Source: Aquipluma nitroreducens
GTDB taxonomy: Bacteria > Bacteroidota > Bacteroidia > Bacteroidales > Prolixibacteraceae
Length of the DNA stretch: 64,000 bases
Direction of reading: 5' to 3'
Assembly: GCF_009689585.1 (NCBI RefSeq)
Contig: NZ_AP018694.1
Location: 1,736,001-1,800,000 of the forward strand
The first letter of the stretch is position 1. Each line of letters opens with the position of its first letter. A model generated the notes under the pieces. The model was not told the DNA's origin. It saw only the letters and a program-made list of their open reading frames with translations, and made no database searches. The position numbers were made by a program, and so were the translations under genes. Positions 1-64,000 of the stretch are shown piece after piece.

Positions 1-1
1 A

Positions 2-328
2 TACAGCAAGGACGAGCCCAGAATTCATATTTCAACCGAGACAAAAGACGATTTTGTTGTTCTATCGGTAAAAGATCACGGTATTGGAATACAGAGCGAA
101 CATGTTGGCCAGATTTTTGAGCGCTTTTATCGCGTCCCAACTGGCAATGTGCACGATGTAAAAGGTTTTGGGCTAGGGTTGAGTTACGTTAAAATTATTG
201 TTGATGCGCACAAGGGAAAGATAAAAGTTGAAAGCGCGCCAAATAAAGGAACAAAATTCATGATATATTTTCCGATAAACACAGAAGACCATGGAAAAAA
301 AAGTAAAATTGCTATTGGCCGAGGATGA
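2..328 (+). CDS. Sensor histidine kinase, C-terminal part (cut by window start)
   Basis: Only the last 108 codons are present, all from the HATPase_c ATP-binding domain. The G1 box DHGIGI, the F-box-like IFERFYR and the G2 box GFGLGLSYV are readable in order, as in RprX/PhoR-type kinases. The stop lies 38 bp inside the response-regulator gene that begins at 291, so the two are translationally linked. The C-terminal domain closely resembles that of the kinase at 22500, which suggests paralogous systems. The signal it senses cannot be judged because the sensor part lies outside the window. Confidence 0.9.
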   Translation, partial: YSKDEPRIHISTETKDDFVVLSVKDHGIGIQSEHVGQIFERFYRVPTGNVHDVKGFGLGLSYVKIIVDAHKGKIKVESAPNKGTKFMIYFPINTEDHGKKSKIAIGRG

Positions 329-986
329 TGAAAACCTTGGATTGTTACTGAAAGAATATCTAATTGCCAAAGGATATGAAACAGATTTATATTCCGATGG
401 AGAGTTGGCATACAAAGGATTCACTAAAAATCAGCCTTACAACCTCTGTATTCTGGATATCATGATGCCTAAAAAAGATGGGATCTCGTTGGCCAAAGAT
501 ATCCGGTTGCTTAACATGGACGTTCCGATTATTTTTCTGACTGCCAAAAACATGAAGGAAGATGTGTTGGAAGGATTCAAAATCGGTGCCGACGACTACA
601 TCACAAAGCCATTCAGCATGGAAGAGTTGATTTTCCGTATTGAAGCCATTATGCGACGGGTAAGTCAGGATAACAATTCCCACGAAGATGCTGTTTATCA
701 ATTGGGTATTTACACCTTCGATTCGCGTAAGCAAATCCTCACCGGAGGTGAAGAAGATGAAGTAAAGTTAACCACCAAAGAAGCTGAATTGCTCCGTTTG
801 CTGTGCAACAATGCAAACAAGGTTTTAGAACGTAACTTTGCCCTTAAAACAATATGGATAGATGACAACTATTTCAATGCCCGTAGCATGGATGTTTACA
901 TTACTAAACTCCGGAAGCATTTGAAAGATGATCCGAAAGTTGAAATCATCAACGTGCACGGAAAAGGATACAAACTGATCATGTAA
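291..986 (+). CDS. OmpR-family response regulator (RprY-like)
   Basis: This 231-residue DNA-binding response regulator has an N-terminal receiver (about 5-120) with acidic residues E11/D12/D13, the phospho-acceptor D56 in CILDIMMP, and conserved K106 in DDYITKPF. A winged-helix OmpR/PhoB domain follows (about 135-231) and ends in the typical VHGKGYKL hairpin. It overlaps the upstream kinase gene by 38 bp, so the two form a cognate pair. The architecture matches the RprY family of Bacteroidota. A second regulator of the same type lies at 23810. Targets are not evident from the sequence. Confidence 0.93.
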   Translation: MEKKVKLLLAEDDENLGLLLKEYLIAKGYETDLYSDGELAYKGFTKNQPYNLCILDIMMPKKDGISLAKDIRLLNMDVPIIFLTAKNMKEDVLEGFKIGADDYITKPFSMEELIFRIEAIMRRVSQDNNSHEDAVYQLGIYTFDSRKQILTGGEEDEVKLTTKEAELLRLLCNNANKVLERNFALKTIWIDDNYFNARSMDVYITKLRKHLKDDPKVEIINVHGKGYKLIM

Positions 987-1010
987 TCTGAAACTGTACC
1001 CAGATATAAA

Positions 1011-1038
1011 AAAATCCTGCTGCAAAGCGGGATTTTTT
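1011..1038 (+). terminator. Rho-independent terminator of the response regulator
   Basis: A stem with arms AAAATCCTGCT and AGCGGGATTTT (one G-T pair) and loop GCAA is followed by a T-run, 24 bp after the stop at 986. Confidence 0.75.
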
Positions 1039-1077
1039 GTTTTCGGAATTTTCGTTTTCGAAAATCAAATCACAAAA

Positions 1078-1112
1078 AAAAGGTTTCTCCATTTTGATCT
1101 GGAAAAACCTTT
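1078..1112. terminator. Second hairpin in the convergent intergenic region
   Basis: Arms AAAAGGTTT and AAACCTTTT flank a loop of about 16 nt with a small internal TCCA/TGGA pairing. A and T runs on both sides suit a bidirectional terminator between the convergent regulator and lepA. Confidence 0.55.
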
Positions 1113-1129
1113 TATAAAATATTGTTTGG

Positions 1130-1164
1130 TACTGAGCAGGTGACTTGAAGTCACCTGCTCAGTA
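1130..1164 (-). terminator. Perfect palindrome 3' of lepA (member of a 3-copy family)
   Basis: Two 17-bp arms, TACTGAGCAGGTGACTT and its exact complement, meet around a single central base. The element begins 8 nt after the lepA stop. Related palindromes sit at the same distance behind the genes ending at 14325 and 16974 and share the TGACTT core. No strong T-run follows, so termination is inferred mainly from position. Confidence 0.6.
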
Positions 1165-1172
1165 GTAGAAAA

Positions 1173-2960
1173 TCAATCCAATTTCAGCACAGCCAGGAAA
1201 GCGTTCTGCGGAACCTCAACATTGCCCACCTGTTTCATGCGTTTCTTTCCCTTCTTTTGTTTTTCGAGAAGTTTGCGTTTACGGGTAATGTCGCCCCCAT
1301 AACATTTGGCTGTTACGTCTTTACGAACGGCTTTCACCGTTTCGCGCGAAATAATCTTGGCGCCAATAGCCGCCTGTATCGCAATGTCGAACTGCTGGCG
1401 TGGGATCAGCTCTTTCAGCTTTTCGCACATCCGTTTCCCGAAACTATACGCATTGTTGAAGTGAATCAAGGTCGACAAAGCATCGACCATTTCGCCATTC
1501 AGGAGAATATCCAAACGTACCAGTTTCGCCGGACGGAAATCGAGCATATGGTAATCAAACGAAGCATATCCTTTCGAAATACTTTTCAGCTTATCGTAAA
1601 AGTCGAACACAATTTCGCCCAAAGGAAGGTCGAACACCATTTCAACACGGTCGGTAGTCAGGTAATCCTGCTTCAAAAGTGTTCCACGTTTGTCGAGACA
1701 CAAGGTCATGATTGGCCCGATAAAATCGGAAGCAGTAATAATGTTCGCGCGGATAAACGGTTCGTCAATATCGTCGATGGTAGTGGTAGCAGGCAGTCCA
1801 GATGGGTTGTACACATTGATCGTTTCACCTCTGGTGGTATGAACGTGGTATAATACGTTGGGAACAGTGGTGATCACATTCATGTCGTATTCGCGGTCGA
1901 GGCGCTCCTGAACGATTTCCATATGCAGCAATCCGAGGAATCCGCAACGGAACCCGAAACCCAACGCAGCAGATGATTCGGGCTCGTAGGTGAGTGAAGC
2001 ATCGTTCAATTGTAGTTTCTCCATGGCCGCGCGGAGATCTTCGTAATCTTCAGAATCGATCGGGTAAACTCCGGCGAAAACCATTGGTTTTACTTCTTCA
2101 AACCCATCGATGGCCTTTTCGCAAGGCGCTTTCGAATGGGTAACTGTATCGCCCACTTTTACCTCACGGGCAGTTTTAATACCACAAATGATGTATCCAA
2201 CACTTCCAGCTTTCAATTCAGAACGCTCAAACATCCCAAGTTTCAGCGCACCAACTTCGTCAACCACATATTCTTTCGATGCATTCACGAATTTAACCTG
2301 ATCGCCCTTCCGGAGTATTCCGTTTTCAACTTTCAAATAGGCGATAACTCCACGGAACGGGTTAAAAACGGAGTCAAAAATCAGGGCCTGAAGCGGCGCA
2401 TCTTCAATTCCTTTCGGTTCAGGAATATCATTGACAATGCGTTCCAGTATTTCTTCGATCCCAAGCCCTGTTTTCCCGCTGGCGCGAATAATGTCGGTGC
2501 GTTTGCAGCCAATGAGACCGATAATCTGGTCTTCAACGATTTCAGGCATCGCATTATCCAGGTCCATCTTGTTCAGGATCGGAATAATTTCCAGGTCGTG
2601 ATCGATGGCCAGGTATAAATTGGATATGGTTTGAGCCTGGATACCCTGCGTTGAATCGATGATAAGCAAAGCACCTTCGCAGGCAGCGATTGAACGCGAA
2701 ACTTCGTACGAAAAGTCGACGTGTCCGGGAGTATCAATCAGGTTCAGGATATATTCCTGACCGTTAAGCGTGTACATCATCTGTATGGCGTGGCTCTTAA
2801 TCGTAATTCCACGTTCCTGTTCCAAATCCATACTGTCGAGAACCTGGGCTTTCATCGCACGGGCGTCAACCGTTTTGGTATATTCGAGCAGCCTGTCGGC
2901 CAGCGTACTTTTTCCGTGATCGATATGCGCAATAATACAAAAATTACGTATTTTCTTCAT
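1173..2960 (-). CDS. lepA: Translation elongation factor 4 (LepA)
   Basis: LepA/EF4 is a ribosome-associated GTPase that acts on stalled or back-tracked ribosomes. The 595 residues match the family length. Visible motifs are the P-loop AHIDHGKST (11-19), switch I RGITIKS, G3 DTPGHVDF and G4 NKMDL. EF-G-like domains follow, then the LepA-specific C-terminal domain ending in [17 protein letters not shown]. The ATG start gives MKKIRNFCI, the normal beginning. It is monocistronic here and convergent with the upstream response regulator. Confidence 0.98.
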
Positions 2961-3146
2961 TCCTGAAATTTCTAAAAACCTTATTAATCAAATCCTCCAA
3001 TCGCATTTGCCGCAAAGATATTCAAATTTCGTTAACCTTAACAGGGTTTAAAAACCTGTCAGGCATAAGCTTTGCAAAAATTCAATTTCATATTCCGTTT
3101 CAGTCTGAATATGCCTACATTTACGCCTTTCAATAAAACGCAAAGA

Positions 3147-3605
3147 ATGAAGCGAGTTGTATATTTACTCTTGATCCTGATTACGGCAGCAGCATGCAAG
3201 GAAGTGTTCGAAGCTCCTCCGCAAGCTTTACTTAAGGCAACGCTTCTGAATTCAAATGCTGGTGGAACCGTTTCTCCAATCGTATCAATACGTGGCATTG
3301 GGATTGAAACTTACTTATTTAAAGACACTGCTTTAAGCGTGCTAAATTTGCCTCTTTCTGCAAATACGAAGTCAAGTTTTCTGGTCTCATTTGATTCGGT
3401 AACCGATACCATCGATTTTACTTATGAAACGTCGATGAAATATGCTTCGATAGAAACGGGATTTTATAATGAATATAAATTGCAAAGCATCGATTTTACG
3501 AAAAACAGAATTGATTCCATCCTAATTACTGACAGTCTGGTAACCAAAACATGGCATGAAAATATTAAGATTTACCTTCGTCCTTTGTCTTCTGGCAGCA
3601 ATTAG
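3147..3605 (+). CDS. DUF6452 family lipoprotein
   Basis: This 152-residue protein has an N-terminal signal MKRVVYLLLILITAAAC with a lipobox-like Cys at 17. A beta-rich body follows with the pattern PPQALL, LNLPLS, FDSVTDTIDFTYET and ENIKIYLRP. As recalled, that pattern is the Bacteroidota family DUF6452. An upstream ATG at 3072 would give an untypical 25-residue leader, so 3147 is preferred. The next gene, a DUF6048 protein, begins 50 bp inside this one. The two families are usually neighbours, so a shared envelope role is inferred; the function is unknown. Confidence 0.8.
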   Translation: MKRVVYLLLILITAAACKEVFEAPPQALLKATLLNSNAGGTVSPIVSIRGIGIETYLFKDTALSVLNLPLSANTKSSFLVSFDSVTDTIDFTYETSMKYASIETGFYNEYKLQSIDFTKNRIDSILITDSLVTKTWHENIKIYLRPLSSGSN

Positions 3606-4323
3606 CTACGGGCAAAAAGAGCCGCAAAAGAAGATCAAACCGAAACGAACCGACAACTACATCCGCATGAAAGGTATTCGTCTGGGTGCAGATATTACGC
3701 GTCCATTTCAGGATTTATGGACTAAAGGCAATCGCTATGGCACTGAATTCTCGGCTGACATGGAACTGTGGCCCAACCTATTTCCTGTTTTTGAAACGGG
3801 TTTCGATGTAATGAAAATCAAGACCAGTTACATCGATTATAAAAGCTCCGGAAGTTATTCGCGAATCGGCATGGATTACAATTTTCTTCAGGCCGAAAAT
3901 AAAAATGACAAAAACATCTTTTATGTAGGGCTTCGTTACGGATTTGTACTGGCTCGTCAGCAAGTAAATTCGTATACGATAGACTCCTATTGGACTCCCA
4001 CTACCGGTCGATTCAGTAATCAGAATTACTTTGCCCATTGGGGCGAATTTTTGGTTGGAATAAAAGGTGAGATTATACACAATTTCTATATGGGCTGGAC
4101 CATTCGGGGAAAGATAAAGCTCAACAACAAAGACCTCGGAATGCCACCCACTTATTTTATTCCGGGCTATGGAAAAGCCGAAAAAGGATTTAACCTCGAT
4201 TTTACTTATTCGGTTTATTACAACTTGCCATGGGATTTTAGAAAGTCGATTGACCGAAAAAAAGATGCGGTCATGGACAAGAAAGTCGGCAAAATCATTA
4301 AAAAGCCAGCTACGGGAAAATAG
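3556..4323 (+). CDS. DUF6048 family outer-membrane protein
   Basis: 255 residues with signal peptide MKILRFTFVLCLLAAISYG, then a basic linker (KKIKPKRTDNY). Amphipathic strands rich in Tyr/Trp/Gly follow (IRLGADITRPF, YVGLRYGF, YNLPWDF), typical of a small beta-barrel. The C-terminus is a Lys-rich tail (DKKVGKIIKKPATGK). It starts inside the DUF6452 gene in another frame, so translation is probably coupled. The family assignment is from memory of the conserved pair; no biochemical role is known to me. Confidence 0.78.
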   Translation: MKILRFTFVLCLLAAISYGQKEPQKKIKPKRTDNYIRMKGIRLGADITRPFQDLWTKGNRYGTEFSADMELWPNLFPVFETGFDVMKIKTSYIDYKSSGSYSRIGMDYNFLQAENKNDKNIFYVGLRYGFVLARQQVNSYTIDSYWTPTTGRFSNQNYFAHWGEFLVGIKGEIIHNFYMGWTIRGKIKLNNKDLGMPPTYFIPGYGKAEKGFNLDFTYSVYYNLPWDFRKSIDRKKDAVMDKKVGKIIKKPATGK

Positions 4324-4460
4324 GTCTCATGAAATAATTACAGAAAATCGTTACTCGAATAATAGAATATGGATTTTGTCCTCTCAATTCATGTTTAGCA
4401 TCAAGACTTGGCAAAGTCATTTAAAATTCATAACTTAATGGTAATCAAAATCTGAAAGTT

Positions 4461-5462
4461 ATGGCAGACAGAAGAATGTTTCTCAAATCACTCGCAGGAG
4501 CAACTGCAGGCCTCACATTAGCAGGCTCAGCAAAGGCAGCCGATGAAAGAGACCGACTCGGGGAGGTTCTCCCAAAACGAAAACTCGGAAGAACAAATCA
4601 GTATGTAACCATGCTCGGCACCGGAGGCTACCACGTTGGTTGGACCACCGAACGAGATGCTCAGGAAGTAATTGAAGCTGCTTTGGAAGGTGGTGTCCGC
4701 TTTTTTGACACCGCTGAAAGTTATGCCGACGGAACCAGTGAAACACGCTACGGTAAATACCTGACTCCGAAATATCGCGATCTGATTTTCCTGATGAGTA
4801 AATCGACAGGTAAAGATGCAAAAACGGTAAAAGAGCATTTGGAAGGAACACTGCGAAGGTTGAAAACCGATCATCTCGATTTGTATCAGGTTCACGCCAT
4901 TTCGACACCTGAAGATGTTGACAGCCGAATTGAGTTAGGTGTTTTGGATGTTTTATTGAAAGCTAAGGACGAAGGCAAAATAAAATATCTTGGATTTACT
5001 GGACACCAGAATCCGTTTGCTCATGCCCGAATGCTCGAACGCACCAAAGAAAGTGATATTTTCGATACGGTATTGATGCCGGTGAACGTGCTGGATCAGA
5101 CTTATTTCAGCTTCACCCAAAATATTATGCCGAATGCGCTGGAAAGGAATTTGGGAATTCTGGCTATCAAATCACTGGCCGATGGCCGATTTTTTGCTAA
5201 TAAAGAACAGGCCGGATGGACAACCGATGACCCACTGATTCCGAATTACCTAAGCATAAAAGAGGCCATGCATTTTGTGTGGTCACTACCCGTCTCTGTT
5301 TTAATTTCAGGAAATGAGAATGCAACTTTCATGCGTGAAAAAATTGCACTAGCCCGCTCCTTTTCCAAACTTACTGAAGAACAGAAATCAGTCCTGATAG
5401 AAAAGGTAAAGCACATTGCTCTTACTGGAAAGGTTGAATATTTTAAGAAAAAAGAAGCATAA
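4461..5462 (+). CDS. Exported aldo/keto reductase (Tat signal)
   Basis: A 333-residue AKR-superfamily oxidoreductase. The N-terminus MADRRMFLKSLAG has the twin-arginine motif RRMFLK and a hydrophobic stretch ending near AGSAKA, so export of a folded, cofactor-loaded enzyme is predicted. The AKR tetrad is present: D83 and Y88 in FFDTAESY, K114 in LMSKSTGK, H145 in LYQVHA. A TIM-barrel body follows with LGFTGH and NVLDQTYFSF. The substrate is unknown. It is monocistronic, with a terminator hairpin 30 bp downstream. Confidence 0.9.
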   Translation: MADRRMFLKSLAGATAGLTLAGSAKAADERDRLGEVLPKRKLGRTNQYVTMLGTGGYHVGWTTERDAQEVIEAALEGGVRFFDTAESYADGTSETRYGKYLTPKYRDLIFLMSKSTGKDAKTVKEHLEGTLRRLKTDHLDLYQVHAISTPEDVDSRIELGVLDVLLKAKDEGKIKYLGFTGHQNPFAHARMLERTKESDIFDTVLMPVNVLDQTYFSFTQNIMPNALERNLGILAIKSLADGRFFANKEQAGWTTDDPLIPNYLSIKEAMHFVWSLPVSVLISGNENATFMREKIALARSFSKLTEEQKSVLIEKVKHIALTGKVEYFKKKEA

Positions 5463-5492
5463 AAAGAGCATAGATAAAAGTCTTTAAACTAA

Positions 5493-5517
5493 AAATGACC
5501 GGCAATTCCGGTCATTT
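5493..5517 (+). terminator. Terminator of the aldo/keto reductase gene
   Basis: A perfect 10-bp stem AAATGACCGG / CCGGTCATTT with loop CAATT lies 30 bp after the stop codon. It also lies 3' of the convergent small gene at 5544, so it may serve both. Confidence 0.75.
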
Positions 5518-5543
5518 CTGTTTATCTAAACATGCAAAAAAGA

Positions 5544-5753
5544 CTATTTTTTATCTTTTGCAGGAGTGGTTTCAGCTTTTTTGTCTTTCGAGCAGCAAGC
5601 TTTTTTGTCAGCACAACAAGATTTCTTTTCAGAAGCAGTGCATTCTTTCTTTTCAGTTTTCTTGTTGTCGTCTTTTGTTGTTGCAGCGTTTACCGTTGAA
5701 GCAGCCAAGCCCATTGTAAAAGCTAATGCAAGAACCAATGCTAATTTTTTCAT
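5544..5753 (-). CDS. Small exported Cys/Lys-rich protein
   Basis: 69 residues. The ATG at 5753 gives MKKLALVLALAFTMGLAASTVNA, a clean Sec signal peptide; the upstream ATG at 5810 would bury it. The mature part is short and highly charged, with clustered cysteines (KKEC, KKSCCADKKACCSK) between Lys stretches and a PAKDKK tail. The paired cysteines could bind metal or form disulfides; this is inference. The leader and Lys-rich tail resemble the protein at 21741. No family was recognised. Confidence 0.75.
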   Translation of the reverse strand: MKKLALVLALAFTMGLAASTVNAATTKDDNKKTEKKECTASEKKSCCADKKACCSKDKKAETTPAKDKK

Positions 5754-5868
5754 GTTATACATTTTATTGGTTAATACTAAATTCTTCTGCCAAACTAAAT
5801 ATATTTCCAATCATAACAAAATGCGTTAACAATTATTTGGAATAAATATAAATAAGAATTATCGAAAG

Positions 5869-7266
5869 CTATATAAATCCAAGCCGACAGACGGCTTCCG
5901 GACTAATCAACCCGTTTAAAACCTGTTCGTTAATTACTCCCGAATTAATAATCGCCTGCCGTATTGTGATCTGCCCGTCTTTAGCTTTCTTAACAATTTC
6001 ACTGGCCTTTTCATAACCAATCACAGGAATAATCGCGGTAATCAGTGCTGTCGAATTCAATACATTTTTCCGGCATTGTTCTTCGTTTGCCTCCAAATCC
6101 TGAATACAATGAACTCGCAGCATTTTAGTAGCATTGGTCAGCAGTTCGATACTTTCCAGAAGCGAATGCGCCACAAGAGGCATGAATTGATTCAATTCCA
6201 GGTTTCCTCCGGCAGCGGCCTGAGCTATCACAACATCATTTCCCATTACTACCATGGCAACCTGTGCCGCAGCTTCAGGAATAACCGGATTCACTTTCCC
6301 CGGCATAATCGACGATCCGGCCTGTTTCTCCGGAAGCCTGATTTCAGCGAACCCGGCATCAGGACCACTGGCCATTAACCTCAAATCGTTGCTTATTTTC
6401 AGAATTGATACAGCACATGCTTTTAACATTCCCGAGACTTCCACATAAACATCGGCATTTTGAGTATTGTCAATCAGGTTTTCGGCTCGTGCCAACCCAA
6501 TTCCGGTATTTTCGCGCAATTTATCGACCACCCTGAAGATAAACTGGCGCGGAGCTCCCAGTCCCGAACCGATGGCTGTTCCACCCAAATTAACCACTCT
6601 TAATCGTTCCTCACATTTCGAAAAGCGCCAACGATCGCGATTAAAAGCTTCAGCATAGGCGCCCATTTCACAACCCAATGTGGTCAGAACCGCATCCTGA
6701 AGTTGGGTTCTACCAATCTTCACCACATGTGCAAACTCTTTTTCTTTTGCCTGAAATGCTTCCTGAAGGTCAAGCACCGATTGTTCGAGTTGACGAATCA
6801 TTCGGATAGCCGCAATTTTAAGCGCTGTTGGGTAAGAATCGTTTGTTGATTGATGCAGATTTACATCGTCGAGCGGAGAAATGAATGTATAATCGCCTTT
6901 TTCCTTTCCTGAAATCTCAAGAGCGCGATTGGCAATGACCTCGTTTACATTCATATTCGTCGAGGTACCAGCTCCTCCCTGAAGACTATCGACAACAACG
7001 TATTTATTCAAAAGTCCTTCTGCCATTTCAATGCAAGCCAGTTCAATGGCTTCGACTTTTTGGGTTTCGGTGAAATACCCCAATTGCCGGTTAGTCTGGA
7101 AGCATGAAAGTTTAACCGCACCGAAAGCTTTCACCAATTCCAGATGAACAGTCCTTCCGGAGATTTGGAAGTTCTCCAATGCCCGTTCAGTATGAATTCC
7201 CCACATCGAGTCGGCAGGAATCTGGCGTGTTCCAAGAAGATCGGTTTCTTTCCGGTATTTTTGCAT
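5869..7266 (-). CDS. aspA: Aspartate ammonia-lyase
   Basis: 465 residues, the usual length of aspartase, which reversibly converts L-aspartate to fumarate and ammonia. The fumarase/aspartase signature GSSIMPGKVNP is intact. The N-terminus has the aspartase-type DLLGTRQIPADSMWGIHT, and GGAGTSTNMNVNE and TNDSYPTALK, which line the active site, are present. Together these favour AspA over class II fumarase. It follows the Moco operon on the same strand after a 48-bp gap and could be cotranscribed, but no functional link is obvious. It suits an anaerobe that uses fumarate as an electron sink. Confidence 0.95.
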   Translation of the reverse strand: MQKYRKETDLLGTRQIPADSMWGIHTERALENFQISGRTVHLELVKAFGAVKLSCFQTNRQLGYFTETQKVEAIELACIEMAEGLLNKYVVVDSLQGGAGTSTNMNVNEVIANRALEISGKEKGDYTFISPLDDVNLHQSTNDSYPTALKIAAIRMIRQLEQSVLDLQEAFQAKEKEFAHVVKIGRTQLQDAVLTTLGCEMGAYAEAFNRDRWRFSKCEERLRVVNLGGTAIGSGLGAPRQFIFRVVDKLRENTGIGLARAENLIDNTQNADVYVEVSGMLKACAVSILKISNDLRLMASGPDAGFAEIRLPEKQAGSSIMPGKVNPVIPEAAAQVAMVVMGNDVVIAQAAAGGNLELNQFMPLVAHSLLESIELLTNATKMLRVHCIQDLEANEEQCRKNVLNSTALITAIIPVIGYEKASEIVKKAKDGQITIRQAIINSGVINEQVLNGLISPEAVCRLGFI

Positions 7267-7314
7267 GAGCGAAACTGATTTTTGGTTGTTTATCAGTCAA
7301 AGCTAAACAATTAT

Positions 7315-7761
7315 TTACTTCTTTGTTTTGCTGATTAACCGGATGTCTTTCATCACCATCTCCTTGTCAACCGCTTTGCACATGTCGTAAACTGTAAGCA
7401 GCGCCACATTCACGCCGGTGAGCGCTTCCATTTCGACTCCGGTTTTTCCAAAGCACAAAGTGGTACATTCAACTTGCACACCGTCATCCTGAAGAGTACA
7501 TTTTACATCAATTTTCCAAAGTTGAAGCGGATGACAAAGCGGAATTAGTTCACCCGTACGTTTAGCTCCCTGGATTCCAGCAATTTCGGCAACAGTCAAC
7601 ACATCGCCTTTTTTGATCTGGTTCTGGCGAATCAGTTCAACGGTTTCGGGCTGAAGCTGAATAAAACCTCTGGCAACGGCTTCCCGCTCCTGATCAGGCT
7701 TTTGGCTGACATCAACCATTTTTGCCTTTCCTTTTTCGTCGATATGACTTAATTTATTCAT
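7315..7761 (-). CDS. moaC: Cyclic pyranopterin monophosphate synthase MoaC
   Basis: 148 residues. MoaC turns the MoaA product 3',8-cyclo-GTP into cPMP, the first stable Moco intermediate. The family core is present: LSHIDEKGKAKMVDVSQK, the HPL motif in IPLCHPLQL, and GVEMEALTGVNVALLTVYDMCKA with conserved Glu and Asp residues. The C-terminus is short (LISKTKK) and lacks the GG-KSG ending common in the family. It is the last gene of Moco operon 1, 66 bp after the moaA-like gene that should supply its substrate. Confidence 0.95.
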   Translation of the reverse strand: MNKLSHIDEKGKAKMVDVSQKPDQEREAVARGFIQLQPETVELIRQNQIKKGDVLTVAEIAGIQGAKRTGELIPLCHPLQLWKIDVKCTLQDDGVQVECTTLCFGKTGVEMEALTGVNVALLTVYDMCKAVDKEMVMKDIRLISKTKK

Positions 7762-7827
7762 ATTTCAAGTTTCAAAAATTATTACGGGTTGCGGGATTCA
7801 AGTTGCATGTTTTACTCGCAACACTTT

Positions 7828-8625
7828 TTATCCCCCAATATTATAGAATTCTCCTGACTTATTGTAAGTTCCGCTTTTCGGTTTGTTGCCTAAAGCCAAA
7901 TTCAATGCTTCCTGATGTCCTAATTTTCGAATATTGTAAGATAAATCGCTGAATAAACAGGGTTTAATGTCGCCATTGGCAAGTAAACGAACACGATTGC
8001 ATTTGCTGCAATTTCCACCGTCGCCACCTTCAACGGTTGAGAACTCTCCGGTTTTCAGGTTCATCTGGTGAATAAACCGCAATTTCAATCCGCGCTCCTC
8101 ACAGAACTGTTTGAGTTGCTGCGTTTCTTCATCGGGTTGGCCCAATAAAACGCAGTTCACTTTTATGGGCTCCAGTTGCGCTTCGCGGGCTGCGTCAATT
8201 CCTTCCAGAACCTGTTCCAAATTCCCGGTTCGGGTTATCTCGCAGTAGTTTTCAGGATTTACAGTATCCAAACTGATGTTGATCCGATTCAGTCCGGCAG
8301 CTTTTAACTTTCGTGCATATTTCGGTAACAAAATACCATTGGTTGTCATCGACAAGTCTTCCAATCCATCAATTGCAGCAAGCATCGAAACCAGTTCAAC
8401 AATGTCCTTTCGAACTAGTGGTTCACCGCCTGTCAGCCGCACTTTGGTAATTCCATTTGATACTGCCAATCTTGTAAATTCAACTATTTCTTCGAAGCTC
8501 AAAATGTCAGCATGATGGAGCAAACGAATAACTTCTTCGGGCATACAATACGTGCAGCGCAGGTTGCACCGGTCGGTCACCGAAATACGTAGATAGTTTA
8601 TGGAACGGTTAAAGCGGTCGAACAT
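7828..8625 (-). CDS. moaA: MoaA-like radical SAM GTP 3',8-cyclase, short form
   Basis: 265 residues. The N-terminal radical SAM cluster motif CNLRCTYC (C20, C24, C27) and GGEP (66-69) are intact. The second, substrate-side [4Fe-4S] motif CxxC-x13-C is present (C206, C209, C223), as is the C-terminal GG that MoaA inserts into its own active site. Compared with the usual 320-330 residues, about 60 are missing just before C206, where FIHQMNLKTGEF jumps straight to GGNCSKCN. The start overlaps the moeA stop by 17 bp. A full-length moaA lies at 55370. This one may be a divergent functional cyclase or a specialised paralogue. Confidence 0.8.
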   Translation of the reverse strand: MFDRFNRSINYLRISVTDRCNLRCTYCMPEEVIRLLHHADILSFEEIVEFTRLAVSNGITKVRLTGGEPLVRKDIVELVSMLAAIDGLEDLSMTTNGILLPKYARKLKAAGLNRINISLDTVNPENYCEITRTGNLEQVLEGIDAAREAQLEPIKVNCVLLGQPDEETQQLKQFCEERGLKLRFIHQMNLKTGEFSTVEGGDGGNCSKCNRVRLLANGDIKPCLFSDLSYNIRKLGHQEALNLALGNKPKSGTYNKSGEFYNIGG

Positions 8626-9790
8626 GAACGAGTTCTCCTTTCAAGATTTCAGTTGTTCCTGCAGGAACCGAAATGTACCCAAATGCTTGATGATAAGCAT
8701 GAATATGTGCAGACCCATGATATTCAACCAACGTGACTTCGTTTTGATTGGTAATCTGAACCGGCAAACATTCCTCTCGGTCGGTTTTTTTTCTGAAATA
8801 ATCGTGACTCATCGGCATGGGTAATTGAATTTCAGGCTGCTGATAATTCATCAATTTCCTAAGAAACGGCAAAGCAAAAACCTCGAACTGAATAAACGAC
8901 GAAACCGGATTTCCCGGCAGTCCAATAATGTATTTGTTTCCTTTCGATGCAAAAGTGATGTGCTGACCGGGTTTAATGTTGATTTTGTTGAAATGGATTT
9001 CGAACCCAAGTTTCTGAATAATCTTGGGAACAAAATCAAAATCGCCCACCGAAACTCCTCCTGAAAGAATGGTTACATCACTTTCAGCTACCGATTTCTC
9101 GATGATTTTTGTGGTTAATTGTTCGTCGTCGGGTACAATTCCGTAGTAATTTACCGGAAACCCCTGTTTTGTGGCCTGAGCAAAAAGCTGAGGACCATTC
9201 GAATTGCGAATTTGTGATGATCGTGGCGTAACCTCAGGATTAACCAGCTCCGATCCGGTTGAAATAATGCCCACTTGTGGTTTTTGATAAACCAACGGGT
9301 TGATGCACCCGACTGATGCCAATATGGCGACATGCTGCGGTTTTACCATCGTTCCCGACGAAATTACCAAATCTCCCTCTTTCAAATCCTCGCCTTTCAG
9401 GCAAATGTTCGAATTGGTTTTTTCTCCCGTAAACTTTATTTTTCCAGTGGCAGTTTCGCTTGAATATTCAACCATGAATACCGTATCAGCGCCTTCAGGA
9501 ACCTGAGCGCCAGTCATGATTTTGGAACATTGGCCCAAAGCAATACTTTTGGTTGGAGTGTATCCGGCAGGAATAATCTCAACGACCTCAAGTTCCATAT
9601 CCAAATCAGCCCTACGACAAGCGTAACCATCCATGGCCGATTTGTGAAAGGGCGGCATATCGGCATCGGCAATAACATCCTGAGCCAAAATACATCCGGA
9701 CGATTGCAAAAAATCTATAGTTTCGGTTCCCAATAATTGAGCTTTCGAAAAAGCTATTTCAAGGGCTTGTTCAAGCGTAATCATGCTCAT
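8609..9790 (-). CDS. moeA: Molybdopterin molybdenumtransferase MoeA
   Basis: About 393 residues. MoeA inserts molybdate into adenylylated molybdopterin. Family motifs include MPPFHKSAMDGYA, IMTGAQVPEGAD, STGSELV, LSGGVSVGDFDF and GLPGNPVSSF, covering the four MoeA domains. A start at 9790 (MSMITLEQAL) or 9784 fits the family, whereas the ATG at 9850 would run deep into mobB. The start overlaps the mobB stop by about 20 bp and the stop overlaps the moaA-like start, so the operon is tightly coupled. No separate mogA is seen in the window. Confidence 0.95.
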   Translation of the reverse strand: MSMITLEQALEIAFSKAQLLGTETIDFLQSSGCILAQDVIADADMPPFHKSAMDGYACRRADLDMELEVVEIIPAGYTPTKSIALGQCSKIMTGAQVPEGADTVFMVEYSSETATGKIKFTGEKTNSNICLKGEDLKEGDLVISSGTMVKPQHVAILASVGCINPLVYQKPQVGIISTGSELVNPEVTPRSSQIRNSNGPQLFAQATKQGFPVNYYGIVPDDEQLTTKIIEKSVAESDVTILSGGVSVGDFDFVPKIIQKLGFEIHFNKINIKPGQHITFASKGNKYIIGLPGNPVSSFIQFEVFALPFLRKLMNYQQPEIQLPMPMSHDYFRKKTDREECLPVQITNQNEVTLVEYHGSAHIHAYHQAFGYISVPAGTTEILKGELVHVRPL

Positions 9791-10319
9791 CAATTTTCCA
9801 GAATTTATGAAAATAAACGTGTCGTGGATTAAAGCTAAATTCTTCACCATCAGAAAATACCGTGGTGTCGGCCAGTTGCCGCATTTCTATAGCCCAAGGT
9901 TTTTCAATTGCGTCACTTCCTTGTACAAATACAAAAAGTTCGGGTACCAGAATATGTCGCAATCGGGCTGATTCGACTATAAAAGGGAGATCGGGATCCA
10001 ACAGGACAGAAGTTAGCTGGAAAGCTTCCTTCAAATAATCATCGGTTGTTTGAATAAAATAAACCTTTTCAGCTCCAGCCCTCAAATACCGTGAAGTATC
10101 TTTGTCTGAAGTATAATCAGTTTCCTCATAAATCCTGAAATTGCTATTCTCTACAATCGGGATTAAACCTTTGCCTGGCTCGTGAAAATGAGGCGTAATT
10201 TTAATAGCAGCCATTTTCTTCAGCGGGCTGCTGGCAATTACGTCGCAAATAAAAGTCGTTTTTCCAACATTCCGACTGGAGCCTGATACGAGCAATAAAT
10301 CTTTAAATCTTAAATTCAT
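9771..10319 (-). CDS. mobB: MobB-like Moco dinucleotide biosynthesis GTPase
   Basis: 182 residues with an N-terminal P-loop GSSRNVGKTT and the MobB-like switch region AAIKITPHFHE. MobB assists MobA in attaching GMP to Moco. The C-terminal half (FIVESARLRHILVPELFVFV) fits a SIMIBI-class NTPase. No mobA is in the window, and the divergence from classical MobB is clear, so the exact role is moderate confidence. It is the first gene of Moco operon 1, directly behind a structured leader whose last helix would end about 4 nt before this ATG. Confidence 0.72.
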   Translation of the reverse strand: MNLRFKDLLLVSGSSRNVGKTTFICDVIASSPLKKMAAIKITPHFHEPGKGLIPIVENSNFRIYEETDYTSDKDTSRYLRAGAEKVYFIQTTDDYLKEAFQLTSVLLDPDLPFIVESARLRHILVPELFVFVQGSDAIEKPWAIEMRQLADTTVFSDGEEFSFNPRHVYFHKFWKIDEHDYA

Positions 10320-10500
10320 TCTTGCGGCTTAAATACAGTTGCATGTAGGAGAAAATCGCAGACAAGCCACAAATTTGGGTAGCCGGGGTTCTCCTTTCCA
10401 ATTCATTCCACATCAGTGGAAATCGGGAGGCTGAAGCGTTTCTGCTTGCAACCCATCGGTTTTTAGGTACTTATGCAAAGCACTTAGTACCTATAACTCG
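10320..10500 (-). promoter_or_regulatory. Candidate Moco riboswitch in the leader of the mobB operon
   Basis: Read on the minus strand, the leader contains, in order: a hairpin TAGGTACT/AGTACCTA (about 10465-10494), GCCTCCCG at about 10424-10431, a hairpin TTCCAC-TGAT-GTGGAA (10407-10422), and GGAAAGGAGAACCCCGGC. The GCCTCCCG...GGAAAGG-G...GGC order matches what I recall of the Rfam Moco RNA motif in the E. coli moaA leader. Two alternative pairings are visible. AGGAGAA in the aptamer-like core can pair with TTCTCCT downstream, and TGTGGCTT can pair with AAGCCGCA, which ends 4 nt before the mobB ATG. That would suit translational control. The resemblance is by eye. Confidence 0.55.
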
Positions 10501-10565
10501 GAGCATTAAAAACATATGCAAATATAGAAATGTTTAGATGAGTTTCAAGAAATCTCGAATTTCAA

Positions 10566-10654
10566 ATCTTGAGTCTTGAATAAAAAGAAGCTATTTGTCA
10601 AATTATCATTGCGATAGTTTTTTCACTCACCATTTGAGACTCAAGATTCAAGAC
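10566..10654. repeat. Imperfect inverted repeat downstream of nadD
   Basis: ATCTTGAGTCTTGAA (10566-10580) is the approximate complement of GAGACTCAAGATTCAAGAC (10636-10654). It lies just after the nadD stop and before the Moco leader, and may mark the transcript end or an intergenic repeat. Confidence 0.4.
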
Positions 10655-10659
10655 TTTCT

Positions 10660-11238
10660 CTACTTTTTGTAGAAGTTCATCTGTTGAAGATAGTCCCAGC
10701 TTCGGTATGGTAAGAAGTGTCGGATGTCTTTTCCTTCTTTAATAGCATCGCGGATAAAAGTTGAGGAGATTTCCATCAGTGGCGCATTGGCAATCTGAAC
10801 ACGGGGATATTTCTCAGCGCTTTCAGGATTAAAGCCAGGGCGTGGATAAACAATAATGTCGTAATTGGCAAGCAAAACATCGGCATTCTTCCATTTGTGA
10901 ATGCTTTCCAGATTGTCAGAGCCCATCAGGATAAAAAATTGGTGAGTTGGATATTTTTCGCTCAAATATGCCAATGTATCGATGGTGTATGATGGTTTAG
11001 GCAAACCGAATTCAACTTTGGAGGCGCGAAAACGCAAATCGTCACCAATGGCGCGATTGACCAATTCCAGACGATGATAGTCGTCGAGCAATGTTTTTTT
11101 CTTTTTCAGTGGATTTTGCGGACTCACTACAAACCAAAGCTGATCGATATCGGTGTATTCGACCATGTAATTGGCGATGGCCATGTGCCCAACATGTATG
11201 GGGTTGAAGGAGCCAAAGTAGAGTCCGGTTTTAATCAT
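10660..11238 (-). CDS. nadD: Nicotinate-nucleotide adenylyltransferase NadD
   Basis: 192 residues, as expected. NadD adenylylates nicotinate mononucleotide in NAD synthesis. The nucleotidyltransferase motif GSFNPIHVGH, with the HxGH catalytic signature, is at the N-terminus. The second motif SSTFIRDAI is at the C-terminus, and the substrate-binding PSYTIDTL is between them. It follows gmk on the same strand with a 95-bp gap that holds two small hairpins. Confidence 0.96.
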   Translation of the reverse strand: MIKTGLYFGSFNPIHVGHMAIANYMVEYTDIDQLWFVVSPQNPLKKKKTLLDDYHRLELVNRAIGDDLRFRASKVEFGLPKPSYTIDTLAYLSEKYPTHQFFILMGSDNLESIHKWKNADVLLANYDIIVYPRPGFNPESAEKYPRVQIANAPLMEISSTFIRDAIKEGKDIRHFLPYRSWDYLQQMNFYKK

Positions 11239-11266
11239 TTTGTTCCAAATTTATTTTTTTAAAGAC

Positions 11267-11323
11267 ATGCTGAATTTGTTTCAGCATCTCTTACAAATGG
11301 AGACCCTGAAACAAGTTCAGGGT
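11267..11323. repeat. Two tandem small hairpins between gmk and nadD
   Basis: Hairpin A is ATGCTGAA/TTCAGCAT (11267-11287) and hairpin B is ACCCTGAA/TTCAGGGT (11303-11323). The pair resembles short interspersed intergenic repeats seen in Bacteroidota genomes. A terminator role is possible, but there is no T-run. Confidence 0.5.
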
Positions 11324-11333
11324 GACGATGATT

Positions 11334-11903
11334 CTATTTTGCCGCAATAAACTCACGAATGCACTGCTCTGCCTTTTCGAAAGCTTTGGTCAGATCTTCA
11401 TTTATAATTATACGGTCGAACTGATTGGCAAAAGTTAATTCATAAGCAGCTTTTGCAACCCGCTTTTCAATTACTTCAGGAGCATCGGTACAGCGCGAAA
11501 CCAGCCGGTTGCGCAATTCGTCAACCGATGGAGGCTGTACAAAAACGGCGAGCGCTTCATCGCCATAAAACTTCTTGATGTTGCAGCCGCCAACCACATC
11601 CACATCAAAGATTACATTTTGTCCATTCGTACGAATTCGATCGACTTCCGACTTTAATGTCCCGTAATAAGTTCCGGCGTAAACCTCTTCCCATTCCAGA
11701 AATTCGTCATTGTCAATTTTGCTTCTGAATTCTTCCGGAGTCAGAAAATAATAATCTTTCCCATTGGTTTCGGTGTGGCGCATTCCGCGACTGGTAGCCG
11801 ATATTGAAAATTCGAGATTTAAATCCTGTTCAAGCAAATGACGAACAATAGTTGTTTTGCCTGCTCCTGATGGCGCTGAAAATATGATGAGTTTTCCAAG
11901 CAT
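11334..11903 (-). CDS. gmk: Guanylate kinase
   Basis: 189 residues. It phosphorylates GMP to GDP. The P-loop SAPSGAGKTT (8-17) is followed by the GMP-binding segment SATSRGMRHTETNGKDYYFL and the lid DVDVVGGCNIK. The C-terminal helix ends at FIAAK, as usual. The gene lies between yicC and nadD on one strand; the gmk-yicC neighbourhood is common in bacteria. Confidence 0.97.
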   Translation of the reverse strand: MLGKLIIFSAPSGAGKTTIVRHLLEQDLNLEFSISATSRGMRHTETNGKDYYFLTPEEFRSKIDNDEFLEWEEVYAGTYYGTLKSEVDRIRTNGQNVIFDVDVVGGCNIKKFYGDEALAVFVQPPSVDELRNRLVSRCTDAPEVIEKRVAKAAYELTFANQFDRIIINEDLTKAFEKAEQCIREFIAAK

Positions 11904-11922
11904 AAATCAAATTAATAGTATT

Positions 11923-11989
11923 GCCACTAAGTCACAAACGGAAACAGGATAATCCTATTCTCCAAAATTAAACTTTGTGTCTTCGTGGC
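11923..11989. repeat. Imperfect inverted repeat between yicC and gmk
   Basis: GCCACTAAGTCACAAA (11923-11938) and TTTGTGTCTTCGTGGC (11974-11989) are complementary at 14 of 16 positions around a 35-nt spacer. This form of palindrome recurs in intergenic DNA of many Bacteroidota. No coding potential is seen. Confidence 0.5.
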
Positions 11990-12003
11990 TAAATCATTTG
12001 CCT

Positions 12004-12879
12004 TTATAGAACATTAAGTACTTGTTCCTTAATCTTTTCCAGATTATCTTTCATCTGAACCACAATGCGCTGAAGGTTGCTTTCGTTGGCTTTTGATCCG
12101 AGTGTGTTGATTTCGCGACCAATTTCCTGAGCAATAAAACCGAGCTTCCGGCCTGAAGGTTCGTCTTCATTCATGGTTTCAGTGAAGTAGCTGCAATGAT
12201 TGGCCAGACGGACTTTTTCTTCGTTGATGTCCAACTTTTCCATGTAATAAATCAACTCCTGCTCAAAGCGATTTTTATCCAGACTTCCATTCAACTGAAG
12301 CGCGTCCAGGCTTTCTTTAATCTTGGTTTTCACATTTTCCATGCGCTGAGTCTCGAAAGGCTCAACCTGATTCAATAAATCGAGAATATTGGCAATGTTG
12401 GCATCAATGTCAGCTTTCAGTGCCAGTCCTTCCTGATCGCGGAAAGTATTGAGATTTTCAAGGGTTTTTATCAGATTCTCGCGAACCACCAGCCATTCAG
12501 TTTCATCGAGTTCGTCGTACACCATTTTAACCGTTTCGGGTAGGCGCATGATGCTCTGCATGATCGATTCGTTGATTTCGAGGCCCAGATCCTGATGAAC
12601 ATCAGCGAGTTGGCGATAGTAATCCTTGATGATAGCCGCATTGACCCTGGAGGTACTTTCGGTTCCCAGATTATCCAGATAAATAGCAAAATCCACTTTA
12701 CCTCGGGTCAGTGTTTCGGAAATTAACCGGCGTATTTCGAGGTCTTTCTCGCGGTACATCGAAGGTACACGGGTATTTATATCGAGTTGTTTGCTGTTAA
12801 GCGACTTTATTTCCAGGGTGATTTTTTTAGTTCCCACTTCGAATTCGGTTTTCCCGAACCCTGTCATCGATCTGATCAT
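12004..12879 (-). CDS. YicC family endoribonuclease-like protein
   Basis: 291 residues, with the YicC-like N-terminal domain (IRSMTGFGKTEFEVGTKKITLEIKSLN split over 2-30) and the C-terminal DUF1732 domain (GRKLGFIAQEIGREINTLGSKAN, about 240-265). Known YicC proteins are stress-associated endoribonucleases acting on RNA. The start MIRSMTGFG is invariant in the family. It lies upstream of gmk on the same strand after about 100 bp. Confidence 0.93.
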   Translation of the reverse strand: MIRSMTGFGKTEFEVGTKKITLEIKSLNSKQLDINTRVPSMYREKDLEIRRLISETLTRGKVDFAIYLDNLGTESTSRVNAAIIKDYYRQLADVHQDLGLEINESIMQSIMRLPETVKMVYDELDETEWLVVRENLIKTLENLNTFRDQEGLALKADIDANIANILDLLNQVEPFETQRMENVKTKIKESLDALQLNGSLDKNRFEQELIYYMEKLDINEEKVRLANHCSYFTETMNEDEPSGRKLGFIAQEIGREINTLGSKANESNLQRIVVQMKDNLEKIKEQVLNVL

Positions 12880-13009
12880 AAATTATGGTTTTAGGCTCTA
12901 AAGATACAGAAAAAGGAAAAGGTCATTAGGCATTAGGTATTAGAAAAATTGAAAAGTGATCAGGAACGAGCATTCGGCCAATTTTCTAATGGCAAATGAC
13001 TCTTTCCCA

Positions 13010-14188
13010 TCAAGCAATTACTCCCGATCCAATCAGTTCGTCGCCTTCGTACCAGGCTGCAAACTGTCCGGAAGTTATACCTCGCTGCTCTTCATCGAAA
13101 ATGATATACATGCCATCTTCATGTTGGTAAATGGTTGCTTTTTCGAGTGGTTGACGGTAACGGATGCGGAGATCGTATCTGCGGCTTTCTCCTGAATTCA
13201 TGATCAAATCAGGACGAATCCAGTGAGTTTCTTCCTTCGGAATAAAAAGCCCGGGACGGTACAACCCTGGATGTTCAGTGCCTTCTCCCACATAAATAAT
13301 GTTCCGGTTGACATCAGTTCCAATGACAAACAATGGATCTTCGTGGCCGCCAATGTTGAGGCCTTTGCGCTGACCAACCGTATAATAATGAGCCCCACGG
13401 TGTTCGCCAATAACTTTACCATTCCATGGTTTATATGGAAATTCGGAGCAAAGCTTTTTGAAATTTTCTTCCGTTTTTTCGATGTTCTTTTTCTTAGCAA
13501 TAAACTCGGCCGGAATTTCAATCACGTTGCCGGTTTTGGGTTCGAGTTGCTGCTGAAGAAAGGTTGGCAAATCAACTTTCCCAACAAAGCAAATGCCTTG
13601 CGAATCTTTGCGCTCGGCGGTTGGAAGGTTCTGCTGCCGGGCAATTTCGCGCACTTCAGGCTTTTCCAGATGTCCGATCGGGAACATGGCTTTCGACAAT
13701 TGACACTGATTCAACTGACACAAGAAGTAACTCTGATCTTTATTCTTGTCTTTTCCGGCGAGCAATTGATGGATAATTTGTCCGTCTTTTTCAAATTCTG
13801 TAGTGCGGCAGTAATGACCGGTTGCCACAAAATCGGCGTTGTATTTCAGACATTCGTCGAGAAAAATATCGAATTTAATTTCGCGGTTACACAACACATC
13901 AGGATTGGGCGTGCGGCCTTTGCTGTATTCAGCAAACATGTAATCGACCACCCGCTGCTTGTAGTCTTTACTGAGGTCGACAATATGAAAAGGAATATCA
14001 AGTTTTTTGGCTACCATCTCGGCAATCATGGCATCGTCTTCCCAAGTACAGCGCGAGGTAATGGTTCCGGTGCGGTCGTGCCAGTTGACCATGAACAGCG
14101 CAATCACATCATGCCCCTGTTGCTTCAGCAAATAGGCAGCAACACTCGAATCAACACCTCCCGACAATCCTATAACAACCCGACTCAT
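13010..14188 (-). CDS. mnmA: tRNA-specific 2-thiouridylase MnmA
   Basis: 392 residues. MnmA thiolates U34 of tRNA Lys/Glu/Gln. The PP-loop GLSGGVDSS is at the N-terminus. The catalytic cysteines are in DVLCNREIKF and QGICFVG, and the C-terminal beta domain carries YTVGQRKGL. An insertion around 215-240 (EIPAEFIAKKKNIEKTEENFKK) slightly lengthens the protein relative to E. coli MnmA. It is transcribed toward yicC. The cytochrome gene upstream is separated from it by a palindromic terminator. Confidence 0.97.
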   Translation of the reverse strand: MSRVVIGLSGGVDSSVAAYLLKQQGHDVIALFMVNWHDRTGTITSRCTWEDDAMIAEMVAKKLDIPFHIVDLSKDYKQRVVDYMFAEYSKGRTPNPDVLCNREIKFDIFLDECLKYNADFVATGHYCRTTEFEKDGQIIHQLLAGKDKNKDQSYFLCQLNQCQLSKAMFPIGHLEKPEVREIARQQNLPTAERKDSQGICFVGKVDLPTFLQQQLEPKTGNVIEIPAEFIAKKKNIEKTEENFKKLCSEFPYKPWNGKVIGEHRGAHYYTVGQRKGLNIGGHEDPLFVIGTDVNRNIIYVGEGTEHPGLYRPGLFIPKEETHWIRPDLIMNSGESRRYDLRIRYRQPLEKATIYQHEDGMYIIFDEEQRGITSGQFAAWYEGDELIGSGVIA

Positions 14189-14277
14189 ATTATTTTATTT
14201 GGGTTGCAAAAATAGGTAAAGAAGCGTTGTTTTCCAAAGTAATGAAAGTATTGTTGTTTGCTGCCCCTTTTATAAAA

Positions 14278-14312
14278 ACCTGATCCGATGACTTGAAGTC
14301 ATCGGATCAGGT
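14278..14312 (-). terminator. Perfect palindrome 3' of the cytochrome c gene (3-copy family)
   Basis: Two 17-bp arms, ACCTGATCCGATGACTT and its exact complement, meet at one central base, 12 nt after the stop at 14325. On the minus strand a TTTTT tract follows at once, so this copy is a convincing intrinsic terminator. It shares GATCCGATGACT with the copy at 16929. Confidence 0.8.
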
Positions 14313-14324
14313 AGTATTTTATGG

Positions 14325-14633
14325 CTAATCGGGTTTGCAGCGTGCCAAAACAAAATTGGAGATAAGTTTCGCTTCTTCTTCCGAAATTTTGGCCTTAAGC
14401 CTCATCCCGGGCATTACCTTTTCCCAATGAGCCTGAGTGTATTGTTCAGGTAAATGCAGGTTGTGACAACTTCCGCAATGATTGATGTATAAAGTACGAC
14501 CTGCCATTAAGCTGTCGGTTGAAATACCTGCCCGGCTCGCATCGTTTATTGTTGGCAGATATAGCGTCGGACTGCACGCACCGAAGATAATCGCGGCCGC
14601 CAGGATGATCCGGTTTCGGATTTTAGAATTCAT
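14325..14633 (-). CDS. Small c-type cytochrome lipoprotein
   Basis: 102 residues. The signal ends at a lipobox Cys in AIIFGAC. One haem-binding motif CGSCH is followed by a Met ligand candidate in MPGMRL and a C-terminal helix (EEEAKLISNFVLARCKPD), the layout of a monohaem class I cytochrome c. It is probably anchored to a membrane and carries electrons; the partner is unknown. Its start overlaps the stop of the upstream barrel protein by 11 bp, so the two are cotranslated. Confidence 0.88.
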   Translation of the reverse strand: MNSKIRNRIILAAAIIFGACSPTLYLPTINDASRAGISTDSLMAGRTLYINHCGSCHNLHLPEQYTQAHWEKVMPGMRLKAKISEEEAKLISNFVLARCKPD

Positions 14634-15420
14634 ACGAAAAAATTAAACGAGCCTGAAGTCCATCTTCATCAATAATGTTGCGGCTACCGCTTTTCAGGTC
14701 CGTCAATTGGGGCATCAAAGTGAAATTCATCCAGAAACCTTGTCCTGAATAGGATACAGCAGGGCCAGCAGTCAGGATCGATTTTTCGAGTTTCCCTTCA
14801 GCAAAAACATTCTCGTTCATCACCTCAACTCCGGCAAACCATCGATTGTTGATTTTGTAGGAGAAGCCGTAGTTCCATTCCATTTTGAATTCTGTCTCTG
14901 TTTCAGCTTCAAGTTCATTCCCTTCGGCTTCAAATTCTTTTTCGAATTCGAGTTCGCCTACAAGGTTTAGGGCATGAATGAACCGTCCGGTTTGTTTATC
15001 CAAGATCAATTTCCCTTCCAGTTCAGTTTCGCCTGGAGCAAGTGCATACTCAAAATACACTGCCGAACCCAGTTTGTCAGCCACCGGATCGCTCAGTTTC
15101 AGTTTCCACTCATTGGCAAAACTGTACGATGTATTCGAATTCAAAAAATCAATTCCGTTATTTTCAGTGATACCTTTGCTGTAACCGTAATTCAGGTAAA
15201 ATGCAGTTTGCAGTTTTCCCCCGAGCCCAACTTCGAACTCAAGGCTATGGTTCAATCCCCGGTAAAAGTCTTTACGTCCGGTCCCCAGAGTTGACCAAAC
15301 TTCAAGCTCTTTCTGCCCCTTATTTAAAACGTTACTTTGGTAGGTATAAGTGAAAACCCGGTCTTGTGCAACAGCACTAATGGTTACTAAAAACGCAGCC
15401 AGAAATAGAATTTTTCTCAT
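14623..15420 (-). CDS. Outer-membrane beta-barrel protein of unknown function
   Basis: 265 residues with signal peptide MRKILFLAAFLVTISAVAQ. Alternating amphipathic strands rich in aromatic residues (FTYTYQSNVL, LQTAFYLNYGYS, NYGFSYKINNRWFAGVEV) end in RLIFSYEF, a C-terminal aromatic typical of outer-membrane proteins. A Glu-rich stretch (EFEKEFEAEGNELEAETE) could be an extracellular loop that binds cations. It is coupled by overlap to the cytochrome c lipoprotein, which suggests a joint role in extracytoplasmic electron transfer; this is inference only. Confidence 0.75.
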   Translation of the reverse strand: MRKILFLAAFLVTISAVAQDRVFTYTYQSNVLNKGQKELEVWSTLGTGRKDFYRGLNHSLEFEVGLGGKLQTAFYLNYGYSKGITENNGIDFLNSNTSYSFANEWKLKLSDPVADKLGSAVYFEYALAPGETELEGKLILDKQTGRFIHALNLVGELEFEKEFEAEGNELEAETETEFKMEWNYGFSYKINNRWFAGVEVMNENVFAEGKLEKSILTAGPAVSYSGQGFWMNFTLMPQLTDLKSGSRNIIDEDGLQARLIFSYEF

Positions 15421-15496
15421 TTGATGATTTTTGTTCGTTTAACGGAAGCAAAAGTACCGGAGGCACAATCATCAAACAATCCCTAAAAATGGGGAT

Positions 15497-16099
15497 TTAT
15501 ATCAAGTCGGCAGTATCAATTTCGTTTACATCGATTATCTTTTTCAAAATGGCATACATCGTTAATCCGGAAGCCGATTTGATACCGGTTTTTTCAGAAA
15601 TATTTTTCCGGTGCGAAATAACAGTATGCGTACTGACAAACAGCAAATCGGCAATTTCCTTATTCGAGTGGCCTTTGGTTACCATTTGCAACACCTCAAT
15701 TTCACGTTTGGTAAGTTCAGTATCAGTATCTTTATTCTGATCCGAAATGAATGAATTCAGGATTTCGTTCACCTTGTAGCAAATCAAAGTTGGCGCATCG
15801 AAAAGATTGATGGTTTGATTGGAATACACTGAATCGGCTTCCAAATGAAGTGTCATAAATTGTATTTGTTGGGCCGAAACAAGTATTTTCCGCATAAGCG
15901 CGCTGCTCTTTTCCTGTTCTTCTAAAGTCGCTATGATTAAAATATGACCATTCATTGCCTGAAAGTCGATCAATTCGTCGCCCCGGTGAAGCAAGACAAC
16001 TTCGCTGGCCAGGCTACCCTTCAGCACCTCAAAAAGACCGGTTAGAACCAGGTCTGATTGGCTGATCACCACAATAGATCTGTTCTGATTGCTATTCAT
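15497..16099 (-). CDS. LuxR-type (NarL/FixJ-like) transcriptional regulator
   Basis: 200 residues. The C-terminal GerE/LuxR helix-turn-helix (about 128-190) is clear: LTKREIEVLQ, SNKEIADLLFVSTHTVISHRKNI. The N-terminal half looks like a degenerate receiver (SIVVISQSDLVLTGLFEVL), and the usual phospho-acceptor region reads GHILIIATLEEQ with no obvious Asp, so phosphorylation is doubtful. Its start overlaps the hemerythrin gene by 8 bp. A regulator driven by the partner rather than by a kinase is a reasonable inference. Confidence 0.85.
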   Translation of the reverse strand: MNSNQNRSIVVISQSDLVLTGLFEVLKGSLASEVVLLHRGDELIDFQAMNGHILIIATLEEQEKSSALMRKILVSAQQIQFMTLHLEADSVYSNQTINLFDAPTLICYKVNEILNSFISDQNKDTDTELTKREIEVLQMVTKGHSNKEIADLLFVSTHTVISHRKNISEKTGIKSASGLTMYAILKKIIDVNEIDTADLI

Positions 16100-16823
16100 T
16101 GCTTACCAACAATTTTTCGAGCTGTTTTACCTTAGGGATCATAATATGGTCTTCGATCCGTGAATGGTTCTTCAAATCTTTTTCGAACATGAAGAGATTG
16201 GCCAGAAATGCATTTCCCCGGTTCTGATCGTAATTGGGTGGCAAGTATTTAATAATGATGTTGGTCAGATCGTCCATTTTGTCATCCATGTTCGAGTGTT
16301 CTTTTTCGAAGCTTGAAATTGAATACTCCGGATACCTCTGTTTAAATTGTTCTCTGGACGCCCGATTTTCGACAACACGATTCAGCTCCAGAATGTACGG
16401 AAACATTTCCCGCTCTTCGAAATTGATGTGAATAACGAACTCATCTTTAAACTTGGTATAAAACTTCCTGACCAAATCGTTTTCTGTATTTTCATCCGGG
16501 CTGGCTGACAGGAAAAGCTCGATCAGCCTGTCATTTTCAGGAATCAGGTAATCTTTGTAATACTGATGTGTTTTTATCAGGTATTCAATAACCATCGATA
16601 CCGAAAAGTCGAGCAAACGCTTCTCCGGGAAGTATGCTTCGTAATGAAAAACATTGATGGTTTCGACAAAAAAATTGAGGTCGATTCCCTTTTCTTCACA
16701 AATATTGCGGATGGTTTTATCGCCAAAGCCCAATTTAATTCCTAACCGATTGATTACCGGCAACAACGAATGATCCTTGTGAATTACCGAAGCAAGTTTG
16801 CTGTTTTCGTTAAACAATTCCAT
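16092..16823 (-). CDS. Hemerythrin-domain protein with ScdA-like N-terminus
   Basis: 243 residues from the ATG at 16823 (MELFNENSK); longer starts add a non-family leader. The N-terminal part (KDHSLLPVINRLGIKLGFGDKTI and CEEKGID) resembles the DUF542 domain of ScdA/RIC di-iron repair proteins, although the family's CC pair reads GF here. A hemerythrin-like four-helix domain follows, with histidines in TKFKDEFVIHINFEE, EKEHSNMDDKM and HSRIEDHIMIP. Known relatives bind di-iron and respond to O2 or NO. It is cotranslated with a LuxR regulator. Confidence 0.82.
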   Translation of the reverse strand: MELFNENSKLASVIHKDHSLLPVINRLGIKLGFGDKTIRNICEEKGIDLNFFVETINVFHYEAYFPEKRLLDFSVSMVIEYLIKTHQYYKDYLIPENDRLIELFLSASPDENTENDLVRKFYTKFKDEFVIHINFEEREMFPYILELNRVVENRASREQFKQRYPEYSISSFEKEHSNMDDKMDDLTNIIIKYLPPNYDQNRGNAFLANLFMFEKDLKNHSRIEDHIMIPKVKQLEKLLVSNE

Positions 16824-16895
16824 GTATTTCAGTATAAAATTTAACCCTGTAAAGATGACAAAATATTCAGGAAAAGGTTCACCGCTCAAAATGCG

Positions 16896-16919
16896 AAAAC
16901 CCCACTTGAAGTGAGGTTT
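16896..16919 (-). terminator. Hairpin upstream of the hemerythrin operon
   Basis: The arms are AAACC-CACTT and AAGTG-GGTTT with one mismatch, around a central G. It shares the ACTTGAAGT core with the nearby palindrome family and lies between the rhlE-like gene's 3' end and the hemerythrin start. Confidence 0.45.
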
Positions 16920-16928
16920 CTATGTGAT

Positions 16929-16961
16929 ATTGATCCGATGACTAAAAGTCATCGGATCAAT
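16929..16961 (-). terminator. Palindrome 3' of the rhlE-like gene (3-copy family)
   Basis: Two 15-bp arms, ATTGATCCGATGACT and its exact complement, flank an AAA loop, 12 nt after the stop at 16974. It shares GATCCGATGACT with the 14278 copy. No T-run follows on the minus strand. Confidence 0.65.
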
Positions 16962-16973
16962 TCGCGTTAAAGT

Positions 16974-18284
16974 TTATGGCCTTCTGCTCCAAAATGTCCG
17001 TTTAGGTTTCTGTTCGGTCTGAGCCGATGGGTGATTGGTCGGTCTTGCCTCGCGATTGCCCGAATTTTCCCTCGCTGCCTGTCCGTTGTGCTGACGTGCA
17101 ATCGGTTTTCTTGCTTGTTTTGCTGGTGCTTTCTCAGGAGTAAAATCGGTCATTGCATACGGATGATCGCTAACCACCGGAATGGTTTGAGAAATCAATC
17201 GCTGAATATCGCGCAGGAATAAAATTTCGGTATTGTCGCACAAAGAAAGTGCAATACCACTTTGCCCGGCACGCCCGGTTCTGCCAATACGGTGAACGTA
17301 GGTTTCAGGAATATTCGGTATTTCGTAATTAATCACGTGCGACAAATCGTCAACGTCAATTCCGCGAGCTGCAATATCGGTAGCTACCAATACGCGTATT
17401 TTCCCGGATTTAAAGTCTGAAAGAGCTTTCTGACGGGCATTTTGTGATTTATTACCGTGAATGGCCATCGCATTATGACCGTTCTTCTGGAGATGCTGCA
17501 CTACTTTGTCGGCGCCATGTTTCGTACGGGTAAATACCAAGGCAGAAACAATTTCCGGGTTTCTGAGCAAATGAAGCAACAAGCTGCGCTTATCGGCGTA
17601 ATTCACCATATACATTTGCTGTTCAACCTTTTCGGCGGTAGTCGATTCAGGAGTAACTTCCACTTTCGAAGGGTTGTTCAGGATCGTTTGCGAAAGTTTC
17701 ACGATGTCAGCCGGCATAGTCGCCGAAAAGAACAACGACTGGCGCTCTCGCGGAAGCTCAGCAATGATGCGCTTTACATCGTGGATGAAACCCATGTCGA
17801 GCATGCGGTCGGCTTCGTCGAGCACAAACAATTCAATACTCCGGAAATCAATGTATCCCTGATTCATCAAGTCGAGCAAACGACCTGGCGTAGCAATCAG
17901 AATATCAATACCAGCGCGCAAGGCATCGGTTTGCGGACGTTCGCCAACACCACCAAAAATAACGGTATGTTTCAGCCCGGCATGACGCCCATAAGCTGCA
18001 AAACTTTCGCCAATCTGGATCGCCAATTCGCGGGTTGGTGTTACTATCAGGGCCTTTATTTTACGTTTTCCCCTGGCCGGATTATGTGTTTCGTGCAGAA
18101 TTTGGATAATTGGAATGGCAAAAGCTGCTGTTTTTCCGGTACCTGTTTGTGCACAACCTAATAAATCTTTTCGCTGAAGTATGATGGGTATTGCTTGTTC
18201 CTGAATTGGGGTAGGTGTTTCGTAACCTTCTGTTTTTAAAGCCCTCAGGATGGGCTCAATCAAATCTAAATTTTCAAATGACAT
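16974..18284 (-). CDS. rhlE: DEAD-box RNA helicase, RhlE-like
   Basis: 436 residues from the ATG at 18284 (MSFENLDL). The helicase motifs appear in order: [11 protein letters not shown] (Q motif), AQTGTGKT (I), PTRELA (Ia), DEAD (II), SAT (III), [11 protein letters not shown] (V) and [10 protein letters not shown] (VI). A disordered, basic tail rich in Arg/Asn/Gln follows (about 375-436), typical of RhlE-type enzymes used for RNA remodelling and ribosome assembly. It is monocistronic and ends at a palindromic terminator. Confidence 0.93.
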
Positions 18285-18438
18285 TTTAATAATTTGGAAA
18301 GACCTTCGAATCAAACTTTTTTGACCGGCCTTTATGTTTACGCCGCGAATGTAGTCATTAATCCGACACGCTACCGAAATTCGGACTTATTTATCGTTTT
18401 TTATTGAAAAAGAAGATGTTACGGTGACATTGAAAAAT

Positions 18439-18472
18439 AAAGGCTGCCAACTTCGTGAAATTGGCAGCCTTT
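18439..18472 (-). terminator. Terminator of the serine hydrolase operon
   Basis: A perfect 12-bp stem AAAGGCTGCCAA/TTGGCAGCCTTT with a 10-nt loop is followed on the minus strand by ATTTTT, 24 bp after the stop at 18496. Confidence 0.85.
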
Positions 18473-18495
18473 ATAATGAAAATTTCTTCCAACGG

Positions 18496-19806
18496 TTACT
18501 CTTCAATTGAACTGTAAAGAATGGCTGCTACCCGATCATAAAACTCGCCATGCCGAAAGTTATCAATTTGCATCATACCTACAAAAATCAAATCTTCTTT
18601 GGGATCGATGAAAAATTTCGTGGTAAAATATCCACTCCATTCGTAGGTTCCGGGCGATTTCGAGTTAATTCCTTTCCCTGGATCCGTGCGCAACCCAAAA
18701 CCAAGACAAAAGGTCTCACCGGGTCTGTTGCTCATACCTTTTCCCTGTTGGTTCAACGTAATCATCTGATCGGCGGTCATCACTTCAATCGTTTTCCGGC
18801 TAAGAATGCGTTTACCATTGTAAATGCCGTTGTTCACTAGCGCCTGAATAAAAATGGCGTAATCCATGGCTGTCGAAGAAAGTCCACCGCCTCCGGCATA
18901 ATGGCCTATATCGGTATTTTTCGGATAATCTATATTACCAGACAATTCTGAACTTACAATTATTTCTAACTTATTGTTGGCATCGTATCCGTAAATGGGC
19001 ACCAATCTCGATTGCTTTTCTTTGGGTAGATAAAAATAAGTGTCTTTCATCCCAAGCGGTTCAAAAATATGCTTCCGGAAATAGTCACTCAATTTTTCTC
19101 CTGAAACAACTTCAATTACCCGCCCCAAAACATCCATGTTCAGTCCGTACATGAAATGATCTCCGGGTTGAAAGGCCAGTGGCACAGCCGCCAACCGGTT
19201 AATAAATTCTTCGGTATTCCAGGTTGGATGCGACAAACCAACACCCAGCATGTTGTTCTTTTTATAGACCGCCATAATCTTTCCGGGATAAAAATCGCCA
19301 TACGCAATTCCTGAAGTGTGAGTCAGCAAGTGTCGCAAAGTAATGGGCGATTTAACCGGCACTGTGGTGTAAGTCGAATCCTTTTCATTGAAAGTATCGA
19401 GTACCTGAGTCTTTTTAAATGCCGGTATGTAATCCTGAACAGCATCGTCGAGACCCAGTTTGCCTTCTTCGTACAATTGCATGATAGCCACCGTGGTGAC
19501 GGCTTTAGTCATGGAGCAAATCCGGAAAATATCATCCTTTTTGTAAGGCACCTTTGTATCGGTACTCCTGAATCCAAAGGTTTTGTTGTACACAATCTGG
19601 TTGTCGCGTGCAATCAGGAAAACTCCTCCCGGAATATATCCCTTGTTCACATAATCCTGAATGAACTGATCGAGCAACTGAAGTCGCTTTTCGGAGACGC
19701 CAACTATTGCCGGAGAACGTTCGGCTAACACATCAGAAGTGTGCTGAGCCCAGGTTGGTAACTGAAATACTACCAGTAAAATGAATGCAATTAATCTGAT
19801 TCTCAT
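18496..19806 (-). CDS. Exported beta-lactamase-family serine hydrolase
   Basis: 436 residues from the ATG at 19806, which gives signal peptide MRIRLIAFILLVVFQLPTWAQ; the longer reading frame would hide it. The class C/EstB-type fold is indicated by the SxxK motif in CSMTKAVTT, HLLTHTSG, and YGLNMDVLG at the second catalytic position, followed by HYAGGGGLSSTAMDYA. It may be an esterase or a D-Ala-type peptidase rather than a true beta-lactamase. It lies 25 bp behind sigZ in the same operon. Confidence 0.88.
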   Translation of the reverse strand: MRIRLIAFILLVVFQLPTWAQHTSDVLAERSPAIVGVSEKRLQLLDQFIQDYVNKGYIPGGVFLIARDNQIVYNKTFGFRSTDTKVPYKKDDIFRICSMTKAVTTVAIMQLYEEGKLGLDDAVQDYIPAFKKTQVLDTFNEKDSTYTTVPVKSPITLRHLLTHTSGIAYGDFYPGKIMAVYKKNNMLGVGLSHPTWNTEEFINRLAAVPLAFQPGDHFMYGLNMDVLGRVIEVVSGEKLSDYFRKHIFEPLGMKDTYFYLPKEKQSRLVPIYGYDANNKLEIIVSSELSGNIDYPKNTDIGHYAGGGGLSSTAMDYAIFIQALVNNGIYNGKRILSRKTIEVMTADQMITLNQQGKGMSNRPGETFCLGFGLRTDPGKGINSKSPGTYEWSGYFTTKFFIDPKEDLIFVGMMQIDNFRHGEFYDRVAAILYSSIEE

Positions 19807-19831
19807 AATTGTAGGTTTTAGGGTTTCTAAT

Positions 19832-20389
19832 TTATTTATGCTGATTACAGCAACAGCAATGTATCGGATGGGAACCGATGACAGTTCCATATTTGTCGAA
19901 TTCGTAATGGCAGCAATTCATAAGCAAGTCGCTGAGTTTTTGCCGGGCGCGCGCTACTCGTGATTTAGCCGCGGTGTATGTAATCCCTGTTTGGTCGGCA
20001 TAATCTCTTATGCTCTTGCCTTCAAATTCAACCTGACAAAGCGCCTGACAATCCTGTCCGGGAAGGTCTTCCATAAAGAGAACCATGTCGCGGATGGTTT
20101 GTGCCATCATTTCGTCCGATTCAGCTTCTGTGTCAATCACGTCAGGAATTTCCTCAACTGATATGGGGTTATTTCTTCGATAATGGTCATTGATGATGTT
20201 TCGGGCAATCTGGAAAACCCATGACTGTACTTTAGTTTCATCGCGCAGGTTGTCGATTTTCGAATGAATCCGGATAAATGTTTCCTGAAGCAAATCGTCA
20301 GCCAGAGCCTCATCTTTTACTTTGTTCCGGATAAAATGCAGCAGGCCGTCGCTAAACCGATGCCATAATTCAGTTGTTTTTTGTTCCAT
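19832..20389 (-). CDS. sigZ: RNA polymerase sigma factor, SigZ-like ECF
   Basis: 185 residues. Region 2 (about 10-75, DDLLQETFIRIHSKIDNL and WVFQIARNIINDHYRR) and region 4 (about 105-155, LCQVEFEGKSIRDYADQTGITYTAAKSRVARAR split) identify an ECF sigma factor. The C-terminal tail is unusual and Cys/His-rich (MNCCHYEFDKYG and HPIHCCCCNQHK), as in SigZ-type factors, and suggests a metal or redox switch. No anti-sigma gene is adjacent. It begins 8 bp after hydF and lies 25 bp before the serine hydrolase. Confidence 0.88.
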   Translation of the reverse strand: MEQKTTELWHRFSDGLLHFIRNKVKDEALADDLLQETFIRIHSKIDNLRDETKVQSWVFQIARNIINDHYRRNNPISVEEIPDVIDTEAESDEMMAQTIRDMVLFMEDLPGQDCQALCQVEFEGKSIRDYADQTGITYTAAKSRVARARQKLSDLLMNCCHYEFDKYGTVIGSHPIHCCCCNQHK

Positions 20390-20397
20390 CGGATTAG

Positions 20398-21621
20398 CTA
20401 TTTGGTAGTTTGGTAAACACCCAACGCTGCCGGAAATGGCTGTAAAGCCCGCTCAAAAATGCCCAACGAGTATGCAATTGTTAATCCGTAGTTAGTCAAT
20501 GGAACGCCAGCCATTCGGGCTTTCATCATACGCGAAAGCATTTCGCGGCGGTTCCACATGCAAGCCCCACAATGAATTACCAGTTTAAATTCTGACAAAT
20601 TTTCGGGAAAGTCGTGTCCACGGTGATGCACAAATTCCAACTTTCCGCCCACATACTGGGTGAGCCAGCGTGGAATTTTTACGGTGCCAATGTCTTCACC
20701 AATCGGGTGATGCGAACAGGCTTCGGCAATCAAAATTTTGTCTCCGGTTTTTAGTTTGTCAATCGCCATGGCGCCTTTCACCATCTCCGGAAGGTCGCCC
20801 TGATAACGTGCAAACAAGATGGAAAAGCTGGTAAGCGGAATTTCGGGAGGAGTGTCGGCGGCCACTTTCAGGAAGGCCTGACTGTCGGTTACAACCAGTT
20901 TCGGAGGTTTATTCAGTCGGTTGAAAGCTTCGCGGAGTTCGCGTTCTTTCACGACCATGCAAAACGAATCGTTGTCGAGCAAGTCGCGGATGGTTTGTAC
21001 CTGAGGCAGGATAAGTCGTCCTTTCGGCGCTTCCTTATCAATGGGAACCACCAAAATAGCAGCTTCGCCCGGACCAACCAGGTCGGCCACAATTCCGGGG
21101 CGATTAATAAAATCGTCAGGAGCATGATTCAGAATGGCTTGCCGTAAATCTAAAATCCCGGTTCCGTTAGTTGCCGAAGTTTCAACGACCGGAATGTTTT
21201 CTCCTGAAAAGCTTCTTTGCAAACAATTTCCGGCTTGGACCAAATCTGATTTGTTGAAAACCACGATCACCGGGATTGCACGATCCTTCAGTTCTTTCAG
21301 GATCGTCTCCTCGAAATCGCCCCATTCATCGGTCTTTGAAATGATTAACCCAAGTTCAGTTCGATCGAAAACCTGCATGGTTTTCTGGATACGTTTTTCG
21401 CCCAAATCACCTCGATCATCAATTCCGGCGGTATCGATAAAAAGAACGGGCCCTAACGGTAGCAACTCCATGGGCTTTTCAACGGGATCGGTTGTTGTTC
21501 CGGCAATTTCAGAAACGATTGAAACTTCCTGACTGGTTAGCGCATTAAGTATAGACGATTTGCCGGCATTTCGCCGACCAAAAATACCGATATGAAGACG
21601 GAATGATTTGGATGCTTTCAT
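20398..21621 (-). CDS. hydF: [FeFe]-hydrogenase maturation GTPase HydF
   Basis: 407 residues. HydF is the scaffold that assembles and delivers the 2Fe subcluster of [FeFe]-hydrogenase with HydE and HydG. An Era-like GTPase domain at the N-terminus has GRRNAGKSS, DTAGIDD and NKSD. A dimerisation domain and a C-terminal cluster domain follow, with SHHPIGEDIG and the CGAC pair. The length fits the family. No hydE, hydG or hydrogenase gene is in the window. It heads an operon with sigZ and a serine hydrolase. Confidence 0.95.
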   Translation of the reverse strand: MKASKSFRLHIGIFGRRNAGKSSILNALTSQEVSIVSEIAGTTTDPVEKPMELLPLGPVLFIDTAGIDDRGDLGEKRIQKTMQVFDRTELGLIISKTDEWGDFEETILKELKDRAIPVIVVFNKSDLVQAGNCLQRSFSGENIPVVETSATNGTGILDLRQAILNHAPDDFINRPGIVADLVGPGEAAILVVPIDKEAPKGRLILPQVQTIRDLLDNDSFCMVVKERELREAFNRLNKPPKLVVTDSQAFLKVAADTPPEIPLTSFSILFARYQGDLPEMVKGAMAIDKLKTGDKILIAEACSHHPIGEDIGTVKIPRWLTQYVGGKLEFVHHRGHDFPENLSEFKLVIHCGACMWNRREMLSRMMKARMAGVPLTNYGLTIAYSLGIFERALQPFPAALGVYQTTK

Positions 21622-21690
21622 GGTATAACCACTGTTAGATCAACAAAATTAACCATTCCGAAGTTTAAAATTACAGATTGCCGTAAATAA

Positions 21691-21721
21691 AAAATGCCCC
21701 ATAAAACATATGGAGCATTTT
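21691..21721 (-). terminator. Terminator of the small Lys-rich protein gene
   Basis: 13-bp arms AAAATGCTCCATA/TATGGGGCATTTT (minus strand, one G-T pair) are followed by a T-rich run, 20 bp after the stop at 21741. Confidence 0.75.
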
Positions 21722-21740
21722 AAGCAGCAACAAACTTATG

Positions 21741-21941
21741 CTATTTCTTTGCAGGAGTAGCAGCTTCTTTTTTCTCAATTTTTTTACCAACTGGAGCAAC
21801 TGCATCTTTCTTAGTAGCTTTCTTTGCAGGAGCAACAGTTTCTTTTTTTGGAGCTTCCTTTTTTACTGGATCTGTTACCATAGCGCTACCTGCGAATGCT
21901 AAACCTAAAACACAAACCGAAATTAATGCTAACTTTTTCAT
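21741..21941 (-). CDS. Small exported Lys/Ala/Pro-rich protein
   Basis: 66 residues: a Sec signal MKKLALISVCVLGLAFAGSAM, then a low-complexity mature part of Lys-rich blocks (KKEAPKKETVAPAKKATKK) with no Cys. It has its own terminator. The composition resembles acid-shock or histone-tail-like small proteins, but no family is assigned. Its leader is close to that of the 69-residue protein at 5544. The neighbouring gene at 22096 is also a tiny exported Lys-rich protein. Confidence 0.75.
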   Translation of the reverse strand: MKKLALISVCVLGLAFAGSAMVTDPVKKEAPKKETVAPAKKATKKDAVAPVGKKIEKKEAATPAKK

Positions 21942-22095
21942 GATTTTAATTTTTAAATTGTTGTTTTTTTATCAGACATCCGATTCAGAAATGATTATTG
22001 AGGGAAATCAAGTTTTGTCAATCGTTTCTTTACTGATGCTGAATGATTACTTTTTTTATAATTGATTCTTCTAAATCTTCGAGATACCTATATTG

Positions 22096-22302
22096 TTACT
22101 TTGTTTTCTTTGATCCGGAGGTTCTTTTATGATGCTTATGACTGCCTTTTTTAGATTTACCCGATTCAGTTGAAGACGAAGAGTTCATTTGCGATACTGA
22201 TACGCTTTCTGTCTGACCATTTATTACCGAGGAAACATTTGAGGCATTACCTGCAAGAGACATTATAAAAGCCAATGCGAATACCATTAAAATTATTTTC
22301 AT
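22096..22302 (-). CDS. Small exported Ser/Lys/His-rich protein
   Basis: 68 residues: signal peptide MKIILMVFALAFIMSLAGNA, a Ser/Val/Gln-rich middle (SVSQMNSSSSTESG), then a strongly basic tail (KSKKGSHKHHKRTSGSKKTK). It is divergent from the two-component operon at 22500, with about 200 bp between them, so it could be a target of that system (inference). No homologue was recognised. Confidence 0.7.
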   Translation of the reverse strand: MKIILMVFALAFIMSLAGNASNVSSVINGQTESVSVSQMNSSSSTESGKSKKGSHKHHKRTSGSKKTK

Positions 22303-22499
22303 TGTTGTTACGTTTCAACTGCTGTTGTTTTACGATTCAAATGTACAGTGGGAAAAACCTAACGAAGGTTACCGACATGTTAATGCCTTGTTAAAACTTC
22401 ACCGAACATCGCTTTTATTAAATATCTTTACTTGACCGAAAAGTAAACTTAGGATCAATAGTGTTTTTGAAATCCTACAATGTATTAAAAACCAAAAAG

Positions 22500-23792
22500 A
22501 TGAGACCGCACAAACTTCGTTTGAGCAAGAGATCGCAAAGATTGATTTTAACTATTTTAGCTAGTGCATCTATGGTTGGACTGCTTGTAATTCAGGTAGA
22601 CTGGCTGATGGAATCGATTAAAATGCAGGAGGCTATTTTTGCTAAAGGGGTAAACATGGCTTTACAGCAAACCGTATTGAATATGGCTAAAGACGAAGAA
22701 TTGAACACTGCCATACAGAATAGTATTGAAAAAGACAGTTTGATTAACTCGCAAGAAGTATTTACCCAGAATATTATCAGTCGTCTCGATTCAACCGTTC
22801 AGAAAGAGCTTGAGCTCTACCACATTAACCTCGATTTTCATTTTCTCCTGATCAACGGAGAAGATACATTGTCGGTAAAACCAACATCGAAGGTAAAAAA
22901 CGGAGAATTGTTTCATCAGTCGTTCAATTCGCCCGATCCAAATGCAAGTATCGATCTGGCCATTCGTTTCCCCGGAAGAAGAGCTTTTATTGCAAGGCGG
23001 ATAGGCATCATGTTTGCAACTTCAATCTTATTAATTCTCTTCACCATAGCATCGCTCTTCATGATTTTGGCTTATTACCGGAAAGAGCGAACCTTTGCCC
23101 AACAGGTAAAAGACATGATCGGTAACCTCACGCACGAATTTATGACCCCCATTTCGTCTATTTCTCTGGCCGGAAATATGATTTTAAATCGAAGTCAAAA
23201 ATCAGGAGACCAAACAACAGTAAATTTAGTTACTGCTATAAAAGAAGAAAATAAGAAATTGCAAGGACAGGTCGACCGGCTTTTGCAATTAGCCGCAGTT
23301 GAGAACAGTGGCTTCGACTACAACAAGGCTCCTGTTGACATTCATTTAATTATCGATGACGCCATTCAAGCCATGACTTTTCAGTTAAACCAAAATGAGG
23401 CTGAAGTCAAGTGTAATTTTCAGGCACCCGCATCGGTAGTTTTGGCCGATTCCCTTCATTTGAATGACGTTTTCATTAACCTGCTATCGAATAGTCTTAA
23501 ATATTCTGTTGAAAAACCTATCATCCGGATTGAGACTAAAAATTTGGATCAGAAAATTGAAATCACAGTAACTGACAATGGAATCGGGATTCCACCCCGC
23601 GAGTTTAAACGTATTTTTGAAAAGTATTACCGAATTTCGACTGGCGATATGCATACCACCAAAGGGTTTGGGATTGGGCTCTATTATGTGAAGACTGTTA
23701 TTAAGGCACATCAGGGTTCCATAAAAGTGCAAAGCGAAAATCAAAAAGGAAGTAATTTTATTATTGTTCTGCCCGTTATTAAGCAAAACTGA
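22500..23792 (+). CDS. Sensor histidine kinase (RprX-like)
   Basis: About 430 residues from ATG 22500 (MRPHKLRLSKR); an in-frame ATG at 22461 adds 13 residues. It has one membrane segment near the N-terminus (LILTILASASMVGLLVIQV), a periplasmic sensor of about 120 residues, and a second membrane segment (MFATSILLILFTIASLFMIL). The catalytic core follows: H-box NLTHEFMTPIS, N-box NDVFINLLSNSLKYS, G1 DNGIGIP and G2 GFGIGLYYV. It is paired with the regulator 17 bp downstream. Confidence 0.93.
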   Translation: MRPHKLRLSKRSQRLILTILASASMVGLLVIQVDWLMESIKMQEAIFAKGVNMALQQTVLNMAKDEELNTAIQNSIEKDSLINSQEVFTQNIISRLDSTVQKELELYHINLDFHFLLINGEDTLSVKPTSKVKNGELFHQSFNSPDPNASIDLAIRFPGRRAFIARRIGIMFATSILLILFTIASLFMILAYYRKERTFAQQVKDMIGNLTHEFMTPISSISLAGNMILNRSQKSGDQTTVNLVTAIKEENKKLQGQVDRLLQLAAVENSGFDYNKAPVDIHLIIDDAIQAMTFQLNQNEAEVKCNFQAPASVVLADSLHLNDVFINLLSNSLKYSVEKPIIRIETKNLDQKIEITVTDNGIGIPPREFKRIFEKYYRISTGDMHTTKGFGIGLYYVKTVIKAHQGSIKVQSENQKGSNFIIVLPVIKQN

Positions 23793-23809
23793 ATCAAAAA
23801 GAACATATC

Positions 23810-24496
23810 ATGAGTCGGATTGTAAATATTCTGTTGGTCGAAGATGATTTGAACCTTGGATTTCTGTTGGTTGAATTTTTGGAATTAAAAGGATTTGCCG
23901 TCAAACTTTATCGCGATGGACTAACCGCATTCACCGGTTTTCAGAATGGCCATTTCGACTTTTGCATTCTGGATGTGATGCTTCCAAAAATGGATGGATT
24001 TACTTTGGCAAAAAAAATGAAGATTCTGAATCCCCAGATTCCGATTATCTTTCTGACTGCCCGTTCGCTTAAAGAAGACAAAATGAAAGGCTATGAAATT
24101 GGCGTTGATGATTATATCACTAAACCGTTTGACGAGGATGAGCTGTTTTATAAGATTACGGCCATTTTAAATCGTAGTCATTTATCAAAAGGCACAAGTG
24201 AAAATACGTTCCAGATTGGCCGATTCCAATTCGATTTTCAAAATCAGTCGCTTGAAATTGACGGGCAAAAACGACGGCTGACAGAGCGCGAAAGTACTAT
24301 CCTCAAATTTTTATGCCTGAATAAAAACAATGTGATTCGCCGTGAGCAGATTCTAACTGCCATTTGGGGCGAAAACGATTATTTTGCCGGAAGAAGCCTC
24401 GATGTTTTCATCTCAAAACTACGCAAGTATTTTAGTCCTGACCCCTCAATTACAATCGAAAACATACCGAAGGTCGGATTTATTTTGCAAGACTAA
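23810..24496 (+). CDS. OmpR-family response regulator (RprY-like)
   Basis: 228 residues. The receiver (about 5-120) has acidic ED-D near 12-14, phospho-acceptor Asp in CILDVMLPKMDGF and Lys in DDYITKPF. A winged helix (about 132-228) with RREQILTAIWG and SLDVFISKLRKYF follows. It lies 17 bp downstream of the kinase, so it is its cognate regulator. It is similar along its length to the regulator at 291, pointing to an older duplication. Confidence 0.94.
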   Translation: MSRIVNILLVEDDLNLGFLLVEFLELKGFAVKLYRDGLTAFTGFQNGHFDFCILDVMLPKMDGFTLAKKMKILNPQIPIIFLTARSLKEDKMKGYEIGVDDYITKPFDEDELFYKITAILNRSHLSKGTSENTFQIGRFQFDFQNQSLEIDGQKRRLTERESTILKFLCLNKNNVIRREQILTAIWGENDYFAGRSLDVFISKLRKYFSPDPSITIENIPKVGFILQD

Positions 24497-24593
24497 GCAG
24501 GGAAAATTTCAATTTAACTGTATTAAATCATCGAACCAAAATTTAGTTTAGCTGTTTACTCATTAAAAACTATAACATTTAAATTTTTGTACC

Positions 24594-25064
24594 ATGAAAA
24601 AATTATTGCCTATTTTACTCGTAACCCTGTTTTTGGGGCTTAATTCTTATGCGCAGGATTACAATACTGGTATTGGCCTTCGGGGAGGCTGGGGAACTGG
24701 ATTAACCATTAAGCATTTTTTAGGTGGAAATAAGGCAGTTGAAGGTATTTTTGACTCTCAATGGCATGGTTTCCGTGTTACCGGCTTATACGAAATACAT
24801 AATCAAGCCTTTGGTGTCGATCGGTTAAACTGGTATTATGGGGTTGGCGCTCACATTGGTTTCTGGGATGGCGATCATTACCGCGATTACAACAATGACA
24901 GAAATTATACGGTAATCGGAGTCGATGGAATCCTGGGTTTGGAATACAATTTCAAAGAAATCCCTTTTAACATTGGAATCGACTGGAAACCGATGATCGA
25001 TCTGGGAGGTTCTTCCGGTTTTTATGGCGACGGTGGTGCTATTTCGATTCGATACATTTTCTAA
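24594..25064 (+). CDS. Small outer-membrane beta-barrel protein
   Basis: 156 residues with signal peptide MKKLLPILLVTLFLGLNSYAQ. A glycine/aromatic-rich barrel of perhaps eight strands follows (GIGLRGGWGTGLTIKHF, WYYGVGAHIGFWDG, VDGILGLEYNF, GAISIRYIF) with a terminal Phe. It follows the two-component operon by about 100 bp and ends at its own terminator. A lipid- or stress-related surface role is only a guess from size. Confidence 0.82.
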   Translation: MKKLLPILLVTLFLGLNSYAQDYNTGIGLRGGWGTGLTIKHFLGGNKAVEGIFDSQWHGFRVTGLYEIHNQAFGVDRLNWYYGVGAHIGFWDGDHYRDYNNDRNYTVIGVDGILGLEYNFKEIPFNIGIDWKPMIDLGGSSGFYGDGGAISIRYIF

Positions 25065-25084
25065 ACGGATAGATTTAATTTGTT

Positions 25085-25118
25085 GAAAGTGGTGCGGTAA
25101 ATCTATCGCACCACTTTC
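25085..25118 (+). terminator. Terminator of the small barrel protein gene
   Basis: A perfect 12-bp stem GAAAGTGGTGCG/CGCACCACTTTC with a 10-nt loop is followed by TTTTT, 20 bp after the stop. Confidence 0.9.
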
Positions 25119-25156
25119 TTTTTCCAGAAATTAGAAGTAAACATCAACTTGAAAAG

Positions 25157-25567
25157 ATGGATTTTCAGAAAGGTTTAAAATTTCAGTCATTTGTCGAATT
25201 CTGGGAATATCTACCGGACGACGAACGTATTATTGTAGATGTACTCAGGCAGATAATTCTGGAAAATTTGCCTTCAACCTGCAAAGAAAAACTAGCTTAT
25301 AACGTACCGTACTACTACGGGAATAGGCGGATCTGCCTGATTTGGCCAGGATCTGTTCCCTGGGGAGGTATTCGCGAAGGTGTTTTATTCGGGTTTTGCC
25401 AGGGATATAAATTAGCCGATCTGGACAACTATCTAATTCATGGAACCAATAAACAAGTGTATTATAAGATTTTCCATTCAGTCGACGAAATTGATGAATT
25501 GGCGATCGTAAAGCTCTTAAAAGAGGCGGTTGCTGTTGATAAGAAATTTAAGCCCAACCGAAAATGA
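25157..25567 (+). CDS. DUF1801 domain protein
   Basis: 136 residues with the DUF1801/YdhG-like pattern: an N-terminal helix ending DDERIIVDVLRQIILENLP, CKEKLAYNVPYYYGNRRICLIWPG, then GVLFGFCQGYKLAD and a C-terminal helix with LLKEAV. The fold is that of the frataxin-like YjbR/YdhG group, whose biochemical role is not established. It is a soluble cytoplasmic protein with its own ATG and no close partner. Confidence 0.85.
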   Translation: MDFQKGLKFQSFVEFWEYLPDDERIIVDVLRQIILENLPSTCKEKLAYNVPYYYGNRRICLIWPGSVPWGGIREGVLFGFCQGYKLADLDNYLIHGTNKQVYYKIFHSVDEIDELAIVKLLKEAVAVDKKFKPNRK

Positions 25568-25648
25568 CTGTTTCATATTTAAATATTTGCCCAAAACAGG
25601 TATGCTAATTTCAGAATTACGATCCGTCAAAAGCTCTTTAACACCACA

Positions 25649-27523
25649 TTAGTCTTCCTTCTTCATTTCAACTTTAAATCCGGGGACTTTATAGTCTTCA
25701 GGCAAATAATCTGAAGGGATAGTGGTTGTATTTCCATCGCGTGCCGAGCGATAATGAGGCGACATGATTTCGATACCTCTTTCGTTGCACAAATCCTGAA
25801 TATTCTGATGCAGGATTGAGTAGATAAAGGCTTGTTTGTTTGCTTCACGGGTATAGGCGTTAATCTGATACGAGACGTAAAAATCGTCGAGGCTGATTTG
25901 TAGCACGAAAGGTATTGGTTCCTGAAGTATATAATTTGTTTTCAGTGCTGCGTCAATTAAAACCTGGTGCATATCCCGCCATGGCACATCGTATCCAATG
26001 GTAACGGTTGTGTGTATTATCAGTCCTTTTTCCGGAGCATCACTGCTGTAATTAATTGTATGGCTATTCATCACGGTTGAGTTCGGGATCGAGATAATTT
26101 CATTCTTAATTGTCCTGATTCGGGTAACCAACAACGACTTTTCAATAACATCACCGGATATATCTCCAATTTTTACCCGGTCGCCTATGCTAAATAATCG
26201 CATGTAGGTAAGCACCAATCCGGCAATAATATTCGAAAGCGATCCGGCAGAACTAAACGTAAAAAGGAAACCAAGAAAAACCGAGACTCCCTGAAAAATT
26301 GCAGAATTACTGCCCGGCAAATACGGAAAAATAACCACAACCATAAAGGCAAAAACCAAAACTTTGATAATCTGATAAGTCGGATTTGCCCAGTCGGGAT
26401 AAAAACCAGTGATTTTTAAATCACCCTTTTCAATCTCCGATTTCAAAAAATACAGGCCTTTTAAAGCATACCTGAATGCACCAATAATAACCAGTATGGT
26501 AATTAAATTGGGTAGATAGTCCCACAATCCCGAAACAATTTGCTTTACCGGATTAAGGATGTATCCGAACAATGTTTCAGCAAAATTTTTGGTCCACGGA
26601 AAAATTCCGAACAAAATTGGAAGAGCAATATAAATTACTAACAAAATGATGATCCATTTCAGGATGCTATTGAGCCTTAACACAACCTCAACCTGAGCTT
26701 TGGAATCGAACAAGGTATAGTTCTGAATTTTTATACCTTTTATCAGGCGTCCCTCCTGCTCTCCTATTTTTTTTGCAGTCCATTTAAATAGTTTCCCAAC
26801 ATAAAATATAATTAATCCGATAATTAGCAGCACTAAAAGCGCAAGGGCGATTTCCTTTCCAAGCATCACCAAACTAATCTCCGATTTATATTTCAACAAC
26901 GCAGAAACAATAACATTTCGGTACTGCTCTGCCAGCTCGACCCTTGTTGAATTATTCCAAAGAGCATCACTCTCCGAAATACTCATAATAATCTTATCCT
27001 CAAGCACAATATCGGTACTTACATCAGATTCTTCCAGTCGGATTGAGTCAGGCTTGAACCCAAAATTGGAAGCCAGTTCATTTATCCGTTTACTTATTGC
27101 GTCTGCCCTTTCTTTAGCCGAAAAACTTCCTAACCTCCCGTATATGAGAATTAGCGTATCGTTAAAAAAACCAATCACCGGAAATCCTTTTGCGGTATGC
27201 CTAAGCGAATCTATTTGCGCTTTTTTTTGTGCAAGCCGGTTCTTTTCTTTCTCTTTTAGTTCCTGAAGTTGATTCTGAAGGACTTCTTTCTCGAATCGGT
27301 CATTCGTCTTTAACAAAGTCAATCGCTCTTCCAGCTTGACTTTACTGATCGAGTCGGCAATTCGTTGCTGTTCGAATTGATTCAATTTTTTACTGAAGCT
27401 CTGAAGGATAGCTGTATTTACAGAATCGTTATTCTTTACAAAAACCTCATTCTTAGCACTTAAATTCAGGCTGAGTGCCAGAAAAACTACGCATTGAAAG
27501 AATGTAATGTAAAGCTTATTCAT
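25649..27523 (-). CDS. MscS-family mechanosensitive ion channel
   Basis: About 624 residues from the ATG at 27523, which gives signal peptide MNKLYITFFQCVVFLALSLNLSA. A long periplasmic coiled coil follows (about 35-110, Lys/Glu/Gln-rich), then several membrane segments (about 225-440). The MscS pore and beta domain are GSLSNIIAGLVLTYMRLFSIGDRVKIGD and SIPNSTVMNSHTINYS, and a cytoplasmic cage closes the protein. Large MscS channels relieve osmotic pressure. An IS4-family element lies 33 bp upstream of this start, so the native promoter has probably been separated from the gene. Confidence 0.92.
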   Translation of the reverse strand: MNKLYITFFQCVVFLALSLNLSAKNEVFVKNNDSVNTAILQSFSKKLNQFEQQRIADSISKVKLEERLTLLKTNDRFEKEVLQNQLQELKEKEKNRLAQKKAQIDSLRHTAKGFPVIGFFNDTLILIYGRLGSFSAKERADAISKRINELASNFGFKPDSIRLEESDVSTDIVLEDKIIMSISESDALWNNSTRVELAEQYRNVIVSALLKYKSEISLVMLGKEIALALLVLLIIGLIIFYVGKLFKWTAKKIGEQEGRLIKGIKIQNYTLFDSKAQVEVVLRLNSILKWIIILLVIYIALPILFGIFPWTKNFAETLFGYILNPVKQIVSGLWDYLPNLITILVIIGAFRYALKGLYFLKSEIEKGDLKITGFYPDWANPTYQIIKVLVFAFMVVVIFPYLPGSNSAIFQGVSVFLGFLFTFSSAGSLSNIIAGLVLTYMRLFSIGDRVKIGDISGDVIEKSLLVTRIRTIKNEIISIPNSTVMNSHTINYSSDAPEKGLIIHTTVTIGYDVPWRDMHQVLIDAALKTNYILQEPIPFVLQISLDDFYVSYQINAYTREANKQAFIYSILHQNIQDLCNERGIEIMSPHYRSARDGNTTTIPSDYLPEDYKVPGFKVEMKKED

Positions 27524-27547
27524 AGCGATTCCAGGTTTAAAATTTAT

Positions 27548-27556
27548 TTCCGGCTG
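27548..27556. repeat. Left target-site duplication of the IS4-family element
   Basis: TTCCGGCTG directly precedes the left inverted repeat and recurs at 28765-28773 behind the right one. Confidence 0.92.
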
Positions 27557-28764
27557 CTTAGTACATGACAAAAACATAAACAATTGATTATCAACAAAAT
27601 AAGTATTAAAATATTTGCATAAAACCCTGAATATCATTATCTTACAAGGGATTACCACATCACTTAGTAAGAAATATGACACCCAGGGTAGATGCTAAAA
27701 GTAGTGAATTAGTTTCCATTTTCCATAAGCAATCAGGTTGGAATCTGGCACGAGTAAAGTTCTTTGTTTTCATGATCAGTGCACTATGTAAGGTGCAAAC
27801 AGTTGGTTTTGAGAAGTTGGCTACAGCTTTTGACAGTAATGCCAGTACCAGTTCCTCTCTGAGGAGAATACAGCGGTTTATGTCTGAATATCTACTTGAT
27901 ACAGATTTGATCGCCAAATTAATATTCAGACTATTACCTCATGAACCACCTTTCCGTCTGGCAATGGATAGGACAAATTGGAAGTTTGGACAGCAGAATA
28001 TCAATGTATTGGTAATTGCAGTTGTTTATCATGGAGTTGCTTTTCCGCTGTTGTTTAAGTTGTTGCCCAAGTTTGGTAATTCAAACACCAATGAACGCAT
28101 TGAATTGATTGAACGGTTTATCCGTCTTTTTGGATCTGCTTCGTTGGATTGTTTGACCGCAGATCGGGAGTTTGTTGGAGAACGATGGATCAAGTATCTG
28201 AATGAGAACCGGATTCGTTACTATATCCGCATCCGCGAAAACTTTTGGGTTTTGCAACCTCACAATGGCAAACGAGTTAAAGCCAGTTGGCTGTTTGCCG
28301 ATTTGCCGCTAAATGGTTGCCGAGTGAACCACCGTATTATTTATCTGAACGATCAACTGTGTTATCTGTCAGCCTCTAAAGTAAAGAACAAAGATGGAAA
28401 GCCTGAATTGCAGATTGTTATCTCATTCAACAAGCCAGAAGATGCACTTTGTATTTACAAAGAACGATGGCAGATTGAAACTGCTTTTAGAGCTTTAAAA
28501 ACAAGTGGCTTTAATATTGAAGATACACACTTGACTGAAATTGGAAGAATTGAAAAACTGTTTGCATTGGTGATAGTAGCTTTTACATGGGCATACCTTG
28601 TCGGTGATTATTTGCACAGATACATCAAACCAATCCCGATCAAGAAACATGGAAACAAAACTAAAAGTCTATTCAAATATGGTCTAACATATATTGCAAC
28701 TGTTCTTTTAAACGCTTTCTTTCAAGATGATATCGATATTTTTAAATTTTTGTCATGTACTTAG
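27557..28764 (+). mobile_element. Complete IS4-family insertion sequence (1,208 bp)
   Basis: The ends are 18-bp inverted repeats, CTTAGTACATGACAAAAA (27557-27574) and the complement of CTAAGTACATGACAAAAA (28747-28764), identical at 17 of 18 positions. A 9-bp duplication TTCCGGCTG flanks both ends exactly. One intact transposase ORF fills the interior. The clean duplication and near-perfect ends suggest a fairly recent, possibly active copy. Confidence 0.95.
27676..28764 (+). CDS. IS4-family DDE transposase
   Basis: 362 residues. The DDE triad is visible as D in AMDRTNWKFG, D in LTADREFVGERW and E within the Y-(2)-R-(3)-E-(6)-K signature YKERWQIETAFRALK that defines the IS4 family. The ORF is uninterrupted. 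Its TAG stop is the last three bases of the right inverted repeat, so protein and element end together. Confidence 0.94.
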   Translation: MTPRVDAKSSELVSIFHKQSGWNLARVKFFVFMISALCKVQTVGFEKLATAFDSNASTSSSLRRIQRFMSEYLLDTDLIAKLIFRLLPHEPPFRLAMDRTNWKFGQQNINVLVIAVVYHGVAFPLLFKLLPKFGNSNTNERIELIERFIRLFGSASLDCLTADREFVGERWIKYLNENRIRYYIRIRENFWVLQPHNGKRVKASWLFADLPLNGCRVNHRIIYLNDQLCYLSASKVKNKDGKPELQIVISFNKPEDALCIYKERWQIETAFRALKTSGFNIEDTHLTEIGRIEKLFALVIVAFTWAYLVGDYLHRYIKPIPIKKHGNKTKSLFKYGLTYIATVLLNAFFQDDIDIFKFLSCT

Positions 28765-28773
28765 TTCCGGCTG
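28765..28773. repeat. Right target-site duplication of the IS4-family element
   Basis: TTCCGGCTG, identical to 27548-27556. Confidence 0.92.
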
Positions 28774-28816
28774 TCATTTTAAAAATGCAAGAGATGAACA
28801 AATCGTATTTTAACAC

Positions 28817-29218
28817 CTATTGGTATGGCAGCAAATCCTTCCCTGCTGTCCTCTCTTCGGTTTTCAACACTTCGGTTACCACATAAGTACTCATGCCACG
28901 CCATGGTAAGCTATGAAGGTATTCTTTATATCTGAGTTCAACAACTTTACCACTGTTTCGTTCAAGAATAGAGGCAATACTATCATTCGTTACGCTAAAT
29001 TCGAACTCATTGCTTTGTACTGCGCCTGGAGTTGTTGATTTAAACCCATCCTGAATTAATCGTCCTTCGTAGGTTTTAAATACAAATCCCTTCTTGACAA
29101 AGAAGTTGAGGTTTCCAGCTTTTACACCTTCGCCAAAAACGAAATAATACCGCCACCAAATGAATACAGCAAGAACAACTAAAATAACCAGCAAGCTTAA
29201 TTTCAGGAATTTTCTCAT
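28817..29218 (-). CDS. Small membrane-anchored conserved protein
   Basis: 133 residues from the ATG at 29218: one N-terminal membrane anchor (LSLLVILVVLAVFIWWRYYF), then a beta-rich extracytoplasmic part with GEGVKAGNLNFFVKKG, FKTYEGRLIQ, SNEFEFSV and LPWRGMSTYVV. The family is widespread in Bacteroidota and, as I recall, is sometimes mislabelled 6-phosphogluconate dehydrogenase; no dehydrogenase motif is present. The start follows the AcvB-like gene by about 100 bp on the same strand. Function unknown. Confidence 0.8.
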   Translation of the reverse strand: MRKFLKLSLLVILVVLAVFIWWRYYFVFGEGVKAGNLNFFVKKGFVFKTYEGRLIQDGFKSTTPGAVQSNEFEFSVTNDSIASILERNSGKVVELRYKEYLHSLPWRGMSTYVVTEVLKTEERTAGKDLLPYQ

Positions 29219-29314
29219 GACAATAAATGTTTGGATTAGTATTTCGCTTTTTTTTGAAAGAACTGAATTTAAAACTATCCCAAGATACACAAAAACACCG
29301 TGTTCCTGTCCTGA

Positions 29315-30766
29315 TTATTTCAAAGGAGCGGATGTATTGCTATTTTTAAAGTCCTTCAGGATGATAGTGGTTATTGCATTATAATCGTTGTTGTAATGAT
29401 GATTGCCCGGAAGTGTTTCAATACTGATTCCATTGCCCGAAAAAGCTTTCAGTCTTTCTTCATCCTCATCATTCCCAAAGATACAAACCGGATTCATCGC
29501 TTTGATTTGCTTCATTTCCTTAACCACATCATACTTATCTTTGGTTTTCATATGTAGCATATCAGTGAGATGTATTTCGAAATCGCCAGTCAAATCAGGA
29601 GAGAAGCAATATACCCCCTTCAATGTTTCTTTTACCGGGTCAGTAAAATTACTGGCAACGAAAGGAGCAACACATGCGCCAAAAGAGTACCCCAGCAGAA
29701 CAAAAGTTTTCTTATTCCAGAGCCTCATATAATGCTGAATTGCAGGAGTTATTGCGTTAGCAACCTGGCTAGGCTGCTTTTCGTCCCAAAAATATTTCTG
29801 GGCATCGAGCCCAACAACAGGAATTCCCTTTTCAGCAAACTTTTCACAAACAGCCTGATCAAAACTCGTCCAACCGCCATCTCCCGATATAAAAAAGGCT
29901 AGTGGCAAATCATTCTTCTCGGCCGAAGGGATAACCGCTAAAGGCAAATCACTCTTATACAACGAATCGCGCTGTGCCTGCAGCAAAACATTTTCATTCG
30001 ATTTTTTCTGCATGTACTCAGGTTCAGTCAACACTTTTTTGTAAGCCGAAACAAATTGTGGCAACCAATTCCGGGTAACCGCAAATCCATGGCCAACATT
30101 AGGTAAACTAACTACTTCGCCCATGGGCATATTCTCAACATATTTCCTGGTTTCGAAATAGTTACAAACCTGATCGATGGTTCCATTCATGGCAATGAAC
30201 GGAGCTGTAAGATTCATACAAGGGTCAAGAATATACGTTTTCCCTTCTTTAACTGTATGCGAATTAAGGCCGTTGCCCCGACAAAGTGGCCGGTCAATTT
30301 CAATATCAGGACAGAAGCCCAACGAAATAGCGCCCTTGAACGTATTGGCCGGAGCTTGTGCCAAAGCGCCATAAGCCAAAGTTGCTCCTGAAGAGTAGCC
30401 AACCAAAATCGGCTTTAAGTACTTTCCAAATTTATATTTCTTCTGAATGGTAAGGCTAATCTCTTCCAAATCGGCTGCCGGATAATAGCATCTTGATTTT
30501 GAAGTTTTGATGTTCTTCAGGTAGGTCAGGATATTGATTCCTGCAACCATAGCACCCTGCACGACAATGTTGCTGGTCATGTCAATAGCCCCTTTATTCC
30601 AGCCGCCATCGCCTGAAATGAAAATCACAAATGAATCAGGCACATGTGTTGGATGATAAATGACAACCTTTCCAAAAGCTGCAAACGATAAAGTGTCAAC
30701 AGAATTTGCTTCTGAATATTCACCTAAAAAGAAAAGTACTGCGACAATCAGAAAAGCCTGTTTCAT
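29315..30766 (-). CDS. AcvB/VirJ-family lysyl-phosphatidylglycerol hydrolase
   Basis: 483 residues with signal peptide MKQAFLIVAVLFFLGEYSEA and two tandem VirJ-type alpha/beta-hydrolase domains. Each begins with ISGDGGW and has a nucleophile elbow (GYSSG in the first, GYSFG in the second); the second also keeps FGNDEDEE and a terminal GNHHYNND, giving a plausible Ser-Asp-His triad. Agrobacterium AcvB cleaves lysyl-phosphatidylglycerol in the periplasm. The adjacent upstream gene, 4 bp away, is mprF, as in the lpiA-acvB pair, which strongly supports the call. Confidence 0.85.
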   Translation of the reverse strand: MKQAFLIVAVLFFLGEYSEANSVDTLSFAAFGKVVIYHPTHVPDSFVIFISGDGGWNKGAIDMTSNIVVQGAMVAGINILTYLKNIKTSKSRCYYPAADLEEISLTIQKKYKFGKYLKPILVGYSSGATLAYGALAQAPANTFKGAISLGFCPDIEIDRPLCRGNGLNSHTVKEGKTYILDPCMNLTAPFIAMNGTIDQVCNYFETRKYVENMPMGEVVSLPNVGHGFAVTRNWLPQFVSAYKKVLTEPEYMQKKSNENVLLQAQRDSLYKSDLPLAVIPSAEKNDLPLAFFISGDGGWTSFDQAVCEKFAEKGIPVVGLDAQKYFWDEKQPSQVANAITPAIQHYMRLWNKKTFVLLGYSFGACVAPFVASNFTDPVKETLKGVYCFSPDLTGDFEIHLTDMLHMKTKDKYDVVKEMKQIKAMNPVCIFGNDEDEERLKAFSGNGISIETLPGNHHYNNDYNAITTIILKDFKNSNTSAPLK

Positions 30767-30770
30767 GTTG

Positions 30771-33395
30771 CTATGGTTTTATCACATTGGTCAAAACAGT
30801 TGGTACCTGAAGTAATTCATAATCGTGCTGGTAGATCAGATATTTGTTGTGCCACACCGGATCGAATTTTTCTTTGTATTCGCGCAATCCTTTATAATGC
30901 GAAAATGACCTGATTTTTTCGTAGGCAAACTTCATCGACTTCTCCGGAAATGTATGCGGATCGTTGAGTCCGCTCATAGGTGCAAATCCTAAATTGACAA
31001 AGGTTATTTGTTTCGATTTCAGATATTTGAAAAGCTCAACCAAGATGAAATCCATCACTCCATTGGGCGCATCTTTTGTTTTTCGTATTAAATCGTAGGT
31101 CGCTTCATTTTTTGCATAGTCGGGTATAATGTTCAGGAAAGCAACAATTTTTTCCTCCGGACTTTCAACCGTAATAATGGTTTGCTGTTTCAGTTCATCC
31201 CAGTCGAACATGCCCTGCGAAAAGATAATTTCTGTCCGCTCCATATCATTCAACCACTCATCGCTTACCGATTTAATTTTCTGAAGAATGCCATCTTTCA
31301 CCGGAGCTTCGTGAATGGTGGCTTTAAAACCACGGTCAATCACTTTATTTATCGCATTGCGCATCGGTTTTTTAGTGCCACCTTCAAGCTTAAATGTGGT
31401 TAAATCAACCACTCCCTCCTGCCCCAAAAAGAGATTTTTTTTGCGCAGTTGCTTATAAATTTCCAGACTTTCTTCCGGAACCCGGTAATAGATACTTTTC
31501 ATTCCGCTTTCGTAGCAATACCTATCAAATTCAAAGATACAAGTCTTCATCTCCTCCTTGCTTTCAGCAACCGGATCTTCAAGTACTACAGCAAAATTTC
31601 CGGAGATACGGTACGAAACAAATGCCTTATTGCTTTCAGAAAAGAAAATCAGTTTATCAGCCGAAGTCTTAAAATAATCGAGCGCCGAATTTCCATGTGC
31701 TTTTAAAAGATTGTTAGCCATTTCCCGCTCTTCTTCAGAAATATTTTCATGAGGGATGTATGTTCTGACAAATGTATAAATCAGAAAACCAATGGAAAAA
31801 ACGCCACTGATATTGATGGAAAGTAAAAATTTCCGTGCAAAAGCACTAGTTGGGACAAGGGTATCGCTGCTAATCAGGAAATAATTCTCGATCGTATATC
31901 CAATTGATTGCCAAACACTAAAGTCAATATTAAAATGCTTTTTGTTGAGAAAGTAAAAACCAACAATTCCGTATATCAGTGTTGCTATAGCGGTCAGAAT
32001 CGAGGTTTGCAGACCCACATTTCGCATCTTCGGATTTGTTTTCACGTAGTATTCTTTCCGGGTTCCAAGTAAAATGACAATGGCCATAAAAGCGATGATG
32101 GCTTCTTCAAAATCAATAGCTTTAGTTAGGTGACCAACCAACGAAACTAAACTTAATACAATAGCAAACCACCAGGCTGTTCGTAATCCTTTCAGTAAAA
32201 ATGCGGCTGTAACCAGCAACAATAACCCGGCCGTTAATACGAGGTAGTTAGACGTATGAATGGCTTGAGCTGGTAAAAACTCTTTCACAATATCCAACCT
32301 TTCAGAAATGGCCGGTGTGAGCACCGAAATGATGTTGATAATACCCAGAGCCAAAAGAAAAAATGCCGGAAAAACGCGCATCAAAAGCTTATTTACCTTC
32401 GATAAAAATGCCAGAATACCCACCAGCAAAGGCGACCAGAACTCGAAGAAACGATAAAGGAATGTAATGGCAATTGCCTCAACATTTCCGAAACCAAACC
32501 GAAGAAGCACATAAGTCATCGAAACTTCGATGGCGCCAAGTCCACGTAAAAATGGCGAAACAATCAGGAAAATGACTGAAATAATGTAGCCCAACACCGC
32601 CGCAAGCAGCGATGGAGTAAAATTGAGCGCCAACATAGCTACATACAGATGTGCAATTCCAATGAATTCAATAACTACCGACGTCAACACCGTGTAGATA
32701 AACGCTTTCTTATCAATCCGGTTATTCTGTAAATCGTTCATAAAAACCTCTGTTGTTGGCACAAACTTGACCAACAGATTGTATAAAACCCCCTTTTTAA
32801 GGATTGAACGATAGGCAAAAAACAATGCCAGTTTCAGAAGGATAATCGCAGCTAAAGCATACCACTCTCCAGAGCCAATAGTTCCCTCAACAACAGCATA
32901 CAAAAAAGCAGGTATTGCAACTATGACCACCGAAAGTATTCCGATAAAGCCATAAATTGAAGAAGCAAAATGAATCTGCGTATTTTTTATTCCCTTTTTC
33001 TCGATAGCGCCGGTGAAAAATGCCAGCGACGAAACACCCCCGGCAGGCAAAAAGACGCTGATCAGATTTCGTTTTATGAACAACATGGTCGAATCGATAA
33101 GCGACACTTTATGGCGGGTTGCAGCAAAGGCAAACACATACATTAATCCCTGAAGTAAAATATAAACGACTGTTAAAGAAATACCTACAAAAACCCATTC
33201 CCAATTCGCCGAACGAAGCACATCTTTCACCTGAAACAATTCGGAACGCTCGTGCTGAATAAACCAGATTCCGATTGCAACAAAAAACAAGGTAAAAATA
33301 AATTGAAGTATGATCTTCTTGTTCTCGCGCAAGAACGGATTGGCATGTTCTTTTAAAAGGGTAGATAAATATCTGATTGATAATTCGCTTTTCAT
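30771..33395 (-). CDS. mprF: Phosphatidylglycerol lysyltransferase/flippase MprF
   Basis: 874 residues. The N-terminal two-thirds has about 12-14 hydrophobic segments with the flippase-type DUF470/UPF0104 core (FLPAGGVSSLAFFTGAIEKKG, FLRGLGAIEVSMTYVLLRFG). The C-terminal soluble part (about 540-874) is the GNAT-like synthase domain with FVSYRISGNFAVVLEDPV and NLGFAPMSGLNDP. MprF uses aminoacyl-tRNA to aminoacylate phosphatidylglycerol and flips the product, lowering surface charge and cationic-peptide sensitivity. The amino acid used here cannot be read from sequence. Confidence 0.92.
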   Translation of the reverse strand: MKSELSIRYLSTLLKEHANPFLRENKKIILQFIFTLFFVAIGIWFIQHERSELFQVKDVLRSANWEWVFVGISLTVVYILLQGLMYVFAFAATRHKVSLIDSTMLFIKRNLISVFLPAGGVSSLAFFTGAIEKKGIKNTQIHFASSIYGFIGILSVVIVAIPAFLYAVVEGTIGSGEWYALAAIILLKLALFFAYRSILKKGVLYNLLVKFVPTTEVFMNDLQNNRIDKKAFIYTVLTSVVIEFIGIAHLYVAMLALNFTPSLLAAVLGYIISVIFLIVSPFLRGLGAIEVSMTYVLLRFGFGNVEAIAITFLYRFFEFWSPLLVGILAFLSKVNKLLMRVFPAFFLLALGIINIISVLTPAISERLDIVKEFLPAQAIHTSNYLVLTAGLLLLVTAAFLLKGLRTAWWFAIVLSLVSLVGHLTKAIDFEEAIIAFMAIVILLGTRKEYYVKTNPKMRNVGLQTSILTAIATLIYGIVGFYFLNKKHFNIDFSVWQSIGYTIENYFLISSDTLVPTSAFARKFLLSINISGVFSIGFLIYTFVRTYIPHENISEEEREMANNLLKAHGNSALDYFKTSADKLIFFSESNKAFVSYRISGNFAVVLEDPVAESKEEMKTCIFEFDRYCYESGMKSIYYRVPEESLEIYKQLRKKNLFLGQEGVVDLTTFKLEGGTKKPMRNAINKVIDRGFKATIHEAPVKDGILQKIKSVSDEWLNDMERTEIIFSQGMFDWDELKQQTIITVESPEEKIVAFLNIIPDYAKNEATYDLIRKTKDAPNGVMDFILVELFKYLKSKQITFVNLGFAPMSGLNDPHTFPEKSMKFAYEKIRSFSHYKGLREYKEKFDPVWHNKYLIYQHDYELLQVPTVLTNVIKP

Positions 33396-33517
33396 ATCGG
33401 GGGATAATAATTCTGAAAATTATTCCTTGTTTTGATGTTTATCAAAATTAACAAAAATTGTCCTTCGTTGGTGTTAACCGAAAGTTAATGGCAGTAACAA
33501 ACAAAAGTCATAAAAGC

Positions 33518-33551
33518 AAAACCCTCTTCCGGCGAACCGAAAGAGGGTTTT
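33518..33551 (-). terminator. Terminator of groES-groEL
   Basis: 15-bp arms AAAACCCTCTTTCGG / CCGGAAGAGGGTTTT on the minus strand (one mismatch) lie 34 bp after the groEL stop. Confidence 0.85.
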
Positions 33552-33585
33552 AAAATTTATTTATTTGAAGGGTATGCGCGATCGA

Positions 33586-35238
<1,653 letters not shown>

Positions 35239-35257
35239 TTAAATCGTTGTCAATCAA

Positions 35258-35539
35258 TTATTCTGCAATAAATAACACGTCAGTTTGCGACATCAGCAAA
35301 TAGTCAGCGCCATCAATGCTCAATTCGGTTCCGGAATATTTTCCGTAGAAAACCACATCGCCAACACTAATTTCCATTGGTTCGTCTTTTTTAGGAGCAC
35401 CAACTAAAACTACTTCACCAACCTGTGGTTTTTCTTTTGCTGAATCAGGAATTACGATTCCGCTAGTTGTTTTCTTTTCTGCTTCCTTGGGCTGAACCAA
35501 AATTTTACCAGCCAGGATTTTTCCTTTTAAATCTGCCAT
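35258..35539 (-). CDS. groES: Co-chaperonin GroES
   Basis: 93 residues. GILVQP-like N-terminal strand (GKILVQPKEAE), a mobile loop (KKTTSGIVIPDSAKEKPQ) that docks on GroEL, the VGDVVFYGKYSGTEL barrel and the ending LLMSQTDVLFI are present. It is the first gene of the groESL operon; no CIRCE operator was found upstream. Confidence 0.98.
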   Translation of the reverse strand: MADLKGKILAGKILVQPKEAEKKTTSGIVIPDSAKEKPQVGEVVLVGAPKKDEPMEISVGDVVFYGKYSGTELSIDGADYLLMSQTDVLFIAE

Positions 35540-35984
35540 TTTCGAATTATTTTAATTGGTTATAAATTTTATTTTTTTGATACCCGAACCATTCAGATAT
35601 TGTGCCAAATCGATTCGTGTCGAAAATCATCTCCTGAATGGGACATTTTTGCACCTGACAATTAAACCAAACCGTGATAAAATCTATAACAGCCTGAATT
35701 TAAAACGGTTTTATCTTTAAACACGACTGTCATCTGCCGTGTCAGACTGTCAGTCCGTCTCCATTCCGTCCGAACAAAGCTTTATGCCTTGAAAACGCTC
35801 TCCCGCGGACGGTTAACCTCATTCTTTTCTCTTTCTACAAATATTTTGCACCTCTGGTGCTGAAGACCCAGCATATTGATCACTGGTTTTCATAGAACTC
35901 TTAATTGCGATGACGATCTGAATTCTCAAGACCAGCCCCCTTCCCTTTCGGGGAAGGGTTGGGGATGGGGCTTTGGAGCTTCTT
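35540..35984. other. Intergenic region upstream of groESL
   Basis: This 445-bp stretch holds no credible ORF. It must contain the groES promoter and the 3' end of the fucosidase transcript. Only the hairpin at 35934-35972 is structured; no CIRCE-like inverted repeat and no perfect TAnnTTTG promoter were seen. Confidence 0.6.
35934..35972. repeat. GC-rich nested hairpin 3' of the fucosidase gene
   Basis: Inner stem CCCTTCCC/GGGAAGGG with loop TTTCG, outer stem AGCCCC/GGGGCT. It stands out from AT-rich surroundings, 12 bp after the stop at 35985, and resembles interspersed GC-rich hairpins of Bacteroidota. It may act as terminator without a T-run. Confidence 0.55.
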
Positions 35985-37442
35985 TTAATAAACTTCCACG
36001 TTTGAAATAACCGGACAGGCTTTTGAATCAGAAATTACAATCCGAATATTTTGTGCTTCAGTTGGGAAAATACGCAAAATTCTTTTGTAGCCGATGGTTG
36101 TACCTTTGGCTACTGACACCCATTTCCCATCTCTTGCAATTTCAACCGAGAAGTTTTTTACACGTTGTCCCAGCTTAATGTATTCCTGAAGGATCACAAA
36201 GCTAATTAATTTAGGTGCGCCCAAATCGATTACCAAACTACCAGTTTTTTCGTCATCGTTGGTTGCCCAATACGTTTCTTTATCTCCGTCGGTAACCATC
36301 GAGGCATTGTAATCGACCGAATTTCCACGAAAACTTGACGCTGTAGCGAGCTTGTTTAATGCCAGGTTGGTTTTAAAATATCCATCGATTAATTTTTTCC
36401 AGCCTTGAAGAGCTGCCACATCAATTTCGTTGATCAATCCACGACGATCCGGAGGAATATTCAGAATCAGGTTAGCTCCGCGGCCTACCGAACTCAGGTA
36501 AATATCGAACAATTGTTCAGGGGTTTTAACCAGTGAGTCTTCTTTGGCATGGTAAAACCATCCCGGGCGAATCGAAACATCCACCTCCGCCGGAATCCAG
36601 CTTGTGCCGTTTTCACTTCCCGTATTTAACAAATTCTCAATGCCACTTTTCCCTGCATAAAGTGTATCAGGAGTAATGGTGTTCCAATTGGTTTCCTGAA
36701 CCGATCCTCGTTCGTTTCCGCACCAGCGAATATCCGGGCCTGCATCGCTAAAGAAAATCACATTGGGTTCCATCTCACGCACCATTTTTAATGTGGTTGG
36801 CCAATCGTAATAGGTTTTCCCATCAATTTTTCGTTTTTCATTAGCGCCACCGTAAAATCCGTCGCCACCATTGGCGCCATCGAACCACATTTCGAAAACA
36901 GGTTTGTGAGCATCAAAAAGCTCTTTTAATTGGTTGCGGTAATATTCAACATACGAAGGAGAACCATAGTCAGCACGATTTCGATCCCAGGGAGAAAGAT
37001 AAACTCCGAATTTCAAGCCGTCAACACGACAGGCTTTTTCAACTTCGTCAACCACGTCGCCTTTACCATTTTTGTATGGACTATTTTTGACCGAGTGTTC
37101 TGTGTATTTACTGGGCCATAAGCAAAAGCCATCGTGGTGCTTACATGTCAGAACCAAACCTTTTAACCCGGCGGCCTTAATGGTTTTGGTCCATTGCGTC
37201 ACATCCATGGCTGTCGGATTAAAAACCGACTCTTTCTCATCGCCATATCCCCATTCTTTATCGGTGAAGGTGTTGGTGGTAAAATGCACAAAAGCGTATT
37301 GTTCCATCTCGTGCCAGGCCAATTGGCGATCAGTAGGTACAGGTAATACGGGTACTGGTGGAGGAACCGACTTCTTGCAGCCAGAGAAAATGAACAGATT
37401 ACACAACAAAATCAGGCTTAATAATCGAAACGTCAGATTCAT
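35985..37442 (-). CDS. GH29 alpha-L-fucosidase lipoprotein with F5/8-type domain
   Basis: 485 residues. A lipoprotein signal ends at C22 (FIFSGCKKS). The GH29 catalytic domain (about 40-350) has HFTTNTFTDKEWGYG, LTCKHHDGFCLWPSKYT and the nucleophile D188 in EMWFDGANGG. A C-terminal discoidin/F5/8 type C carbohydrate-binding domain (about 360-485) reads ATASSFRGNS and SLVIDLGAP. It should release fucose from glycans at the cell surface. It stands alone, with no SusC/SusD pair next to it, so it is not in a classical PUL here. Confidence 0.93.
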   Translation of the reverse strand: MNLTFRLLSLILLCNLFIFSGCKKSVPPPVPVLPVPTDRQLAWHEMEQYAFVHFTTNTFTDKEWGYGDEKESVFNPTAMDVTQWTKTIKAAGLKGLVLTCKHHDGFCLWPSKYTEHSVKNSPYKNGKGDVVDEVEKACRVDGLKFGVYLSPWDRNRADYGSPSYVEYYRNQLKELFDAHKPVFEMWFDGANGGDGFYGGANEKRKIDGKTYYDWPTTLKMVREMEPNVIFFSDAGPDIRWCGNERGSVQETNWNTITPDTLYAGKSGIENLLNTGSENGTSWIPAEVDVSIRPGWFYHAKEDSLVKTPEQLFDIYLSSVGRGANLILNIPPDRRGLINEIDVAALQGWKKLIDGYFKTNLALNKLATASSFRGNSVDYNASMVTDGDKETYWATNDDEKTGSLVIDLGAPKLISFVILQEYIKLGQRVKNFSVEIARDGKWVSVAKGTTIGYKRILRIFPTEAQNIRIVISDSKACPVISNVEVY

Positions 37443-37485
37443 AATAGTTTAGTTTTGATGTTAGGAGGTCAGGTAAAAATAAAAA

Positions 37486-37517
37486 AAAGTCTTCAATGAT
37501 TTTGCATTGAAGACTTT
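37486..37517 (-). terminator. Terminator of the sigma-54 regulator/lptE/secG operon
   Basis: A perfect 13-bp stem AAAGTCTTCAATG/CATTGAAGACTTT with a 6-nt loop is followed by an unbroken T-run on the minus strand, 40 bp after the secG stop. Confidence 0.9.
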
Positions 37518-37557
37518 CTGTTATAGCGCGTTCAGAATTAAATCTGAATAAATTTCC

Positions 37558-37941
37558 TTATTTCTTAGCGTCAGAGGCCGGTGTAGTAGCCGGAGCTGGA
37601 GTAGATGCGTCAGGAGTTGCTTTAGTATCAGCAGGAGCTGGAAAAGTTGGTACCTGATTTGGATCAACGGCATTTTCGATCTGATCTTTAATTGCTGACT
37701 CTGCACCCTTTCTGGCATCTCTTGGAATAAAGGCAGTACCTCCAATGGATAGAACCAATAAAGCTCCTGCTAAAACCCAGGTTGCTTTTTCCAGGAAATC
37801 GGTTGTCTTGCGAACTCCCATGATTTGATTGGAAGATTGAAAGTTACTTGCCAAACCACCACCTTTTGAGTTCTGAACCAACACAATAAGAATCAGTAAA
37901 ATACAAACGATGAATAATAAAACTGTGATCAGTGTGTACAT
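37558..37941 (-). CDS. secG: Preprotein translocase subunit SecG
   Basis: 127 residues with two membrane segments: ITVLLFIVCILLILIVLVQNSKGGGL near the N-terminus (split at the loop) and ATWVLAGALLVLSIGGTAFI. The loop carries the SecG signature VQNSKGGGLAS. A long Pro/Ala/Thr tail rich in PAPAD and ATPDAST follows, as in many Bacteroidota SecG proteins. It ends the operon that begins with the sigma-54 regulator. Confidence 0.93.
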   Translation of the reverse strand: MYTLITVLLFIVCILLILIVLVQNSKGGGLASNFQSSNQIMGVRKTTDFLEKATWVLAGALLVLSIGGTAFIPRDARKGAESAIKDQIENAVDPNQVPTFPAPADTKATPDASTPAPATTPASDAKK

Positions 37942-37951
37942 ATTAATGGAA

Positions 37952-38620
37952 TTAATTGTTCATTAAAGTTTTGATTTTTTCGATCTGAGCGGCAAAGTAA
38001 GTACTTTTTTCCGGATATTTCAAACTTAATTTCTCAAATATCTGGATCGCTTTTTTGTAATATCCTTGCTGCGCATAAATGGTCGCCAGAGTTTCGGTTA
38101 CAAAATCATCATTTTCCAACTCTTTTTGCTTCTCACTAATCATTGGCGATTCTGATTCCTGAACTTTTACCTGTGGCATTTTAGGCTGAGCTTCAAGAAA
38201 TTTTTCGATCAATGTTTGCTTTTTATCAGGTTTATGCTGAATCGACCTTGCTGTTTCGCCCGTTGTCTCTTCCGTTTTATCGGTTGTTTCAAGATTGTAT
38301 TCGGTCGGGAAAATGAGATTGAGAACATCAGAATCTTCCGAAGGTACTGACTGATCCAATTCTGATTGTTCAGGCATTGGTTCGTCGTTTTTTTGATTCA
38401 GGAACAAATACAAATTCCGGCGATCATGAATCCGGATAGCACCATTAATCAATTCCTGTTCGAACGACGAATCTTTCAGAATTTTTAGATTTTTCAGGTA
38501 CAATATCCAACCAGATTCAAATGCAGGATACTGCTCGGTCAGCTCTTTCAATAGCGGAAGAGTTTCCTGATTCAACTGGTCAGGATGCTGTATGAATTGA
38601 TAGATCTGATCGGCTGTCAT
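37952..38620 (-). CDS. Hypothetical TPR-like protein of the lptE-secG operon
   Basis: 222 residues, cytoplasmic, no signal. The N-terminal half is helical with a conserved-looking YPAFESGWILYLKNLKILKDSSFE. The C-terminal part has a single TPR-like hairpin pair (VTETLATIYAQQGYYKKAIQIFEKLSLKYPEKSTYF, split), joined by an acidic linker. It starts 3 bp after lptE and precedes secG. The gene order is conserved in Bacteroidota as I recall it, but the function is unknown. Confidence 0.8.
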   Translation of the reverse strand: MTADQIYQFIQHPDQLNQETLPLLKELTEQYPAFESGWILYLKNLKILKDSSFEQELINGAIRIHDRRNLYLFLNQKNDEPMPEQSELDQSVPSEDSDVLNLIFPTEYNLETTDKTEETTGETARSIQHKPDKKQTLIEKFLEAQPKMPQVKVQESESPMISEKQKELENDDFVTETLATIYAQQGYYKKAIQIFEKLSLKYPEKSTYFAAQIEKIKTLMNN

Positions 38621-38623
38621 AGG

Positions 38624-39148
38624 TTACCAGTTTGCTACTGAAGCATTAAAAATATCGTCGGCCAGTTTTTTGATGATTTCGGTAACAAGCGCATCTTCAG
38701 CATCACTAAGCGACCTGTTACTATCAAAATCTTCATATTCTGTGAATGTCTTTTCCCAATCCTGCTCATGATCTTTGTTGTTGGTGTATTTCGCCTTGAT
38801 ACTAATGGTGAGCCTGTTTTGAGTAGCAAGGTCACCCGTTGAAATATTCATCGGTTTCACATCGTACTCTGTAATCTGGCCTGAAAATTCAAGATCACCG
38901 TTCTCCTTAATCTGGTTGAGCGAAGTTTGCTTAATCAGCTTATTCTCCAATCCATCCGGGCCTTGAGTCAGAAGTTGGCTCAGGTTGGGATTAACCAATT
39001 TTGCACGGTTCGGGAAATAATAAACTGAGAATGTTTTAACATTGGGGGCAATAGACGCCCCGGTAAAAGAGTATGAAACTTTGCACGCTGTAAAAACCAG
39101 GGCAACGAAAACAACTGAAAGTAATATTTGTAGGGTACTTCGTTTCAT
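38624..39148 (-). CDS. lptE: LPS assembly lipoprotein LptE
   Basis: 174 residues. Signal peptide with lipobox Cys (ALVFTACKVSYSF), then the LptE-family pattern YSFTGASIAPNVKTFSVYYFPNR, NPNLSQLLTQ, and a C-terminal helix ALVTEIIKKLADDIFNASVANW. LptE plugs the LptD barrel that delivers lipopolysaccharide to the outer leaflet. It follows the sigma-54 regulator by 2 bp. Confidence 0.88.
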   Translation of the reverse strand: MKRSTLQILLSVVFVALVFTACKVSYSFTGASIAPNVKTFSVYYFPNRAKLVNPNLSQLLTQGPDGLENKLIKQTSLNQIKENGDLEFSGQITEYDVKPMNISTGDLATQNRLTISIKAKYTNNKDHEQDWEKTFTEYEDFDSNRSLSDAEDALVTEIIKKLADDIFNASVANW

Positions 39149-39150
39149 AA

Positions 39151-40383
39151 TTAATCGATGTCGTATTCTTTAATTTTCCGGTAAAGCGTTCGCTCCGAAA
39201 TACCAAGTTCGCGAGCTGCATATTTTCGTTTTCCTTTGTGTTTTTCGAGCGCCTTCTGAATCATCTCAACTTCCTTATCTTCGAGCGACAATGATTCTTC
39301 AACAAATTCTTCAGTGTCAAAAATATTTTCGTGAGCTACCGGCTTGCCATTTGCCCTTGCCGTAACGGGTTGATCCGGAACATAATTGCCATTTTCTGTT
39401 TGATAAAGCTTCCTGATCAGCTGAGCATTATCGTCGCGAACATCAGCAATATTAGCTTCATTCTGAATAATATCATGAACAAGCTTTTTCAAGTCGTTCA
39501 TATCCTTTTTCATGTCGAACAAAATCTGGTACAAGATTTCGCGTTCCGATGAAAACGTCTTTTCATCAACGCTGTGGTACAAAGCCGGAAGCTTATTTTC
39601 GCTGCTTACCGGGATGTAGCGCATTAATGTTTTTCCGTCGATGATACGCTCCTTTTCGATGATCGAAATTTGCTCGGTAATATTTTTCAATTGGCGCACA
39701 TTGCCTGGCCACCGGTAACTTAGCAACACTCCCACCGCTTCATTATCCAAACGGATTGCTGGCATGCGATATTTATCAGCAAAATCGGAGGCAAACTTCC
39801 GGAAAAGCAGGTGAATATCTTCAGTACGGTCGCGCAGTGGCAAAACCCTGATTGGAACCGTATTCAACCGGTAATATAAATCTTCACGGAACCTTCCTTT
39901 TTCAATGGCATCGAGAATGTTCACATTGGTGGCACCAACAACCCTGACATTGGTTTTCATCACTTTCGATGATCCCACTTTCATAAACTCACCGGCTTCG
40001 AGTACGCGCAGTAACCTCACCTGTGTGGAAAGTGGCAATTCACCAATTTCGTCGAGGAAAATGGTTCCGCCATCGGCTTCTTCAAAGTATCCTTTCCGGT
40101 CGGCCATTGCACCTGTAAACGAACCCTTTTCGTGCCCGAAAAGCTCCGAATCAATGGTTCCTTCAGGAATAGCTCCGCAGTTTACGGCAATGTACTTTCC
40201 ATGCTTCCGTGTCGAAAACTGATGAATAATCTGTGGGAAGGATTCTTTCCCGGTACCGCTCTCGCCTGTAATCAAGACAGAAAGGTCGGTTGGTGCAACC
40301 TGAACCGCAATCTCAATCACATGCAGCAAAGCAGGCGAACTTCCAATAATTCCGAATCGTTGTTTTATTTCCTGAATATCCAT
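39151..40383 (-). CDS. Sigma-54-dependent transcriptional regulator
   Basis: 410 residues. A central AAA+ domain starts almost at the N-terminus, so there is no receiver or sensor domain. Walker A is GESGTGKE (40-47) and the sigma-54 contact loop is GSFTGA (87-92, the common GAFTGA variant). Walker B is in [14 protein letters not shown]-terminal Fis-type HTH has [18 protein letters not shown]. In Bacteroidota this gene usually heads an operon with lptE and secG. The start lies about 245 bp from the divergent kdsB. Confidence 0.94.
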
Positions 40384-40591
40384 TATGAGGACAATATGTT
40401 TTTTAGCTTTGCAAAATTACTATTTTAACATTTAAATGCCGTTCAAAATTAAATTAACTTTGATTTCAATGCCTTAAGCTATGCCTGTTTTAACATGTTT
40501 TAGCTTTTTAACCTGAATTCATCAAATGTAATCATCACATGAAATGAGCATGACTGTAGAAACACGGTTTGAGGAGACAAGAAACTCATGC

Positions 40592-40632
40592 GAATTCCAT
40601 GTGGCCATTAAAAAACAAATTATAATCACATG
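40592..40632. repeat. Interspersed repeat copy 1, ending on the kdsB start codon
   Basis: TTCCATGTGGCCATTAA followed by AAAACAAATTATAATCACATGA. It matches 57200-57240 over about 40 bp with a few substitutions (TTCCATATGGCAATTAA; AAGCAAATTATAGACATATGA). A looser match continues about 30 bp upstream (GAGGA-GACAA). Confidence 0.55.
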
Positions 40633-41373
40633 AACTTTATAGGAATTATCCCCGCCCGCTTTCAATCAACCCGATTTCCGGGGAAACCATTGGCTTATTT
40701 GGGTAGTAAACCCATCATTCAATGGGTGTACGAAAATGCAAAAGCAGCATTGGAAAATGTTTATGTAGCAACCGATGACGAACGAATTTATCAGGCTGTT
40801 GAAGCTTTCGGCGGAAAAGCAGTTTATACGTCACCGAATCACCAAAGCGGAACCGACCGCTGCGCCGAAGCTGCTCAAAAAATAGCAGAGTCGCTAAAAT
40901 TCGATGTGGTAATCAACATTCAGGGCGACGAACCTTTTATCCGACCTGAACAAATTGAAGGGCTTAAGGCTTGCTTCGATTCACCTTTGGCTGAAATTTC
41001 AACATTAATAAAACCCATTTCAAACGCTGCCGAAATCACCAACATTAACCGCCCCAAAGTGGTGATTAACAAGAACACTGAAGCCATGTATTTTAGCCGT
41101 TCGCCCATCCCTTTTGTACGCGACAGCAAGCCTGACGAATGGATAAATCGGAATACTTTTTACAGTCATATCGGGATGTACGCTTATCGGTTCGATATTT
41201 TACTTGAGCTGACTCAACTGCCGCTTGGCATTCTAGAAAAAGCCGAATCGCTTGAACAATTGCGCTGGCTTGAAAATGGGTACAGGATCAAAACGGCACA
41301 AACTTCGTTCGAAAATATCGGCATCGATACTCCTGAAGATTTGGAAGAAGCTCGTAAATTTTTGATGTCGTAA
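40630..41373 (+). CDS. kdsB: 3-deoxy-manno-octulosonate cytidylyltransferase KdsB
   Basis: 247 residues. KdsB activates Kdo to CMP-Kdo for lipid A-core assembly. The nucleotide-binding IIPARFQSTRFPGKPL is at the N-terminus, with YVATDDERI, SGTDRCAEAA, VVINIQGDEPFI and the substrate region HIGMYAYR after it. The start ATG is embedded in the repeat at 40592. It is convergent with the LTA-synthase-like gene. Confidence 0.96.
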   Translation: MNFIGIIPARFQSTRFPGKPLAYLGSKPIIQWVYENAKAALENVYVATDDERIYQAVEAFGGKAVYTSPNHQSGTDRCAEAAQKIAESLKFDVVINIQGDEPFIRPEQIEGLKACFDSPLAEISTLIKPISNAAEITNINRPKVVINKNTEAMYFSRSPIPFVRDSKPDEWINRNTFYSHIGMYAYRFDILLELTQLPLGILEKAESLEQLRWLENGYRIKTAQTSFENIGIDTPEDLEEARKFLMS

Positions 41374-41452
41374 AGCTTTCAGGAAAAATAAGACTGAATC
41401 CCGAATACTGTATGAACACGACCATCCAACATTCAAGACTCCAATGTACTGA

Positions 41453-43465
41453 TCAAGGATTGTATTTCTTTAAAGAATCGGGTACGAGTTTATTATTTTT
41501 GCAAGCGTAATTGTTTTTCCTGAGGAAGTTATCCAGCTCATCTTTCATCTGCTTTTGGTGGTTGCTGTTTCCAAGTGGTTCAAGGTTCAAATCAGGCGCA
41601 ATCCGATAAACAGTTTGGTTCGATAGGAATTGATCGGTACTCATCATATCCAGGATTTCATTTTTATTCCGCATCAACGGATAAGTCTGCAAACTTCGGA
41701 AGTCAACTGAGTTATCCAGACCATGACCAATCCATGCGGCGACCGTTGGGCGTTTGATGTATTTCGCAGCATTGAGCATCGCAATTAATGATGGCGCAAT
41801 GTCGAAATGAGTAACGACTGACGAAAATTTTTCAGCCTTTTTCAGCATCGGAGAATAAATTACCAACGGCACGTGGAAGCGGTCGATTTGAGTGCTGATC
41901 GGTATTTCAGGCATGCGGTGATCGCCTGTGATAATGAAAATCGTGTTCTGAAATGAGACTAATTTACTGTATTCTTTCATGAAAGACCGGAACGAGTCAT
42001 CGAAGTAGAGGATGGATGCGAACTGAGCATCGTATTGATGATCAAATGCTTTTGTTTTATCTGTCAGCTTCAGTGAATTCAGGCGATCGTTAAATTTCTG
42101 GTTGTAATAGTCCTGATTAGTTACAACAAAGGGAGAGTGCATGGCCAGAGTCAACACAACATCAAGTCTTTTTGCATCGGGATTTGAGGTGACATACTCA
42201 ATATTTCTACGGAAAATCTCACGATCGCCATATCCCCATGAGAATCCACTGCTCCCTGAAGGAAGTTTTGTGTAATCGGCGCCAAATTTGCGGCTGTCGA
42301 TAATCTGGTCGGTTCCTTGACGGCGAAGAAAAGATTCCATGTTATCAAATTCAGCTTCACCTCCATAAGTAAATGAACTAGTATAACCAGCCTGTTTTTT
42401 TAGCAGACTAATCAAGCTGAGATGATCAGGCATATTTTCGCCTAACTCGGAAAACCCATGATCGCCAAAAGGTAGCGAAGCAAGAGTTGACGGCAATACC
42501 TGAAAAGTTCGCCCGGATGTACTCAGGCAATTCTCCCAATACAAACTTTTTTGCATCAACGAATCGAGAAAAGGAGTAAAACTTCCCAAATAAGCATTTT
42601 CGCCACTATAGGCACGCCCAAGGCTCTCAACAATTACAAGCACAATATTTGGAGGTGTTTCTCCCAGATTAAAATACTTTCCGAGAACATCAGGAGTAGT
42701 TTCCTGATGAAGAAATGGAAAATCCGGGTTGATATACGTAAATGGATTTCCTTCAGAAGAAGCAGTAACCGGTGTAAACGTGAATATTTTATTGTTTAAT
42801 GATCCTTGATTGAGGTAATGGCCAAGCATACTTTCGAAAAAAAAGTTGAGCTTATTGGAGGCGACAAACATGCTGAATTCATCGTCGTATTTGGATGAAT
42901 CGGTCTCAAGTTGTTTGAACGGAAGCAAAGAAATGATCATTACAGCAGCTAATAACCAAATTAACCATGGTTTTAATCTGAAATAAACATGATTGCGAAA
43001 AACTCGAATCATAATTATCAGGAAAAGGACAATCATTATAGACGGCAAAAGATTCATTCCACCTGAAGTAGCAACAGTATGTTGTATTTCCTGAAGAGAG
43101 TAACCTAATAAGTCGGCACCAAGTGGTACCCTGGCTGTTGCGAAATACTGCATTAAAAGCATGTCCCCAAGAATCAGCAAGATGCTAATGGTAATGAAAA
43201 AGATTCGGGCTGCTTTCTGACTGAAATAGGCCAACAGCAGGAAGGGAAGCATTAAAATTGCGGAAACACGCAAATATAAAATCAGGTCGAATTTTAACCC
43301 TGAAATTAGACTCAGGTAACTGCCCTCCGGATAATTAGAGAAATTAGAAGTAATTACGAATTCGTAAAAACGAACAATCAGAATCATAGACGCCAAAATA
43401 AAACTCAGGCTAAGAAATCGTCTTAATGAACGAACGATAAGCTGTATTGATTCTCTGTAATTCAT
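41453..43465 (-). CDS. LTA-synthase-like sulfatase-fold phosphotransferase
   Basis: 670 residues. Five membrane segments lie in the first ~185 residues. An extracytoplasmic alkaline-phosphatase/sulfatase domain (about 270-600) has the metal-binding NIVLVIVESLGRAY (E280), a probable nucleophile T320 in STSGRTF, LAMHSPFV and IITGDHRMPEIP. LtaS-type enzymes transfer phosphoglycerol (or phosphoethanolamine) onto a glycan or lipid. Here it is the last gene of a five-gene polymer operon, so decoration of that polymer is the natural inference. Confidence 0.88.
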   Translation of the reverse strand: MNYRESIQLIVRSLRRFLSLSFILASMILIVRFYEFVITSNFSNYPEGSYLSLISGLKFDLILYLRVSAILMLPFLLLAYFSQKAARIFFITISILLILGDMLLMQYFATARVPLGADLLGYSLQEIQHTVATSGGMNLLPSIMIVLFLIIMIRVFRNHVYFRLKPWLIWLLAAVMIISLLPFKQLETDSSKYDDEFSMFVASNKLNFFFESMLGHYLNQGSLNNKIFTFTPVTASSEGNPFTYINPDFPFLHQETTPDVLGKYFNLGETPPNIVLVIVESLGRAYSGENAYLGSFTPFLDSLMQKSLYWENCLSTSGRTFQVLPSTLASLPFGDHGFSELGENMPDHLSLISLLKKQAGYTSSFTYGGEAEFDNMESFLRRQGTDQIIDSRKFGADYTKLPSGSSGFSWGYGDREIFRRNIEYVTSNPDAKRLDVVLTLAMHSPFVVTNQDYYNQKFNDRLNSLKLTDKTKAFDHQYDAQFASILYFDDSFRSFMKEYSKLVSFQNTIFIITGDHRMPEIPISTQIDRFHVPLVIYSPMLKKAEKFSSVVTHFDIAPSLIAMLNAAKYIKRPTVAAWIGHGLDNSVDFRSLQTYPLMRNKNEILDMMSTDQFLSNQTVYRIAPDLNLEPLGNSNHQKQMKDELDNFLRKNNYACKNNKLVPDSLKKYNP

Positions 43466-43477
43466 CCTAAAAATGTG

Positions 43478-44740
43478 TTAAAATAATCGAGCGATGCTGA
43501 TATCGAAAGAGTAATACCCTGAATAGGTTCCCGGAATTAGTTCTTCATTTCCCCAGGTAGCGCCTCCATTCAGAATCCAGATACGACTAATGATATGGTT
43601 ATATTCCATACGAATCGAACGCGTTTTTAAGGTTAATCTGGATTTTGCATTGACATCCACCAAATTTTGATTGTCATCAGGAGAAACGCCATAGCCAAGG
43701 CGTAATCCAATATAATTCTCCGGATCTGAAAAGTAGCGTCTGGCTTGCAATTGTCCTGAAACGGAAGTCCCATCAGAGCCCGGAGTTACATACGAGCGCA
43801 AAGAAATCCAATAATTACTGACATATTTCCCGAGTGTAGCTGTAAAGATTGATACATTAGAACTGCTAAAATACAGTTGCCTCATGCCGATTGATCCTTC
43901 GAATGATTTTGGAAAATTATGATACAATTCAACTCCAAACCGATTTTCAGGGAAAACCGAACTTCTAGAAAATCCATAATTCAGATACAGATAATTGTTT
44001 TCACTGATTTTGGGGTAGGCATCCAGTTCGTATTGAAACCCAGTGTCACCAAACCTTTGAGCCATATTTACCCGGGCAATAACAGATCCTAATTTGGTTT
44101 TGCGGCCATAGGAGAACGCCGTCAACTGCCAGGGGTCGCGGTTAAAATCCTTATCGAAAATATCGAGGGTATACGAAATTTTCAATTTGTTTTTCATTAC
44201 ATCAGGTCGGTATTCCTGTAATTTTTTCAACACTTCAGCCTGACCCGGATATTTCTGAATAAAATCCTCCAGCGTGGCAACGGCTTCTTTATATTTATCA
44301 TTACTATGAAGTATTCGGGCTTTTTTTAGCAAGAAATCTTCTGAATATGGAGCCTTTTTCAAGGCCAGATCGCAGTACTCAATTGCCTTATCATAATTTT
44401 CAGACCAATACTCCACATCGACAAAAGCATCCAACGCGTCCATATTGTTGGGGTTGCGACTAAGCACTTCGTTCAGCACAATCCTGGTCGAATCGTATTT
44501 CCCATCCCAGGCGTAGGTTCGTCCAAGAAGCAAAGCCACATCCGAATCAAATCCCTTTGCCAGAATTGCTCTGCAAAGCTGGCGAGCCTTAGCCCTGTCT
44601 CCATTAAAAGCCAAATTTCTTGCTTCATCGTACGACTGAGCTGAAACATTGAGAAATAAGCCATTCAATACCAAAATAACCAATGCTAAAAATGGCTTTA
44701 CTGAAGTTTTGTGCTTTATATCTGTTCTTAATCGGATCAT
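43478..44740 (-). CDS. YaiO-family TPR plus outer-membrane beta-barrel protein
   Basis: 420 residues. The signal-like N-terminus ends near LFLNVSAQS. TPR-type helices (about 35-165, e.g. LLLGRTYAWDGKYDSTR, YWSENYDKAIEYC) lead into a YaiO-type beta-barrel (about 175-420) rich in aromatic strands (LYLNYGFSRSSVF, YIGLRLGYGVSPD) ending in DISIARLF. In polysaccharide systems TPR-barrel proteins form the outer-membrane exit. It is 12 bp upstream of the LTA-synthase-like gene and 27 bp behind the GT2 gene. Confidence 0.88.
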   Translation of the reverse strand: MIRLRTDIKHKTSVKPFLALVILVLNGLFLNVSAQSYDEARNLAFNGDRAKARQLCRAILAKGFDSDVALLLGRTYAWDGKYDSTRIVLNEVLSRNPNNMDALDAFVDVEYWSENYDKAIEYCDLALKKAPYSEDFLLKKARILHSNDKYKEAVATLEDFIQKYPGQAEVLKKLQEYRPDVMKNKLKISYTLDIFDKDFNRDPWQLTAFSYGRKTKLGSVIARVNMAQRFGDTGFQYELDAYPKISENNYLYLNYGFSRSSVFPENRFGVELYHNFPKSFEGSIGMRQLYFSSSNVSIFTATLGKYVSNYWISLRSYVTPGSDGTSVSGQLQARRYFSDPENYIGLRLGYGVSPDDNQNLVDVNAKSRLTLKTRSIRMEYNHIISRIWILNGGATWGNEELIPGTYSGYYSFDISIARLF

Positions 44741-44767
44741 ATCATTATTTTTTCTGAATACCTTTCA

Positions 44768-46189
44768 CTATTTCTTATCGTCAAAACCAACACGTGTCAT
44801 ATTTCCCCAAGTTTTCTTCTTCCGGATAAAGAAGTCGAAATTTCCACGCAAAGCCCAGTAAACAACCAGTGGATGAAAGATGATCGGTTCAATCCATGCC
44901 GTCAGAAGAAGTTTAATAATCATGCGCTTTTTCTTATACCTATTGTATGCCAGAAGATCGTATAAAATTGCATAGGTCGAAAAAGTGATGGAAAAAGTGT
45001 AAACAAAGAACAGCATGACATAAAAGAATGGCCAGTTAGGATTGCCAAGAAAAGCAATAACCAAGAAATAAATAATTCCAAGCAATTCGACTATTGGAGC
45101 CAACCACTCAAAAAATACCCAAAAAGGGTGAGAAACCATTCCCATAAATCCATATTTGCGATTAAGGAAAATGTTCCAGTGAATGAAAAGGGTGTCGATC
45201 GTTCCTCGAGTCCATCGATTTCTCTGGTTTCCCAAAACCTTTAAGGTAACCGGAACTTCTGTCCAGCACAATGGATCAGGAACATACGCGACTTTGTATT
45301 TGATATTTTGCTGCGACATGTATTTTCTCATCCTCACCACCAATTCCATGTCTTCGCCAACCGTTTTAGTGTAATAGCCACCACAACCAATTGCAACTTC
45401 TTTATCGAAAAGCCCAAGTGCACCCGAGATTAGCAGAAGTCCATCCAACCGGCTCCATGCCAATCTTCCCATCAGGAACGCCCGGGTATATTCAATAACC
45501 TGAAAACGCGCCCATAAGTTACTGGGGACATCAATCTCGATAAGCTGTCCATCAACAATTTTGCATGAATTGGCAATTCCAATAACACCTCCGGTTGCAA
45601 TTACCCTACGATAAGGTTCTTCCAAAAATGGCTTAATCATTTTCTGAAGCGCGTATGGATCAATTATCGAATCAACGTCAATCGAGATAAAATAATCTCC
45701 TTTCGCAATATTGATTCCTGAATTGAGGGCATCGGCTTTTCCACCGTTAAATTTATCAACAATAGTAAGGTTATTGAATGCTCTTTTTCGCGATTTATAG
45801 ATACCACGAATCTCCTGACAAGGTATTTTATAGTCAAATACATAAGTAACCTTTTCGAGATCAAAAGCTTCGATGGCTTTTTCAAGGGTATTGTCCTTAC
45901 TTCCATCATTTACGACCACAATTTCAAAATTTGGATAGTAAAGTGCCAGCAGGGCTTTAATATTTTCAACAATGGTAAGCGATTCGTTATATGCCGGAGC
46001 TATAACTGTAATCATTGGCGCAAAAGGCGACGAGATGATAGCGTCATAATTTGTATTTAGCACAGCAAAATGATTCCGAATCAGTTCTCTGGCCGAAACT
46101 ATGGCAAGCCATAAATACAAACTAAATATGCAGATTGCATAGATTAAAAAGAAATTCTCGAATATACCTGATATGAATTCTTTATACAT
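44768..46189 (-). CDS. Processive family 2 glycosyltransferase
   Basis: 473 residues with an N-terminal membrane segment and several C-terminal ones (about 330-450). The GT-A core reads APAYNESLTIVENI, VVVNDGSKDNT, DxD in SIDVDSIID and the processive-synthase motif QRNRW in GNQRNRWTRGT. These are features of cellulose, hyaluronan and poly-GlcNAc synthases, which make and extrude a polymer. The product cannot be told from the sequence. Start is 5 bp after the HEAT gene. Confidence 0.92.
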   Translation of the reverse strand: MYKEFISGIFENFFLIYAICIFSLYLWLAIVSARELIRNHFAVLNTNYDAIISSPFAPMITVIAPAYNESLTIVENIKALLALYYPNFEIVVVNDGSKDNTLEKAIEAFDLEKVTYVFDYKIPCQEIRGIYKSRKRAFNNLTIVDKFNGGKADALNSGINIAKGDYFISIDVDSIIDPYALQKMIKPFLEEPYRRVIATGGVIGIANSCKIVDGQLIEIDVPSNLWARFQVIEYTRAFLMGRLAWSRLDGLLLISGALGLFDKEVAIGCGGYYTKTVGEDMELVVRMRKYMSQQNIKYKVAYVPDPLCWTEVPVTLKVLGNQRNRWTRGTIDTLFIHWNIFLNRKYGFMGMVSHPFWVFFEWLAPIVELLGIIYFLVIAFLGNPNWPFFYVMLFFVYTFSITFSTYAILYDLLAYNRYKKKRMIIKLLLTAWIEPIIFHPLVVYWALRGNFDFFIRKKKTWGNMTRVGFDDKK

Positions 46190-46194
46190 TTGAT

Positions 46195-47664
46195 TCAGTT
46201 TCTGGGATCAGTTACATGGGCCAGGAAAAGGTCAATTTCTAATTCACTGTTCTGGTTTAAAATTTTCAACCTTTCCTGCCCTTCACTATTCATGTAATAT
46301 AATGAACGGCATGCTTCCGTTTTCAACGAGGTAGATTCTGATCGAATAATAGACTCCAGAAAATCATAATCTTCCTCATCTCCAATATTTTTCAATGCTT
46401 TTATAATTTCAAGCTTATTGTTTTGGGTTTCCGATGAATACATATTCTTAATCATCTGTTTTCCTTCATAAAGACGTAAATCATTTACTGCATGAATAGA
46501 AAGAAATCTGGTTATTTCGATAGGACTATCAAGTAACTTATAAATCGCTGGAGCATTTTCAAGTTGCTGGAAAAATACAATCATACGCAAACTAAAATTT
46601 CGTATCGTAGGAATTTCGGAATCAAGGTAATCAACAAATGCAGGAACAGGAACCTGATGAAGCCTGAAGGTAAAAAAAGATGATAGTTGTGTCCAACGTG
46701 GAAATGGACTTGTTAAAGTCTTCAAAAAAGCAAAAGGGTCGTCAGGATGAAGCCGGACATAGGCGACCTGAGCTTCTGTTCGAACCAGAAAATGTGAATC
46801 GTTGAGATAATTTGGTATAATTTCTTTTGCATTTTCAGGATCGAGATTGGTCAATGCCTTCAATCCTTCAATCCTTTTATGGTAGAATATTGATTTTGTA
46901 AGCTTTAAGGAATCCTTTTCCAATCCGAGATTTATAAATATTTGTGGAATTTGATTATCCATCTCGCCCCGAAGGTTTTCTTTGAATACTAAAAGTACAC
47001 TTGTTAATATTTTTCTGTTTAGTGGCTTTTTTAGCTTCTTCAATTTCAAAAGTGCTAAATCCCATTCAATATCACCAAATAAATATGAACTCAATACCTC
47101 TTCATATGAATTACGATAGATCTGAATATACCTCTCACGGTGGGTCTTCATTTTGTTGGTGAAATACATAACCAGAAGGACGATGGAGATATTGATAATC
47201 AATGCGAATATAAACAATATGAAAAGAATGATAATCGGGTAAGTGTAGGTCTTATCAACAAGTTGCCTGTAATATTTCCTCAGAAACAAGGGTAAATTAT
47301 TATTCCCGTAATCAATCATACGGCTTTTAAATTCCGAAACATTATTATCACCTACCACCCAAAGAACAAACCTGTTAACTTCTTTTTGATGTTGACTGAT
47401 CTTCGCCTCAGGCTCGTCCTGTATCTGTTTTCCTTGTCCTTCTGAAATGAAAGCTGACGAATCGATTGGGGCAACTTCATCTTGCTGCAAAGCAGAATGA
47501 AGCGAATCATCGACTCCCGAAGATAAATTATTAGATTCTTTTGAATTATTAATCTGATTGTTAACGCCACCTCTGCATTCCTCCGACATCGGAAGAATAA
47601 AAATGAAAATAAAACATAAAAATACAGTGATAAATACTTTCGGCTTACGGATGCGTACTGTCAT
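46195..47664 (-). CDS. Membrane protein with HEAT-like repeats
   Basis: 489 residues. A signal-like hydrophobic start (VFITVFLCFIFIFILPM), a Ser/Asn-rich periplasmic linker, then one strong membrane segment (IIILFILFIFALIINISIVLLVM, about 145-170). The C-terminal half is cytoplasmic with HEAT-type helical repeats (e.g. NYLNDSHFLVRTEAQVAYVRL, SPIEITRFLSIHAVNDLRL). It sits between the receiver and the synthase and may link them; this is inference. Confidence 0.85.
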   Translation of the reverse strand: MTVRIRKPKVFITVFLCFIFIFILPMSEECRGGVNNQINNSKESNNLSSGVDDSLHSALQQDEVAPIDSSAFISEGQGKQIQDEPEAKISQHQKEVNRFVLWVVGDNNVSEFKSRMIDYGNNNLPLFLRKYYRQLVDKTYTYPIIILFILFIFALIINISIVLLVMYFTNKMKTHRERYIQIYRNSYEEVLSSYLFGDIEWDLALLKLKKLKKPLNRKILTSVLLVFKENLRGEMDNQIPQIFINLGLEKDSLKLTKSIFYHKRIEGLKALTNLDPENAKEIIPNYLNDSHFLVRTEAQVAYVRLHPDDPFAFLKTLTSPFPRWTQLSSFFTFRLHQVPVPAFVDYLDSEIPTIRNFSLRMIVFFQQLENAPAIYKLLDSPIEITRFLSIHAVNDLRLYEGKQMIKNMYSSETQNNKLEIIKALKNIGDEEDYDFLESIIRSESTSLKTEACRSLYYMNSEGQERLKILNQNSELEIDLFLAHVTDPRN

Positions 47665-47699
47665 TGATAACCATTTATAGGAGTTGCTTAAAACATGAC

Positions 47700-48068
47700 T
47701 TAACGTCTCAATGCCAACAATTTACGAACTCTGACATTAAGCTCTACCAAACTAAATGGCTTTACCATAAAGTCGTCGGCTCCAAGATCAAAAGCTTTTA
47801 AAACGTTATCCTCCGCTCCTGCTGCTGAAAGAACCAGGATTGGAATATTCTTCTTTCTTTCGTCGCGTATAATTGTGATAACTTCATTCCCATTTACAAA
47901 TGGCATGTACAAGTCTGTGATAAGTAAATCGACTTCTGTATCTTCAAGAATTTGTAAACATTCTTTGCCATCATTTGCCTTAATAATCTCGTATCCCTCG
48001 CGTTTCAAGCTATGGAAAATCGTTTCTAAAATCAACTTATTGTCTTCAGCCACTAATATTCGCTTCAT
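47700..48068 (-). CDS. Stand-alone response-regulator receiver
   Basis: 122 residues from the ATG at 48068 (MKRILVAEDN); the ATG at 48092 only adds an uncharacteristic leader. It is a single CheY-like receiver with acidic ED at the N-terminus, phospho-acceptor Asp in LLITDLYMPFVNG and Lys in DDFMVKPF. There is no output domain. It is the first gene of the polymer operon, 35 bp before the HEAT gene, so it probably acts by protein-protein contact on the synthase machinery rather than on DNA. Confidence 0.9.
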   Translation of the reverse strand: MKRILVAEDNKLILETIFHSLKREGYEIIKANDGKECLQILEDTEVDLLITDLYMPFVNGNEVITIIRDERKKNIPILVLSAAGAEDNVLKAFDLGADDFMVKPFSLVELNVRVRKLLALRR

Positions 48069-48452
48069 CGTCGCATCATTTATATTAAACATCAGTACTT
48101 ATAAAAAATCAGGGAGTATTGTCCCATTTTTTCAACAACTTCGCATTGATTCGATTTCGAAGGTACAAAAAGCATTTCAATAAAAATACTGGAATTTGCT
48201 TATCTATTTAGAATTTAAAATTATTGTTTTTCTCTAATCATGAATTACCTTCGGAAAACAATCAAATTATAGTTTTGTTTTATAACTTACTGATAAATAA
48301 TTTAATGCATTCAGGAATTATTAATACATGAAATGGGCAGGTGTGTCAAAGTTAACTCAAGCTGAAAATGCATAAATGACGAGTCTTGAATATATAAATA
48401 GATCTGGTATCCTGGTGAAAATTGAAAAGAACTAAATTGAAAATTTATTGAA
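48069..48452. other. Divergent promoter region of the polymer operon
   Basis: This 384-bp AT-rich stretch lies between the receiver gene (minus) and the six-hairpin lipoprotein gene (plus). It must hold both promoters. CAAATTATA near 48264 is close to a minus-strand Bacteroidota -7 element but not a perfect match. No ORF or repeat was recognised. Confidence 0.55.
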
Positions 48453-49604
48453 ATGAGAAACTCAATTATATCATTAACAATCACTATTTTATGTTTCTCT
48501 GCATTCGCGATAGGATGTAAAAAAAATAGTAGCGCTGAATTACCTGCGCCAGAATTAAAAGTAGATTCTGTTTATTCATGGTTAACCAATATGCAACAAG
48601 CCAACGGACTTTTACTTAGCAGTGAAGGAGGAAGACTTGTTTCTCTCTACGATAATGCACTTGCGGCAATGGCTTTTACATCGTATGGCGATTTAGATAA
48701 AGCTGAAAAGATATTCGACTTTTTTAATGGCCGACTTGAATCGGAGCTACTAAAAAGACCCGGAGGATTTGGGCAAATGCGGACAGTTGATGGGATTCCG
48801 GTTGACAATTCACCTCACCGATGGCTTGGTGATAATGCATGGCTGCTGATTGCATTGAATAATTATCATCATGTAGCTCAAAATACGAAATACCAAAATC
48901 TAGTAACCGCATTAACCAATTGGATAATTTCGTTGCAGGATACTGATGGAGGTTTGTGGGGTGGCTATGCCTCAAACGGATCCCGTATTTCGAAAATTGC
49001 AGAAGGAAATATCGATGCTTTTAATGCTATTCCCGGATACACTTCGTTTCATCAAAAACTCCTGATCTACTTCAAAAATGTAAGGTGGGACCAAACGGAT
49101 AAACTTATCATCGCATGGGCTGAAAATCCGAAATATAGATATGCACTTGATGTGCTTTCGTGGGGCTATTGTTCGTTCGAAGACTTTCCTGTTGATGTGC
49201 TATCAAAGACAAGCCGGTTTAAAACGACCCAGACATCAACAATTACAAAAAAACCAATTAGCGGATACTGCTTCGACGAGGATCGCGATGTCGTTTGGCT
49301 TGAAGGAACTGGTCAAATGGCAGTGGCTTTTATCAAAGCAAAAATGGAAAGCGAAGCTCAAAAGTGTCTTCAGGAGATGAAGAAAAATCTGATTCAGAGT
49401 AACTCTTTCCCCGGATCATACGCATTGCCCTATTCTGCCAATTTTGGAACTTCGTATGGAAGCGATGCACTTTGGACTGGTGTCGATACCAACCCGGCAG
49501 TTTCCTCAACAGCTTGGTATTTATTCGGAATGTTACGTTTTGATCCTCTGGAATTGGGCTATTCGAAAAACATCCCCAATGAAGATAAATTCTGGACTAA
49601 ATAA
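48453..49604 (+). CDS. Lipoprotein with six-hairpin glycosidase-like fold
   Basis: 383 residues. Signal with lipobox Cys at 22 (FAIGCKKNS). Repeating helical hairpins each carry a conserved polar/aromatic motif: [57 protein letters not shown] and [10 protein letters not shown]. This is the pattern of (alpha/alpha)6-barrel carbohydrate-active proteins. No catalytic pair is certain. Being divergent from the polymer operon, it may trim that polymer, as BcsZ does for cellulose (inference). Confidence 0.72.
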
Positions 49605-51249
49605 CCTCAACTCCTTTTTTTCTGAGCAATTCCAGACTTAATTCCCTGAGTTTGTATTTTTGGATTTTGCCACTGGCAGTCATCGGAAATCCATCAACAA
49701 AAAAGATAAACTGAGGAATTTTATAGCGGGCAATTTTTCCCCGACAGAATTCCTGAACAGCTTCATCTGATAATTCACTGCCTGCTTTAAGCTTGATAAA
49801 CGCGCCAACTTGTTCGCCATACTTTTTGCTTGGAACGCCAACAACCTCAACGGATTCAACTTCAGGAATGTTATAAATAAAATTTTCGACTTCGCGTGGG
49901 TAAATATTTTCACCGCCACGAATAATCATGTCTTTAATACGTCCGGTAATCCGATAAAAACCGTCAGGAGTTTTCACAGCCAAATCTCCGGAATGTAGCC
50001 AGCCATCCCGATCAATTGCTTTGGCAGTAGCTTCAGGATTCTTGTAATAGCCTTTCATTACATTGTATCCACGGCAACAGATTTCTCCATGTTCGCCAAC
50101 CGGGCAATCCTCACCGGTTTCCGGATTAACAATTTTAACCTCGACATTGGGGTATTCAAAACCTACTGTGGTAGCGCGCACTTCAGGTGAATTATGGGTT
50201 CGTGTCGCAGTCATTCCAGGAGAAGTTTCTGTCAATCCGTACACAATGATGATGTCTTTCATGTTCATTTTCTGCATTACCTGGTTCATGGTTTCGATGG
50301 GGCAAAGTGAACCGGCCATGATTCCGGTACGTAATGAACTTAAATCGAACATGTCGAACATCGGATGGTTCAACTCAGCAATAAACATGGTTGGGACTCC
50401 GTATAATGCCGTACATTTTTCCTTCTCAACAGAAGCCAGAACCATCAACGGATCGAAATTCTCGACCATCACCATGGTGCTTCCATGTGTTATGACTGCA
50501 CAAAGCGCCAATACGCATCCAAAACAATGGAACAATGGAACACAAACCAACAACCGCTCATGGGAGGTATATCGCATAAATTCGCCTGTAGCATAACCGC
50601 AATTCAGGATATTGTGATGTGTTAACATCACTCCTTTGGGGAAACCGGTAGTTCCGGAGGTGTATTGCATATTAACCGCGTCGTGGCAACAGATGGTTTC
50701 TTTGATTAATTCCAGTTCGAAATCATCAATGTGGCTTCCGAGCAACAAAAGTTCGGAAGTATTATACATTCCACGGTGTTTCTGCGGACCAATGAAAACT
50801 ACATTTTTAAGTTTGGGGAATTTTTCGCTCGACAGGTTTCCTCTTGGGCTATCTTTTAGCTCGGGAACTGAGTCAAAAATCATATTCACATAATCGCTGT
50901 CGCGGAATCCGTCGATCAAGCAAAGGGTATGAATATCTGCATCATGCAGTAAGTACTCTAACTCAGATGATTTATAATTGGTATTGATGGTTACCAGAAC
51001 TGCTCCGATTTTGGCAGTGGCAAACATAAATGTCAGCCAATCAGGAACATTATTGGCCCAAATACCCACTTTATCGTCCTTCGAAACTCCAATATATAAA
51101 AGCCCTTTGGCCAGTTGATCAACCCTTTCGTTAAATTGCGAATAGGTAAATCTTAAATTCCTGTCGGCATAAACCATAAATTCCCTATCAGGAGCTTCAA
51201 TGGCATACTTCTCTAATAATTCGCCAAAAGTAAAATCAAGTAATTGCAT
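49597..51249 (-). CDS. AMP-forming acyl-CoA synthetase
   Basis: 550 residues of the ANL superfamily. Motifs include the P-loop-like [26 protein letters not shown], the hinge [18 protein letters not shown] and catalytic Lys in [10 protein letters not shown]. It activates a carboxylate, probably a medium- or long-chain fatty acid, to its CoA ester. It follows an XRE-cupin regulator by 29 bp, a widespread pairing. Its stop overlaps the stop region of the convergent lipoprotein gene by 8 bp. Confidence 0.93.
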
Positions 51250-51278
51250 GGATTTTTATTTTCAGTATGGATTGAAAT

Positions 51279-51854
51279 CTAAAAAGGAGCATAAACAACA
51301 GCCAGTATTTTGGCAGACATACTGTTCCCTGCATGTACATTGTGTAATACGATCGAATCGAGATAAATACTGTCGCCTTTTGCAAGCCGGTAAAGTTCCT
51401 TGCCGTAATTGATTTCAATTTCGCCCTCAAGTACATAAATAAATTCCTCTCCTTCGTGCGATGAAAGCATGTAATCCGATTGCTGCCCGGGTTCAATTTC
51501 TACAATAAACGGCTCCATGTTTCGACCAGCCTTGTCAAACGCAAGCGAGAAAAAATTCAGATGCTCGCGTGTTTCGCTGCTTTGAGAAGTAAATCTTGCC
51601 CCTTTCTGATATTCGCCTGAACGAACAACTACAGGACCATATGAATCGCTGTCGTCGAGAAAAGTACCGAGGCGAACACCAAGTGCGCGAGCGATTTTCA
51701 CCAGTGGAGCCAATGACGGAATATTCTTTTCCTGTTCAATTTTTTGAATCGTTGTAATATCCATTCCACTTCTGGAAGCCAGCTCTTCAAGGCTGACCTT
51801 TTTCATTTCACGAATCTGTTTTATTTTCTCACCAACGGTTATCTCGATTGTCAT
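51279..51854 (-). CDS. XRE-family regulator with cupin domain
   Basis: 191 residues. The helix-turn-helix (about 5-65: IRGM-like IREMKKVSLEELASRSGMDITTIQKIEQ) is joined to a C-terminal cupin_2 domain (about 110-190: SSHEGEEFIYVLEGEIEI, YRLAKGDSIYLDSIVLHNVHAG). Such proteins often control the adjacent acyl-CoA synthetase in response to a small ligand. An IS1634-family element has inserted 115 bp upstream of its start. Confidence 0.92.
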   Translation of the reverse strand: MTIEITVGEKIKQIREMKKVSLEELASRSGMDITTIQKIEQEKNIPSLAPLVKIARALGVRLGTFLDDSDSYGPVVVRSGEYQKGARFTSQSSETREHLNFFSLAFDKAGRNMEPFIVEIEPGQQSDYMLSSHEGEEFIYVLEGEIEINYGKELYRLAKGDSIYLDSIVLHNVHAGNSMSAKILAVVYAPF

Positions 51855-51969
51855 AGCTGGGGGCTTTTAAGAGAGTGATTCACAAAAATAGGTTTATTTT
51901 GCTTTCAAGCAAGCCTGAAATTTATGAAACTTTGACGAAAATAGTGCTTACTGTTTCATTGATAAATTA

Positions 51970-51983
51970 CCCGATTATTCCAT
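51970..51983. repeat. Left target-site duplication of the IS1634-family element
   Basis: CCCGATTATTCCAT, repeated exactly at 53617-53630. Confidence 0.92.
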
Positions 51984-53616
51984 TCCTGACTTGTGACACT
52001 TTTGATTTTTCCACAGAGATCAATTTTTAAATTCCACATTATTAACAATTTAGCAATTAATATTTATTGATTTCACCGCACTAACGCCTAATTTTGCGGT
52101 ATGTATTCAGTACGAAAAGTCAAAACTAAGTCGGGATCTGTTGCGGTTCAGGTTGTCAGGTATGTTGGTCACAGATCGATTGTAGGCAAACATATTGGTA
52201 GCGCCAAAGACCAGATAGAAGAGGCTGTTTTGAGGCAAAGGGCATTGGAATGGATCGATGAACAAACCGCCCAGTTATCGTTGTTCCCTGCCCAAAAACA
52301 AAAACTTTTAGTTGTAGACAGGGGCGAATGCATTGGGGTGACGCACCACTTTGCTTTTCGGTTCTTCATGGGCTGTTTCGATGAATGCGGTTTATCCCAT
52401 CTTCCCCGCCTGTTGCTTGATCTGGCCATTATGCGCCTTATCGAGCCTGCTTCAAAACTCCGCTCTGTTGAACTGCTGGGATATTACTTCGGCATTAAAT
52501 ATTCTCAACGGATTTACCGCAATATTCCAAAGTTGTCAGCATACAAGGCAGATATTGAGCAATGTGCTTACAGGGTGGCACAACAGAAGTTCAATGAACC
52601 TTTCTATTTTGTGCTGTACGATGTTACCACATTGTATTTCGAGTCGTTTAAGGCCGATGAGTTTAAAATACAAGGGTTCTCAAAGGACAACAAGTCACAG
52701 CAACCCCAAATTGTCATCGGGCTGCTGGTAACACAAACAGGGTTTCCACTGTCGTATCAGGTTTTTGCAGGCAACACATTCGAAGGAAAGACAATGCTCC
52801 CGGTTGTGGAAACGTTTACCTCAGCCCACCCGCAGACACGGCCAATTATTGTAGCCGATGCCGCAATGCTGGATGAAGAAAGGCTTGCCGAACTCAGGGA
52901 AAAGAAACTATCGTACATTGTTGGTGCACGGCTGGCCAATGCGGAACTTGGATTGGTAAAACAAATCCATGCAACATTGAACGGGAAACACGGTGCCATA
53001 GCCCGCTTTCCATCGCGATACGGTTATTTGGTGTGCGATTTTTCACTCAAACGGTATAAAAAGGAATTGAACGAGCTAAACAAGCTTGTTCAAAAAGCCG
53101 AAGAGCTGGTGGCAAAGCAGTCACTGAAAGTGAAGGCTCAATTTGTCAGGAAGGTTACTAAAGAAAAAATAGAACTCAACACGACATTGATAGAAAAAAG
53201 GAGGCTGTTGCTTGGAATTAAGGGGTATTGCACCAACTTGCCCGAACAACAACTGTCCAACCAAATGGTCATAGACCGTTACCACCAGCTCTGGCACATT
53301 GAACAATCGTTCCGCATGAGTAAGTTTGATTTGCAAACCCGCCCAATATACCATCAAAAACAAGAAGCGATCAAGGCTCACGTACTGATTTGTTTTGTCG
53401 CTCTGATAGCAGAAAAATACCTGGAAATAATCACCAAATTATCATTGAGGGAAATCCGGTTCCTTGTCTGGAACATAACAGAAACCCATATTCAAGACCG
53501 ATTGACCAAACAAACATTTGTCTTCCGATCCCCCACAAAGGAAATCATGAATAGCCAACTTGCAAACCTTATTACCAAATGGAATCTGCTACCGCACTAA
53601 ATGTCACAAGTCAGGA
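51984..53616 (+). mobile_element. Complete IS1634-family insertion sequence (1,633 bp)
   Basis: Ends are 15-bp perfect inverted repeats TCCTGACTTGTGACA (51984-51998) and its complement (53602-53616). Both are flanked by an exact 14-bp duplication. Members such as IS1634 and IS1549 are known for unusually long target duplications, which agrees with this. One intact transposase ORF is inside. Confidence 0.93.
52101..53600 (+). CDS. IS1634-family DDE transposase
   Basis: 499 residues, uninterrupted. The acidic triad is likely D in YDVTTLYFES, D in IIVADAAMLDEE and E in LWHIEQSFRMSK, with a family-typical RPIYHQ after it. The C-terminal region VLICFVALIAEKYLE is also family-typical. The stop lies 1 bp before the right inverted repeat. 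Confidence 0.93.
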   Translation: MYSVRKVKTKSGSVAVQVVRYVGHRSIVGKHIGSAKDQIEEAVLRQRALEWIDEQTAQLSLFPAQKQKLLVVDRGECIGVTHHFAFRFFMGCFDECGLSHLPRLLLDLAIMRLIEPASKLRSVELLGYYFGIKYSQRIYRNIPKLSAYKADIEQCAYRVAQQKFNEPFYFVLYDVTTLYFESFKADEFKIQGFSKDNKSQQPQIVIGLLVTQTGFPLSYQVFAGNTFEGKTMLPVVETFTSAHPQTRPIIVADAAMLDEERLAELREKKLSYIVGARLANAELGLVKQIHATLNGKHGAIARFPSRYGYLVCDFSLKRYKKELNELNKLVQKAEELVAKQSLKVKAQFVRKVTKEKIELNTTLIEKRRLLLGIKGYCTNLPEQQLSNQMVIDRYHQLWHIEQSFRMSKFDLQTRPIYHQKQEAIKAHVLICFVALIAEKYLEIITKLSLREIRFLVWNITETHIQDRLTKQTFVFRSPTKEIMNSQLANLITKWNLLPH

Positions 53617-53630
53617 CCCGATTATTCCAT
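53617..53630. repeat. Right target-site duplication of the IS1634-family element
   Basis: CCCGATTATTCCAT, identical to 51970-51983. Confidence 0.92.
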
Positions 53631-53674
53631 TGGAAGGATTTCAGATTGGCATCCACCAGAGTAAAAGAAAAAAT

Positions 53675-53935
53675 CTAATTCTTGATAATCTTCTTAACAA
53701 CTGTTGTCTGATCAGTCTTGACCGCAACAAAATAGATACTGGTAGGCTGATTGGAAAGATCGAAGATCGGTGTTTGGCTGACGCAAACAACTTTTCCGGA
53801 AAGGCGGGTTACCCTAACACTGTTAACATTTTCGCCCAGCACAGTAAATATTCCTTTCCCCGGATTTGGATAAATAACTAAGGTATTGCTACGAGTTGAT
53901 TCCGGGAGACAATCAGACAGGAAATAGAAGATCGG
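53675..53935 (-). pseudogene. Remnant of a T9SS type A sorting domain
   Basis: Minus-strand translation from 53935 to the TAG at 53675-53677 gives 86 codons. The last ~70 are a recognisable type IX secretion C-terminal domain: LVIYPNPGKGIFTVLGENV, VRVTRLSGKVV, DLSNQPTSIYFVAVKTD and VVKKIIKN. The YPNP motif and the terminal strand are complete. No start codon or passenger domain remains: the frame opens directly at the moeB-like stop. It looks like the 3' end of a lost secreted-protein gene. Confidence 0.78.
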
Positions 53936-54652
53936 TTAAAACCTGAAAAGATTAAACCTGTTTTCCTGAATGTTGAAAACCAGTAATTTGCCACTGATTA
54001 CTTCACCATATCCGGTAATGATTTTGATGATTTCATTGGCCTGAAGTGTTCCGGTAATCCCAGGCAAAACACCCAACAACCCAATTTCATTTTCTTTATA
54101 AATTCCATCTTTGGGAACATTGGGATATAAATCTTCCAAAGTCGGTCCGCCCTGATAATTAAAAACGGTGATTTGCCCTTCGTAATTCAGGACTGAGGCA
54201 AAAGCCAGCGGCATTTTTAATTTCGCCGAAACCTGTCCGATCAGTGTCCTGGTTTTGTAATTATCGGTGCAGTCGGCCACTATATCGTATTCCTGAAAAA
54301 GTTTTTCGGCATTTTCGGGGTTGAGTCTAAAATCGTAGGTTTGAATTTCAAGTTCAGGATAAAGTGCCTGCAATTTTTGAGCTGCAATTTTTACTTTTTT
54401 GAGCCCCACTTCGGCAGTTGTGTATAAAACTTGTCGTTGCAAATTTGACAGACTTACAATATCATCGTCAACAATGCCAATTGTACCCACTCCTGCAGCT
54501 CCCAGGTAAATCAGCAACGGACTTCCCAAACCTCCGGCACCAATTACCAAAACCCTTGCATTTTTTAGTTTCTCCTGACCTTCATTCCCAATTTCAGGAA
54601 GTGAAAAATGTCGGGTAAATCTCGATAAATCTTCCTTACTCAGCTTTCTCAT
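53936..54652 (-). CDS. moeB: MoeB/HesA/ThiF-family adenylyltransferase
   Basis: 238 residues from the ATG at 54652 (MRKLSKEDLSRFTRHFSLPEIG); longer starts overlap moaE deeply. The nucleotide-binding GAGGLGSPLLIYL and the motifs DDDIVSLSNLQRQ and ADCTDNYKTR are intact, so it should adenylylate a MoaD C-terminus. The two CxxC zinc pairs of classical MoeB are absent: the usual CYRC position reads TLEDLYP. It starts 17 bp inside moaE and ends Moco operon 2. Confidence 0.88.
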   Translation of the reverse strand: MRKLSKEDLSRFTRHFSLPEIGNEGQEKLKNARVLVIGAGGLGSPLLIYLGAAGVGTIGIVDDDIVSLSNLQRQVLYTTAEVGLKKVKIAAQKLQALYPELEIQTYDFRLNPENAEKLFQEYDIVADCTDNYKTRTLIGQVSAKLKMPLAFASVLNYEGQITVFNYQGGPTLEDLYPNVPKDGIYKENEIGLLGVLPGITGTLQANEIIKIITGYGEVISGKLLVFNIQENRFNLFRF

Positions 54653-55103
54653 GATGGTGATCATGTTCGTGTTCGCCCGTGCCAATAACACAATCGCAAT
54701 TTTGTCCCCATTCACTGGTGCCGTCAGTAAAAAACTCGTGTTTCCAGATGGGCACTTCATTTTTTACCTTGTCGATAATAAATTGATTCGCGTCATAAGC
54801 CTCCTTTCGGTGCCCAGCGCCGGTGATGACCACCACCGCACAACCGCTAATCTCAACCCGTCCCAAACGATGAGCGCAAATAGCCTGGTTCAGTTTGAAC
54901 CGGGAAATGGCTTCCTTCAAAATCTCCTCAATCATTTTATTCGCCATGGGCTCGTAAGCTTCATATTCCAGATGTGTAACTTCCCTGCCCTTGTTATTGT
55001 CACGAACTTCGCCACTGAAAAGCACCACTGCCCCACTATTCGGATTTCGGAATTCGTCGAAAAGTTCGCTGTAATTCAGGTCTGTATGTTGCAGATGTTT
55101 CAT
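54636..55103 (-). CDS. moaE: Molybdopterin synthase catalytic subunit MoaE
   Basis: 155 residues. MoaE binds cPMP and receives sulfur from thiocarboxylated MoaD. Family motifs are NSGAVVLFSGEVRDNNKG, LEYEAYEPMA, ICAHRLGRVEISG and GAGHRKEAYDA, with the catalytic Lys in IWKHEFFTDG. The C-terminal tail is His/Glu-rich (GEHEHDHHHEKAE), an extra that may bind metal. It lies 12 bp after moaD. Confidence 0.94.
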   Translation of the reverse strand: MKHLQHTDLNYSELFDEFRNPNSGAVVLFSGEVRDNNKGREVTHLEYEAYEPMANKMIEEILKEAISRFKLNQAICAHRLGRVEISGCAVVVITGAGHRKEAYDANQFIIDKVKNEVPIWKHEFFTDGTSEWGQNCDCVIGTGEHEHDHHHEKAE

Positions 55104-55115
55104 TGTATTTAAAGT

Positions 55116-55367
55116 TTAACCTCCACTTGACGGCGGAATCAGAAAAATTGCGTTTTCAGTTTTTATCGGATCGCCTAACGAAACAAATGCTTCATTCACA
55201 GCAATCCTGCAACTCGTTAAAACTTCAGTTGCTTCGGGGTTGATGGCTTTTAATCCGTCAATAATTACTGAATAGTTATCTCCGGATTCAACATGAACAG
55301 TTGTTTCGCTCCCGAAATATTTCCTGAGTCCTGCAAAGCAGATAATTTTAATCGCTCTTTTATCCAT
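55116..55367 (-). CDS. moaD: Molybdopterin synthase sulfur carrier subunit MoaD
   Basis: 83 residues, ubiquitin-like. The N-terminal strand IKIICFAGLRKYFG and the essential C-terminal Gly-Gly (IPPSSGG) are present. The Gly is adenylylated by the MoeB-like protein and then thiocarboxylated. It starts 2 bp after moaA and lies just before moaE. Confidence 0.93.
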   Translation of the reverse strand: MDKRAIKIICFAGLRKYFGSETTVHVESGDNYSVIIDGLKAINPEATEVLTSCRIAVNEAFVSLGDPIKTENAIFLIPPSSGG

Positions 55368-55369
55368 TT

Positions 55370-56344
55370 TTATCCTCCAATATTTCTCATTGACAATTCA
55401 CTTCCATGAAATTTGACTGGCTGTTTCAGGCGCAGCAATCCTCTCAGCTTTTCAGTCAGCAGAACATCGTCATGAATATAAGGTGAAAGTTTTTCGCCGT
55501 GCGCATTGCTCAAACATCCGTAGAAAATACCGTTGCTATCCATTCGCAGCCGGTTACAATCGTGGCAAAACGGAGTCGATTCGTTGGCAATAATCCCGAA
55601 TGTTCCGCCACCCGAAGTCCGCCAGTAATTTGATGTTTCAGCGTATTCTCTTTTCACCGGTTCAATCGTATACTTTTCCTGAATGACGGCCAGCATTTCC
55701 TTTTCCGAAAAAAACAGCCCGTTCTCCGAATGGTACAAATGTCCCATTTTCATCAATTCCAGAAAACGGATTTTAACGCCCAACCCAGCAGCGTAATCGA
55801 GCAATGGTATAATCTGAGAATCGTTCTTTCCCCGCATGATCACTGCATTTAATTTTACATTCATTCCTGCTTTTACGGCAGCTTCAATTCCCTGAAAAAC
55901 CCTTGCGGTATTGGGATGACGAGAAATTTCACCGAAGATATCCTGATCGATTGCATCGACCGAAATGTTGATTGACTTCACACCTGCATCAAAAAGTTTT
56001 GACGCTCTTTCTTTCAGTAAATATCCATTGGTAGTGAGCCGAATATCAGAAATTCCGATTTTTTGAATGTGATTAATCAAATAAAAAAGATTACTATGCA
56101 ATAGCGGTTCACCACCGGTCAACCTAACGCTTTTTAACCCGGTCAAGCGATGCACCGCCTCAATCAGTTTAATAAATTCATCTGGAGCGAGAGGTTGGTC
56201 TGCAGTTTGCTCTTGGATTGTCTTTACTGATATGTTACCGAAATCCTCGCTGACACAATACACGCATGAAAAGTTACACTCATTCAATAAACTTATCCTG
56301 AGTTTTTCGAACCGCCTTCCCCGATTGTCTTCAATCTTTATCAT
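55370..56344 (-). CDS. moaA: GTP 3',8-cyclase MoaA, full-length
   Basis: 324 residues, the normal length. It has the radical SAM motif CNFSCVYC, GGEP in RLTGGEPLL, the mid-region missing from the 7828 paralogue, the second cluster motif CHDCNRLR with the third Cys 13 residues on, and the terminal IGG. It makes 3',8-cyclo-GTP for MoaC. The partner moaC lies in the other Moco operon at 7315. It is the first gene of operon 2, divergent from the iorA-like gene. Confidence 0.95.
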   Translation of the reverse strand: MIKIEDNRGRRFEKLRISLLNECNFSCVYCVSEDFGNISVKTIQEQTADQPLAPDEFIKLIEAVHRLTGLKSVRLTGGEPLLHSNLFYLINHIQKIGISDIRLTTNGYLLKERASKLFDAGVKSINISVDAIDQDIFGEISRHPNTARVFQGIEAAVKAGMNVKLNAVIMRGKNDSQIIPLLDYAAGLGVKIRFLELMKMGHLYHSENGLFFSEKEMLAVIQEKYTIEPVKREYAETSNYWRTSGGGTFGIIANESTPFCHDCNRLRMDSNGIFYGCLSNAHGEKLSPYIHDDVLLTEKLRGLLRLKQPVKFHGSELSMRNIGG

Positions 56345-56646
56345 GGTTTAATTTAACCATTTATATAATAATTTGTTCAGTCGTGTCGATCACTCATAGA
56401 CTCTATTTCTGCATTTCTCGCATGGATAATAAAAAAGTATAATTCAGCGTCATCCCTTTGTTCTCCCGAATTTGTTAATCCATTATTAATCATGAAGAAT
56501 CAAGCATTTAGGCAGATCGTGCCAAAAGATAACTGTTGGGTGAACCAAATAGATTTTTCCTTTGTTACGCTATTGACTAAGAAAATATTATCGCTTTACA
56601 TTCTGACTTATTCGCTAAAATTGAAAGATCCTAAATTTGAAATACT
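56345..56646. other. Divergent promoter region between moaA and the iorA-like gene
   Basis: This 302-bp stretch should contain both promoters. TAAATTTG at 56632-56639 matches the Bacteroidota -7 consensus TAnnTTTG on the plus strand, but only 7 bp before the ATG and without a clear -33 TTG at correct spacing. No riboswitch-like GGAAAGG element was seen. Confidence 0.5.
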
Positions 56647-57102
56647 ATGGCAATTTTTAAATTGAAAGTTAACAGAAAAGAATATCAGGTAGATGTTGAT
56701 CCTTCAACTCCGATGCTTTGGGTACTCCGGGATCATCTCAATCTGGTAGGTACCAAGTTTGGCTGTGGAATGGCACAATGCGGCGCCTGCACCATTCACC
56801 TTGACGGTGTTGCAGTGCGTTCGTGTATAACCTTTGTGGATTCAGTAGGAGACAAAGAAATAACAACCATTGAAGGACTTTCTGAAAATGGAGATCATCC
56901 GCTTCAACAAGCATGGATTGAACATGATGTGCCGCAATGTGGTTATTGCCAGAGTGGACAAATAATGAACGCAGCAGCATTATTGAAAGTAAATCCACAT
57001 CCAACCGATGAAGAAATTGAATCGGCCATGAATGGCAATATTTGCCGTTGTGGAACCTACACCCGAATCAAAGCAGCCATAAAAACTGCGGCCAATTCTT
57101 AA
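56647..57102 (+). CDS. (2Fe-2S) subunit of a molybdenum hydroxylase (IorA/CoxS-like)
   Basis: 151 residues. A plant-type ferredoxin cluster site is in [12 protein letters not shown]. The second cluster site is C-terminal, [16 protein letters not shown] and [12 protein letters not shown]. It passes electrons from the molybdenum subunit encoded next. The length and order match isoquinoline 1-oxidoreductase alpha-type subunits. It is divergent from Moco operon 2, which supplies its partner's cofactor. Confidence 0.93.
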
Positions 57103-57199
57103 TGGACCTTATATTTCAGGTCTGCTACTAATTTTCTTTGTTGACAGATGAAACGAGCCATGAGTAAAACATACTCACACACGAGGATGACAAAATAGT

Positions 57200-57240
57200 G
57201 AGTTCCATATGGCAATTAAGAAGCAAATTATAGACATATG
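57200..57240. repeat. Interspersed repeat copy 2, upstream of the molybdenum subunit gene
   Basis: TTCCATATGGCAATTAAGA followed by AGCAAATTATAGACATATGA. It matches 40592-40632 in the same orientation. Here it ends about 27 bp before the gene start, whereas in copy 1 it ends on the start codon itself. Confidence 0.55.
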
Positions 57241-57266
57241 AAATAGTTAATCTAAAATCACGAAAC

Positions 57267-59516
57267 ATGACAATTGTAAAAACAGAACTCAATAGACGTT
57301 CATTTATAAAAAGTTCGTTGTTAACTGGTGGGGGTCTGCTGATTGGTTTTAACTGGCTGGCAGCAGCCTGCAGTACATCTGCATCTAAAGGACAGTCCAT
57401 TCCTGACGAATGGTTTGAAATCAACGGTTATTTAAAGATCGGTGAAAATGGGGTGGTTACCATCATGTCGCCAAATCCTGAAATTGGCCAGAATGTAAAA
57501 ACATCAATGCCCATGATTGTCGCGGAAGAACTGGATGTTGACTGGAAAAATGTGTTGGTTGAACAAGCTCCGTTAAACACAGCTATTTTTAACAGACAAC
57601 TTGCTGGTGGAAGTGATTCCATAAAGCAAAGCTGGCCGGGTCTTCGAATGGCGGGGGCTTCAGCTCGAAAAATGCTGATGGATGCTGCTGCAAAAAAATG
57701 GAATGTACCGGTTGAAGAAATCACAACAGAACTTGGCATATTGTATCATAAAAATAGTGGCAAAAAAGCTGGTTATGGCGAAGTCGCTTCTGCCGCAGCC
57801 CAACTACCTGTCCCCAAAGAGGTCGAATTAAAAGACCTGAAAGATTTTAAAATCATTGGAACTTCTAAAAAAAATGTGGATGGGCATAAAATAGTGGTTG
57901 GCCAACCCTTGTTTGGCCTCGATTACAAAAAAGAAGGAATGCTAATTGCCATGATCGTCCATCCGCCGGCTTTTGGGATGAAACTGAAATCTTTCGATGC
58001 AACGGATGTAAAGACCAAACCTGGAATCAAAGACGTTTTTCAAATTAAATTATTTAACGACGACTATAAACCACAGTGGTGCGACACAACTTCGTTCACT
58101 GAACTGGTTGCCATTGTTGGCAATTCAACCTGGGAAGTAATGAGCGCCAAGGCGTATTTAAAAGTTGAATGGGAGCCCTTTGCGGATTATAAAATCGCCA
58201 TGGCGGGTTGGGGAGGAGATCAGCTCGTTAATGTTCCATCCGGGCTTGAAAGTACGGCCGACCACAACGCCAAAATGGTGGCAGCAGCTGCCAAACCGGG
58301 TAAGATTGAGCGAAGAGATGGCAATCCGGAAGAAGCTTTTAAAAAAGCAGCCAAGGTGATTGAACGTACCTATACCGCACCATTTCTGGCACACACGCCG
58401 ATGGAGCCCATGAACTTTTTTGCCGATGTATCTGCTGATAATGCGATATTAGTTGGACCAATTCAGTCTCCTGAATATATGGAAAAGACCTTGTCGGCAC
58501 GGCTTGGTTTGCCACTTGAAAAAATTGACATTCAGATGACCCGGATGGGAGGTGGATTTGGACGACGCTTGTACGGACATTTTATGGTTGAAGCCGCATT
58601 GATTTCGCAAAAAGTAAAAGCGCCGGTTAAACTGATTTATACACGCGAAGATGAAATCACATTTGGCATTTATCGTCCGGCATATCACGCTTTGTATAGG
58701 GCCGCGTTGGATTCAAACAATAATCTCACTGCTTTTCATGTCAAAATGGGCGGAGTTCCTGAAAATGCACTCCATGCTAACCGGTTCCCTGCCGGAGCAG
58801 TAGATAATTACCTGGCCGAAAGTTGGGCCATTGAATCGAACATTACTGTTGGGGCAATGAGGGCACCTGGTTCCAACTTCAATGCCGTAGCGGAGCAGTC
58901 GTTCCTTGACGAGCTGGCAGAAGCAATGGGCAAAGATCCCATCCAGTTTCGTCTCGATCTATTGAAAAGGGCAAAGGAAAATCCGGTGGGCGAGAAAAAC
59001 GATTACGATGCAGCCCGTTATGCCGGAGTAATTGAATTGGTGCGCGACAAATCAGGCTGGGAAAAAGATTCTGCCGGAAAGAATCGCGGAGTTGCGGCCT
59101 ATTTTTGTCATAGTTCGTATGTGGCAAATGTGGTGGATATCACCGGAGATAAAGATAATCCTGTCATTCAAAAAGTTTATACTGCTATCGACTGTGGGGT
59201 TGTTGTGAATCCGGATGCTGCAATTAACATGACCGAAGGTGCCATCGTGGACGGAATTGGACAGTCCATGTATGGACAGCTCACATTTAGTAAAGGTCAA
59301 CCAGATCAGGATAATTTCGATTCTTATCGTTTGATCCGGCATACCGAAGCTCCCAAAGAGATTGAAGTTCACTTTGTTCAGAATGAGATTCATCCAACAG
59401 GCCTTGGCGAACCACCTTATCCACCGGTTATGGGCGCATTGGCAAATGCTTTATACAAAGCAACCGGTGATAGATACCGCCATCAACCATTCATTAAAAA
59501 CAGTTTTGAATCATAA
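57267..59516 (+). CDS. Molybdenum-binding subunit (IorB-like) with Tat/lipoprotein signal
   Basis: 749 residues of the xanthine dehydrogenase family. The Tat motif RRSFIK (10-15) is followed by a hydrophobic stretch and a lipobox-like LAAAC (C35), so export and lipidation are possible. Moco-binding motifs include RMGGGFGRRLYGHF, GAMRAPGSNFNAVAEQ and the catalytic Glu region PTGLGEPPYPPVMGALANAL. It catalyses hydroxylation or aldehyde oxidation of an unknown substrate. It lies 164 bp behind the small subunit. Confidence 0.92.
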   Translation: MTIVKTELNRRSFIKSSLLTGGGLLIGFNWLAAACSTSASKGQSIPDEWFEINGYLKIGENGVVTIMSPNPEIGQNVKTSMPMIVAEELDVDWKNVLVEQAPLNTAIFNRQLAGGSDSIKQSWPGLRMAGASARKMLMDAAAKKWNVPVEEITTELGILYHKNSGKKAGYGEVASAAAQLPVPKEVELKDLKDFKIIGTSKKNVDGHKIVVGQPLFGLDYKKEGMLIAMIVHPPAFGMKLKSFDATDVKTKPGIKDVFQIKLFNDDYKPQWCDTTSFTELVAIVGNSTWEVMSAKAYLKVEWEPFADYKIAMAGWGGDQLVNVPSGLESTADHNAKMVAAAAKPGKIERRDGNPEEAFKKAAKVIERTYTAPFLAHTPMEPMNFFADVSADNAILVGPIQSPEYMEKTLSARLGLPLEKIDIQMTRMGGGFGRRLYGHFMVEAALISQKVKAPVKLIYTREDEITFGIYRPAYHALYRAALDSNNNLTAFHVKMGGVPENALHANRFPAGAVDNYLAESWAIESNITVGAMRAPGSNFNAVAEQSFLDELAEAMGKDPIQFRLDLLKRAKENPVGEKNDYDAARYAGVIELVRDKSGWEKDSAGKNRGVAAYFCHSSYVANVVDITGDKDNPVIQKVYTAIDCGVVVNPDAAINMTEGAIVDGIGQSMYGQLTFSKGQPDQDNFDSYRLIRHTEAPKEIEVHFVQNEIHPTGLGEPPYPPVMGALANALYKATGDRYRHQPFIKNSFES

Positions 59517-59545
59517 AGAAACCCGGATATTTTTAGTTGAACGCG

Positions 59546-60562
59546 ATGACACACGAAATAAAATTGCTGTTTCAAACATTAAAGACCTGGCAGCAACAGG
59601 GGAAAAAAGCTGTTTTTGTTACCGTGGTCGATTTGGAAGGTTCTTCCTACCGGCGTCCCGGTGTTCGCATGGTATTTAATGAAGATGGCGATTCTACAGG
59701 TGCAGTTAGTGGAGGCTGCGTTGAAACGGAAATAGAACGACAGGCTCAAAGTGTATTTAAAAGTGGGAAAGCAAAATTAATGACCTACGACGGTCGCTTG
59801 CGGATCGGCTGCGAAGGGATTCTTCATATTTTAATCGAACCAGTTTTTCTTTCTGAAGAACTTTTGAAAAACTTTGAAACGGCATTAAAACACCGGCAAA
59901 ATTTCAGGATTGATGCTTATTACTATCCTGAAGTAGGCGAACATAAAAATGCAGGAACAGTCGTAATCTTGAATGGTAAAACATATTCCTTAAATCCATT
60001 TTTTGAATCAGTGCAGATTGATGATCAGGAATGCTTTTCTCAAAAATTCAACCCCCTGTTTCAATTGTATATTTTTGGAGCTGAACACGATGCTGTTCAA
60101 TTGTGTCAGGCAGCCAAATTACTGGGCTGGGAAGTGACAATTGTGGCTTCGGCAGATGAATCAAAATCCTGTGATTATTTCCCGGGTGCTGATGCTTTAA
60201 TCTCTCCATTTTTCGAAAACATCGACACCTCGGATGTGGATGAGCAAACGGCAGTGGTTATTATGACACACAGTTATAATAAAGATGTGCAATATCTGAT
60301 GGCGCTGAAAGAGATCAGACCTGCTTACCTCGGTATTGTCGGTTCAATAAACCGGAGGGAACGATTGTTATCAACTTTACTCGACTATTTTCCGGATATT
60401 TCACCCGAATTTCTGGAACAGATTCACAGCCCGGCAGGAATCAACATTGGCGCAGAAACTGCTTCAGAGATTGCCGTTTCCATTCTGGCCGAAATCTTAG
60501 CTGTAATTCGGAATAAAAAGCCCGAAGCATTACGAAATAAAGTAGGTTCAATCCATGGCTGA
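59546..60562 (+). CDS. XdhC/CoxI-family Moco insertion chaperone
   Basis: 338 residues from ATG 59546 (MTHEIKLLF); a TTG at 59537 is also possible. The XdhC_CoxI N-domain has LEGSSYRRPGVRMVF and SGGCVETEI, and a Rossmann C-domain has VVIMTHSYNKDVQYL, LGIVGSINRRERLL and SPAGINIGAETASEIAVSI. Such proteins bind and insert Moco (often with the terminal sulfido ligand) into hydroxylases like the one upstream. Confidence 0.92.
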   Translation: MTHEIKLLFQTLKTWQQQGKKAVFVTVVDLEGSSYRRPGVRMVFNEDGDSTGAVSGGCVETEIERQAQSVFKSGKAKLMTYDGRLRIGCEGILHILIEPVFLSEELLKNFETALKHRQNFRIDAYYYPEVGEHKNAGTVVILNGKTYSLNPFFESVQIDDQECFSQKFNPLFQLYIFGAEHDAVQLCQAAKLLGWEVTIVASADESKSCDYFPGADALISPFFENIDTSDVDEQTAVVIMTHSYNKDVQYLMALKEIRPAYLGIVGSINRRERLLSTLLDYFPDISPEFLEQIHSPAGINIGAETASEIAVSILAEILAVIRNKKPEALRNKVGSIHG

Positions 60563-61160
60563 AATTCCGGTTTTACTTTTGGCAGCTGGTGGTTCAAGCC
60601 GAATGGGACAACCCAAACAGTTGTTACCCTGGGGGAACCAAACCCTGATCGAGCATCAAATTGAGATTTTGCAGGATACAGGCAATCCGATTAATGTCGT
60701 TATCGGTTCAAATTCGGATCTTGTCATTCCCGTTATTGAGAAATATCCGGTAAACATCTTTATTAATACGGATTGGGAAAGTGGAATGGGTAGCTCCATT
60801 TCGTTTGGAATCGGTCAGATAATCCAGAAATTTCCGGCGGCAGATGGAGTTTTGATCACTTTGCTGGATCAACCCTTGCTTACGACTTCCTACTTTGAAA
60901 AAATGTTTGACGCCTATCAACCCAATTCTAAACAAATCCTGGTCTCACGCTCCGCTTCAGGATGGACAGGCGTTCCCGTACTTTTTGATCAATGCTTTTT
61001 GAAGGAACTTACCGAATTGAGCAATGACAAAGGCGCTAAAAAAGTTATTAAACGCCACGAAGAAAATGTAATCCGATTGGAATCTGACGACATATTGGAG
61101 GACATGGATACCTTTCAATCCTACCAACAATTATTGGAAAAATATTTGACTAAACTCTAG
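60555..61160 (+). CDS. mocA: MocA-like molybdenum cofactor cytidylyltransferase
   Basis: 201 residues. The nucleotidyltransferase motif LLAAGGSSRMGQPKQLLPW is at the N-terminus; SGMGSSISFGI and LLDQPLLTTSYFEKM follow. MocA attaches CMP to Moco, giving the MCD form used by xanthine-oxidase-family enzymes. The start overlaps xdhC by 8 bp. The convergent AraC gene overlaps its stop by 4 bp. Confidence 0.9.
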   Translation: MAEIPVLLLAAGGSSRMGQPKQLLPWGNQTLIEHQIEILQDTGNPINVVIGSNSDLVIPVIEKYPVNIFINTDWESGMGSSISFGIGQIIQKFPAADGVLITLLDQPLLTTSYFEKMFDAYQPNSKQILVSRSASGWTGVPVLFDQCFLKELTELSNDKGAKKVIKRHEENVIRLESDDILEDMDTFQSYQQLLEKYLTKL

Positions 61161-62053
61161 TTTAAAATCCGGTATTCATTCGGTGAAAATCCGGTATTCT
61201 TCTTAAACATTCGGGCAAAATGCTGTGGGTGCTTAAATCCTAACTCGTAAGCAATTTGGCTGATCGATTTGCCTGGTTCGTAAATTTTCTCCTTTGCAAT
61301 TTCAATCAATTTCAACTGAATGTGCTCTTGTGCCGATTTACCGGTTTCCTTTTTTAGCAAATCGCCCAGGTAGTTGGACGATAGAAATAGTTTATCGGCA
61401 CAATAACTCACCGAAGGCAGTCCGAGTTCAGTGGGCAAATTAGTTGAAAAGTATTCATCTACCACCTTTTCAAACCGTGTTAAAACATCTTTATTGACAT
61501 TGCTTCGGGTTATAAACTGGCGCTCATAAAAGCGTTTACAGTAATTCAGGAACAATTCAATGTACGAAACAATAAGGGTTTTGCTGTGCGAGTCAATGGC
61601 ATGTTCCAATTCATAGCCGATCTTCTCCAAACAATCATCAATAATAGCCCTTTCCCTTGTAGAGAGGTGCAGCGCCTCATTTACTTCGTACAAGAAAAAT
61701 GAATAATCTTTAATATTCCTTCCCAGCGTTGTACCATGAATCAAATCAGGATGAAATACTAACGCCTTACCTTTTCCCTGCCGCTTTTCGCTCTTATCTG
61801 CAAAGCCATAAACCTGGTTTGGAGCAACGAAAACTAACGTGCCTTCTTCATAATCGTAGGTACTTACGCCGTAAACCATGTCACCACATTTCACGTCTTT
61901 CAGGAATATGGCATATATTCCCAGTTGCATCCTGAAATAGTAAAAAGGTTCCTTTTTCGCAAAATCAACAACACTTACCAGTGGATGCAAGGTTTCCTGT
62001 CCCACCATATTGTTGTATTCGGTAACGGTATTTAATCGGGTAACCTCGCTCAT
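61157..62053 (-). CDS. AraC-family transcriptional regulator
   Basis: 298 residues. The N-terminal part is a cupin-like sensor (about 20-140). The C-terminal AraC domain (about 195-298) has two helix-turn-helices, LFLSSNYLGDLLKKETGKSAQEHI and ISQIAYELGFKHPQHFARMFKKNTG. It is divergent from an alcohol dehydrogenase-cupin-acetyltransferase operon with a phased direct repeat between them, so it probably controls that operon. Confidence 0.92.
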   Translation of the reverse strand: MSEVTRLNTVTEYNNMVGQETLHPLVSVVDFAKKEPFYYFRMQLGIYAIFLKDVKCGDMVYGVSTYDYEEGTLVFVAPNQVYGFADKSEKRQGKGKALVFHPDLIHGTTLGRNIKDYSFFLYEVNEALHLSTRERAIIDDCLEKIGYELEHAIDSHSKTLIVSYIELFLNYCKRFYERQFITRSNVNKDVLTRFEKVVDEYFSTNLPTELGLPSVSYCADKLFLSSNYLGDLLKKETGKSAQEHIQLKLIEIAKEKIYEPGKSISQIAYELGFKHPQHFARMFKKNTGFSPNEYRILN

Positions 62054-62129
62054 AACTTTTCATTTAACGTTTTATTCTCTGACAAAAGTAAAGAACTCAT
62101 TTTTAAAAAAGTACAGCCAAATTAAGAAT

Positions 62130-62165
62130 CCGTAATTTAGGTAAGCAATACCGTAATTTGGGTTA
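62130..62165. promoter_or_regulatory. Phased direct repeat, likely AraC operator
   Basis: CCGTAATTTAGGTAA (62130-62144) and CCGTAATTTGGGTTA (62151-62165) agree at 13 of 15 positions and are spaced exactly 21 bp start to start. Two helical turns between direct half-sites is the usual layout of AraC-family operators. The site lies between the AraC gene and the adh it faces. Confidence 0.65.
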
Positions 62166-62231
62166 TTCATTCCTGTTTTTTCCTTCGAAATTTGCACAAT
62201 ACAATTTTTATGAATTACAAAAACAGAAACA

Positions 62232-63380
62232 ATGAAAGCATTCACGTATTACAACCCAACCAGAATAGAGTTCGGAAAAGGAAAAGAAAAAAACATCGGA
62301 CAATTTATCGCTGAATACGGCATAACAAAAGTTCTGATTGTTTACGGTTCGGAAAGAATCAGAAAAAGCGGTTTGTTTGATACCGTAGCTGATTCATTAA
62401 CTGACAACAAAATCAGTTACGAAGCGCTAGGCGGAGTGCAAAGCAACCCGGTTTTAAGCAAAGTTTATGAAGGCGTTGCATTGGCTAAATCATCGGGTGC
62501 TGAAGCTGTTTTGGCAGTTGGAGGCGGTTCGGTGCTCGACTCGTCGAAAGCCATTGCCGCTGGTGCAACTTACGATGGCGACGTTTGGGATTTTTTCACC
62601 TACAAAGCTGTTCCCAACAAAGCATTGAAGATTTTTGATATTATAACGCTTGCTGCAACCGGTAGCGAAATGAACAATTTTGCTGTGGTGACCAAAGAAG
62701 AAACCAAAGAGAAATTCAACCTGGCCGGGGCTGCAACTTTTCCAACTGTTTCAGTTATAAATCCTGAACTTCAGGCTACCGTAACAAACGAATATTTGGT
62801 TTATTCGGCTGCCGATATTTTTGCGCATAGTTTGGATATGTACCTGTCGGCCACTTATTTGCCTGAACATATGGCCGGATACGTTGAGAATATCCTGAAA
62901 ACTGTTATCCGTACCACCGAAATTCTGCTTAAAGATGCAAGTAACTACGAAGCCCGTGCCGAATTTGCCTGGGCTGCCACACAAGCATTGAACTTCACCA
63001 CTTTCTGCGGCGTTGAAAACAACCGCTACGACACTCACTTTATAGAACACACCTTATCGGCTGAGTACAATATTGCCCACGGAGCAGGCTTGTCGATTGT
63101 AATGCCAGCCTGGATGAAATGGCAAAAGAACAATCTGCCCGAACGCTTCGTACAATTCGCCAAAAACATGTTTAATGTTGATGGCGCTGATGCCGGAATT
63201 GAGGCTTTGAAACAATGGTATCAGAAAATTGGAGCCCCGGTAACTTTAAAAGAAGGCAACATTCCGGAAGAAGATATTCCCGTGTTGGTTGAAAAGTTAT
63301 CGGTAGTTGCTAAAATGTGGGGCGCTGAAGGCTTATATACGAAAGAGATGATAACCACCGTATTGGAAAATGCGAAATAA
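62232..63380 (+). CDS. Iron-type alcohol dehydrogenase (YqhD/BdhA-like)
   Basis: 382 residues. The NADP/NAD-binding GGGSVLDSSKAIAAGA and metal ligands in ATGSEMNNF, IFAHSLDMYLS and IAHGAGLSIVMPAW are present. YqhD-type enzymes reduce aldehydes with NADPH. It is the first gene of an operon divergent from an AraC regulator, as for yqhD next to yqhC in E. coli, which suggests an aldehyde-detoxification role. Confidence 0.93.
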   Translation: MKAFTYYNPTRIEFGKGKEKNIGQFIAEYGITKVLIVYGSERIRKSGLFDTVADSLTDNKISYEALGGVQSNPVLSKVYEGVALAKSSGAEAVLAVGGGSVLDSSKAIAAGATYDGDVWDFFTYKAVPNKALKIFDIITLAATGSEMNNFAVVTKEETKEKFNLAGAATFPTVSVINPELQATVTNEYLVYSAADIFAHSLDMYLSATYLPEHMAGYVENILKTVIRTTEILLKDASNYEARAEFAWAATQALNFTTFCGVENNRYDTHFIEHTLSAEYNIAHGAGLSIVMPAWMKWQKNNLPERFVQFAKNMFNVDGADAGIEALKQWYQKIGAPVTLKEGNIPEEDIPVLVEKLSVVAKMWGAEGLYTKEMITTVLENAK

Positions 63381-63393
63381 AATAATATTGGAA

Positions 63394-63789
63394 ATGAACG
63401 AATTCAAACAAATATTCCCATTGGGAGAGAAAAATGATGCCTATGCACCATACTTTTCAGGTCAAAGTTATTTAGCTGTGTTGACTCAGGAAGGTATACA
63501 ATCCTATAATGTGACTTTCGAGCCCGGTTGTCGCAATAACTGGCATATCCATCATAAAGGCGGTCAAATACTTTATTGCACTGCTGGAACCGGTTGGTAC
63601 CAGGAAGAAGGAAAACCCGCAAGACTATTGAATCCGGGGGATGTAGTAAACATTCCGGCAGGTGTCAATCACTGGCACGGGGCTGCAAAAGATAGCTGGT
63701 TTGCCCATATTGCCCTTATGGTACCGGCAGAAGGCGCGACAACAGAGTGGAGAGAACCTGTTGCCGATGAGGAGTATAACGAATTGTAA
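63394..63789 (+). CDS. Cupin-domain protein
   Basis: 131 residues from ATG 63394 (MNEFKQIFPLGEKN); an upstream ATG inside adh adds eight residues. The cupin metal site is complete: WHIHHKGGQILYC (HxH), a Glu-rich return EEGKPARLLNPGDVVNIPAG and NHWHGA. The pattern resembles YhhW/carboxymuconolactone-associated cupins that sit with quinone or aldehyde reductases. It begins 13 bp after adh, in the same operon. Confidence 0.9.
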   Translation: MNEFKQIFPLGEKNDAYAPYFSGQSYLAVLTQEGIQSYNVTFEPGCRNNWHIHHKGGQILYCTAGTGWYQEEGKPARLLNPGDVVNIPAGVNHWHGAAKDSWFAHIALMVPAEGATTEWREPVADEEYNEL

Positions 63790-63799
63790 CAAGAAAAAG

Positions 63800-64000
63800 A
63801 TGGCCATCTTCGAACGATTACAAGCTGGTGAATCCGTTTCATTCGATGATCCGCAGTATTCTGAAATCTTCGGGATCGTGGCGCGCACCATGAAGCTATT
63901 GGCAGAATTGAATGCTTCTGCCGATAGTTCCACGGTTCGGAAAATATTAAGTGAAATTACAGGCACAACCATTGATTCAAGTACCACGGTATTTCTTCCA
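63800..64000 (+). CDS. Sugar O-acetyltransferase, N-terminal part (cut by window end)
   Basis: The last 67 codons visible begin MAIFERLQAGESVSFDDPQYSEIF and contain the Maa/nodulation-type N-terminal region (LLAELNASAD, KILSEITGTTID and TTVFLP). That region precedes the left-handed hexapeptide barrel of maltose/galactoside acetyltransferases. It lies 11 bp after the cupin gene in the same operon. Confidence 0.82.
   Translation, partial: MAIFERLQAGESVSFDDPQYSEIFGIVARTMKLLAELNASADSSTVRKILSEITGTTIDSSTTVFLP

Follow-up and report, generated by a model that had tools for sequence, protein, structure and literature searches.

The locus and its operon

The window, the whole 64,000-nt stretch of Aquipluma nitroreducens DNA analysed here, carries on its minus strand an RNA leader that stands before the MoeA, MoaA and MoaC genes of Moco synthesis. 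The features, from the leader to the end of the operon, are as follows.

10519 to 10526, minus strand: TATATTTG, a TAnnTTTG promoter box recognised by motif, 15 nt upstream of CTCCGAG
10375 to 10515, minus strand: Moco RNA aptamer without stem P3 (core 10503-10391; RF01055, 53.1 bits), the CC of P2 and the GGG of P4 separated only by GAT
10400 to 10424, minus strand: extra hairpin inside the loop closed by P5, arms TTCCAC (10421-10416) and GTGGAA (10411-10406), from its recurrence in relatives and compensatory changes
10391 to 10394, minus strand: GGAG, the 3' strand of P1, with its partner CTCC at 10503-10500, from the RF01055 match and the alignment with relatives
10347 to 10353, minus strand: TTCTCCT, a possible anti-P1 element that can pair with AGGAGAA (10395-10389), not significant in the window sequence alone
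10321 to 10373, minus strand: predicted start-proximal helix of 11 pairs, TTTGTGGCTTG (10373-10363) with TAAGCCGCAAG (10331-10321), one base before the ATG, from complementarity and folding
9771 to 10319, minus strand: gene for a MobB-like P-loop protein of 182 aa, from weak PF03205 matches of its homologues, ATG at 10319
8609 to 9850, minus strand: moeA, product over the Pfam cut-offs
7828 to 8625, minus strand: moaA, short form of 265 aa, radical SAM domain over the Pfam cut-off, TIGR02666 284.0 bits against a cut-off of 284.05
7315 to 7761, minus strand: moaC, product over the Pfam cut-offs

The preliminary description had read these genes as a mobB-moeA-moaA-moaC operon, which holds for the last three. 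At E 0.001 the product of the first gene matched no model of Pfam or NCBIfam, and PF03205 is matched weakly by 6 of its 15 aligned homologues (best E 1.2e-4). Because the assignment rests on these homologue matches, MobB-like is the safe name; no solved structure was found for the protein by sequence at E 0.01. The short MoaA (265-266 aa) also occurs in relatives, the window copy lying 0.05 bits under the TIGR02666 cut-off. Most relatives have a MOSC-Mog fusion gene as the last gene of the operon, but none was found at that place in the window or in G098; in the window an aspartase/fumarase-family gene (5869-7266) comes after moaC instead. A second Moco-related cluster (55370-61160) lies 45 kb from the riboswitch operon. 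It comprises a second MoaA-like gene (55370-56344, minus strand), followed by genes for a 2Fe-2S subunit and the large subunit of a Mo-hydroxylase, and then by XdhC-like and MocA-like genes.

A Moco RNA aptamer with an extra hairpin

The Rfam Moco RNA model (RF01055), proposed earlier as the check on this leader, matches it at 10515-10375 of the minus strand over its full length (model positions 1-135; 53.1 bits, E 7.3e-10), above the gathering threshold of 36 bits. This is the sole Rfam match at gathering thresholds in the 64-kb window, and RF01055 has no other match in the genome. The conserved junction of Moco RNAs (CUCCGAG, GCCUCCC and GGAAAGGAG) is present, and the core lies on the minus strand, with CTCCGAG from 10503, GCCTCCCG from 10431 and GGAAAGGAG at 10399-10391. 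P4 has the GAAA tetraloop, but an A-C mismatch closes it; of the tetraloop receptor in P2, CUAAG is kept and the other side is changed.

A scan of 100 genomes of the same bacterial family, with stricter filters by which weak matches can be lost, gave RF01055 matches over the cut-off in 53, mostly directly upstream of Moco genes. The core CTCCGAG...GAAA...CCTCCC...GGAAAGGAG is nearly invariant in all 53 leaders inspected. Judged from its sequence, the window leader is thus a Moco riboswitch of an already known family. The preliminary description had supposed as much from a GGAAAGG-containing core between hairpins, which was found on the minus strand, and had placed the element in Bacteroidota, the phylum of its relatives. 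It had overlooked that the element lacks stem P3, and RNAs of this type are attributed in published work to the tungsten cofactor (Tuco).

The extra TTCCAC/GTGGAA hairpin, also proposed earlier, is a real covarying element, because it recurs in 52 of the 53 leaders (47 distinct loops; G002 is without it) and its pairs are kept across distinct loops. Loops of 26 nt come in 17 distinct sequences, at least 16 of which keep any one of the six pairs, and the fourth pair shows six different pairings, so that the suggested search for compensatory changes among related genomes found them here. An insertion at this site also occurs in several RF01055 leaders elsewhere in the phylum and is thus not confined to the bacterial family.

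The aptamer is preceded by a match to TAnnTTTG, the Bacteroidota -7 promoter consensus. In 38 of the 53 leaders, such a box lies upstream of the core with its end at a distance of 0-30 nt, against a mean of 1.3 and a maximum of 6 in 100 mononucleotide shuffles.

A TauE/SafE permease under riboswitch control

In 14 of the 53 riboswitch leaders, the first controlled gene encodes a TauE/SafE-family permease (PF01925; 117.4 bits, cut-off 32.6). Twelve of these loci were obtained as clustered reading frames, and G095 and G072 were confirmed separately; the G072 permease is cut by a contig end, and the G063 copy lies in two frames with a stop. Of the riboswitch genomes, 16 lack ModA and 37 have it; the permease stands first in 14 of the former and in none of the latter (Fisher 5e-11, uncorrected for phylogeny). 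Orthologues located anywhere in the genome were found in 15/16 and 1/37 (G080), respectively, the one in G047 lying elsewhere with no Moco gene beside it. A TauE/SafE match in G038 (165 bits) was rejected as a paralogue because it adjoins genes for an ArsR-type regulator and an ArsC-like protein (by eye), which leaves the count at 15/16, 14 of them in the operon. Both states, permease and ModA, occur inside each of the genera g1, g11 and g17.

The alternation extends beyond the family. Among 198 genomes of the class, 70 have the permease (at least 139 bits) and 19 have ModA over the cut-off, with no overlap against 6.7 expected (p 2e-4); G179 combines the permease with a ModA-like match below the cut-off, and both states recur inside each of the genera g204, g232 and g43. 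Over all 100 family genomes the association is weaker (2/42 vs 16/58, G038 counted; p 0.003). Sixteen family genomes have molybdoenzyme matches but no riboswitch, and 13 of these have neither ModA nor the permease; therefore, ModA absence alone is no predictor of the permease.

Of the 433 permease relatives found, the best 80 from named genomes have a Moco gene within 7 kb in 69 cases (within 1.5 kb in 68), a riboswitch core just upstream in 23, either feature in 73 and neither in 7. Ten of the 23 named core-bearing leaders were run against Rfam and all ten matched RF01055, including those of Carboxylicivirga mesophila, C. marina and C. sp. M1479. The order in Pedobacter polaris is moaA, moeA, permease, a ThiF-family gene, moaE and moaC-mog, and in Flavobacterium sp. 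11 the permease comes after genes for a Mo-hydroxylase, XdhC, a MobA-like transferase and MoeA. A tree of 101 permeases shows the members linked to Moco genes or to the riboswitch in clusters; three of five paralogues fall outside, and two fall inside Moco-linked clusters on very long, unsure branches.

The riboswitch-controlled permease is therefore put forward as a candidate molybdate importer, its transport being predicted from these associations. Sequence searches at E 0.01 found no solved structure for it. That a sulfur compound (sulfite or sulfate) is carried instead of molybdate is rather unlikely, although it would agree with the known members, one of which exports sulfite while another takes up sulfate by complementation (PMC11535334), and with the 13 riboswitch-less molybdoenzyme genomes that lack both ModA and the permease. 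The alternation with ModA in riboswitch genomes, the empty overlap in the class sample and the Moco genes beside 69 of the best 80 named relatives argue against a sulfur substrate, and the sulfate uptake itself makes an oxyanion such as molybdate plausible. In the literature covered, most of it outside subscription journals, no published link of TauE/SafE (TSUP, COG0730) permeases to molybdate or Moco was found.

Expression platforms and the mode of switching

The expression platforms, as predicted, differ between genera. In several related genera, a hairpin followed by a U-run carries CCTTTCC, the complement of the aptamer's GGAAAGG, in its 5' arm. In the genus of the window, P1 has complements some 35-40 nt further downstream, within or close to a hairpin that covers the start.

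Perfect 6-nt complements of GGAAAGGAG occur in 25 of the 39 permease-less leaders, against a mean of 5.9 and a maximum of 12 in 200 shuffles; control elements of the same composition gave 17, 11, 3 and 11 in the same leaders, the one with 17 sharing CCTTTCC. Permease-first leaders have such complements in 1 of 14, against 1.3 in shuffles, and the window has a perfect complement of only 5 nt. Anti-P1 pairing with G-U allowed was tried and set aside as not convincing (mean 6.7 vs 6.1 in shuffles).

Two competing helices had been described in the window leader. The pairing of AGGAGAA with TTCTCCT is possible and appears in the free fold, but the complementarity alone is no better than chance (p ~0.2 vs 40 shuffles). 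The pairing of TGTGGCTT with AAGCCGCA, noted shortly before the mobB start, proved to be part of the 11-pair start-proximal helix. Without constraint, the window leader folds into the AGGAGAA/TTCTCCT helix, and with P1 enforced it forms the start-proximal helix instead, at a cost of 1.8 kcal/mol. This swap vanished in folding with other RNA ends, which covered 46 of the 53 leaders (three without a found start and four over-long ones were excluded). There, P1 enforcement lowered start accessibility in none of the 32 mobB-first leaders, window included, and raised it in one. The expected effect was given only by four permease-first leaders (G029, G049, G041 and G008) in which P1 adjoins the start, its GGAG lying 8-10 nt before it. 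Equilibrium folding was accordingly discarded as proof of switching, since the window looked bistable and the effect was gone with other ends.

A translational OFF switch is a plausible best guess for the window, and an OFF-type Moco riboswitch acting on translation at the MobB-like start is likely the best account of the whole. Transcription would begin just before the aptamer, and Moco rather than Tuco would stabilise the core together with P1. As long as P1 is closed, the start-proximal helix would cover the bases before the MobB-like ATG and keep translation low, such that plentiful Moco would lower the expression of the Moco biosynthesis genes. Without ligand, the 3' strand of P1 would pair with TTCTCCT, a segment within the start-site helix, and the start would open. 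Relatives would join the same aptamer to other platforms, namely terminator-like hairpins whose 5' arm carries CCTTTCC, start-covering hairpins, or the P1 GGAG serving as ribosome-binding site.

Action on translation had already been suggested, and it agrees with the start helix, although the answer from folding varies with the ends chosen. Control of transcription by termination or Rho is unlikely in the window, whose leader has no hairpin with a U-run before the ATG, even though several related genera do have such hairpins. The Moco switch of E. coli is reported as an OFF switch (PMC2408646) that works by transcription termination (PMC12121620).

The missing P3 and the ligand

Moco RNAs have been divided by stem P3, which 58 of 176 RNAs lacked; Tuco genes, with tupA/tupB or wtpA among the tungsten markers, were reported in 17 of 19 organisms with P3-less RNAs, and Tuco sensing was proposed (PMC2408646). 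A 2022 review still lists the tungsten-cofactor riboswitch, citing that work (PMC9971707). In the bacterial family P3 is absent from all 53 leaders, P2 and the GGG of P4 being 1-4 nt apart, and for this reason a Tuco ligand has to be considered.

The genome content points elsewhere. AOR (PF01314) was found in none of the 53 riboswitch genomes, that of the window included, and in two of the 100 family genomes, both without a riboswitch. In a sample of 395 genomes of the phylum, RF01055 matches occur in 21, of which 19 are above the cut-off, and none of these genomes is among the 4 with AOR. Molybdoenzyme matches are present in 53/53 riboswitch genomes (PF00384 in 52, PF02738 in 37) and ModA in 37. 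The genome of the window has ModE-like, ModA, ModB and ModC-like genes in one cluster, as well as NarG (2017.6 bits) and a PhsA-like enzyme. From AOR in 0/53, ModA in 37/53 and molybdoenzymes in 53/53, the P3-less RNA of this family probably senses Moco, and these relatives cast doubt on the P3 rule for telling Moco from Tuco sensors.

A Tuco sensor in the window, as the missing P3 and the 17 of 19 organisms would predict (PMC2408646), is accordingly rated lower, AOR not having been found while ModA and NarG were; together with the Mo-hydroxylase of the same genome and the empty AOR overlap in the phylum, this leaves it quite improbable. In some organisms tungsten can serve in enzymes of the PF00384 family, which would favour Tuco. 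On the other side, TTTS, a motif of TupA, was absent from the matches at the 77 PF12849 loci inspected, a weak test limited to matches of at least 50 bits.

Some further observations concern the same elements. In the phylum sample, 5 of 22 RF01055 matches have an insertion at the P3 position (by eye), the sub-threshold G384 being doubtful. G247 carries two Moco RNAs (L132 and L148) about 21 kb apart on one contig, and only one of the two has an insertion at the P3 site. In the genome of the window, two molybdopterin-domain matches of equal score (231.5 bits) lie 17 kb apart, at G000:C1:4756124-4758310 (NarG) and 4773454-4775640, and narG may be duplicated. G018, of the same genus as the window, gave no RF01055 match despite ModA and Mo-hydroxylase matches.

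That the window leader is a decaying, functionless copy, as the A-C mismatch in P4, a low score within a family reaching 77.2 bits and the missing match in G018 might suggest, is hardly credible, since almost the same aptamer is kept in G098 and the core, promoter box and genes are all intact.

Significance

The riboswitch family is known, and the locus is of interest for two questions, one on the P3 rule and one on the permease. The 2008 P3 rule has a good test ground in a bacterial family that combines P3-less RNAs with molybdoenzymes and ModA and whose riboswitch genomes gave no AOR matches, and the riboswitch points to one small membrane protein as a possible new molybdate transporter. In a published survey of how bacteria use molybdenum, 278 were without a known Mo transporter, and further uptake systems were allowed for (PMC6147048). 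We tentatively suggest, at somewhat short of even confidence, that the absence of P3 is no Tuco marker, that the P3-less aptamer of Bacteroidota senses Moco, and that its regulon holds an unrecognised TauE/SafE molybdate importer which replaces ModABC in much of the phylum and would explain part of the Mo-using bacteria without a known transporter.

Comparison with known systems

The Moco RNA of E. coli moaA (RF01055; PMC2408646) shares with the window the aptamer family, the site before Moco biosynthesis genes and a GGAG-containing P1. The window RNA differs in lacking P3, in its extra P5-loop hairpin, in the position of the P1 GGAG about 70 nt from the start codon, and in belonging to another phylum; the abstract of that paper lists groups that include environmental DNA and does not name Bacteroidota, the host phylum here. 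The proposed Tuco riboswitches (PMC2408646) resemble the RNAs of this bacterial family in the absence of P3, whereas the genomes of the family have ModA and molybdoenzymes and no AOR matches. The first controlled gene of the relatives matches PF01925 like other TauE/SafE (TSUP) permeases. The known substrates of these permeases are sulfur compounds, whereas the Moco-linked group adjoins Moco genes and alternates with ModA.
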